Shown here: positions 1 through 32,506 of the stretch, in pieces | Position numbering within the stretch: the first letter of the stretch is position 1 | How the letters are laid out: every line of letters begins with the position of its first letter | Source: an uncultured Bacteroidales bacterium | Lineage (GTDB): Bacteria; Bacteroidota; Bacteroidia; Bacteroidales; Muribaculaceae | Assembly: GCA_902784675.1 (NCBI GenBank) | Contig: CACZVR010000024.1 | Span: forward strand, 1-32,506 | Length of the DNA: 32,506 nucleotides | Direction of reading: 5' to 3' | Made by a program: the position numbers and the translations under genes | The notes under the pieces: generated by a model | Databases searched by the model: none | What the model was told of the DNA's origin: nothing | What the model saw: only the letters and a program-made list of their open reading frames with translations

Positions 1-803
1 AGTTCGCGCGACTCCTTTTCAACGGCCATTGCCAGGTCGTTCAATGGCAGGAAGGGCAGATACATCTTGATGTAGTGCTTGATCTGCTTGTCGGACAGGG
101 GAGAATAGCCAAAGATCTCATCGTATGCCACATTGATCAGCTTGAAGATGGCGTCGCCATAGTCGGCCACCAGTTTCTTGCGATCGGTATACTTGATGGT
201 CTCCAGATTGTAGCGTTGAGCGACAAGGTTGGAGATGCGCTGCATCTTCTCGGGAATCTCCTTGGGAATGGTAATCAGCAACTCAATCCAGTCGGCATCC
301 TTGACAAAGCCCAAGCGCTCCATGTGCTTGGGATAATAGGGATAGTTGTAGATGCCTCCGCTGGTGCCCACGCGGTCATAGCCCTCGATGAGCATGCCCT
401 CGGGGTCCATGTCGGTGAAACTCAACGGGCCGGTCAAGTGTTCCATGCCCTTGCTCTTTCCCCAACGGGTCACAGCGTCGATGAGTGCGTCAACCACCTC
501 GGCGTCATCGATGAAATCGATGTAGCTGAAGCGCGCCTCTTTCTTGCCTGAACGCTCGTTGCACACATGATTGATGATGCCCGCAACGCGGCCCACAATC
601 TTGCCGTCGCGGTAAGCCAGATAGTATACCGCCTCGCAAAAGTCAAATGCCGGGTTCTTGTCGGGCCTCAAGGTATTCACCTCGTCGGTGACAAGAGGAG
701 GAACGAAGTATTCACTGTCGCGATACAGGGTGTCAATGGGGAAATGCACAAACTTCAACAAGTTGCGCTTGGTGGGTTGGATTTCTTTGATTTCAACAGC
801 CAT
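1..803 (-). CDS. GNAT-like N-acetyltransferase family protein (3' end outside window)
   Basis: The gene runs off the left edge; 267 codons are present, and family members I recall are roughly 370-390 residues. The start ATG at 803-801 opens the frame MAVEIKEIQPTKRNLLKF. The stretches YFVPPL, FCEAVYYLAYRDGKIVGRVAG and RFSYIDFIDD, and the later GPLSFTDMDPEGMLIEGYD, match the conserved Bacteroidetes family usually annotated as a hypothetical GNAT N-acetyltransferase. The YRDGKIVGRVAG segment corresponds to the beta-strand core of the GNAT fold. Substrate and physiological role are unknown. It is the last visible gene of a minus-strand cluster that begins with the zinc-ribbon protein, and about 88 bp with a short tandem repeat separate it from the 35-residue ORF upstream. 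I saw no clear promoter of its own, so cotranscription is possible. Confidence 0.8.
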   Translation of the reverse strand, partial: MAVEIKEIQPTKRNLLKFVHFPIDTLYRDSEYFVPPLVTDEVNTLRPDKNPAFDFCEAVYYLAYRDGKIVGRVAGIINHVCNERSGKKEARFSYIDFIDDAEVVDALIDAVTRWGKSKGMEHLTGPLSFTDMDPEGMLIEGYDRVGTSGGIYNYPYYPKHMERLGFVKDADWIELLITIPKEIPEKMQRISNLVAQRYNLETIKYTDRKKLVADYGDAIFKLINVAYDEIFGYSPLSDKQIKHYIKMYLPFLPLNDLAMAVEKESRE

Positions 804-840
804 AAAATATTGAGTTTACTGTTTTTGTTACCTGTTTATA

Positions 841-895
841 ACTAACGCCTATTACCTAATGCCTAATGCCTAAAGCCTAATACCTAAAGCCTAAA
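841..895. repeat. Degenerate 8-10 bp tandem repeat (CCTAATG / CCTAAAG)
   Basis: About six imperfect units of the type taatgcc, taaagcc and tacc follow one another in the gap between the 35-residue ORF and the GNAT-like gene. The stop codon of the small ORF (891-893) lies inside the array. Low-complexity arrays of this kind are common between genes in Bacteroidales; no function is evident. Confidence 0.7.
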
Positions 896-998
896 CATAA
901 ACGACATTATTCAACCACCACAGCAGGGCGAGGAGCCCTGCCAGGATGAGGTTCAATTTCACAAAGAACCAGAAGTAATAACGACGCTCGGGGGTCAT
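891..998 (-). CDS. Small predicted single-pass membrane protein, 35 aa
   Basis: An ATG at 998-996 opens a 35-codon frame that ends in TAG at 893-891. The product starts MTPERRYYFWFFVKLNLIL and continues with a hydrophobic run ending in LLALLWWLNNVVYV. So it has a short positively charged N-terminus and one membrane helix (about residues 8-29) rich in Trp, Phe and Leu. It begins only 9 bp after the stop of the zinc-ribbon membrane protein, which suggests translation from the same mRNA and possibly a physical partnership. I do not recognise a family. Random frames of this length are frequent; support comes from the clean helix, the positive-inside charge pattern and the tight spacing. Confidence 0.5.
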   Translation of the reverse strand: MTPERRYYFWFFVKLNLILAGLLALLWWLNNVVYV

Positions 999-1007
999 GT
1001 TGATTGA

Positions 1008-2477
1008 CTAGTTGGACTTGGCTTTGTCGTGTACGAGGTCATAGGTGATGGAACCGTTGGGCGTCTTAATCACCACATTGTTGTCACCGTTGAGGCTGAT
1101 GCCTGTAGCCGCGCCGTTCTTGCCGGCATAAACGGTGAAGTACTTGCGGGTGCTCTTGTTGAAGCCGACTACCGAACCCTTGGTGTCCAGGAAGACAAGA
1201 TAGCGGTCATTCTCCAGCTTTTCCTTGATCTCCTTCATGTTGATGATGGGTTTGTCATACTGGGTGGGCTTCATCTTCACTTCCTCGCCTTCTTTGAGCT
1301 TGTCCATGTTCTCGGCGTTGTCGTGGTCCCACTTGGCATCGGCATTCTCTTCACCGGCAAGAGCCTTCTCCTCTTCTTCCTTGGCTTTAGCTTCTTCCTC
1401 GGCATCTATCTCTTCTTGTGTGGCAACATGAATGGCACCGATGTTGGCGACTTCCTGACGCAGGAAACTGCGCTCGCTGCCACTGGTGCTCTCTAACGGG
1501 CCGCGGCTATAGACATACTGGCGACCATCGCTGCGCGAACGGATTTTGCCGTCATAGCTCAACGTGGTCAACTTTTTATTGTCCACATCAAACAATGCCA
1601 ATGTCACGCGGCCGTTGCCGCCCTCGCCCTCGCCCTTCAGGTGATTGAGGAAGCCGAAGTAGAGGTAATCCTTACCGTCGATCTTGACGGCGCGCGGGAT
1701 ATACATCGCGTCGGCAATGAGTGATGAGTTGTCCATGCTGATGTTGCGACCGTCAAAATACTTGGTCTGGGACAATTCGGTTTTCCAGCCGCCACCTTCT
1801 CGAGTCAACTTATAAATCTTGATGAAAGGACGGTCAGCGTCATTTTTATAAGTCACACCCACGATGCGGTCGGGCGTGTCGGGGTCAGTAGCATTGAATT
1901 TCACTGCTGTGCCGATGGTGGCGCCATCCTCGGTGAGGTTGTTGCGGCTCAGCTCGGCGCCTAGGACTGCTATCTCGTCCTGACTGTTCTCGGCCTGGAT
2001 GGCGAGACTGTCGGCGCGGGCCTCCAGACGGTCATTCTCACGGCTGTTGCAATGTTTCAACATGCTCAGCAAGCCGATGAGTACCGCCAGTGCCACAATA
2101 CCGATGATGAGGTTGCGGTTGAAGTTCGAGCGGCCGCCGCCATCGTTGTCGTCATCATCGTCATCGTCGTCGGTTGGGGGTGTGGGCTGCTGCCAGGCAT
2201 TGGCGCTGCGCTGGGCGGCACGCTGGGCAGCCTGACGTTGCTCGTTATAAGTCGGGCCCGGCTGGTGCTCCTTGGAGGGAGTCGCAGCTGCCGCACCCTG
2301 ACTGGCGATATTCACTGCATTATCCACAGCCTTGCCGCAATGGGGACAAAACACCGATGTTGACGGCATGGGCTGATGACAATAACTGCAAGCCACCTCT
2401 TTGCTCATGCGGTAACCACAATGGTTGCAAAAGACAGATCCTTCGGGGACTTCATGTCCGCAATGTTGACACCTCAT
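1008..2477 (-). CDS. Zinc-ribbon membrane protein of unknown function
   Basis: The 489-residue product opens with two zinc ribbons: Cys3/Cys6/Cys17/Cys20 and Cys30/Cys33/Cys44/Cys47. A Gln/Ala/Pro-rich linker follows, then an acidic run of eight Asp (about 103-110) and one membrane helix (about 122-140, NLIIGIVALAVLIGLLSML). The rest, about 350 residues, is predicted to lie outside the cytosol. It contains an acidic Glu/Lys-rich stretch (about 360-405) and a C-terminal beta-type segment with short repeats. Zinc-ribbon plus single helix proteins are widespread in Bacteroidales, but I do not know the role of this one. A promoter (-7 at 2534-2527) lies 50 bp upstream, next to an inverted repeat. 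The start is fixed by the first ribbon Cys three residues in. The 35-aa membrane ORF follows directly. Confidence 0.8.
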   Translation of the reverse strand: MRCQHCGHEVPEGSVFCNHCGYRMSKEVACSYCHQPMPSTSVFCPHCGKAVDNAVNIASQGAAAATPSKEHQPGPTYNEQRQAAQRAAQRSANAWQQPTPPTDDDDDDDDNDGGGRSNFNRNLIIGIVALAVLIGLLSMLKHCNSRENDRLEARADSLAIQAENSQDEIAVLGAELSRNNLTEDGATIGTAVKFNATDPDTPDRIVGVTYKNDADRPFIKIYKLTREGGGWKTELSQTKYFDGRNISMDNSSLIADAMYIPRAVKIDGKDYLYFGFLNHLKGEGEGGNGRVTLALFDVDNKKLTTLSYDGKIRSRSDGRQYVYSRGPLESTSGSERSFLRQEVANIGAIHVATQEEIDAEEEAKAKEEEEKALAGEENADAKWDHDNAENMDKLKEGEEVKMKPTQYDKPIINMKEIKEKLENDRYLVFLDTKGSVVGFNKSTRKYFTVYAGKNGAATGISLNGDNNVVIKTPNGSITYDLVHDKAKSN

Positions 2478-2526
2478 AATCGTAGTCTATTTTAGAGTTG
2501 ATGTTTGTTCGTCTTGTTTCAAACTG

Positions 2527-2534
2527 CAAAGGTA
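2527..2534 (-). promoter_or_regulatory. Bacteroidetes -7 element (TACCTTTG) for the zinc-ribbon gene
   Basis: On the minus strand TACCTTTG matches the TAnnTTTG consensus. It lies about 50 bp upstream of the start codon at 2477. Confidence 0.65.
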
Positions 2535-2536
2535 TT

Positions 2537-2555
2537 CAATAATCTTTGATTATTG
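2537..2555. promoter_or_regulatory. 8-bp inverted repeat CAATAATC-TTT-GATTATTG, possible operator
   Basis: This is a perfect 8-bp dyad with a 3-bp centre. On the minus strand it ends two bases before the -7 element TACCTTTG, so it fills the promoter spacer. This is where a repressor or activator dimer could bind. It might instead be part of the 3' end of psuG, but it has no U-tract. Confidence 0.4.
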
Positions 2556-2589
2556 TCCCTTTTTCTGAAAAAAACGTGAGACCCCTTGT

Positions 2590-3501
2590 TTATCGCGCCA
2601 GGGCGGCTGCGGTTTTGGCTGCCAGGCGGGCGTTGTTGAGCACCAGTTGGATGTTGCTGGAAAGGCTGTCACCGCCTGTGAAATCTTTCACCTTAGCGAG
2701 AAGGAACGGTGTGGTCTCCTTGCCGCGAATGCCCAAACGGTTGGCCTCGGCAATGGCCTCGTCGATAGCCCTGTTGATGACATCGGCAGGCATGGAATAC
2801 TGCTCGGGGATGGGATTGGTCACGAGCATTCCGCCCTGCAAGCCCATGTCCAATTTGGCGCGGAAGGCGGCTGCCAGTTCCTCGGGGGTGTCGATGCGGT
2901 AATCCACCTTGAACCCGCTGTGACGCGTGTAGAAGGCGGGCAGTTCCTCGGTGCCGTAGCCGATGACGGGCACGCCTTTGGTCTCCAAGTATTCCAGCGT
3001 GAGCCCCAAGTCAAGAATCGACTTGGCGCCTGCACAGATGACCATCACGGGTGTCATGGCAAGTTCTTCAAGGTCGGCACTGATGTCCATCGTGGTCTCG
3101 GCGCCACGGTGCACACCGCCGATGCCGCCGGTGGCAAACACCTTGATGCCAGCCATCGCTGCGATGATCATCGTCGTGGTGACTGTGGTGGCTCCGTCCT
3201 CGCCACGCGCAATGAGCACGGGCAGGTCACGGCGCGAAGCCTTGGTGACAGCCTGGCCCTTCTTGCCCAGGTACTCGATTTCGTCGGGTGTGCAACCCGC
3301 TTTGAGTTTGCCGCCGATGATGGCAATGGTGGCGGGCACAGCCCCGTTGTCGCGGATGGTCTGCTCAACTTTCAACGCCGTTTCCACATTTTGGGGATAA
3401 GGCATGCCGTGTGAGATGATGGTGGACTCAAGGGCGACTACAGGGCGTCCCTCGTCAAGTGCCTGCTGCACTTCGGGTGAAATGGAAAGATAGTTATTCA
3501 T
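2590..3501 (-). CDS. psuG: Pseudouridine-5'-phosphate glycosidase
   Basis: PsuG splits pseudouridine 5'-phosphate into uracil and ribose 5-phosphate in the cytosol; it is the second step of pseudouridine breakdown. The 303-residue length is normal for the family. Conserved blocks are visible in order: ALESTIISHGMPYPQN with Glu25, PATIAIIGGKLKAG, TKASRRDLP, GATTVTTTM, VFATGGIGGVHRGAE with the metal-site Asp139 in TTMDIS, CAGAKSILDL with the Schiff-base Lys160, GYGTEELPAFYTR and the C-terminal GGDSLSSNIQLVLNNA. It lies 60 bp downstream of psuK, and the two enzymes act in sequence, so the assignment is mutually supported. No separate promoter is evident; it is probably read from the promoter in front of patB. 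Confidence 0.95.
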   Translation of the reverse strand: MNNYLSISPEVQQALDEGRPVVALESTIISHGMPYPQNVETALKVEQTIRDNGAVPATIAIIGGKLKAGCTPDEIEYLGKKGQAVTKASRRDLPVLIARGEDGATTVTTTMIIAAMAGIKVFATGGIGGVHRGAETTMDISADLEELAMTPVMVICAGAKSILDLGLTLEYLETKGVPVIGYGTEELPAFYTRHSGFKVDYRIDTPEELAAAFRAKLDMGLQGGMLVTNPIPEQYSMPADVINRAIDEAIAEANRLGIRGKETTPFLLAKVKDFTGGDSLSSNIQLVLNNARLAAKTAAALAR

Positions 3502-3561
3502 TTATTCGGTTTCTATTGTTCTAGAGCATCAAGAGTTTCTAGATACTCCAGATGGTTTCTG

Positions 3562-4464
3562 TCAGTTGTTAATATAATTCAGGATTTCGGGATTGACGGT
3601 TTGGAGGGACAACAAGGTCGCATGGGCGGCCTTGAGTCCGGTTTGGACACAGGAGGGGAATGGTGTATCCTGCATCAAGGCATGAGCCACCCCGGCGATA
3701 AAGGCATCGCCGGCACCAGTGGTGTTGATGACACGCGTGGGAATGGCTTTCATGTGCTCGTGGCGGGTCCCGTCACTGCAATACACGCCATCGCTGCCCA
3801 ATGTGATATAGACCTGCTCAACGCCAAGTGCAGTCAGGTGATCGGCGGCCTCCTTGACGGTTTCACAACGGGTGACCGCTTGCGCTTCCTGCAGATTCAG
3901 TTTCAGAGCATACAGATGTTGAGTCTGGCTCTGCTGCAAAGCCTTGACCACACGGGGTGCCTTGGCTGTGCTCACGGTATCCACCATGAGGGGCACAGTG
4001 CAGTGGTTAAGGAGATATTCAATAGCTTCGGCCGATATGTTGGTGTCGGCAATCACAAGCGCCGAGCGGTTGATGTCGCCGATGCGAGCCTCAAGAAATT
4101 GAGGCGTGATGCGGGAGATGATGTCGGTGTCGGCCACGGCGGCTATCATGTCGCCCGTTTGGTCATTGACACACAAGTAGAGGCCGTTGCGCAGCCCCTG
4201 GCAACGCTCGCTCAGCGTGAGGTCAAGACCGATGGCCTCGCACTCGCGCCAGCACATCTCACCAAAAGTCTCGCCACCAAAGGCGCTCACAAACTGCACT
4301 TCATGACCCATCAGACGCAGGTTGTGGGCAATGTTTCGTGCCACACCACCGCAGCCCAGGGTCACATGCCCAGGCACTGAATCGGCGGGGACAAACGGCG
4401 CCGTCAAGGCTGCCGAGATGTCCATGTTCACACCGCCGATGACTGTCACTCTATCTTTCATCAT
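3562..4464 (-). CDS. psuK: Pseudouridine kinase (PfkB/ribokinase family)
   Basis: This 300-residue PfkB-family sugar kinase most likely phosphorylates pseudouridine to pseudouridine 5'-phosphate, the substrate of the adjacent psuG product. Visible motifs are the N-terminal VTVIGGVNMDISA, the substrate-lid motif LGCGGVARNIAHNL, and the catalytic NTTGAGDAF with Asp253 and the anion hole. The GGVARNIAHNL form and the neighbouring glycosidase favour pseudouridine over other sugars. The substrate is inferred from context rather than from a diagnostic residue. The start ATG (4464-4462) lies 2 bp after the stop of patB, so the two are almost certainly translated from one mRNA. Confidence 0.9.
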   Translation of the reverse strand: MMKDRVTVIGGVNMDISAALTAPFVPADSVPGHVTLGCGGVARNIAHNLRLMGHEVQFVSAFGGETFGEMCWRECEAIGLDLTLSERCQGLRNGLYLCVNDQTGDMIAAVADTDIISRITPQFLEARIGDINRSALVIADTNISAEAIEYLLNHCTVPLMVDTVSTAKAPRVVKALQQSQTQHLYALKLNLQEAQAVTRCETVKEAADHLTALGVEQVYITLGSDGVYCSDGTRHEHMKAIPTRVINTTGAGDAFIAGVAHALMQDTPFPSCVQTGLKAAHATLLSLQTVNPEILNYINN

Positions 4465-4466
4465 GA

Positions 4467-5663
4467 TTATGAACGGTTTTTAATCACCGCCTGTTCCAAC
4501 TGCTGCATCGCCTGCATGAGCACACGGCGAGGCACGGCGACATTCAGTCGCATGAACCCGCTGCCGCTCTTGCCGAACATCGCGCCGTCATTCAAGCCCA
4601 GGCGGGCCTTGTTGACAAACAGGTCGATGAGCGCCTCATGCTCAAGGCCCAGTCCCGTGCAGTCCAGCCACACCAGGAATGAGGCCTGCGGTTTGATGGC
4701 AACAATGCCGGGAATGTGTTCACGGCAATAGTCCACGACAAAGTCAATGTTGGCTTCGATATACTCAACACACTGTCGCAACCACTCTGCTCCATGGCGA
4801 TAGGCTGCGCGGGTGGCGGTCATCGACAGGAAATTGGGTGAACACTGCTCGTTGTTGCTCAATCGGGTGAAGAACGGCTTACGCAACTCGGGATTCTTCA
4901 CCACGCACCACGAGCTCACGATGCCAGCGATATTGAACGTCTTGCTGGGAGCGCCCATCACGACGCCCACGGAGCGTGCATCGTCGCTCACCGTGAGGAA
5001 TGAAGTGTGACGGTGACCCTCAAGCACCAGATCGCCATGTATCTCGTCGCTGAAGACCACCACACCATGGCGGTGGGCCATAGCGGCCACTTGAGCCTGG
5101 ACATCAGCGGGCCAAGCGATGCCGATGGGATTGTGCGGATTGCACAGCACCATCATGGCGGGACGCTCCTCGGCCATAATGCGTTCCAAGCCGTCGAGGT
5201 CCATCTCATAGAATCCGTCGGACGTGCGTTTCAAGCCGTTGTTCACCACCAGCCTGTCGTTGCCGACAATCAAGTTCTTGAAGGGGTGATATACGGGCTC
5301 TTGGATGACCACTTTGTCGCCTGGGCGCGTGAAATGATTGAGTGCCAACCCGAAGCCGTTGACGATGCCGCCGATGAAGCAACACTCCTCCTGGGTGAAC
5401 TCCAGTCCATTGCGCTCACGCTGCCAATCGATGATCGACTGCCAATAGTCCTCGAGCGGAACCGAATAGCCATAAATCGGGTGTCCCACAATGCGCTCCT
5501 CAAGTGCACGGGTGATCGCTGGACACGCGGCAAAGCCCATATCGGCCACCCACAACGGCAGGATGTCCTCGCGGCCGAACATTGCGGCACACAGGTCATA
5601 CATCACGCTGCCAGTCCCACGGCGGTCAATCACCGTGTCAAAATCATACCTCTCGTTTGTCAT
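4467..5663 (-). CDS. patB: MalY/PatB-family PLP-dependent C-S lyase (cystathionine beta-lyase type)
   Basis: This is a 398-residue fold-type I aminotransferase-like enzyme. MalY/PatB members cleave the C-S bond of cystathionine or cysteine conjugates. Family hallmarks are visible: DFDTVIDRRGTGSVMYD at the N-terminus, LPLWVADMGFAACPAI, the YGY motif at 64-66, NPHNPIG (175-181), SDEIHGDL with the cofactor-binding Asp206, and the PLP lysine Lys241 in APSKTFN. It is the first gene of a three-gene operon with psuK and psuG; a TACCTTTG promoter element sits 25 bp upstream. How a C-S lyase relates to pseudouridine catabolism is not obvious. The exact substrate cannot be read from the sequence. Confidence 0.88.
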   Translation of the reverse strand: MTNERYDFDTVIDRRGTGSVMYDLCAAMFGREDILPLWVADMGFAACPAITRALEERIVGHPIYGYSVPLEDYWQSIIDWQRERNGLEFTQEECCFIGGIVNGFGLALNHFTRPGDKVVIQEPVYHPFKNLIVGNDRLVVNNGLKRTSDGFYEMDLDGLERIMAEERPAMMVLCNPHNPIGIAWPADVQAQVAAMAHRHGVVVFSDEIHGDLVLEGHRHTSFLTVSDDARSVGVVMGAPSKTFNIAGIVSSWCVVKNPELRKPFFTRLSNNEQCSPNFLSMTATRAAYRHGAEWLRQCVEYIEANIDFVVDYCREHIPGIVAIKPQASFLVWLDCTGLGLEHEALIDLFVNKARLGLNDGAMFGKSGSGFMRLNVAVPRRVLMQAMQQLEQAVIKNRS

Positions 5664-5687
5664 TCTCTATTGGATTTTAATGATAGA

Positions 5688-5695
5688 CAAAGGTA
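5688..5695 (-). promoter_or_regulatory. Bacteroidetes -7 element (TACCTTTG) of the patB-psuK-psuG operon
   Basis: TACCTTTG on the minus strand, with a predicted leader of about 20 nt before the patB start at 5663. Confidence 0.65.
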
Positions 5696-5750
5696 ATAAT
5701 AATCGCCCAATTGAGGTGTCAAAAACCTTGCTAATTTTTGCCGATGACAA

Positions 5751-5787
5751 CAAATGCCGACAGGAGTTGATTTCCTGCCGGCACTTG
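5751..5787 (-). terminator. Hairpin terminator of the GYF_2 gene
   Basis: Arms 5751-5765 and 5773-5787 form a 15-bp stem with a 7-nt loop. The positions that are mismatched on the plus strand become G-U pairs on the minus strand, which points to minus-strand RNA. A weak U-rich tail (TTTGTTGT) follows. It lies 22 bp after the stop of the gene ending at 5810 and before the patB promoter. Confidence 0.65.
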
Positions 5788-5809
5788 TTAGATGTGGTGA
5801 GTGCGATGA

Positions 5810-6751
5810 TCAGTTGCCCAACTGGTCAATCTGTTGCTTGGCCCATTCCTTGGCCATGCGGATGGCTTCGTTGGCCATCTGGTTGAACATCGTGTCCATG
5901 CCATCGGGCACCTCGATGCCCATGATGCTGTCGGGCACCATGTTGGGATCGATGACAGCGGGGTCTTCTTCCTCATCGCCATTCTCCTCGCCTTGCGGTT
6001 GAGTCGGCTGTGCAGGGGGCGTGATCTGGTTGCGGGACTCATATTCATCCATGGCTTGCGCCCACAATTTCTCCAAGTCCTCCTTGTCAAAGGTGAACAC
6101 ATGGCCGAACAGGCCCAGCGAAACCATCTTGTCCTTGGTGTCGCCCACGCTGATGCGGCCCACCGAGCACACGACATAGTTCTTCACGTCAAGGTAGTTG
6201 CTGATGGCCATGTCGGTACCGGCCCCGGTGATCTGCTTGACGATCTTGTTGATGATGTCACCCATCATGCCGCCCATGCCGGTAATGCCGTTCAGGTTTT
6301 CATCCACCTTGTCGCCCACCCACTGCTTGGTCACCTCTTGGATAGCCTTTTCATGAGCACTGCGATCGGGACAGGTGAACACCATCGTGGCAAACAGGAT
6401 GGCCAGAATCAAAGCCGCGATGAGCCACGGTGTGCAACCGCTTTTCTTCTTGGGCGGCTCCTGCGTCGGGATGCCATAACGAGGTGCGGGAGGAGGAGAC
6501 ACCTGCACACCCGACGGCTCATAGGGCTGCCCGGTTGTTACCTGATTCTCGGCAGCACGAGCGGCCTGTTGCGAGGCCTCAAACTCGGCACGCTGCAATA
6601 CAGCAGTCAGCTCAGGCACATCACCGGCTTGCTGCCAATCCGACATACCAGCGGCCCACACTTCGCTCTCGGGTGTGATGCCCTGTTGAGCCAACTCTTC
6701 AACAGTGAACGGACCTTCCTGTTTTCCGTTTCTAATCAAGTGAAATTCCAT
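5810..6751 (-). CDS. GYF_2 (DUF4339) domain membrane protein
   Basis: The 313-residue product starts with a GYF_2/DUF4339 domain (about residues 2-50). Its signature is the GPFT motif, followed by GITPESEVWAAGMSDWQQAGDV. A Gln/Ala and Pro-rich linker leads to one membrane helix (about 107-126). A C-terminal region outside the cytosol contains the NYLDVKNYVVCSVGRI and VSLGLFGHVFTF segments, which resemble DUF4359-type domains, plus a Glu-rich patch. GYF_2 domains probably bind proline-rich peptides. The overall plan (small cytosolic adaptor, linker, one helix, outer domain) parallels the zinc-ribbon protein at 1008-2477. Function is unknown. It is monocistronic, with a terminator at 5751-5787; no clear -7 element was found upstream. 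Confidence 0.8.
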   Translation of the reverse strand: MEFHLIRNGKQEGPFTVEELAQQGITPESEVWAAGMSDWQQAGDVPELTAVLQRAEFEASQQAARAAENQVTTGQPYEPSGVQVSPPPAPRYGIPTQEPPKKKSGCTPWLIAALILAILFATMVFTCPDRSAHEKAIQEVTKQWVGDKVDENLNGITGMGGMMGDIINKIVKQITGAGTDMAISNYLDVKNYVVCSVGRISVGDTKDKMVSLGLFGHVFTFDKEDLEKLWAQAMDEYESRNQITPPAQPTQPQGEENGDEEEDPAVIDPNMVPDSIMGIEVPDGMDTMFNQMANEAIRMAKEWAKQQIDQLGN

Positions 6752-6836
6752 TCTTTCTCTCTGTTTATTGTCTCTTTAACGTTTAACTTCGCCTATCGCT
6801 AGTGCAAAAAACGTGCCTGATCAGAAAACCTGCGGT

Positions 6837-9629
6837 TTAGGGCATGACAAGCACATCGTCAAAGACGCCGAATGAGCCCAAATCAGGAACATAATACTGC
6901 ACACTCAAATTAGCAGTCTTGGTATTCGGATCATACATTCCCGCATAGCCAATATCGTTAGTTCCCGAAGCATATCCTCGCATCCAGCATTGGCCATAAG
7001 AAGGATGATCGAAAGTCGGTTGCGGTTGGATATACAATTTGTTGTCGGCTTCAATGGTGAAGATGACATCATAACCTTCGTACATAAAATTGAGTATCCG
7101 GTAATCGTTGGTATCCCCATCCCTTTGGAGACTCAAGTCATATGAATCGCCCCAAAGTGGTGATGTATAGTTACAAGTGCCTATCGTAAGCCAATTCCGG
7201 TTTGAGCGTGTTACGGTGATATGGGTTGTCGTGTATTGAGGACCTCCACTGGGTGAAGCGGTCGCCACATCGGCATCCGACAGACGCAGTTCGCAACTAT
7301 AAGACCTGCCCATTTCAAGATTTGAGAACCTCAGATAGGCGTTTGCATTCAAATTCCCATCATTAAAAATGACAGCATCGCTTTCCAAAGTGATGTTATC
7401 TTCATCAGTAACCAGGATAACGGTAGCACGATACTCTCCCTCTGAAACATTTCGGCCCAAGGGAACTGCGATGTATTCACTTGCATCATCTGTAGTGTAT
7501 TGCCGCGTTTCAGATAAGAATGATATGTGTTGTCCTGTTGGGTCTCCGTTGACGCAATGCACATCAACTCTCATGGACGTGATCTGTTCACCCAGTGCGG
7601 GATTGCCAGTAGCAACATCAAGGGGCGAAAGCGAGTACACACAAGAGTAGTCATGATTCAGTTCCAAATCATCAACCGAAATCAATACCGTTACGCTCGA
7701 TTGGCCGTCATTAAATTGTACGGGATAGGAATTCCCGAAATTCGTATCTCCCTCGGTTCTGGTGATTTGGGCACGATACAAACCACTTGTGGTTGCGCGG
7801 GTCAAGGTCACTCGAATTGACGTGCTAGTCTTTACTGTAGTGAGCGAAGTCTCAGCGTTGGCAAAGGAAATGTGTTGCCCAGCACCAGGATAATCGCCAA
7901 TCGGGTTCTGGTCAGTCAACAGGTCCATGTTGGGATTGCCGTCAAATTCGCTTTGGGGTATCGTGAACACCCAAGCATAGCACTCTGGATCATACCAAGA
8001 ATGGCCACTCGCCAATTGAGCAGGCCAACCGTAATCGGTGTTGCGCTCGAAGCCTTGACGCAGACGACGGATGGTGTAGATGCGGCCGTCCTCGCCCCAC
8101 AGTTCCAAGCGACGCTGAATAAGGATTTCTTCCAGCAAGGAACCTGTCTCGTCGGTCGTGAGGTCACCCAATTCGTCGCCAGACTTGTCACAAATGTAAT
8201 TAGAATCACGCTTAGACATCACTTGCATCAGAAGATTCCGTGCTTCTGTAGTTTCACCTTTGTGGCAAACAGCTTCAGCTGCATTGAGGTACATCTCCTC
8301 GATGCGCATATAAATGTAGTCGCCAGCCTTGGTCTGTGGATCAGAGAAGTCAAATTTCATTTGAGCATAACCGCCAACGCTGTACGGGCTAGTGGGATCC
8401 CACCATGCAAGACGGGCATCGGTGGAGCTCATCTTATTGTACAACCACTTGGAAATCTGCTTGGGGGCTCTGGTGCCATAAGCATCTACCGTGACGCTCA
8501 TGTGGGCAAACAACGAGGCATACTGACCCGACTCTTCGGCCGGGATTTCGGCGCCCCAAATCACATTGCCGGCATCGACATCGTTCATGCCCATGAAATC
8601 CGACACCTCCTGAACCGACTTGCCACTTTTATTGATGGCTCTCATAGCAGCAGTATATGCAGTATCCCAGTCTTCCTCGACCAATGCAATGCGCGACCTC
8701 AGACCCTGGGCAACAGCATATCCAATGTGAGACGGATTTTGCTGTTCGAGGTAATTCAACAAACCGATGGCTCGGTTCACGTCCGAGACAATTTGAGCAT
8801 ACACTTGAGCAACCGTCGAACGGGGTTGACCGGTTGAGCCGGTAAAATAGGTTCCCTCAAACAGCGGCACACAAGGATCACTCTCATGGCCCTTGTAAGT
8901 ACGGGCAAATGACTGCGCCAACATGAAGTAACTATAGCCTCGGATAGCATAGGCTTGACCAATCACATATCTCCGCTCTAAGGTACTACCTGTCATTGAA
9001 GAACCTGCAGCGATGATGTAGTTTGCATTGGCAATCCATGTGTAGTAGGCTGTCCACAGGTCATAACTGCGCCAGAAAGTGTTTGTGTAAGCTTGCTTTT
9101 CATTATAGGCAGCATCATACCAGAACCAGCCAGAACCCATAGCACCCATGATCATGTCATCACCCATGACCTCAGCCATCAGGTTATAGGCGGTGATGCC
9201 GAAGCACTGGTGGGTGTTACCGGTGGTGGACCAACCTGGCCAGCGCATCGAGTAATAAATGTCATCAAGGGCAGACTGGGCGTCCGACACTGTATAATTG
9301 CCACTGTCGGTCAACAGCATGTTGATCAACATTGTCAAGTCATCCATGCTGATATCGCCCGAATTGTTCACATCACCATTTGGACATGCATCAGAGGTCA
9401 ACAGAACGTTGATCAGTACAGTCAGGTCATCCATATTTACCTGTGCATCGGCATTAACATCGCCCTGTCGTTTTTGCATAGGGATATTTCCGGCTCTGAG
9501 CATGGGAACAGACGCGTCTTCTTTAAACTCTGCAGGAGCAGAGAAACTTTGAGCCACAACAGATGCTGTCACACATAGCAATGTAACAATCAAAAGCATC
9601 ATTCTCAGGAAGTTACTTTTCTTTTTCAT
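6837..9629 (-). CDS. SusD/RagB-like protein with N-terminal dockerin repeats and C-terminal beta domains
   Basis: A 930-residue exported protein. Residues 1-27 are a signal peptide ending in SVVAQ with no lipobox cysteine. Residues about 55-108 hold two dockerin-type calcium-binding repeats: GDVNADAQVNMDDLTVLI and GDVNNSGDISMDDLTMLI. A SusD/RagB TPR-rich fold follows to about 585; recognisable segments are the AYAIRGYSYFMLAQSFA helix, MRIEEMYLNAAEAV and IQRRLELWGEDGR. Two similar Ig-like repeats, each beginning GQHISF and ending in a DVAT..P segment, span about 600-815, and a C-terminal domain begins at NWLTIGTCNY. SusD proteins bind glycans as the lid of a SusC TonB-dependent channel. Here no susC lies on either side, and the missing lipid anchor is atypical. 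The glycan target is unknown. No -7 element was recognised. Confidence 0.85.
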   Translation of the reverse strand: MKKKSNFLRMMLLIVTLLCVTASVVAQSFSAPAEFKEDASVPMLRAGNIPMQKRQGDVNADAQVNMDDLTVLINVLLTSDACPNGDVNNSGDISMDDLTMLINMLLTDSGNYTVSDAQSALDDIYYSMRWPGWSTTGNTHQCFGITAYNLMAEVMGDDMIMGAMGSGWFWYDAAYNEKQAYTNTFWRSYDLWTAYYTWIANANYIIAAGSSMTGSTLERRYVIGQAYAIRGYSYFMLAQSFARTYKGHESDPCVPLFEGTYFTGSTGQPRSTVAQVYAQIVSDVNRAIGLLNYLEQQNPSHIGYAVAQGLRSRIALVEEDWDTAYTAAMRAINKSGKSVQEVSDFMGMNDVDAGNVIWGAEIPAEESGQYASLFAHMSVTVDAYGTRAPKQISKWLYNKMSSTDARLAWWDPTSPYSVGGYAQMKFDFSDPQTKAGDYIYMRIEEMYLNAAEAVCHKGETTEARNLLMQVMSKRDSNYICDKSGDELGDLTTDETGSLLEEILIQRRLELWGEDGRIYTIRRLRQGFERNTDYGWPAQLASGHSWYDPECYAWVFTIPQSEFDGNPNMDLLTDQNPIGDYPGAGQHISFANAETSLTTVKTSTSIRVTLTRATTSGLYRAQITRTEGDTNFGNSYPVQFNDGQSSVTVLISVDDLELNHDYSCVYSLSPLDVATGNPALGEQITSMRVDVHCVNGDPTGQHISFLSETRQYTTDDASEYIAVPLGRNVSEGEYRATVILVTDEDNITLESDAVIFNDGNLNANAYLRFSNLEMGRSYSCELRLSDADVATASPSGGPQYTTTHITVTRSNRNWLTIGTCNYTSPLWGDSYDLSLQRDGDTNDYRILNFMYEGYDVIFTIEADNKLYIQPQPTFDHPSYGQCWMRGYASGTNDIGYAGMYDPNTKTANLSVQYYVPDLGSFGVFDDVLVMP

Positions 9630-9740
9630 AATGCATTGCGAGTGCCAGTTCAGTCCACACCGGCTTTTATAAGTTAGTATTTAAGGAACGGGAACCGAAT
9701 TGACTTAATAATCAAATCAATACGCTCCTTGTGCAGTTAA

Positions 9741-11768
9741 TTATTTCTTTTTGACAGATGTAGCCCTGGTGCGAGGTTTACGCACAGGGGTCTTGAATCG
9801 CAGCACCTGGGCACTGCGTGCAGGCAAGTAAAGCTTGAGCCAGCCCAAGTGGTGGGCAGCATACAGCCCGTCATGTTCAGTGAGGTGTTTCACATCCTCG
9901 TCGATGTTGCCATAACCACCATAGCGCTCATTATCACTGTCAAATAAACCCACGTATTCGCCCTCGGGAGCCAAAATGGGATAATCGACATGCGAACGGT
10001 TGGGACTGAAATTGAAAACGAACACAAGGTCACCGCGCATGTAGGCGAGCACCTGATCATCGTCAAAGCCCTTGACACTGCCAATGAGGTGGATCATGTC
10101 GTTGTCCCAGTTGTTGAGGAACTGGTATTTCAAGTCCTCACGGTCCACAAGGTCCCATTGGCGGCGGGCATACTTGTAACTCCAACCGTTACCCTCGCGG
10201 GGAAAGTCAATCCACTCGGGATGGCCCCACTCGTTGCCCATGAAGTTGAGGTAGGCGCCGTTGATGAGTGAAGCGGTCACCAGGCGTATCATCTTGTGCA
10301 ATGCCATGCCGCGGTCCACGGTACCGTCATGGTCACCGGTCATCATGTGCCAGTACATCTCCTTGTCAATGAGGCGGAAAATGATGGTCTTGTCACCCAC
10401 AAGAGCCTGGTCATGGCTCTCGGCATAGGAGACGGTTTTCTCATCAGCGCGACGGTTGGTCAGTTCCCAAATAATGGATGTGGGATGCCAATCCTCGTCC
10501 TTGCGCTCCTTGATGGTCTTGATCCAATAGTCAGGAATGCCCATCGCCATGCGGTAGTCGAATCCGATGCCGCCGTCCTTGAACGTGCGTGCCAAGCCAG
10601 GCATGCCGCTCATTTCCTCGGCAATGGTGATGGCATGTGGGTTGATGTCATGAATCAGCACATTGGCCAGGGTCAAATAGGTGATGGCATTGGTGTCCTC
10701 GCCTCCGTTATAATAGTCGTCATAGCTGCCGAAGGCTTGTCCCAGGCCGTGGCTGTAATACAGCATCGAGGTCACGCCATCGAAGCGGAAGCCGTCAAAG
10801 CGGTACTCTTTGAGCCAGAATTTGCAATTCGAGAGCAGGAAGTTGAGCACGGCGTTCTTGCCATAGTCAAAGCACAGCGAGTCCCATGCGGGATGCTCAC
10901 GCTTGTCATCGCCGTAGAAGTACAAGTCGCCAGTGCCGTCAAAGCAGCCCAGGCCCTCGACCTCGTTCTTCACTGCATGGGAGTGGACAATGTCCATGAT
11001 AACCGCCAGGCCGGCGGCATGAGCATCATCGATGAGATGTTTCAGTTCCTCGGGGGTGCCGAAGCGCGACGACGCAGCATAGAAGCTTGACACATGGTAG
11101 CCGAAGGAGCCGTAGTAGGGATGCTCCTGTATCGCCATAATCTGGATGGCATTATAGCCGTCCTTGACAATGCGCGGCAACACGTTCACGCGGAACTCCT
11201 CATAGGAGCCAACTCCCTCACGGTTCTGCGCCATGCCGATGTGGCACTCATAAATCAGCAAGGGTGACGTGTTGGGCACAAAGTGCTTTACCTTGAACTC
11301 ATAGGGAGTCTCAGGATCCCAAACTTGGGCCGAGAAGATGTAGGTCTTCTCGTCCTGAACGACGCGGGTGGCATAAGCCGGAATGCGCTCGCCTTCCCCA
11401 CCCTGCCAGTGCACACGCAGCTTGTAGAGGTCGCCGTGATGCATGGCACGCTCAGGAAGTTTGATTTCCCAGTTGCCGTTATCCAAGCGTTTCAGCCGAT
11501 AGGGGGTGCACTCACGCCAATCGTTGAACTGTCCCACCAGATAAATTTCGGTCGCATTGGGCGCCCATTCACGGAACACCCAACCGCCTTCAACACGGTG
11601 AAGGCCATAATAATTGTAGGCGTTAGCAAAATCATCAAGATTACCCGTGCCGCCAGTGAGTTCGGCGATTTTGTTCACTGCGTCTTGATGACGACCGTTG
11701 ATAGCATCGCTATAGGGCTCTAGCCATGGATCATCATTGATGATCGCCAGGTTTTTTTTCTTCCTCAT
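9741..11768 (-). CDS. glgB: 1,4-alpha-glucan branching enzyme (GH13)
   Basis: GlgB makes alpha-1,6 branches in glycogen. The 675-residue protein has an N-terminal CBM48-like domain (about 55-150; FREWAPNATEIYLVGQFNDW), the GH13 barrel and a C-terminal beta domain (YMRGDLVFVFNFSPNRSH). The catalytic machinery is complete: nucleophile Asp330 in FDGFRFDG, the acid/base Glu at 384/385 in TIAEEMSG, and Asp453 in YAESHDQAL. The IYECHIGMAQ and IMAIQEHPYYGSFGYHV segments resemble the eukaryotic-type GH13_8 subfamily that Bacteroidetes carry, rather than the longer E. coli type. A basic Arg/Lys tail ends the protein. A -7 element (TACTTTTG, 11804-11797) lies about 29 bp upstream. Glycogen genes other than this one are not in the window. 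Confidence 0.95.
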   Translation of the reverse strand: MRKKKNLAIINDDPWLEPYSDAINGRHQDAVNKIAELTGGTGNLDDFANAYNYYGLHRVEGGWVFREWAPNATEIYLVGQFNDWRECTPYRLKRLDNGNWEIKLPERAMHHGDLYKLRVHWQGGEGERIPAYATRVVQDEKTYIFSAQVWDPETPYEFKVKHFVPNTSPLLIYECHIGMAQNREGVGSYEEFRVNVLPRIVKDGYNAIQIMAIQEHPYYGSFGYHVSSFYAASSRFGTPEELKHLIDDAHAAGLAVIMDIVHSHAVKNEVEGLGCFDGTGDLYFYGDDKREHPAWDSLCFDYGKNAVLNFLLSNCKFWLKEYRFDGFRFDGVTSMLYYSHGLGQAFGSYDDYYNGGEDTNAITYLTLANVLIHDINPHAITIAEEMSGMPGLARTFKDGGIGFDYRMAMGIPDYWIKTIKERKDEDWHPTSIIWELTNRRADEKTVSYAESHDQALVGDKTIIFRLIDKEMYWHMMTGDHDGTVDRGMALHKMIRLVTASLINGAYLNFMGNEWGHPEWIDFPREGNGWSYKYARRQWDLVDREDLKYQFLNNWDNDMIHLIGSVKGFDDDQVLAYMRGDLVFVFNFSPNRSHVDYPILAPEGEYVGLFDSDNERYGGYGNIDEDVKHLTEHDGLYAAHHLGWLKLYLPARSAQVLRFKTPVRKPRTRATSVKKK

Positions 11769-11796
11769 ATCGCTCGATTTATTAAAGTGTCAACTA

Positions 11797-11804
11797 CAAA
11801 AGTA
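11797..11804 (-). promoter_or_regulatory. Bacteroidetes -7 element (TACTTTTG) of glgB
   Basis: TACTTTTG on the minus strand, giving a leader of about 20 nt to the glgB start at 11768. It shares the 203-bp divergent region with the promoter of the gene at 11972. Confidence 0.55.
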
Positions 11805-11918
11805 CAAAAAAACGAAAAACCGCCCACTTCTTTGGCCCATTTTTTGCTAAACTGACACGAAATCGATTACAAAATGAAGAAAAATGTGGAGAATTTCACG
11901 AATTATTAAAAAAAACAG

Positions 11919-11926
11919 TAAATTTG
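11919..11926 (+). promoter_or_regulatory. Bacteroidetes -7 element (TAAATTTG) of the zinc protease gene
   Basis: TAAATTTG followed by GC, about 45 bp before the ATG at 11972. This is the plus-strand half of the divergent region with glgB. Confidence 0.5.
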
Positions 11927-11971
11927 CGCTTTTTAGAAGAGACTACTAACAACTAAAACATATTCATAACT

Positions 11972-12838
11972 ATGAGACTAGAAGGAAGACGCGAAAGCGA
12001 AAATGTTGAAGATCGCCGTGGGATGGGCACCGGTACCAAGATTGGTCTCGGCGGCATTGGCGGTTTGATTATCGCAGGTTTGATTACCCTGCTCATGGGT
12101 GGTAACCTTGGCGATGTCTTGGAACAGGCAAGCGGCATGGGCATCCAGAACGAAGGCACCACGCAGACCAATTTCACCGAGGAGGAACAGCAACTGGCAC
12201 AGTTTGCCCGCATCATCGAGGCTAGCACCGAGGATGTCTGGTCACAGATTTTCCGCGAGAACGGACTGGGAGAATATCAGCCTCCCACGCTCGTACTCTA
12301 CACCGGAAGCACCAGCACCGCTTGCGGACAGGGCAGCAAGGCCATGGGCCCGTTCTACTGCTCGGGAGACCAGAACCTCTACATCGACCTGTCATTTTTC
12401 CAGACAATGCAGCAGCAGCTGGGTGCAAGCGGCGATTTGGCCTATGCCTACGTCATCGCCCACGAGGTGGGACACCACATCGAGTACTTGACTGGCACAC
12501 TGCAGCAAGCTCACCAGCGCATGCAAGCCACCAGCCAGTCTAACGCCAACAAGTACAGTGTGCGTCTCGAGCTGATGGCCGACTTCTATGCCGGTGTGTG
12601 GGCACATTATGAGAGCAGGATGTTCGGCTCCATCAACGACAAGGACCTGATGGAGGCCATCAAGTGCGCACAGGTAATCGGCGACGACTACTTGCAGAAG
12701 CGCGCTCAAGGCTATGCCGTCCCCGAGAGCTTTACCCACGGCACCAGCGAACAACGCATGAAGTGGTTCAAACTCGGTTTCCAGACCGGCGACGTGCGCC
12801 GCGCCACCACCTTCCAGGAAAGCGACGCCACCCTCTAA
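11972..12838 (+). CDS. ypfJ: YpfJ/KPN_02809-family neutral zinc metallopeptidase
   Basis: The 288-residue protein starts MRLEGRRESENVEDRRG, the standard opening of this family. One membrane helix follows (about 23-42, Gly-rich). The large C-terminal domain carries the zinc site HEVGHH (164-169) and a probable third ligand Glu200 in ELMADFYAG. Other family blocks are CGQGSKAMGPFYC (118-130), which has a likely Cys118-Cys130 pair, and the C-terminal FTHGTSEQRMKWFKLGF. It is presumably anchored in the inner membrane with the protease domain in the periplasm. Physiological substrates are not known to me. It has its own promoter, and a strong terminator follows at 12871. Confidence 0.92.
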   Translation: MRLEGRRESENVEDRRGMGTGTKIGLGGIGGLIIAGLITLLMGGNLGDVLEQASGMGIQNEGTTQTNFTEEEQQLAQFARIIEASTEDVWSQIFRENGLGEYQPPTLVLYTGSTSTACGQGSKAMGPFYCSGDQNLYIDLSFFQTMQQQLGASGDLAYAYVIAHEVGHHIEYLTGTLQQAHQRMQATSQSNANKYSVRLELMADFYAGVWAHYESRMFGSINDKDLMEAIKCAQVIGDDYLQKRAQGYAVPESFTHGTSEQRMKWFKLGFQTGDVRRATTFQESDATL

Positions 12839-12870
12839 CCACACGCTTTGAATTCTAAACCACAAATCAT

Positions 12871-12906
12871 ATCGGCAACTTTTTTATAGTTGCCGATTGT
12901 TTCTAT
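12871..12906 (+). terminator. Rho-independent terminator after the zinc protease gene
   Basis: A 10-bp perfect stem, ATCGGCAACT (12871-12880) with AGTTGCCGAT (12888-12897), has a 7-nt loop and is followed by TGTTTCTATT. It lies 32 bp after the stop codon. Confidence 0.8.
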
Positions 12907-12997
12907 TGAAAATATACATTTATTTCAAAGAACAATCACTCATTATACTTCCTAAAAATCATTTATTGACCAGGCTTTCAAACATAGAATCATACAG

Positions 12998-14635
12998 ATG
13001 ACAAAAAAAGTATTCAAGAAAATTGGTGACATATTACTGCTGCCCCTTAAAGAGCATTTCCTTTTTTTTATTTTGCTTTGTGCATTAACAATTAGTGGTC
13101 ATGTCTTGGGGTACTTTTATGGTAATGGAGAGTTAAATCAAAATGCTGCCATTGCAGTTGTTATGCATTGCATCAGTTTGTCTTATTTAGTCACATTACT
13201 CATCAGTGTCATCCGTTCGAGAGTCGTTAGGCAAATCATGCAAACAATGCTCATCCTGTTTGCTGCATTTGATTTCGTCCTAAACTTTTATTGTACAGTC
13301 CAATTACATTATATGTTTGATGCAGACATTGCTCTGCTTATGCTTGAAACAAACCCTAACGAAGCCCGAGAATTCTTTTCATCCATGGTGCCCACGTGGA
13401 TGTTATTGGCGCTAACCGGTATTTTTCTATTACTCCTCTTATTCGGGTGGCTGATTAATCACCATAACCTGAAGCTTAATCTAGGCAAGAAAACAGCCCT
13501 TTTGGCATTAGGATTAATCGGCATCTGCATCGCTGGCAACCTTTATCGGTTGGAAGTATGGACATTTGGTCCCATAGGTCCTTTTTATCAATTAACTCAG
13601 CATGATAACCCATCAGACCTAAATGATTATTTCTCACATCCTAAACTCACCTTTGATGAAAGAAACAAATTGCCAGACAATGTAGTTCTCATTATTGGTG
13701 AATCCTTTACCAGATGCCATAGTTCGTTATATGGTTATGACAAATTGACTAATCCGCATTTCACTGCACTCAAGGACAGTTCCTTGCTTTTTGCTTTTGA
13801 TAGCATTGACGCTCCTGCACCACAAACGACCATGTCACTCAGGTACATGTTGAGCACATATAGCCTATCCGACGAAAAGAAAGAAAAAAAATGGTACGAA
13901 TATATCTCACTCATTGAGATGATGAAAGAAAGCGGTTTTGACTGCTTCTGGTTCGGAAACCAAGCTTGTGTCAGCAAGCATAATGGGATATCAAGAATTC
14001 TTGCGCAAGCTTGTGATCGTCAATGGATGCTTCAGACTGAAGGAATGATTGATGCCTATGACACCCGATATGACATCGTTTTAGTAGACTCATCCTATCA
14101 ATTTATCAACCAGCTCAACCAAAAGAAGAATCACAATTTCCTCATCTATCACATGATGGGATCTCACTTTGATTACAGCAAACGTTATCCAAAAGAATTT
14201 GCCAAGTTCTCGAAGAATGATTATCTGACCGAACCTCAAAACCATCGGGAAATATTAGCGATATATGATAACTCACTTTACTACAATGATTATGTGGTCA
14301 GCAGAATAATGGATTTATTTAAAGACACTGAATCTATTGTTATTTATCTCCCTGATCATGGACAAGTCATGTACCGCGACCCAAGCAATCCCGACTATTA
14401 TTCACACGGAACTGGTAATCCCGTTGCTCATGCCTTAGGTATAGATATCCCGTTCTTTGTCTATGCTTCTCCTTTATTCCAGCAGAAGCATCCCGATGTC
14501 ATGGAGCGCATTAAAAACCGTCAGGAGCATCCCAAGAGTTGGAACAGCGAAGACCTCCCCTATTTCATCATGGACTTGATTGGTGTGAAAACCATCAACG
14601 GTGAGGAAGTCCGCCCCAGATCAGTACTGAATTAG
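12998..14635 (+). CDS. EptA/OpgE-like phosphoethanolamine transferase (sulfatase fold)
   Basis: A 545-residue inner-membrane enzyme with about five N-terminal helices (to about residue 180) and a periplasmic sulfatase-fold domain. It most likely transfers phosphoethanolamine to lipid A or another envelope glycan. The active-site blocks are complete: Glu235 in LIIGESFTRCHSSLYGY, a nucleophile Thr277/278 in APQTTMSLRYML, Asp453-His454 in YLPDHG and His470 in SHGTGNP. MGSHFDYSKRYP and YDNSLYYND are also family hallmarks. The gene is visibly richer in A+T than its neighbours, which hints at acquisition or different selection. In other bacteria such enzymes can raise resistance to cationic peptides; whether this one modifies lipid A cannot be told. 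It stands alone between two plus-strand terminators. Confidence 0.88.
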   Translation: MTKKVFKKIGDILLLPLKEHFLFFILLCALTISGHVLGYFYGNGELNQNAAIAVVMHCISLSYLVTLLISVIRSRVVRQIMQTMLILFAAFDFVLNFYCTVQLHYMFDADIALLMLETNPNEAREFFSSMVPTWMLLALTGIFLLLLLFGWLINHHNLKLNLGKKTALLALGLIGICIAGNLYRLEVWTFGPIGPFYQLTQHDNPSDLNDYFSHPKLTFDERNKLPDNVVLIIGESFTRCHSSLYGYDKLTNPHFTALKDSSLLFAFDSIDAPAPQTTMSLRYMLSTYSLSDEKKEKKWYEYISLIEMMKESGFDCFWFGNQACVSKHNGISRILAQACDRQWMLQTEGMIDAYDTRYDIVLVDSSYQFINQLNQKKNHNFLIYHMMGSHFDYSKRYPKEFAKFSKNDYLTEPQNHREILAIYDNSLYYNDYVVSRIMDLFKDTESIVIYLPDHGQVMYRDPSNPDYYSHGTGNPVAHALGIDIPFFVYASPLFQQKHPDVMERIKNRQEHPKSWNSEDLPYFIMDLIGVKTINGEEVRPRSVLN

Positions 14636-14660
14636 GTTTCCACTCTGCACAATTGCTAAC

Positions 14661-14699
14661 GTGGCCTTCGACAGCATTTGCCAGAGGCCACAGTTTTTA
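14661..14699 (+). terminator. Rho-independent terminator after the phosphoethanolamine transferase
   Basis: GTGGCCT (14661-14667) pairs with AGGCCAC (14685-14691), followed by AGTTTTTATT. It lies between the convergent transferase and pgeF genes; the U-tract favours the plus strand. Confidence 0.75.
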
Positions 14700-14710
14700 T
14701 TATCAATCTA

Positions 14711-15496
14711 TTATCGTTTAACGATGGCGGTGAAGGTGCGGCCGCTGTTGATTCCCAGGCGGCGAGCCGAGAAGAAGCGGACATGCTCGCAGCGGGAGCA
14801 ATGCTGTGAAATGACGATGGATTCGGCTGGCAATCCGGCAGCAATGAGCGCGGCTCGGTTTGCAGCCCGAAGGTCGATGTGCGCCTTGCCTGTCGCTACA
14901 TTGCGCTTGACAATAGCGTCCAAGTCAAAACCGGTTTGTCCGAAGGCTTTCACCACCTCGTCACCCACCTCAAAGCAGTCTTGACAGATGCTGGGGCCCA
15001 TGGCGGCCTGTATTCGGCTGGGGTCAGCCCCCTGACGGCACATCTCATCGACCACTAGCTTGACGATGCGGCCTGCCGTGCCCCGCCAGCCGGCATGAGC
15101 AGCGGCAATGACTCCATTCTGCCCGTCAACCAGGACGATGGGGACGCAGTCGGCCGTGTTCACCCCGATGACCACACCTGTCAAGGTGGTCACCAGCGCG
15201 TCAACACCTTCCAACACCTCTTCTTGCTTGTCGATATCCAACGAGCGAAACTTCTCGTCAATCACCGCCACACGGCAGGAGTGGACCTGCCTGGGCATCA
15301 CCAAGTCATCAAGTTCCACACCCAGCTGCATTGACAGCTCGATGCGGGCATTAAGCACCCGCAGGGCATCGTCGCCCACATAGTCACACAGGTTCACACC
15401 CGAATAGGGATTGCGACCATCCACCTCGCCACGTGTTGTCGAGAAGGCCTCAACACCCTGGACAGGCTTCCCAAAATCCAATATCTCCAATTCCAT
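14711..15496 (-). CDS. pgeF: Peptidoglycan editing factor PgeF (YfiH/DUF152 family)
   Basis: PgeF is a cytosolic copper/zinc-type hydrolase of the former 'laccase' family DUF152 that removes wrongly built L-Ser-containing peptidoglycan precursors. From the chosen start (MELEILDFGKPVQGV) it is 261 residues. The three metal-site residues are visible: His72 in MPRQVHS, Cys117 in NTADCVP and His134 in AAHAGWRGT. The C-terminal GPSICQDCFEVGDEV block is also typical. The frame is open 12 codons further upstream, but the TACCTTTG promoter element at 15513-15506 falls inside that extension, so the ATG at 15496 is preferred. This leaves only a few untranslated nucleotides. It is divergent from recF. 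Confidence 0.92.
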   Translation of the reverse strand: MELEILDFGKPVQGVEAFSTTRGEVDGRNPYSGVNLCDYVGDDALRVLNARIELSMQLGVELDDLVMPRQVHSCRVAVIDEKFRSLDIDKQEEVLEGVDALVTTLTGVVIGVNTADCVPIVLVDGQNGVIAAAHAGWRGTAGRIVKLVVDEMCRQGADPSRIQAAMGPSICQDCFEVGDEVVKAFGQTGFDLDAIVKRNVATGKAHIDLRAANRAALIAAGLPAESIVISQHCSRCEHVRFFSARRLGINSGRTFTAIVKR

Positions 15497-15505
15497 AATT
15501 ATCGA

Positions 15506-15513
15506 CAAAGGTA
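15506..15513 (-). promoter_or_regulatory. Bacteroidetes -7 element (TACCTTTG) of pgeF, near-leaderless
   Basis: TACCTTTG on the minus strand ends 9 bp before the pgeF ATG, so the predicted transcript starts about 4-6 nt upstream of the start codon. Confidence 0.6.
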
Positions 15514-15556
15514 ATAAAATATCCAAGAGCAATCAATAATAGTCAGCAAAAAGCAG

Positions 15557-15564
15557 TACCTTTG
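15557..15564 (+). promoter_or_regulatory. Bacteroidetes -7 element (TACCTTTG) of recF, near-leaderless
   Basis: TACCTTTGCACTC is followed directly by the recF ATG at 15570. Transcription would start at or within a base or two of the A of the start codon. Confidence 0.65.
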
Positions 15565-15569
15565 CACTC

Positions 15570-16682
15570 ATGACGCTCAATTCTGTCACCATATTGAATT
15601 ACAAGAACATCGCCGAGGCCCGGCTGGAGTTCTCGCCCAAGCTCAACTGCCTTATCGGCAACAATGGCCAGGGCAAGACCAACGTGCTCGACGCCATCTA
15701 CTACATGAGCATGTGCCGCAGTTTTGCTTCGACGGGCGACAACAGTGCGGTCATCCGTCATGGCGAACCCTACATGATGCTGCAGGGCTGTTACACACGC
15801 TGCGAGACACCGCTCGAGGTGAGCGTGGCGCTGCAGCGCGGCAAACGCAAAGTCGTGCGTCGCGACGGCAAGGAGTACCAGCGCTTGAGTCAGCACATTG
15901 GGTTATTGCCCGTGGTGATGGTTTCTCCCATGGACTGGGACCTGGTGCGCGGCAGCGGAGAGGAGCGTCGCCGTTTCATGGACCTGATCATTTCGCAAAA
16001 TGACAACGAGTACCTCGATGCGCTCATCCGTTACAACAAGGCCGTTGAGCAGCGCAATGCCATGATCAAGAAAGAGATGCGCGACCCGTTGCTCTACGAG
16101 ACCGTGGAGAGCGAGATGGCGCGGCAAGCCACCCTGTTGCATCATCGCCGCAGCCAGTGGGTTGAGCAGTTCTTGCCCATCTTCATGCACTACTACAACG
16201 CGGTCGCCGGCGAGGGTGAGACCGTCAAAATGGAATACAAGAGCCATCTGAACGAGGGCACGATGACCGACCATCTGGCTGTGACTCGCGAACGTGACTT
16301 CATCCTGGGATACACCACTCGAGGCATACACCGCGATGACCTGGAACTGATGCTCAACGGCTACCCGATGCGACGCACGGGAAGCCAGGGACAGTGCAAG
16401 ACCTACACCATAGCACTGCGGTTGGCGCAATTTGACTTTCTCAAAGCCAACAACCCCGCGGTGCCCATCCTGCTGCTTGACGATATCTTTGACAAACTCG
16501 ACGCCAGGCGCGTGGAGCGCATCGTCGATGTCGTGTCAAGCGACCGCTTCGGCCAGATCTTCATCACCGACACCAACCGCACCCACCTCGACGAAATCGT
16601 GGCACGTCACGGTGGCGGCCATTGCCTCATGAATGTCGAGAACGGCACAGTCAGCAATTTGAATGGAGGAGAAACGGCATGA
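15570..16682 (+). CDS. recF: DNA replication/repair protein RecF
   Basis: RecF is an SMC-like ATPase that binds gapped DNA and helps load RecA through RecFOR. The 370-residue length is normal. Visible are the N-terminal NSVTILNYKNIAEARLEF, the Walker A motif GNNGQGKTN (about 30-38), the ABC-type signature region SQGQCKTYTIALRLAQ, and Walker B ILLLDDIFDKLD followed by the D-loop. VMVSPMDWDLVRGSGEERRRFMD is another strong RecF block. Its last four bases (ATGA at 16679-16682) overlap the start of the DUF721 gene, so the two are translationally coupled. The promoter is almost leaderless. Confidence 0.96.
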   Translation: MTLNSVTILNYKNIAEARLEFSPKLNCLIGNNGQGKTNVLDAIYYMSMCRSFASTGDNSAVIRHGEPYMMLQGCYTRCETPLEVSVALQRGKRKVVRRDGKEYQRLSQHIGLLPVVMVSPMDWDLVRGSGEERRRFMDLIISQNDNEYLDALIRYNKAVEQRNAMIKKEMRDPLLYETVESEMARQATLLHHRRSQWVEQFLPIFMHYYNAVAGEGETVKMEYKSHLNEGTMTDHLAVTRERDFILGYTTRGIHRDDLELMLNGYPMRRTGSQGQCKTYTIALRLAQFDFLKANNPAVPILLLDDIFDKLDARRVERIVDVVSSDRFGQIFITDTNRTHLDEIVARHGGGHCLMNVENGTVSNLNGGETA

Positions 16683-16969
16683 AACGTACCGAGGCTAAGA
16701 ACATCGGGCAAATCATCAATGATCTGCTCAAAAAAGAGAATCTGGATGTAGCTCTTGACGAGCACCGCGCCAGCGCCCTGTGGCCCCAAATCGTGGGCGA
16801 CGGCATCAACCGCTACACCATCAAGCGCTATGTCAAGGACGGTGTGATGACCGTGCATCTTTCATCGGCATCACTGGCCAACGAGCTCATGCTCAACCGT
16901 GCCGCCATCATCCGTCGCATCAACGAGGCCCTGGGCCGCGAAATTCTCCACGAAATCATCTTCAAATAA
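16679..16969 (+). CDS. DUF721 (DciA-like) protein
   Basis: A 96-residue protein starting MKRTEAKNIGQIINDLLK; the ATG overlaps the recF stop in an ATGA quartet. ALWPQIVGDGINRYT and the VHLSSASLANELMLNR segment are the DUF721 core, an RNA-binding-like KH-type fold. DUF721 includes DciA, which loads the replicative helicase in bacteria without DnaC. Bacteroidetes versions commonly sit right after recF, which fits a replication role, but the short Bacteroidetes type has not, as far as I know, been tested in detail. The frame is open 19 codons further upstream within recF, but the coupled ATG is the natural start. Confidence 0.85.
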   Translation: MKRTEAKNIGQIINDLLKKENLDVALDEHRASALWPQIVGDGINRYTIKRYVKDGVMTVHLSSASLANELMLNRAAIIRRINEALGREILHEIIFK

Positions 16970-16989
16970 ACTACAAGAACACAAACAAT

Positions 16990-17430
16990 ATGAACCACGC
17001 TATCGAAGCCCAATATCCCTTCAAGTGCGTCACACCGCTGCAACTGCGTTTTAATGACGTGGATGCATTGGGACATGTCAATAACTCGGTCTACTTCCAG
17101 TTTTTTGATTTGGGAAAGACACAGTATTTCAAAGGATTGAACGTGCAAAGCGACATCGACTGGCGTCGTCCCACGGTCATCATCGCCAACGTGAACTGCA
17201 GTTTCCTCGTGCCCACACTCTTCAACGAGCCTGTCGAGGTGCTCACACAGTGTGCCCACCTGGGCAATAAGAGCCTGACGCTGCTGCAGCACTTGGTCAA
17301 CAGCGATACCCGTGAGTTGAAATGCACTTGCGCCACCGTGATGGTCAACCTGGCCCCCGAGACCAACCAGCCCTCACCCATTCCGCAGGTGTGGCGCGAT
17401 GCCATCATCGCCTTTGAGGGTCACGAGTAA
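16990..17430 (+). CDS. Hotdog-fold acyl-CoA thioesterase (4HBT/YbgC-FadM type)
   Basis: The 146-residue protein starts MNHAIEAQYPFKCVTPLQLR at the ATG 20 bp after the DUF721 stop. The motif LRFNDVDALGHVNNSVYFQFFD (about residues 19-40) is the 4HBT thioesterase signature: the Asp near residue 25 is the likely catalytic residue and the following helix starts at GHVNN. Members hydrolyse acyl-CoA or acyl-ACP thioesters; chain-length preference cannot be read here. The open frame extends far upstream in frame with other genes, but that part is not protein-like. It is probably the third gene of the recF transcript and is convergent with the DUF3667 gene, with only 18 bp between the stops. Confidence 0.88.
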   Translation: MNHAIEAQYPFKCVTPLQLRFNDVDALGHVNNSVYFQFFDLGKTQYFKGLNVQSDIDWRRPTVIIANVNCSFLVPTLFNEPVEVLTQCAHLGNKSLTLLQHLVNSDTRELKCTCATVMVNLAPETNQPSPIPQVWRDAIIAFEGHE

Positions 17431-17448
17431 ATCTGTCCGATAAAGAGA

Positions 17449-18438
17449 TTATTGCTTCTGCAATTTTAACTTTTTCCGTGCTTTCCTTGTAACGAGATAA
17501 TTGATTACAAGGCCTATCAAAAAGAACATAACCGCCCACAACAGACATGCTGCAGAATAACCATATCTGAAGTACGTTTTCTGTGTTTCCGAAATATCGG
17601 CTCCCTGAAACAAAGTTTTCACATCAATGTCAAATGCAAAGAGCATCCCAGCTCCAGCTAATAAAAGCACAGTGATATAAACAAAACCACAACGCCACAA
17701 GGTGCCCCAAAGCCCATAGCCGAACAGGTACATATAAACAATGATGTAATAGACCCCGTAAACCAAAAGGATAATGTAAGAATAGACAATATAATCTACA
17801 GCCGCTAATGGAATAATCAGGAAACCCAAGACCACCATAATAACCGCGAGGAAGACCTGGATAAAGAAGCCTTCGGGCAAGGTGTGAGCCGTGTGACGGG
17901 GGGAGTAACGGAACAAACACCAGGTGGGCAAGACGGCGAGCAACGCCATGAACAATGAAAACCAACTGTAATTATTCTTCGACCAATTCATGAAGTCTTC
18001 AAACGCTCTCACGCCTGCAACATCGTATTCGATTTCAGCTATCGATATGCCCAACACATTAGGGAGCAACCAATAGTAAACCATGGAGTAAACCACCGCA
18101 ATGATAAACAGCATTTTCACAGGCGGGAAACTCACCTGACGCTTACCGTCGATGTAGTCACCAATGATGTGGCCAGGCCGCAGCAGCAATTGCCAGACAG
18201 AATAGATCAGTGAACGTGTCCCAAGGCCCCAGATGTCCATGATGCCCTGGTGGACACTTCGCCAACCTATGCGGCCCATGCCCGCCTTTTGGGAACAAAT
18301 GGGACAAAAGTTACCGGTAAATTCGCTGCCGCAGTTGCTGCAATGTTGCACCTCGTTGGATTTGAGTTTAAATTCAAACGGCTGTTCCTGCCACTGCCTG
18401 AAGCGATAGTATTTTTCTTTGAGTTGTTCAGAATTCAT
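17449..18438 (-). CDS. DUF3667 zinc-ribbon multi-pass membrane protein
   Basis: A 329-residue DUF3667 protein. A zinc ribbon with Cys33/Cys36/Cys45/Cys48 (QHCSNCGSEFTGNFCPICSQ) is followed by the family block ending in LLRPGHIIGDYIDGKRQVSFPPVKML. At least six membrane helices then run to the C-terminus, which is short and basic (TRKARKKLKLQKQ). DUF3667 proteins are common in Bacteroidetes and have no known function. The gene is monocistronic, with a TATTTTTG promoter element at 18471-18464, 26 bp before the start. Confidence 0.88.
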   Translation of the reverse strand: MNSEQLKEKYYRFRQWQEQPFEFKLKSNEVQHCSNCGSEFTGNFCPICSQKAGMGRIGWRSVHQGIMDIWGLGTRSLIYSVWQLLLRPGHIIGDYIDGKRQVSFPPVKMLFIIAVVYSMVYYWLLPNVLGISIAEIEYDVAGVRAFEDFMNWSKNNYSWFSLFMALLAVLPTWCLFRYSPRHTAHTLPEGFFIQVFLAVIMVVLGFLIIPLAAVDYIVYSYIILLVYGVYYIIVYMYLFGYGLWGTLWRCGFVYITVLLLAGAGMLFAFDIDVKTLFQGADISETQKTYFRYGYSAACLLWAVMFFLIGLVINYLVTRKARKKLKLQKQ

Positions 18439-18463
18439 CTTGATAAAGTTGTATTTGACTGTG

Positions 18464-18471
18464 CAAAAATA
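18464..18471 (-). promoter_or_regulatory. Bacteroidetes -7 element (TATTTTTG) of the DUF3667 gene
   Basis: TATTTTTG followed by CA on the minus strand, with a predicted leader of about 20 nt. Confidence 0.5.
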
Positions 18472-18519
18472 ACACTCTTTTTACCATTAGACACAACCAA
18501 GTCCCAAAAAGCTACAATA

Positions 18520-18553
18520 AAAACTGAAAACTGAAAACTGAAAACTGAAAACT
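18520..18553. repeat. Tandem 7-bp repeat (AAAACTG), about five copies
   Basis: Units of AAAACTG or ACTGAAA repeat without interruption and end 6 bp before the TACCTTTG -7 element at 18560. The array therefore occupies the place where the -33 element of this promoter should be. Confidence 0.8.
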
Positions 18554-18559
18554 ATTTCG

Positions 18560-18567
18560 TACCTTTG
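18560..18567 (+). promoter_or_regulatory. Bacteroidetes -7 element (TACCTTTG) of the PfkB-TPR/GDPD-ribH cluster
   Basis: TACCTTTGCA. A leader of about 130 nt would separate the start site from the PfkB-like gene at 18705. The upstream half of the promoter lies in the 7-bp tandem repeat. Confidence 0.65.
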
Positions 18568-18596
18568 CACATCCCGAACCGCCACATGCCGCTAAC

Positions 18597-18689
18597 ATGG
18601 TCATTCAAGCATCAATGCATGACATCATGGAGGCCGAAATGATGGCCTGCTTGACCGTAGCTGAGCATCAGGGACAGAATCACAAGTAA
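18597..18689 (+). CDS. Possible 30-aa leader ORF
   Basis: An ATG at 18597 opens a 30-codon frame beginning MVIQASMHDIMEAEMMACL and ending at TAA 18687-18689, 15 bp before the preferred start of the PfkB-like gene. It is inside the predicted 5' leader and has no recognisable family or membrane segment. It could be a translated leader, or chance. Confidence 0.25.
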   Translation: MVIQASMHDIMEAEMMACLTVAEHQGQNHK

Positions 18690-18704
18690 CACCGAGTGAC
18701 AACA

Positions 18705-19637
18705 ATGAGAAAAATTATAGCCATCGGCGAATCGGTGCTCGACACCATCTTCAAGGACGACCAACCCGTGCGTTCCTTCATGGGCGGACGCATCGCCAAC
18801 ACGGCAGCCATTCTCGGCACCATGCACCTTCCTGTTGCCATGGTGAGCGAGTGCTGTGCCGACAGTGTGGGTGACATCATCATCAACTACCTCACACGCC
18901 ACAATGTCAACGTGACCTCCATCGATCGTTACACCGAGGGGTCGACATCGCTTTCGGCTATTTTCAACGAGGGCGGCAAGGACAAACTGGTCAACTACGG
19001 GGTCTATCCCAAAAATCGCTTTGACGTGGTGTGGCCGCGCATCGACGAGGACGATATCCTGCTGTTCGGCTCGCTGTATGCCATCACCGAGCCGCAACGC
19101 GCAGCGTTGTTCGAACTCGTGAAGTATGCCGTGGAACGCAAGGCCATCATCATCTATTTGCCGGGCTTCCAGCATGGCATCGGTTTCCACATTGCCCACG
19201 TCATGCCAGCCATTCTCGAGAACCTGGAGGTGAGCGACCTGGTCATCGCCCACGAGCGCGACCTGCGCGACGTGTTCCCCAACGAGACGCCCCAACAGGC
19301 CTTCACCAACCATGTCGAGTTTTATTGCGACAATTACCTGCACATCAATCCCGACTTGACGGTTACCCGTTTCAACAAGGGTGGCCGTGCGGTACCCCAC
19401 CCCGCCATCGGCGTGCCTAATCAGCACATGCTGGGTTGGCAGGCAGGTTTCACAGCCGGTGTCATCTACGGACTGTTGAAGAACGAGGTGACCCACGCCA
19501 ACGTCCATCAGCTGCCGCGACCGGCATGGGCCGACATCGTCACCAGCGCGCAGGCCATCGCCGCTGCATGCGCCAACCCCGACAACTGCATCGACGAGAC
19601 GCTCGCTGCACGCTATGCCACTGACCTAAACGCCTAA
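18705..19637 (+). CDS. PfkB-family sugar kinase homologue lacking the GAGD motif (probable pseudokinase)
   Basis: The product is 310 residues from ATG 18705 (MRKIIAIGESVLDTIF); a GTG at 18696 in the same frame would add three residues. The N-terminus, the MGGRIANTAAILG lid motif and the overall length match a Bacteroidetes PfkB family that normally opens the same way. The C-terminal catalytic motif, normally GAGD followed by FNAG, reads GWQAGFTAG, so the catalytic Asp and the anion-hole glycines are lost. The usual VNFR-type substrate motif is also replaced, by LPGFQHG. Activity as a kinase therefore looks unlikely, although the frame is intact and the fold appears kept. It is the first gene of a plus-strand cluster, 13 bp before the TPR/GDPD gene. 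Confidence 0.82.
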   Translation: MRKIIAIGESVLDTIFKDDQPVRSFMGGRIANTAAILGTMHLPVAMVSECCADSVGDIIINYLTRHNVNVTSIDRYTEGSTSLSAIFNEGGKDKLVNYGVYPKNRFDVVWPRIDEDDILLFGSLYAITEPQRAALFELVKYAVERKAIIIYLPGFQHGIGFHIAHVMPAILENLEVSDLVIAHERDLRDVFPNETPQQAFTNHVEFYCDNYLHINPDLTVTRFNKGGRAVPHPAIGVPNQHMLGWQAGFTAGVIYGLLKNEVTHANVHQLPRPAWADIVTSAQAIAAACANPDNCIDETLAARYATDLNA

Positions 19638-19650
19638 AGCTCCGTACTGC

Positions 19651-21429
19651 ATGAATCCACTGCCCGTCAACATCGCATTGCCACATTTCAAGAACGACAT
19701 GACCATTGCTCAGGCTCAGATGGTCGCCACTGGTGCAATGCCGCCCACCAAGGGGCTTGACCAAAACATTGTCACCGAGATGCAGATGTGCTATGTGGAT
19801 TACCTCATCACCAACAAGCGCGACCTGGAGGCCGAGCAAGCCATCGAGGAGTTCATCTATGATGACGAACGCATGATGCAACTGCCCGAGCAACACGCCG
19901 CATGGCTGTGGCTCGCACGCATGGCGCTGCTCATCGATGGTGGGAACCCCTCTCTGTCGCTGGGCGCCGCCGAGAATGCCCTGCTCGTGCTGTCAGGACA
20001 CCAGGGCAAGAAAACCGAGGACTTCCATGCCATCGTGGCATCGCTGCTCTATAACCTGGCGCTCGCCCACCACGATATGGGTGACAACAGCCGTGCAGCC
20101 AAGGAGTTGACCAAGGCGCAGCAACTGCTTGAACGCCTCGCCAAGCGCAACGAGGCACGTTTCTCGGCCATGCTGCTCATGGCGGTAGAGGCCTCCACCG
20201 AGGTCATCAAGTCCAAGACCAAGCAGATGAACGTGCTGGCCCACTACCAGAGCGCCAGCGAACTCTACATGAAAGAGCTCGACAGTGGCGACGCCAACGC
20301 GACTCGCACGGCGATGTCCAACCTTGTCGACACCCTGGGCAAGGAGGGCGACATCATGCTCGAGATGGGAAACGGACGCAACGCCGTCAAGTACTACACC
20401 AAGGCTTTGCGCTACCAGAAAAAGCTGGGCGAGAAGATGGGACACCGCGAACTCACGCTATCCATCGGCCTGGCCAAGGCCCTCATGCGGCTCATCAACC
20501 GTCGTGCCGCTGCCGAGCAACTCCTGCGGTCGCTGCTGCCGCTGGCCCAACGGCTCGATGCCACAGCCGAGGTGCACGAAATCCAAGACCTACTCAACAA
20601 CAAGAATAAAAACATGAACATCATGTCATTGCTCAAGAGCATCTTTACAGTTGCCCTCATCATCATGGGCACTCTAGGCATGCAGGCCCAACTCATCGTG
20701 GGACACCGCGGCTCGCAATGGGGTGTGGAGAACACCCGTGCCGCCTTCATCAACGGCGCCAATGCTGGCGCCTGGGGACTGGAATGCGACATCCGCGTCG
20801 ATGCCGACGGCACCTTCGTCATCAGCCATGACGACAGCTACAAGCGTCTGGGCGGCCCCGAGACCAAGATTGCCGACATGCCCTCCGCCACTGTCCTTTC
20901 CACCCCGTTGACGCACAAGCGCCACGGCATCACCTATGCCGGCACGCCGTGCACACTGGGCGAGTTCCTCGACATCTGCAACGAGTACAACGTTGTGCCG
21001 GTCATCGAGGTGAAGGTCTGCACCAGCATCCACAGCAACACCAAGGCCGAAAACGAGCCCGTCTTTGACGGCATCCCCGCGCTCATCAACCTCATCGATC
21101 AGAAAGGGTTAACCGACAAGGCGGTCATCATCTCGTTCATGCCCGGCGTGGTGGACTTCATCCACCGTCATTACCCCGACATCACCGTGCAGGTGCTGGC
21201 AGGTGAGGAAGACGGCTCAGTCATGGAATGGGTCGAGTGGTGCAAGCAGTACAAGATGGACCTGGATGTCGTGCACACCATCGTCACCCAAGAGGCCGTG
21301 GACGCCATGCATGCTGCCGGCCTCAAGGTCAATGTGTGGACCGTGGACAAGGTCGAGGACTTTGAGCGCGTCAAGGCCATGGGAGTGGACTTCATCACTA
21401 CCAACGCGCGATTCCCGAAAGAACTCTAA
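19651..21429 (+). CDS. TPR protein fused to glycerophosphodiester phosphodiesterase (GDPD)
   Basis: One 592-codon frame holds two proteins. Residues 1 to about 318 are an alpha-helical TPR-type domain without signal peptide (for example NLALAHHDMGDNSRAAKELTKAQQLL and GRNAVKYYTKALRYQKKLGE). At Met322 a typical signal peptide begins (MNIMSLLKSIFTVALIIMG, likely cut after Ala346). A complete GDPD domain follows: His352-Arg353 in VGHRGS, Glu378 and Asp380 in LECDIRVD, His393 in VISHDD, and the C-terminal VNVWTVDKVEDFERVKAMGVDFITTNAR. GDPDs split glycerophosphodiesters to glycerol 3-phosphate. Such a buried signal peptide suggests that two genes have become joined, or that the GDPD is also made from the internal ATG at 20614. 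If made as one chain, the hydrophobic segment would put TPR inside and GDPD outside the membrane. ribH follows after 60 bp. Confidence 0.85.
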   Translation: MNPLPVNIALPHFKNDMTIAQAQMVATGAMPPTKGLDQNIVTEMQMCYVDYLITNKRDLEAEQAIEEFIYDDERMMQLPEQHAAWLWLARMALLIDGGNPSLSLGAAENALLVLSGHQGKKTEDFHAIVASLLYNLALAHHDMGDNSRAAKELTKAQQLLERLAKRNEARFSAMLLMAVEASTEVIKSKTKQMNVLAHYQSASELYMKELDSGDANATRTAMSNLVDTLGKEGDIMLEMGNGRNAVKYYTKALRYQKKLGEKMGHRELTLSIGLAKALMRLINRRAAAEQLLRSLLPLAQRLDATAEVHEIQDLLNNKNKNMNIMSLLKSIFTVALIIMGTLGMQAQLIVGHRGSQWGVENTRAAFINGANAGAWGLECDIRVDADGTFVISHDDSYKRLGGPETKIADMPSATVLSTPLTHKRHGITYAGTPCTLGEFLDICNEYNVVPVIEVKVCTSIHSNTKAENEPVFDGIPALINLIDQKGLTDKAVIISFMPGVVDFIHRHYPDITVQVLAGEEDGSVMEWVEWCKQYKMDLDVVHTIVTQEAVDAMHAAGLKVNVWTVDKVEDFERVKAMGVDFITTNARFPKEL

Positions 21430-21456
21430 TAGAATAACCGCTAATAGCCACTATAA

Positions 21457-21477
21457 AAACTATAGACACTATAGTTT
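21457..21477. promoter_or_regulatory. Perfect 9-bp inverted repeat before ribH
   Basis: AAACTATAG and CTATAGTTT are separated by ACA, ending 12 bp before the ribH ATG. It may be an operator or a hairpin over the ribosome-binding region. It does not resemble an FMN riboswitch. Confidence 0.45.
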
Positions 21478-21489
21478 CTATTATCAATC

Positions 21490-21981
21490 ATGTCAACTCA
21501 ACTGAATAAAAACGAGGGCTCAAACGCCCTTCACACCCTCCCCCATGTGGACGGCCTCACCGTGGGCATCGTCTGTGCCGAGTGGAATGACCAGATTACA
21601 GGCGCGCTGTTGCAAGGCGCTCTTGACCTATTTGAGAAAGAAGGCTACGAAGACATCACCGTGGCCCATGTGCCCGGCACTGTGGAACTGACCTTTGGCG
21701 CCGCTCAGATGGCGCGCACTGGCCGCTACGACGCCGTCATCATGATTGGTTGCGTCATCCGTGGCGGCACACCGCACTTCGATTATGTGTGCGACAGCGC
21801 CACCCAGGGCTGTGCCTACCTGAACGCGACGCAACAAGTGCCCATCATCTTCTGCGTCCTCACCACCGACGATCTGCAGCAGGCCCTCGACCGTGCCGGC
21901 GGTGCCCTGTGCAACAAAGGTACCGAGGCTGCCGAAGCCGCCATCAAAATGGCCCACTTCGCCCAAAACTTTGGCCACTAA
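21490..21981 (+). CDS. ribH: 6,7-dimethyl-8-ribityllumazine synthase
   Basis: RibH condenses ribitylaminouracil with dihydroxybutanone phosphate in the penultimate step of riboflavin synthesis. The 163-residue length is normal. Visible motifs are TVGIVCAEWNDQIT (substrate loop), VPGTVELTFGAAQM, VIMIGCVIRGGTPHFDYVCD with the catalytic His96, and the VPIIFCVLTTDDLQQALDRAGG block with NKGTEAAEAAIKM. In Bacteroidetes ribH is often near a TPR gene and recF, which matches this neighbourhood. Other rib genes are not present here. It is probably cotranscribed with the TPR/GDPD gene. Confidence 0.96.
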   Translation: MSTQLNKNEGSNALHTLPHVDGLTVGIVCAEWNDQITGALLQGALDLFEKEGYEDITVAHVPGTVELTFGAAQMARTGRYDAVIMIGCVIRGGTPHFDYVCDSATQGCAYLNATQQVPIIFCVLTTDDLQQALDRAGGALCNKGTEAAEAAIKMAHFAQNFGH

Positions 21982-22088
21982 ACCTTCCCCGGCAACGCCA
22001 GCCGCCATCTTTCAACAACTGAACATTCTGATTCTTCTGAGGGCATCTGCACCCCAATTCAAACGGTGAATTTAACGGATTAAACAAA

Positions 22089-22122
22089 TGGCATCTGCTG
22101 CCCGTATGGGCGACAGATGCCA
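22089..22122. terminator. Hairpin between convergent ribH and symporter genes
   Basis: TGGCATCTG (22089-22097) pairs with CAGATGCCA (22114-22122), with an inner GCCC/GGGC stem. On the minus strand TTTGTTTAA follows, so it probably ends the symporter transcript; it may work for ribH as well. Confidence 0.55.
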
Positions 22123-22139
22123 CTGATACACTTTTACAC

Positions 22140-22209
22140 GCGCCGAAAGGCGCTAATACACCCATACACAGCGGCGCTAGCCGCGCCATACACCGCGGGC
22201 TTAAGCCCG
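22140..22209. repeat. Cluster of three GC-rich palindromes spaced by TACAC boxes
   Basis: GCGCC-GAAA-GGCGC (22140-22153), GCGGC-GCTA-GCCGC (22171-22184) and CGGGCTTAAGCCCG (22196-22209) follow at about 25-31 bp centre spacing, separated by TACAC boxes. The last palindrome contains the symporter stop codon at its centre. A near copy of the last one is found at 23669-23684 on the other side of the gene. It looks like a REP-type dispersed repeat. Confidence 0.7.
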
Positions 22210-23568
22210 ATTGAAATAGCTTTTCATCAGTTTTTTGACTCTGGGGCTCAGGGTGATGATGGTGAACATGGTGCAGAGGGCCATCAGAGCGAAGGCCAAG
22301 TCCATGATGCTGACCATGACTTTAAGGGGAATCATCGCAGCCACGACAATCATTGCCAGGTAATAATAATTGTACCACTTGACATTGTGGGCACCAAAAA
22401 GGTAGTTGGTGCACTTTTGTCCGTAGTAGCTGTAGGAGAACATCGTCGAGAAGGCGAAGAAGAAGACAATCACCATGAGCAGCAGGTGACCGATGCCAGG
22501 CAGCAGCTGTCCCCAGGCGCCCAGGGCGACATACAGGCCCTTGGGGTCGGTCAGGCCGACGTAGTTGCCGGCAATGATGATGGGAATGGAGGTCAAGGTG
22601 CACACCAGACCCGAATCGATCGCGGGGCCGAGCATGGCAATGAGGCCCTCGCGGATGGGGTCGGTGTTCTTGCTGGCACCGTGCATCATCGAGGCGGTAC
22701 CCACACCGGCCTCGTTGACAAAGGCGGCACGACGGGCACCCGTCAAGGCGACATAGGCAAAGGCACCGAAGCCTGCCTCCATGCTGAAGGCGCCCTCAAA
22801 AATCTGACCGAACACGCCGGGAATGGCACGCAAGTTCATCGCCATGATGACCAACACCAAGATGAGGTAGAGAATCACCATCACGGGCACGATGCGCGAG
22901 GCGAACAGCGCGATGCGCTTGATGCCTCCCAGGATGACAGCACCCACGATGGCCACCATCACCAGGCCCATGATGAAACGCAGCGTGAGCGTGTTCTCGA
23001 TGCCCATGGGTGTGGTGAACACCGTGGTCACCGACTCCACCAACTGGTTGGCCTGCATGAAGCACAGCGTGCCCACGAGGCCAAAGATGGAGAACGCCAC
23101 GGCCAGCGGTTTCCACTTCTCGCCCAGTCCCTTGGTGATGATATACATGGGACCGCCCTGCACCTCACCGGCACTGTCGCGTCCCTTGTACATGATGGAC
23201 AGCGTGCCCTCAAAGAACTTGGTGCTCATGCCCACCAGGGCGCTCACCCACATCCAGAAAACTGTGCCCGGGCCGCCGATGGATAAGGCGATGGCCACAC
23301 CGGCGATGTTGCCCATGCCCACGGTGGCAGCGATGGCGCTCAACAGGGCCTGCACCGAGCTGATCTGTCCCGACTGCTTGCCCTGGTCACTCGCCTGCTT
23401 GTCGCGCAAGGCGCGCATCGCCCACGGCAATCGCCTGATGGACACCGCTCCCGAGAAAATAAACAGGAACAATCCGCCGCCAATGAGCAGAAAAAACTCA
23501 GGGTAGCCGCACACAGCGTCGCTGGCAGCCACGATCCAATCACTCAATGCCTCCAAAACATTTCCCAT
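22201..23568 (-). CDS. Alanine/glycine:cation symporter (AGCS family)
   Basis: A 455-residue, about ten-helix inner-membrane carrier that imports small neutral amino acids with sodium. The family blocks include LSAIAATVGMGNIAGVAIALSIGGPG, FWMWVSALVGMSTKFFEGTLS, GGPMYIITKGLGEKW, and VALTGARRAAFVNEAGVGTASMMHG. The substrate is probably alanine or glycine, but this cannot be read directly. The frame is open to 23637, but the promoter TACCTTTG (23606-23599) lies inside that extension, so the ATG at 23568 (MGNVLEALSDWIV) is chosen. Palindromes of the same type bracket the gene. Confidence 0.92.
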   Translation of the reverse strand: MGNVLEALSDWIVAASDAVCGYPEFFLLIGGGLFLFIFSGAVSIRRLPWAMRALRDKQASDQGKQSGQISSVQALLSAIAATVGMGNIAGVAIALSIGGPGTVFWMWVSALVGMSTKFFEGTLSIMYKGRDSAGEVQGGPMYIITKGLGEKWKPLAVAFSIFGLVGTLCFMQANQLVESVTTVFTTPMGIENTLTLRFIMGLVMVAIVGAVILGGIKRIALFASRIVPVMVILYLILVLVIMAMNLRAIPGVFGQIFEGAFSMEAGFGAFAYVALTGARRAAFVNEAGVGTASMMHGASKNTDPIREGLIAMLGPAIDSGLVCTLTSIPIIIAGNYVGLTDPKGLYVALGAWGQLLPGIGHLLLMVIVFFFAFSTMFSYSYYGQKCTNYLFGAHNVKWYNYYYLAMIVVAAMIPLKVMVSIMDLAFALMALCTMFTIITLSPRVKKLMKSYFNRA

Positions 23569-23598
23569 GATATATTTCACGATTATAGTTAAAGCCCT

Positions 23599-23606
23599 CA
23601 AAGGTA
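23599..23606 (-). promoter_or_regulatory. Bacteroidetes -7 element (TACCTTTG) of the symporter gene
   Basis: TACCTTTG on the minus strand with about 25 nt of leader before the ATG at 23568. It decides the start, because the longer frame would place the promoter inside the coding region. Confidence 0.65.
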
Positions 23607-23668
23607 CAACTATTTTCCCAATCCCACACACTCCCACCCACGCAGGTTGCCCAAATCCATCACAAAAA

Positions 23669-23684
23669 GCGGGCTGAAGCCCGC
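23669..23684. repeat. Palindrome GCGGGCTGAAGCCCGC
   Basis: A 6-bp perfect stem with a TGAA loop, nearly identical to the palindrome at 22196-22209. It lies 62 bp upstream of the symporter promoter. Confidence 0.7.
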
Positions 23685-23823
23685 GAAGAGCGAGGAGAGA
23701 GTAACGAGGAGAGAGAGCAGGAAGAGAGAAGAGAGAGGAGCGAACGCGGATGCTAACTCCTAACTCCTCATTCCTGACTTCTAACTCCTAACTTCTAACT
23801 CCTCATTTCTAACTCCTAACTTC
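23685..23823. repeat. Purine-rich stretch followed by a CTAACTC-type tandem repeat
   Basis: 23685-23743 is almost all A and G (GAGAGA-type). 23753-23823 consists of about nine imperfect units of CTAACTC or CTAACTT. The remainder of 23607-23908 holds no gene that I can support. Confidence 0.65.
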
Positions 23824-23908
23824 AATTAGTTCAATTTGTGTAATTTGTAGTTTTAATGAATCATAGTTTAAAAACAAAAACGAGACCGCTCTCGCTGCCT
23901 CGTTTCTG

Positions 23909-23982
23909 CGCTTCTTCTTGGACTTGAACCAAGGACCCCCTGATTAACAGTCAGATGCTCTAACCAACTGAGCTAAAGAAGC
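23909..23982 (-). tRNA. tRNA-Asn(GTT), copy 2 of the tandem pair
   Basis: A 74-nt cloverleaf on the minus strand: acceptor GCTTCTT/AAGAAGC with discriminator G, D stem GCTC/GAGC, anticodon loop CTGTTAA with anticodon GTT, and T arm CTTGG/CCAAG with loop TTCAAGT. No CCA is encoded. The sequence is identical to the copy at 24021-24094 and it is presumably cotranscribed with it. Confidence 0.95.
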
Positions 23983-24020
23983 AATTTACTCTTAATTAAT
24001 CCTTTTATCATTATGTCCTG

Positions 24021-24094
24021 CGCTTCTTCTTGGACTTGAACCAAGGACCCCCTGATTAACAGTCAGATGCTCTAACCAACTGAGCTAAAGAAGC
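24021..24094 (-). tRNA. tRNA-Asn(GTT), copy 1 of the tandem pair
   Basis: Same 74-nt sequence and folding as the copy at 23909-23982, 112 bp apart start to start with a 38-bp spacer. It is promoter-proximal: a TAACTTTG element lies at 24144-24137. Confidence 0.95.
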
Positions 24095-24136
24095 TTTTCA
24101 GCACCTTTGCGGCAAACCCTGCCGAAAAATGCGGTG

Positions 24137-24144
24137 CAAAGTTA
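24137..24144 (-). promoter_or_regulatory. Bacteroidetes -7 element (TAACTTTG) of the tRNA-Asn pair
   Basis: TAACTTTGCA on the minus strand, with an ATTG about 21 bp further upstream (24169-24166) as a possible -33 element. It is 43 bp before the first tRNA. Confidence 0.55.
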
Positions 24145-24250
24145 CTGCCAAAATTTGAACTGTGCAATAATTTTTGCAAAAAACTTGCTTTTTTTCATAG
24201 CCAAAGTTTTTTTTATGCCGCTATTGCAGCGGTAATTCATGGAATAGTAG

Positions 24251-24258
24251 TATTTTTG
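24251..24258 (+). promoter_or_regulatory. Bacteroidetes -7 element (TATTTTTG) of the S41 protease gene
   Basis: TATTTTTG, 23 bp before the ATG at 24282. Confidence 0.5.
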
Positions 24259-24281
24259 GCTGTTTATTTAGACAAGCAGAA

Positions 24282-25994
24282 ATGAAGAAGACACTGAGAT
24301 TCCTTGCCTGGACCTGCCTGGCCATTGCGCTGGCCTCCCCCATGGCTCTTGCCGACAACGATAAAGACGTGAATGATGACGCGGCTGTGGCACGCAGTCT
24401 GGATATCTTCAACTCGCTTTACAAGGAGTTGAACACCTTCTATGTCGATACTATCGATGCGCAGAAGGCTATCGAGAATGCCATCAACGCGATGCTCGAC
24501 GACATCGATCCCTATACCGAGTACATTCCCGCCAAGGAGGCCGATGAGTTCATGACCATCAGCACTGGCGAGTATGGCGGCATTGGCAGCTACCTGATGG
24601 AGCGCACCGTGGACGGCAAGAAAGGCGTCTACATCAGCGGCCCCTATGAGGGCAGCCCCGCGGCGCGTGCCGGACTGAAAACAGGTGACCGCATCATCAT
24701 GATTGACGGCGACAGCACTGCCGGATGGGCCAGCGACCAGGTGAGCAAGCGCCTCAAGGGACAGGCCAACACCCACCTGACGGTGACCGTCGTGCGTCCC
24801 TGGGAAGAGGACAGCATCAAGACCTTCTCGTTCAACCGCGAGACCATCAGCGTCAATCCTGTCCCCTACTACGGCGTGACACGCGACAACATCGGCTACA
24901 TCGACCTGACGACGTTCAACGAGAAGTCGGCGCAGCAAGTGCGCGACGCGCTCATCGAGTTGAAAAAGGACCCCAGGGTGAAGAACATCGTGCTCGACTT
25001 GCGCGGTAACGGCGGCGGCATCGTCGAGGGCGCCATCCAGATTGTGGGCTGCTTTGTGCCCAAAGGCACTCAGGTGCTGCAGATGCGTGGACGCGACAAG
25101 TCCAGCGAACGCACCTACAAAACCACCGTTGACCCCGTGGACACCGACATTCCTCTTGCCGTGCTCATCGACGGCGGATCGGCCAGCGCCAGCGAGATCA
25201 CCGCGGGCGCCTTGCAGGATCTGGACCGCGCTGTCATCATCGGCTCACGATCCTTTGGCAAGGGACTGGTGCAGACCACACGCAACCTGCCCTATGACGC
25301 GATGCTCAAGGTGACTATCGCCAAGTACTACATCCCCAGCGGACGCCTCATCCAGGAGGTGGACTATGGCAACCGCAATGCCGACGGCACCTACAAGAAG
25401 ACCACCACCGACAGCACAGCGCGCGTTTTCCACACCGTTCATGGTCGTGAGGTGCGCGAGGGCGGCGGCATCGACCCCGACATCAAAATCGAGCCGCGGG
25501 AGCTCAAGCGCATCGTCTATAACATCATGCGCGACCATTGGGACTTTGACTTCGCAACACGCTATGTCGCACAGCACCATGATATCCCCGCTCCTGCCGA
25601 CTTCGTGATCACCGACGAGATCTTTAACGAGTTCAAGGAGTTTATCGATCCCGCAAAGTTCGAGTATGACAAGGTGTGCGAACAGCAACTCGCCACCCTG
25701 CGCAAGACCGCCACTGCCGAGGGCTATATGAACGACTCCACCAAGGCTGTCTTTGACCACCTTGAGTCATTGCTCAAGCATGACCTCGACCACGACCTTG
25801 ACCTGCATCGTCGCGACATCTCCTATCTGCTGGGTCAAGAAATCATGGACCGTCTTTACTACCAGCACGGACAGGTACAGCACTCCATCAAGGACGACGA
25901 CTACCTCGACAAGGCCAAGGAGATGTTCGACAAATCGGGCGAGTACAACCGCATCCTCAACCTCAAGACCAGCAAAAAAACATCTCGGCGATAA
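24282..25994 (+). CDS. ctpA: S41-family C-terminal processing peptidase
   Basis: A 570-residue exported serine protease of the CtpA/Tsp type that trims or degrades periplasmic proteins from their C-termini. Residues 1-24 are a signal peptide ending in MALA. A helical cap with DDIDPYTEYIPAKE follows, then a PDZ domain (about 95-175; GSPAARAGLKTGDRIIMIDG) and the catalytic core. Ser302 in GGSASASEITAG and Lys327 in SFGKGLVQ have the 25-residue spacing of the family dyad. LDLRGNGGG (238-246) is also conserved. A C-terminal helical region of about 150 residues completes the usual Bacteroidetes length. The stop codon lies inside the first copy of the CGATAA-type repeat array. Confidence 0.94.
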   Translation: MKKTLRFLAWTCLAIALASPMALADNDKDVNDDAAVARSLDIFNSLYKELNTFYVDTIDAQKAIENAINAMLDDIDPYTEYIPAKEADEFMTISTGEYGGIGSYLMERTVDGKKGVYISGPYEGSPAARAGLKTGDRIIMIDGDSTAGWASDQVSKRLKGQANTHLTVTVVRPWEEDSIKTFSFNRETISVNPVPYYGVTRDNIGYIDLTTFNEKSAQQVRDALIELKKDPRVKNIVLDLRGNGGGIVEGAIQIVGCFVPKGTQVLQMRGRDKSSERTYKTTVDPVDTDIPLAVLIDGGSASASEITAGALQDLDRAVIIGSRSFGKGLVQTTRNLPYDAMLKVTIAKYYIPSGRLIQEVDYGNRNADGTYKKTTTDSTARVFHTVHGREVREGGGIDPDIKIEPRELKRIVYNIMRDHWDFDFATRYVAQHHDIPAPADFVITDEIFNEFKEFIDPAKFEYDKVCEQQLATLRKTATAEGYMNDSTKAVFDHLESLLKHDLDHDLDLHRRDISYLLGQEIMDRLYYQHGQVQHSIKDDDYLDKAKEMFDKSGEYNRILNLKTSKKTSRR

Positions 25995-26114
25995 CGCGAT
26001 TTTTCCGATAATGTGATTTTTTGCCCAAATTTTTTGCCGATAATGTGATTTTTCGGGGAAAAATCTTCCCGATAATGTGATTTTTTGATTGTTTTTGCTG
26101 CCGATAATGTGATT
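25989..26114 (+). repeat. Array of five CGATAATGTGATT repeats, last four at 32-bp period
   Basis: Copies of CGATAATGTGATT(TTTT) start at 25989 (variant CGATAACGCGATTTTT), 26006, 26038, 26070 and 26102. Start-to-start distances are 17, 32, 32 and 32 bp. The 13-17 bp core is kept and the 15-19 bp between cores differ. All copies have the same orientation. The first contains the stop codon of the protease gene; the last ends 12 bp before the ATPase start at 26127. No comparable array was noticed elsewhere in the window. Confidence 0.9.
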
Positions 26115-26126
26115 CATCCATTCTAT

Positions 26127-27467
26127 ATGCTCAAGAGAAAAATTGATAACATATTGATAGACTGGAAGAACCGACCCGATCGAAAGCCATTGATTGTACG
26201 TGGAGCCCGCCAGGTTGGAAAAACCATGTCGATACAAAACTTCGCTCAACAGCAATATGCCCATGTTGTTGAAATCAACTTTGCACTCCAGAGCCAATAT
26301 AAAAAGATTTTTGATGACGGATATGAAGTTGATTCTATAACCAAGAACATAACACTGATTAATCCCAACCACATTTTTGTGCCAGGAGAGACATTGATTT
26401 TCTTTGACGAACTTCAAGCATGTCCCGACTGTGCTACAAGCTTGAAGTCCTTCAAGACAGATGGCAGATATGATGTCATCTGTTCGGGTTCACTAATGGG
26501 TGTTTACTATCAGCAGATAGAATCAAATAGCGTTGGCTTCAAGGAAGATTTCACCATGCATTCCATGGATTTTGAGGAATTTCTGTGGGCATGTGGTTTT
26601 GATGAAACACTCACCGATGATATGTTTGACCACATGCTTGAAGTGAGGCCTCTGTCATCCTTGATGATGGAGCAAATGACAGAACTCTTTCGCAACTATA
26701 TGGTGCTAGGAGGCATGCCCGAGGTAGTCAATACCTACGTCACACAGCACAATTTCAGCGGCACGCTGTCGCTCCAGCGACAGCTACTGCTCGACTACGA
26801 GGAAGACATCACCAAGTATGCAATAGGCATTGAAAAAGCCAAGGTATTAGCAGTCTATCGCCATATTTCGACTTTTCTCGGTAAAGAAAACAAGCGTTTC
26901 CAAATCACCAAACTCACACCCAGTGCCCGCAACAGAGCCTATATTGGCGCTATAGAATGGCTTGACAATGCCGGCATCATCAACGTGTGTTATTGTATGC
27001 ACGAGCTGGCATTGCCCCTCAAGGGCAACTACGACCCCAAACTCTACAAGGTCTATTACCGAGATACAGGACTGCTGATAGCTTCACTAGACGAAGAGGC
27101 CCAGGAAGACCTGCGCAATAACAAGAACTTCGCAACTTACAAGGGAGCAATCTATGAGAACATTGTGGCCGATATGCTAGCGAAACAGGGCTATAACCTC
27201 TATTATTATCGCGATGAAAAGTCATCGTTAGTGATGGATTTCTTTGTCCGCAGTGCCAACCACCTGTGGCCTATAGAGGTCAAAGCAAGTAATACGACCA
27301 GCGCTTCGCTCAAGCGATTGTGCGATCCTAATACAATCGCAATGCATCCAGACATCAAGTGGGGAATCAAGTTATGTGCAGCCAATATTGGGTTCAATGG
27401 TCGTTTTTACACCTTTCCTTATTTCATGACGTTCCTGCTCAAGCGATGGTTGCGTGAGCAAGAATAG
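26127..27467 (+). CDS. AAA_14 / DUF4143 ATPase with PD-(D/E)XK-like C-terminus
   Basis: From ATG 26127 (MLKRKIDNILIDWKNRPDR) the product is 446 residues. An upstream in-frame ATG at 26085 would lie inside the repeat array and is less likely. The N-terminal ATPase has Walker A RGARQVGKT (25-33) and Walker B LIFFDE (90-95), plus the sensor-like VICSGSLMG. The C-terminal DUF4143 part begins near 220 and ends in a PD-(D/E)XK-like pattern: Glu344 in AIYENIV, Asp371 in VMDFFV and Glu384-Val-Lys386 in WPIEVKAS. These ATPases are abundant in Bacteroidales, often in many copies; their function is unknown. The gene is A+T-richer than its neighbours and stands alone behind the repeat array. Confidence 0.88.
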   Translation: MLKRKIDNILIDWKNRPDRKPLIVRGARQVGKTMSIQNFAQQQYAHVVEINFALQSQYKKIFDDGYEVDSITKNITLINPNHIFVPGETLIFFDELQACPDCATSLKSFKTDGRYDVICSGSLMGVYYQQIESNSVGFKEDFTMHSMDFEEFLWACGFDETLTDDMFDHMLEVRPLSSLMMEQMTELFRNYMVLGGMPEVVNTYVTQHNFSGTLSLQRQLLLDYEEDITKYAIGIEKAKVLAVYRHISTFLGKENKRFQITKLTPSARNRAYIGAIEWLDNAGIINVCYCMHELALPLKGNYDPKLYKVYYRDTGLLIASLDEEAQEDLRNNKNFATYKGAIYENIVADMLAKQGYNLYYYRDEKSSLVMDFFVRSANHLWPIEVKASNTTSASLKRLCDPNTIAMHPDIKWGIKLCAANIGFNGRFYTFPYFMTFLLKRWLREQE

Positions 27468-27488
27468 CCCATTAGCAAACCAGGAAGG

Positions 27489-27521
27489 TAATGTCACATA
27501 AAAAAGATTTGTGTGACATTA
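27489..27521. repeat. 10-bp inverted repeat TAATGTCACA / TGTGACATTA after the ATPase gene
   Basis: Perfect arms at 27489-27498 and 27512-27521 with a 13-nt A-rich loop, 21 bp after the ATPase stop. There is no U-tract, so it is a poor terminator. TAATGTCA resembles the TAATGTGA of the upstream array. Confidence 0.5.
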
Positions 27522-27535
27522 GTGCTATACGCATC

Positions 27536-27581
27536 ACAAAAACAAAGAGCCAATCAGTTGTCATTCAACTGATTGGCTCTT
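27536..27581 (-). terminator. Rho-independent terminator after tRNA-Arg
   Basis: A perfect 16-bp stem (27545-27560 with 27566-27581) and a 5-nt loop are followed on the minus strand by TTGTTTTTG. It ends the tRNA-Arg transcript. Confidence 0.85.
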
Positions 27582-27589
27582 AATTCTGG

Positions 27590-27661
27590 TACTCCCGCTG
27601 GGAATCGAACCCAAATCTAAGGTTTAGGAAACCTCCATTCTATCCATTGAACTACAGGAGC
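27590..27661 (-). tRNA. tRNA-Arg(CCT)
   Basis: A 72-nt cloverleaf on the minus strand: acceptor GCTCCTG/CGGGAGT, anticodon stem GAGGT/ACCTT with loop TTCCTAA (anticodon CCT, reading AGG), T arm TTGGG/CCCAG with loop TTCGATT, and discriminator A. CCA is present in the DNA directly after it (27589-27587), unlike the tRNA-Asn genes. It lies between secDF and a strong terminator. Confidence 0.93.
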
Positions 27662-27669
27662 ATCAATGA

Positions 27670-27711
27670 AAGTCGGCTGGCACATGGCTTGGCGCTGTGG
27701 CCAGCCGACTT
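27670..27711 (-). terminator. Long hairpin between secDF and tRNA-Arg
   Basis: AAGTCGGCTGGC (27670-27681) pairs with GCCAGCCGACTT (27700-27711), a 12-bp stem with an 18-nt loop. It starts 16 bp after the secDF stop and ends 8 bp before the tRNA. The U-tract is weak, so it may be a partial terminator or an mRNA end-protecting stem. Confidence 0.55.
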
Positions 27712-27726
27712 GATTCATTTCAAGAA

Positions 27727-30700
27727 TTACTTCTTGGCGGTAGCAAGCGCTGCCTCCTTCTTGTCGCTGCGACGGGCAATCCAGTAAGCCACGGGCGAAG
27801 CGATGAACAGTGAGGAGCAGGTACCGATGATAACACCGAGGATCATCGCGAAGATGAAGCTGCGGATTGACTCACCACCGAATACCAACATGATGATCAG
27901 CACGAGCAAGGTCGTGATAGAGGTCATCATCGTACGTGACAGGGTGCTGCACAACGCCTTGTTGAAGGTGGTGTAGAGATCCTGCTTGGGATAGAGCTTG
28001 CGGTACTCACGCACACGGTCGAACACAACCACGGTATCGTTCACCTGATAACCGATAACGGTCAGGATAGCGGCGATGAACGTCTGGTCAATCTCCATTG
28101 AGAAGGGCAGCAAACCATGCAGGTTATAGAAGCCGATCACCACGAACGAGGTGAAGGCAACGGCTGCCAATGCGCCGATAGAGAAGGCAATGTTGCGGAA
28201 GCGGAACAGGATGTAGAGTGCCATAGCAAGCAGTGAGAACAGCACAGCCCAGATGGCCTGGCGGGTCATATCGCTTGCGATGCTCGGGCCCACGGTCTCG
28301 CTCGAGACGATGCCCACGCTCTCGTTTGACATGCTGAAGTCATTCTTGCTCATCGAACCGAGATCACTCTTCAGACCCTCGTAGAGCTTAGCGACGATTT
28401 CGTCGTCAACGCCCTCGGCAGTGTCCTCGATCTTGTAGTTGGTCGAAACGCGAACCTTGGTGTCGTTATCGATGGTGATCACCGAGGTGGTAGCACCGGG
28501 GAACTGCGACTCCAGCTGCGACTCCAGCGTCTGGGTCGAAACGGGATGGTCAAATTGCACAACATAGTTGCGACCACCCGAGAAGTCGATACCACGGTTC
28601 AGACCACGCAGGCCGAACAATGCACCCATGATCACGAGGAGAGCCAGAACAACGATAGCGGTCTTCTTGGCAGCGCCCATGAAGTCGAAGTTCACATTCT
28701 CCATCAGGTGACGAGTCAGGCTGGTGTTGAAGGTCATCTTGTCGAAGGTGCCCTTGTTCACGAAGTGCTCCATCACGAGGCGGGTTGCAAACACTGCAGT
28801 GAAGAACGAGCAGCAAATACCGATTACCAGGGTAACGGCAAAACCGCGGATGGGACCGGAACCGAGCAGAATCAGGATGATACCGGTGATGATGGTGGTC
28901 AAGTTGGAGTCGAAGATGGCCGAGAACGCGTTCTTGTAACCATCGCTGACAGCAGCCTTGAGACCCTTACCGGCACGCAATTCCTCCTTACAACGCTCGA
29001 AGATAAGCACATTGGCGTCCACCGCCATACCCAGCGTCAGCACAATACCGGCGATACCAGGCAAGGTGAGCACACTCTGGAACGAGGCGAGGATACCGAT
29101 GGTGAAGAAGAGGTTCATGATCAGACCGAGGATGGCGATCGAGCCAGCCTGCCAACCATAGGCGAACCACATGAAGAGCATCAACAGACCCAAGGCAATA
29201 GCGAACGAGCGGAGACCCTTGGCGATGGATTCCTTACCCAGCGACGGGCCAATCACACTCTCACTGGCAACGTTGACACGTGCCACCATCTTACCAGACT
29301 CGAGCACGTTAGCAAGGTCACCAGCCTCCTCAACGGTGAAGCGGCCACTGATCTGTGAACGACCACCGTCAATCTGGCTATTAACATTGGGGAATGAATA
29401 AACCTGGTCATCGAGGACAATGGCGATGGCCTTACCGATGTTCTCACCGGTGATGCGGCTCCACTGACGGGCGCCCTCATCGTTCATGGTCATCGAAACC
29501 ACCTGACCCTGCAGATTGTCAAACTCGCTGCTGGCACGGGTAACGACGTCACCGTTCAGGACGGGCTGGCCGTTCAAGGTGCGCAATGCGACGAGCTGGA
29601 AGGCCTCATGGCCACCCTGCATCTCGGCGGGCTTAACGGTCCAAGCCAACTTCAGGTCGGCGGGCAGGATCGTCTTGGCAAGCGGTGAGTGGATGATGGC
29701 GTTGACAGCAGCAGTGTCACCAACACTCACATAACCCACAACGGGCGAACCGGCTTGTGCACTTACCAGGGCCTCAAAACCGGTGAGCTGGGCCAAAGTC
29801 AACGACTCTTCACCCTTCTTGGTATCGGCAGCCTTGGGCTCGGCCTTGGGAGCAGGCGCAGCAGCCTTGGCGGTGTCAACTGCAGCAGCAGTTGCATCGG
29901 CAGCAGTGGTGTCGGCGGGGGCATCAGCAACGGTCACGTTAGCCTTTGCCTGATCGCTGAGCTGACGCAGCGGGCCAGCGATGTCGGCCAGTGTGTAGGT
30001 CAAATAGAACTCCAGGTTAGCGGCGCCCTGCAACAGCTTGCGAACGCGCTCAGGCTCCTTCACACCAGGGAGCTCGAGCAGGATGCGACCCGTGCTCTGC
30101 AACTTCTGGATGTTGGGCTGAACGACGCCGAAGCGGTCGATACGGTTGCGCAGCACCTTGTAGGAGTTGTCGACCATGGCGTTCACCTCATCGTTAAGGA
30201 TATTCTGAACCTCGCCATCGTTAGCATTGGGTTTCTCCTTGATGCGCTCAATGCCGCGGAAAATCTGAGCCAGATTGCCCTCGGGAGCCAGCTTCTTGTA
30301 CTCCTTGCAGAAGGAGCCCACAAAGTCGTCCTGAGCGGTGCGGTTCTTTGCCACATTGTCGATGGCTTGGTTAAACTTCTTGTCTGGATTATTGTTCGCG
30401 AGCGCGCGCAAGATGTCGGGCACCGAGATCTGCAGTGTCACGTTCATACCACCCTTCAAGTCAAGGCCAAGGCCCAACTCTTTCTCACGAACCTGCTGGA
30501 AGGTATAGTATCCAAGATACACCTTCTCGTTGGCGAGGGAGTCCAGATACTCATTCAATGCTGTCTTGTACTTTGAGTTGCTGGTATCGGCGCTCTTGAT
30601 GCCAGCAGCGGCAAGTGCCTTCTGCTCTGCCTTGTTCTGGTAGTGATTGCTCACAAACGTGAACGACAGGTAGAATGCGCAAATCAACAACAGTGCATAA

Positions 30701-30732
30701 GTAAGGACTCTAATAAAACCTTTAGTTTGCAT
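27727..30732 (-). CDS. secDF: Protein translocase subunit SecDF (fused)
   Basis: SecDF uses the proton gradient to pull preproteins through SecYEG from the periplasmic side. This is the single-chain form, 1001 residues. The SecD half opens with one helix (about 9-29), GLGLDLKGGMNVTLQI (about 87-102) and LRNRIDRFGVVQPNIQ. It ends in a six-helix bundle with TLGMAVDANVLIFERCKEE. The SecF half begins near residue 690 with GLNRGIDFSGGRNYVVQF and includes VIGYQVNDTVVVFDRVREY. An Ala/Pro/Lys-rich low-complexity stretch of about 45 residues (around 265-310) lies inside the first periplasmic domain. A TATATTTG promoter element (30803-30796) gives a leader of about 58 nt. Confidence 0.97.
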   Translation of the reverse strand: MQTKGFIRVLTYALLLICAFYLSFTFVSNHYQNKAEQKALAAAGIKSADTSNSKYKTALNEYLDSLANEKVYLGYYTFQQVREKELGLGLDLKGGMNVTLQISVPDILRALANNNPDKKFNQAIDNVAKNRTAQDDFVGSFCKEYKKLAPEGNLAQIFRGIERIKEKPNANDGEVQNILNDEVNAMVDNSYKVLRNRIDRFGVVQPNIQKLQSTGRILLELPGVKEPERVRKLLQGAANLEFYLTYTLADIAGPLRQLSDQAKANVTVADAPADTTAADATAAAVDTAKAAAPAPKAEPKAADTKKGEESLTLAQLTGFEALVSAQAGSPVVGYVSVGDTAAVNAIIHSPLAKTILPADLKLAWTVKPAEMQGGHEAFQLVALRTLNGQPVLNGDVVTRASSEFDNLQGQVVSMTMNDEGARQWSRITGENIGKAIAIVLDDQVYSFPNVNSQIDGGRSQISGRFTVEEAGDLANVLESGKMVARVNVASESVIGPSLGKESIAKGLRSFAIALGLLMLFMWFAYGWQAGSIAILGLIMNLFFTIGILASFQSVLTLPGIAGIVLTLGMAVDANVLIFERCKEELRAGKGLKAAVSDGYKNAFSAIFDSNLTTIITGIILILLGSGPIRGFAVTLVIGICCSFFTAVFATRLVMEHFVNKGTFDKMTFNTSLTRHLMENVNFDFMGAAKKTAIVVLALLVIMGALFGLRGLNRGIDFSGGRNYVVQFDHPVSTQTLESQLESQFPGATTSVITIDNDTKVRVSTNYKIEDTAEGVDDEIVAKLYEGLKSDLGSMSKNDFSMSNESVGIVSSETVGPSIASDMTRQAIWAVLFSLLAMALYILFRFRNIAFSIGALAAVAFTSFVVIGFYNLHGLLPFSMEIDQTFIAAILTVIGYQVNDTVVVFDRVREYRKLYPKQDLYTTFNKALCSTLSRTMMTSITTLLVLIIMLVFGGESIRSFIFAMILGVIIGTCSSLFIASPVAYWIARRSDKKEAALATAKK

Positions 30733-30795
30733 TTGATTTGTTAATTATTTAATTAAATTTTGTTAAATTTCGCTTCATTTGACTTTTTCAGCCTG

Positions 30796-30803
30796 CAAAT
30801 ATA
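30796..30803 (-). promoter_or_regulatory. Bacteroidetes -7 element (TATATTTG) of secDF
   Basis: TATATTTGCA on the minus strand, the common form of the element, 64 bp before the secDF start. Confidence 0.65.
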
Positions 30804-30957
30804 CATCATTTTCTTCAAGTGAGACATAAAAAATTCATTTTTTCAGTCACACCTCATTAATTTTGGGGATTTTACGACTCTATTCGACCTTTTTTTCAGC
30901 CATTTTGGTAGCGTCTTGCACTTGTACGGCTCCAAACACCTTTCAACCGAAAAAGTT

Positions 30958-31004
30958 AAAAAAAGAGGTACCGACATGGGACTGATCCGTCCTGTCGGCA
31001 CCTC
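30958..31004 (-). terminator. Rho-independent terminator upstream of secDF
   Basis: Arms 30965-30976 and 30993-31004 form a 12-bp stem; the single plus-strand mismatch is a G-U pair in minus-strand RNA. Seven Ts follow on the minus strand (30964-30958). It ends whatever is transcribed from the small ORF at 31146 or from the regulator genes. The rest of 30804-31062 has no gene that I can support. Confidence 0.85.
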
Positions 31005-31062
31005 GAATCGGGTTTAGTACAATCAATTTGCTCAGATTTCTATTTCTTCTTGATTGTAGCCG

Positions 31063-31146
31063 TCATCCCAAGACGATAGACGTCAGGATTGAGACGAGAG
31101 CGACAACAATCACGGTTGCAGTGGCGACAAAAGCTTGAGGTTCCAT
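31063..31146 (-). CDS. Small predicted single-pass membrane protein, 27 aa
   Basis: ATG at 31146-31144, TGA at 31065-31063. The product starts MEPQAFVATATVIVVALVSI and ends LTSIVLG: almost entirely one hydrophobic helix, with no charged residue after Glu2. It lies between a 14-bp inverted repeat (upstream) and a strong terminator (downstream), so it could be a separate short transcript. I do not recognise a family. Codons include several GTC, GCC and ATC, as in neighbouring real genes. It might also be chance in an otherwise gene-free stretch. Confidence 0.45.
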   Translation of the reverse strand: MEPQAFVATATVIVVALVSILTSIVLG

Positions 31147-31164
31147 AATCTTGAAAGTTTTTAA

Positions 31165-31225
31165 TGTCGGCGAATGAAGCTGATGCTCATTTTGGCTTTC
31201 CTGAAAATCATTTCATTCGCCGACA
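31165..31225. repeat. 14-bp inverted repeat with 33-nt loop
   Basis: TGTCGGCGAATGAA (31165-31178) and TTCATTCGCCGACA (31212-31225) are perfect complements. The repeat lies just after the stop of the GntR-type regulator. No U-tract follows directly, so it may be a terminator of moderate strength, an attenuator, or an operator for the small ORF. Confidence 0.65.
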
Positions 31226-31238
31226 GGTGGTTAACATA

Positions 31239-31601
31239 CTATTTGTTGAGATAATCCTGGTAGAGTCCCTGGAGCTCGACCGGGGTGATGCCCACGGCCT
31301 TGAGTTGACCCAGGAAGTAGTCCATTTCGCCCTGCATGAGCTGCTCACGGCGCGAAGCCACGATTTTCTCCTTGGCTTCGGGGCTCACGAAGTAGCCCAG
31401 TCCACGCTTGGTGTAGATCACACCGCTCTGCTGCAGGTGGTCGTAGGTGCGCGCAACGGTGTTGGCGTTGACCTCGATCTCGGCGGCGAGTTCTCGCACG
31501 CTCGGCACTTTGCCCTCGGGGGTCAGGGTTCCTGACAGGATCTGGTCCCCGATGCGGTCTGCAATCTGCAGATAAATCGCTTTATTATCCTTGAAATTCA
31601 T
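31239..31601 (-). CDS. GntR/YtrA-family transcriptional regulator
   Basis: A short 120-residue GntR-type regulator of the YtrA subfamily. The winged helix-turn-helix covers about residues 8-75: AIYLQIADRIGDQILSGTL, the recognition part VPSVRELAAEIEVNANTV and the wing GVIYTKRGLGYFV. Only about 45 residues follow, so there is no effector-binding domain of the FadR or HutC type. YtrA-type regulators usually repress the ABC transporter operon in which they lie, and here the gene starts 15 bp after the ABC-2-type permease. The upstream genes continue beyond the window. Confidence 0.92.
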   Translation of the reverse strand: MNFKDNKAIYLQIADRIGDQILSGTLTPEGKVPSVRELAAEIEVNANTVARTYDHLQQSGVIYTKRGLGYFVSPEAKEKIVASRREQLMQGEMDYFLGQLKAVGITPVELQGLYQDYLNK

Positions 31602-31616
31602 AGTTCTATTCTTTAG

Positions 31617-32472
31617 TTATTTCCACCACTTGAGTGAAACGACATCTTTACGCTTGAACAGGAACCAGGCCAGGCCAAAGAACACGATAGCCTGCAAGCA
31701 GCTCCAAACAACCATGCTCATCGAGAAACTACCGTGCATCACAAAGTCATAGAACCACCGGGAGAAAGCTTCCATATCACCAAAGCCGAGTGCGATGGGC
31801 ATGGCAATCAGGAACAGCGCGAACTCGACAGCATAGAGTGCGGCAAACGTCTTGAGTGCCGACAAGCGAGGCCACACCACGCTGCCAAGCAGGAACAGTC
31901 CGGCGTTGGCAATCAAGCCGATCCACATGGCTATCGACATGAAGTTGGTAATGTGGTTCACACTTTCCAATTCATCAAAGGCTCTCACAGTTTCGGAAAC
32001 GCTGTTCAAGAAATTGATAGGACCAGGGACAATGAACGAGTCACTCTTGAACCACCACAAGGCAGCGATGCGGGTCAAGTCGGCCAGTTGAGCGCAGATA
32101 AAGTAGGCTACTGTCATTCCCACCACATAGATGAGCACGTTGACCAGGAACTTCTCGAGCGTCGAGGATGGCGAGGAGAGATAGTGAGTGCGGCCGGCTT
32201 TGGTCTTCAGATTCTTGAAGGCCAGCGAGGCTGAAAGGCATACAACTAAAGTGGTAAGGGAGCCTACCATCAAAATTGAATTCGGGATCAGTATAGAAAT
32301 CGGGTTGGTGACCAATCAGATTGCCTAAGATCATGATCATGGACAGCAGGCCGTACATGCCGATGACACTGAAGAGCAACATACGCTTATTCTCTACTAT
32401 TTCCTTGCGCAGAGCGGCCATGAAACGGCTCCAATTGAATGTTTGATTGACGGTATTCATAGTGGTGTTCAT
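31617..32472 (-). pseudogene. ABC-2-type permease gene with an apparent +1 frameshift
   Basis: The N-terminal part (from ATG 32472, MNTTMNTVNQTFNWSRFMAAL) and the remaining part (SLAFKNLKTKAGRTHYLSSP, STLEKFLVNVLIYVVGM and four or more later helices, stop at 31617) lie in different frames. Together they span 856 nt, one base more than a 284-residue frame. The switch falls roughly between 32270 and 32320, where the first frame reads DFYTDPEFNFDG and the second ILIPNSILMVGSLTTLVV. The product would be a six-helix permease paired with an ATPase and the adjacent GntR regulator. An inactivated gene, programmed shift or sequence error are all possible; the error or a recent mutation is simplest, because both parts look well conserved. 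Confidence 0.8.
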
Positions 32473-32506
32473 TTTTGAGTGGTGAATAACTGATTGATAG
32501 CATCAG

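Follow-up and report, generated by a model that had tools for sequence, protein, structure and literature searches.

Phased direct repeats on the promoters of PDC-S01 ATPase genes form a candidate autoregulatory operator

Genes for ATPases of the PDC-S01 branch, a common candidate defence family, carry direct repeats with a step of mostly 32 or 33 bp that overlap the core promoter. As far as searched, this array is an undescribed promoter architecture, real and widespread, and comparison of promoters and proteins suggests that it is probably an autoregulatory operator to which the ATPase itself would bind cooperatively. It was recognised in a 32,506-bp stretch of DNA from an uncultured Bacteroidales bacterium of the Muribaculaceae (contig CACZVR010000024.1), the whole of which is referred to here as the window.

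In the window, CGATAATGTGATT occurs as four exact copies at constant 32-bp steps between the gene of an S41 protease and that of the ATPase (Table 1). A sequence-only reading of the window had counted five co-oriented copies, which is right for the four exact ones, but the first of the five contains two mismatches and lies 17 bp ahead of the first exact copy, outside the 32-bp register. The boundaries given in that reading were accurate: this degenerate copy overlaps the stop codon of the protease gene (TAA, 25992-25994), and the array ends 12 bp ahead of the ATG of the ATPase gene (26127). The 200 bp ahead of the ATPase gene have a lag-32 self-match score of 31.5, whereas none of 1000 shuffled versions (first-order Markov) exceeded 16.5, and the array is thus far above chance expectation. 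A search for CGATAATGTGATT clusters through the genome of origin (2.70 Mb, 85.98% complete) returned one further exact copy, solitary and on another contig, and five solitary copies with one mismatch; none of these extra copies forms a second array in the 85.98% complete genome, so that random arrays elsewhere, which would have weakened the initial reading, were not found.

Table 1 Features of the window around the repeat array and the ATPase gene
Feature	Position	Strand	Remark
7-bp tandem repeats (CTAATGC, AAAACTG and CTAACTC types)	838-894, 18520-18553, 23753-23823		between genes or at gene ends
Two tandem tRNA-Asn genes	23908-23982, 24020-24094		upstream of the protease gene
S41 C-terminal processing protease	24282-25994	+	homology to relatives stops just ahead of the array
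Degenerate copy CGATAACGCGATT	25989-26001	+	2 mismatches; period 17; overlaps the protease stop codon
Phased copy 1, CGATAATGTGATT	26006-26018	+	exact match
Phased copy 2, CGATAATGTGATT	26038-26050	+	exact match
Phased copy 3, CGATAATGTGATT	26070-26082	+	exact match; upstream of the presumed -7 box, register as in orthologues
Presumed -7 box TGTTTTTG	26090-26097	+	presumed from sequence comparison; close orthologues L050, L051 and L053 have TATTTTTG here
Phased copy 4, CGATAATGTGATT	26102-26114	+	exact match; near the expected start of transcription, or within the leader
PDC-S01 ATPase, 446 aa	26127-27467	+	Pfam AAA_14 and DUF4143; PADLOC PDLC04786
tRNA-Arg gene	27587-27661		behind the ATPase gene

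The ATPase had been described as an orphan, a term to be qualified, since the protein is already a known phage-defence candidate: it matches the PDC-S01 models of PADLOC, best PDLC04786 (E 3.5e-150, residues 1-440). The accessible part of PMC12988326 traces PDC-S01 to a preprint by Payne et al. (2024), ranks it as the fourth commonest defence type across prokaryotes, describes it as an ATPase fused to a member of the PD-(D/E)XK superfamily, and treats the PDCs as unvalidated, with validation pending for most. In the accessible part of PMC13356809, PDC-S01 is the commonest individual locus in rumen genomes. The family was also matched in archaeal control genomes.

By sequence, the window ATPase has no real match among solved structures (13 listed, best E 0.19) and no separate nuclease domain match in Pfam. 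In its AlphaFold2 model (mean pLDDT 90.8, pTM 0.90), a winged-helix part is predicted at about residues 235-311, as read off the secondary structure, followed by a predicted PD-(D/E)XK nuclease fold at about residues 313-446. In an alignment of 66 relatives, G31-K32, D94-E95, E344 and K386 are invariant, and D371 and E384 are nearly so. Taken together, the AAA_14/DUF4143 assignment, the conserved E344-D371-E384-x-K386 and the model point to a fusion of an ATPase with a PD-(D/E)XK nuclease. The best Foldseek match of the model is the archaeal ATPase 2qen, with a TM-score of 0.43 over the query, and further matches include Orc1/Cdc6 on origin DNA (2qby), several ORC chains and the maltose-system entry 8bob, whose matched chain we take to be MalT. 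Since the TM-scores are low, the fold kinship is one of domain plan, not of detail.

To follow the array beyond the window, close homologues were collected by protein alone (identity of 45% or more, N-terminus complete). A window duplicate (L015) and loci with an incomplete N-terminus or too little upstream sequence were left out; removal of near-identical upstreams then reduced the 68 close loci to 61 with distinct upstreams, the window included. Two to five copies of the core GGAAWWWTGTGA are present in 60 of these 61 upstreams; the exception, L036, has its own, different repeat instead. In all, 198 core matches were obtained where Markov controls averaged 9, and 60 loci have two or more cores where the controls averaged 0.8, with a motif model that was fitted on the same 61 loci that it scored. 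The expectation that orthologous ATPase genes would have the array and keep its step was therefore borne out: of the 138 spacings between neighbouring copies, 99 measure 32 bp and a further 28 measure 33 bp, and across the homologous loci the cores are kept while the spacers vary, as in the window. The same core is common to hosts from Bacteroidota, Bacillota and Treponema, including Bacteroidales, Clostridia and Bacilli, which are mostly metagenome bins, so that individual assignments, for example that of one Saccharibacteria bin, may be in error; Prevotella disiens (L114) is an isolate among them.

A motif-free test, in which the best self-match in the 200 bp upstream was sought at lags of 20-60, gave a lag of 31-33 in 51 of the 61 close loci and of 32-34 in 43 of 48 distant loci (about 29-41% identity). 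The ten close loci below the threshold count against the operator, though all of them except L036 hold cores. At lags of 30-36, 5 of 80 control upstreams taken from other ORFs were positive, as were 2 of 53 downstream flanks. The five upstream positives consist of an array read from the opposite strand (L059), a truncated ATPase gene behind its array (L111), a probable ATPase remnant recognised by eye (L116), a Fic gene that has an array too, and a weak fifth case. In a held-out set of 19 previously unused minus-strand loci, 18 were positive at lag 32-33 (p<0.05), and the remaining one had lag 33 with p 0.09; four of these loci are near-identical to used ones (L024, L031, L032, L034) and L047 and L048 are near-identical to each other, which leaves 14 non-redundant loci, 13 of them positive. 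Upstream repeats with a step of 31-34 bp are thus present in 107 of 123 non-redundant loci of the PDC-S01 branch, the window included, and the array is a family trait of this branch. When redundant loci were included, a usable repeat was present in 114 of 118, and its spacing was 32 or 33 bp in 240 of 246 cases in a search that admitted steps of 31-34 bp only. The distant paralogues keep the step with other repeat sequences, and a loose scheme, TTCGYTGGAAAAAGTGTA, fits many, not all, of 40 distant repeats.

Mobile elements were sampled with 14 named plasmid and phage records, chosen for host spread out of 71 matches. Nine of these are positive at lag 32-33, from Actinomycetota (Collinsella), Bacillota (Agathobacter), Chlamydiota (Criblamydia), Pseudomonadota (Acinetobacter, Vibrio coralliilyticus, Glaesserella), Fusobacteriota (Fusobacterium animalis), Bacteroidota (Parabacteroides) and one phage record. 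Against the operator, this lag is not significant in the other five, from Ruminococcus albus, F. vincentii, Vibrio sp. St2, a B. thetaiotaomicron plasmid and Vescimonas (lag 42); likewise, the phased array is absent in the relatives L118, L132, L138 and L147, and L136 has a lag of 44. By eye, an inverted repeat lies ahead of the gene in L132, L138 and L147, in the last as a long palindrome containing AAAAATGTGAG, and is perhaps an alternative form of operator in these three.

The sister branch PDLC04787 (L274-L303, same order) served as a negative control with 29 loci, L287 being too short. None of the 29 is significant at lag 31-34, whereas 15 have some significant lag, 14 of these at 39-42 bp; several of these upstream repeats look palindromic by eye. 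The two PDLC04787 members of the window's own genome have a lag of 40 (L019, p 0.005) and no significant lag (L016, p 0.12), and its PDLC04790 member also has no significant lag (L014, p 0.34). The step of 32-33 bp in one branch against 39-42 bp in PDLC04787 indicates that the pitch is apparently set by the protein branch. The pattern is weaker in a PDLC04788 set from the same phylum, in which 7 of 16 loci are significant, all at 32-33 bp; the nine non-significant ones, some of them with probably misassigned starts, count against the operator reading. Fic genes (L053:3342-4631, L324-L351) match SoFic (PADLOC PDLC03963); their promoter repeats are often palindromic by eye, and a lag of 33-34 bp is significant in 9 of 27 tested upstreams (L350 left out). 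Phased promoter repeats may thus be common to several single-gene defence candidates.

The position of the array on the promoter was read in two host groups. Among 35 loci from outside Bacteroidota, 29 have a -10-like hexamer, in 22 of them exactly 12 nt past the core start (GGAATTTTGTGA-TATAAT), a register that is partly built in, as the final two motif columns overlap the first two hexamer bases, which counts against it. Hexamers resembling -35 boxes, 16-18 bp upstream of such -10 sites, score 3.69 of 6 on average against a background of 2.63 (26 sites, no significance test). Among 26 Bacteroidota loci, TAnnTTTG is present in 25, in 18 of these 19-22 nt past the core start, and 13 of the 26 have the next core 10-12 nt downstream of where the -7 box starts. 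The window is the sole one of the 26 without an exact TAnnTTTG; its -7 box is presumed to be the sequence listed in Table 1, a weak match that counts against the operator. Most loci with readable boxes have a fixed distance between box and repeat, with one copy between the -35/-33 and the -10/-7 boxes. A repeat inside the polymerase footprint of two promoter types points to repression.

Arrays also occur without an ATPase gene. A strict two-copy pattern was found in 7 of 198 family genomes, beside the ATPase in three and not beside it in four. Comparison of G168 with a relative showed that nearly the whole ATPase gene has been lost while the array and its flanks were kept, and this orphan array was clearly left after gene loss. 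Further signs of loss behind a kept array are what L116 and L111 look like: on the reverse strand of L116 near 4170, an array is followed by an apparent short ATPase N-terminus and an acetyltransferase-like gene, and in L111 near 1950-2030 by an ATPase without its N-terminal part. In IMG/VR, eight stretches have two-copy GGAAWWWTGTGA arrays, two of them beside an ATPase and six (five distinct: L192, L197, L191/L196, L194, L195) not; the array precedes tRNA genes in L192 and L197, and in L191 it adjoins six copies of a second, ATATGACGGAAT-like repeat family on the opposite strand. In genus g16, a marker gene was found in six of eight genomes, the site was readable in four and an array was present in two, G038 and G059. 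These arrays, of two and four well-kept copies (L204, L205), occupy the same chromosomal place near a gene that resembles a response regulator by eye; no ATPase was found in the fetched stretch, nor any relative that has the ATPase at this place. The g16 array may be a remnant or a functional site, and the remaining orphans may be remnants or decoys. Since these arrays have no gene, an array can persist without use for an ATPase gene, which counts against the operator.

These observations bear on whether the array might instead be a loading or substrate site at which the AAA+ ATPase-nuclease homes, cleaves or is stored as inactive enzyme, as with Orc1/Cdc6 or DnaA at origins, any effect on transcription being secondary. 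A fold like that of Orc1/Cdc6-DNA complexes, a conserved nuclease-type site, the joint travel of array and gene, and the orphan arrays seen in contigs of hosts and phages agree with such a site. It is nevertheless unlikely, as the array occupies the promoter side, in a mostly constant register with the promoter boxes, the downstream flanks do not exceed control level, and the G168 array is intact though nearly its whole gene is gone. The sequence-only reading had named an autoregulatory operator and a substrate site of the nuclease side by side; the operator is favoured by the repeat copy that separates the core promoter boxes in hosts of two different promoter types, and the substrate site found no support.

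The flanks of the array in the window were compared with related loci. The neighbouring protease gene is present in 56 of 61 same-genus genomes searched, the window's own included. In 29 other protease loci (69-90% identity), the left flank was matched in 27, in 25 of them up to 25960-25980 and in two to 25967, and the right flank was matched in none of the 29. The next gene after the protease was readable in 6 of 25 loci and alike in four. An empty site was thus not encountered; rearrangement and simple insertion are equally likely. The joint movement of array and gene, the end of window homology 9-29 bp ahead of the array and the arrays left behind after gene loss would also fit repeats that are mere by-products, either slippage-type duplications or remnants of mobile-element ends, without regulatory use. 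Such an origin is very unlikely, since the cores are conserved between differing spacers, 127 of 138 steps are 32 or 33 bp, the step recurs across unrelated repeats, and a different step is kept in PDLC04787.

The repeats are also specific to these genes. The motif of one paralogue is nearly restricted to such promoters: of its 15 near matches in six genomes, 13 belong to arrays ahead of these ATPase genes. Repeat likeness has a median score of 10.4 within the same protein clade across phyla (668 pairs) and of 6.3 between paralogues within one genome (17 pairs; Mann-Whitney p 0.0009, pairs not independent), and repeat similarity rises with protein identity (Spearman 0.515, pairs of 95 loci). 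The repeat sequence therefore tracks the protein, not the host. Among 1405 flanking ORFs of at least 35 aa from 62 loci, 50 of which have at least 1 kb on each side, no family other than ATPase pieces recurs in more than four loci, and the 214 ORFs of at least 90 aa likewise include no conserved neighbour. The private motif, the repeats that follow the clade and the lack of a partner gene make a host factor or a partner gene unlikely as binder, and the simplest candidate would be the ATPase, whose fold is a DNA-binding one. The least probable of the alternatives is that a host activator or nucleoid protein binds ordinary sites recruited many times, as the AT-rich cores and their TGTGA, presumably similar to a CRP half-site, might suggest, because one core serves Bacteroidota, Bacillota and Treponema hosts, paralogues in one genome differ, and the motif is nearly absent elsewhere in seven genomes tested. 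Within the protein, windowed identity was compared with repeat similarity: no domain was clearly singled out as the specificity part, the partial correlation being near zero in the winged helix and highest, about 0.24, in a helical region around residues 171-215, an outcome that counts against the operator.

Other readings were dismissed: a CRISPR array by cores of about 13 bp that are only partly conserved, gaps of 19-20 bp and the position on the promoter (no cas gene was recognised by eye among the window's ORFs), CRISPR-like, iteron-origin and riboregulator readings by an array that overlaps the promoter, mostly ahead of the expected transcript start, and toxin-antitoxin autoregulation by the missing conserved partner gene of the two-gene operon it would require.

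Under the autoregulatory operator, the ATPase would bind the repeats of its own promoter, probably via its winged-helix part. The spacing of about three helical turns would align several subunits on one face of the DNA and allow them to assemble cooperatively, presumably under the control of ATP, and the copy between the -35/-33 and -10/-7 boxes would block RNA polymerase and hold the gene low. Removal, titration or switching of the protein would lift the repression, as might happen when a phage infects the cell or when the gene enters a new host. A bolder and rather doubtful combination is that PDC-S01 loci are self-addressed switches, in which a STAND-like ATPase-nuclease polymerises on its own array, at the branch pitch of 32-33 or about 40 bp, silencing its gene and parking the nuclease in an inactive state, until infection pulls the protein off; orphan arrays of phages would then be titrating decoys. 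A private phased operator that travels with its gene across phyla would be a first handle on PDC-S01, bearing on how the gene is silenced, how cross-talk between paralogues is avoided, which DNA is recognised and how a reporter could show switching. About a hundred natural pairs of protein and site would moreover be available for learning the DNA specificity of AAA+/winged-helix proteins.

The window protein and its relatives match the PDC-S01 models and combine an ATPase with a PD-(D/E)XK part as in the accessible text of PMC12988326, but promoter repeats are unmentioned in the accessible parts of that paper and of PMC13356809. No account of ATPase-linked promoter arrays appeared in the accessible text of the literature searched, a search whose reach did not extend to preprints and most subscription journals. 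In the undescribed system proposed by the initial reading, then, the promoter array is new as far as searched, whereas the ATPase is already PDC-S01. The nearest mechanism found is that of RptR, which in the accessible part of PMC12255303 is a 9-kDa homodimer that represses a defence island by binding several direct repeats overlapping the -10 box, 9-bp repeats with TAGCTA, two copies of which are needed for full repression. Both cases combine a defence locus with direct repeats over the core promoter. Unlike RptR, a separate small repressor, the ATPase has no conserved partner gene among ORFs of at least 35 aa in 62 loci, and its core GGAAWWWTGTGA is longer than the RptR repeat and recurs at a 32/33-bp step. 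With Orc1/Cdc6 and ORC, the predicted model shares an AAA+ domain plus a winged helix, as reflected in the Foldseek matches; to our knowledge, those proteins have no nuclease domain, and their repeats lie at origins, whereas the array described here lies on the promoter of a single gene. STAND regulators of the MalT type assemble on repeated sites, and MalT, an activator, is not known to contain a nuclease domain. An ATP-driven oligomer on repeated sites is the mode suggested here as well, in line with 8bob among the fold matches, but in contrast to activation by MalT, the position of the array inside the core promoter suggests repression.
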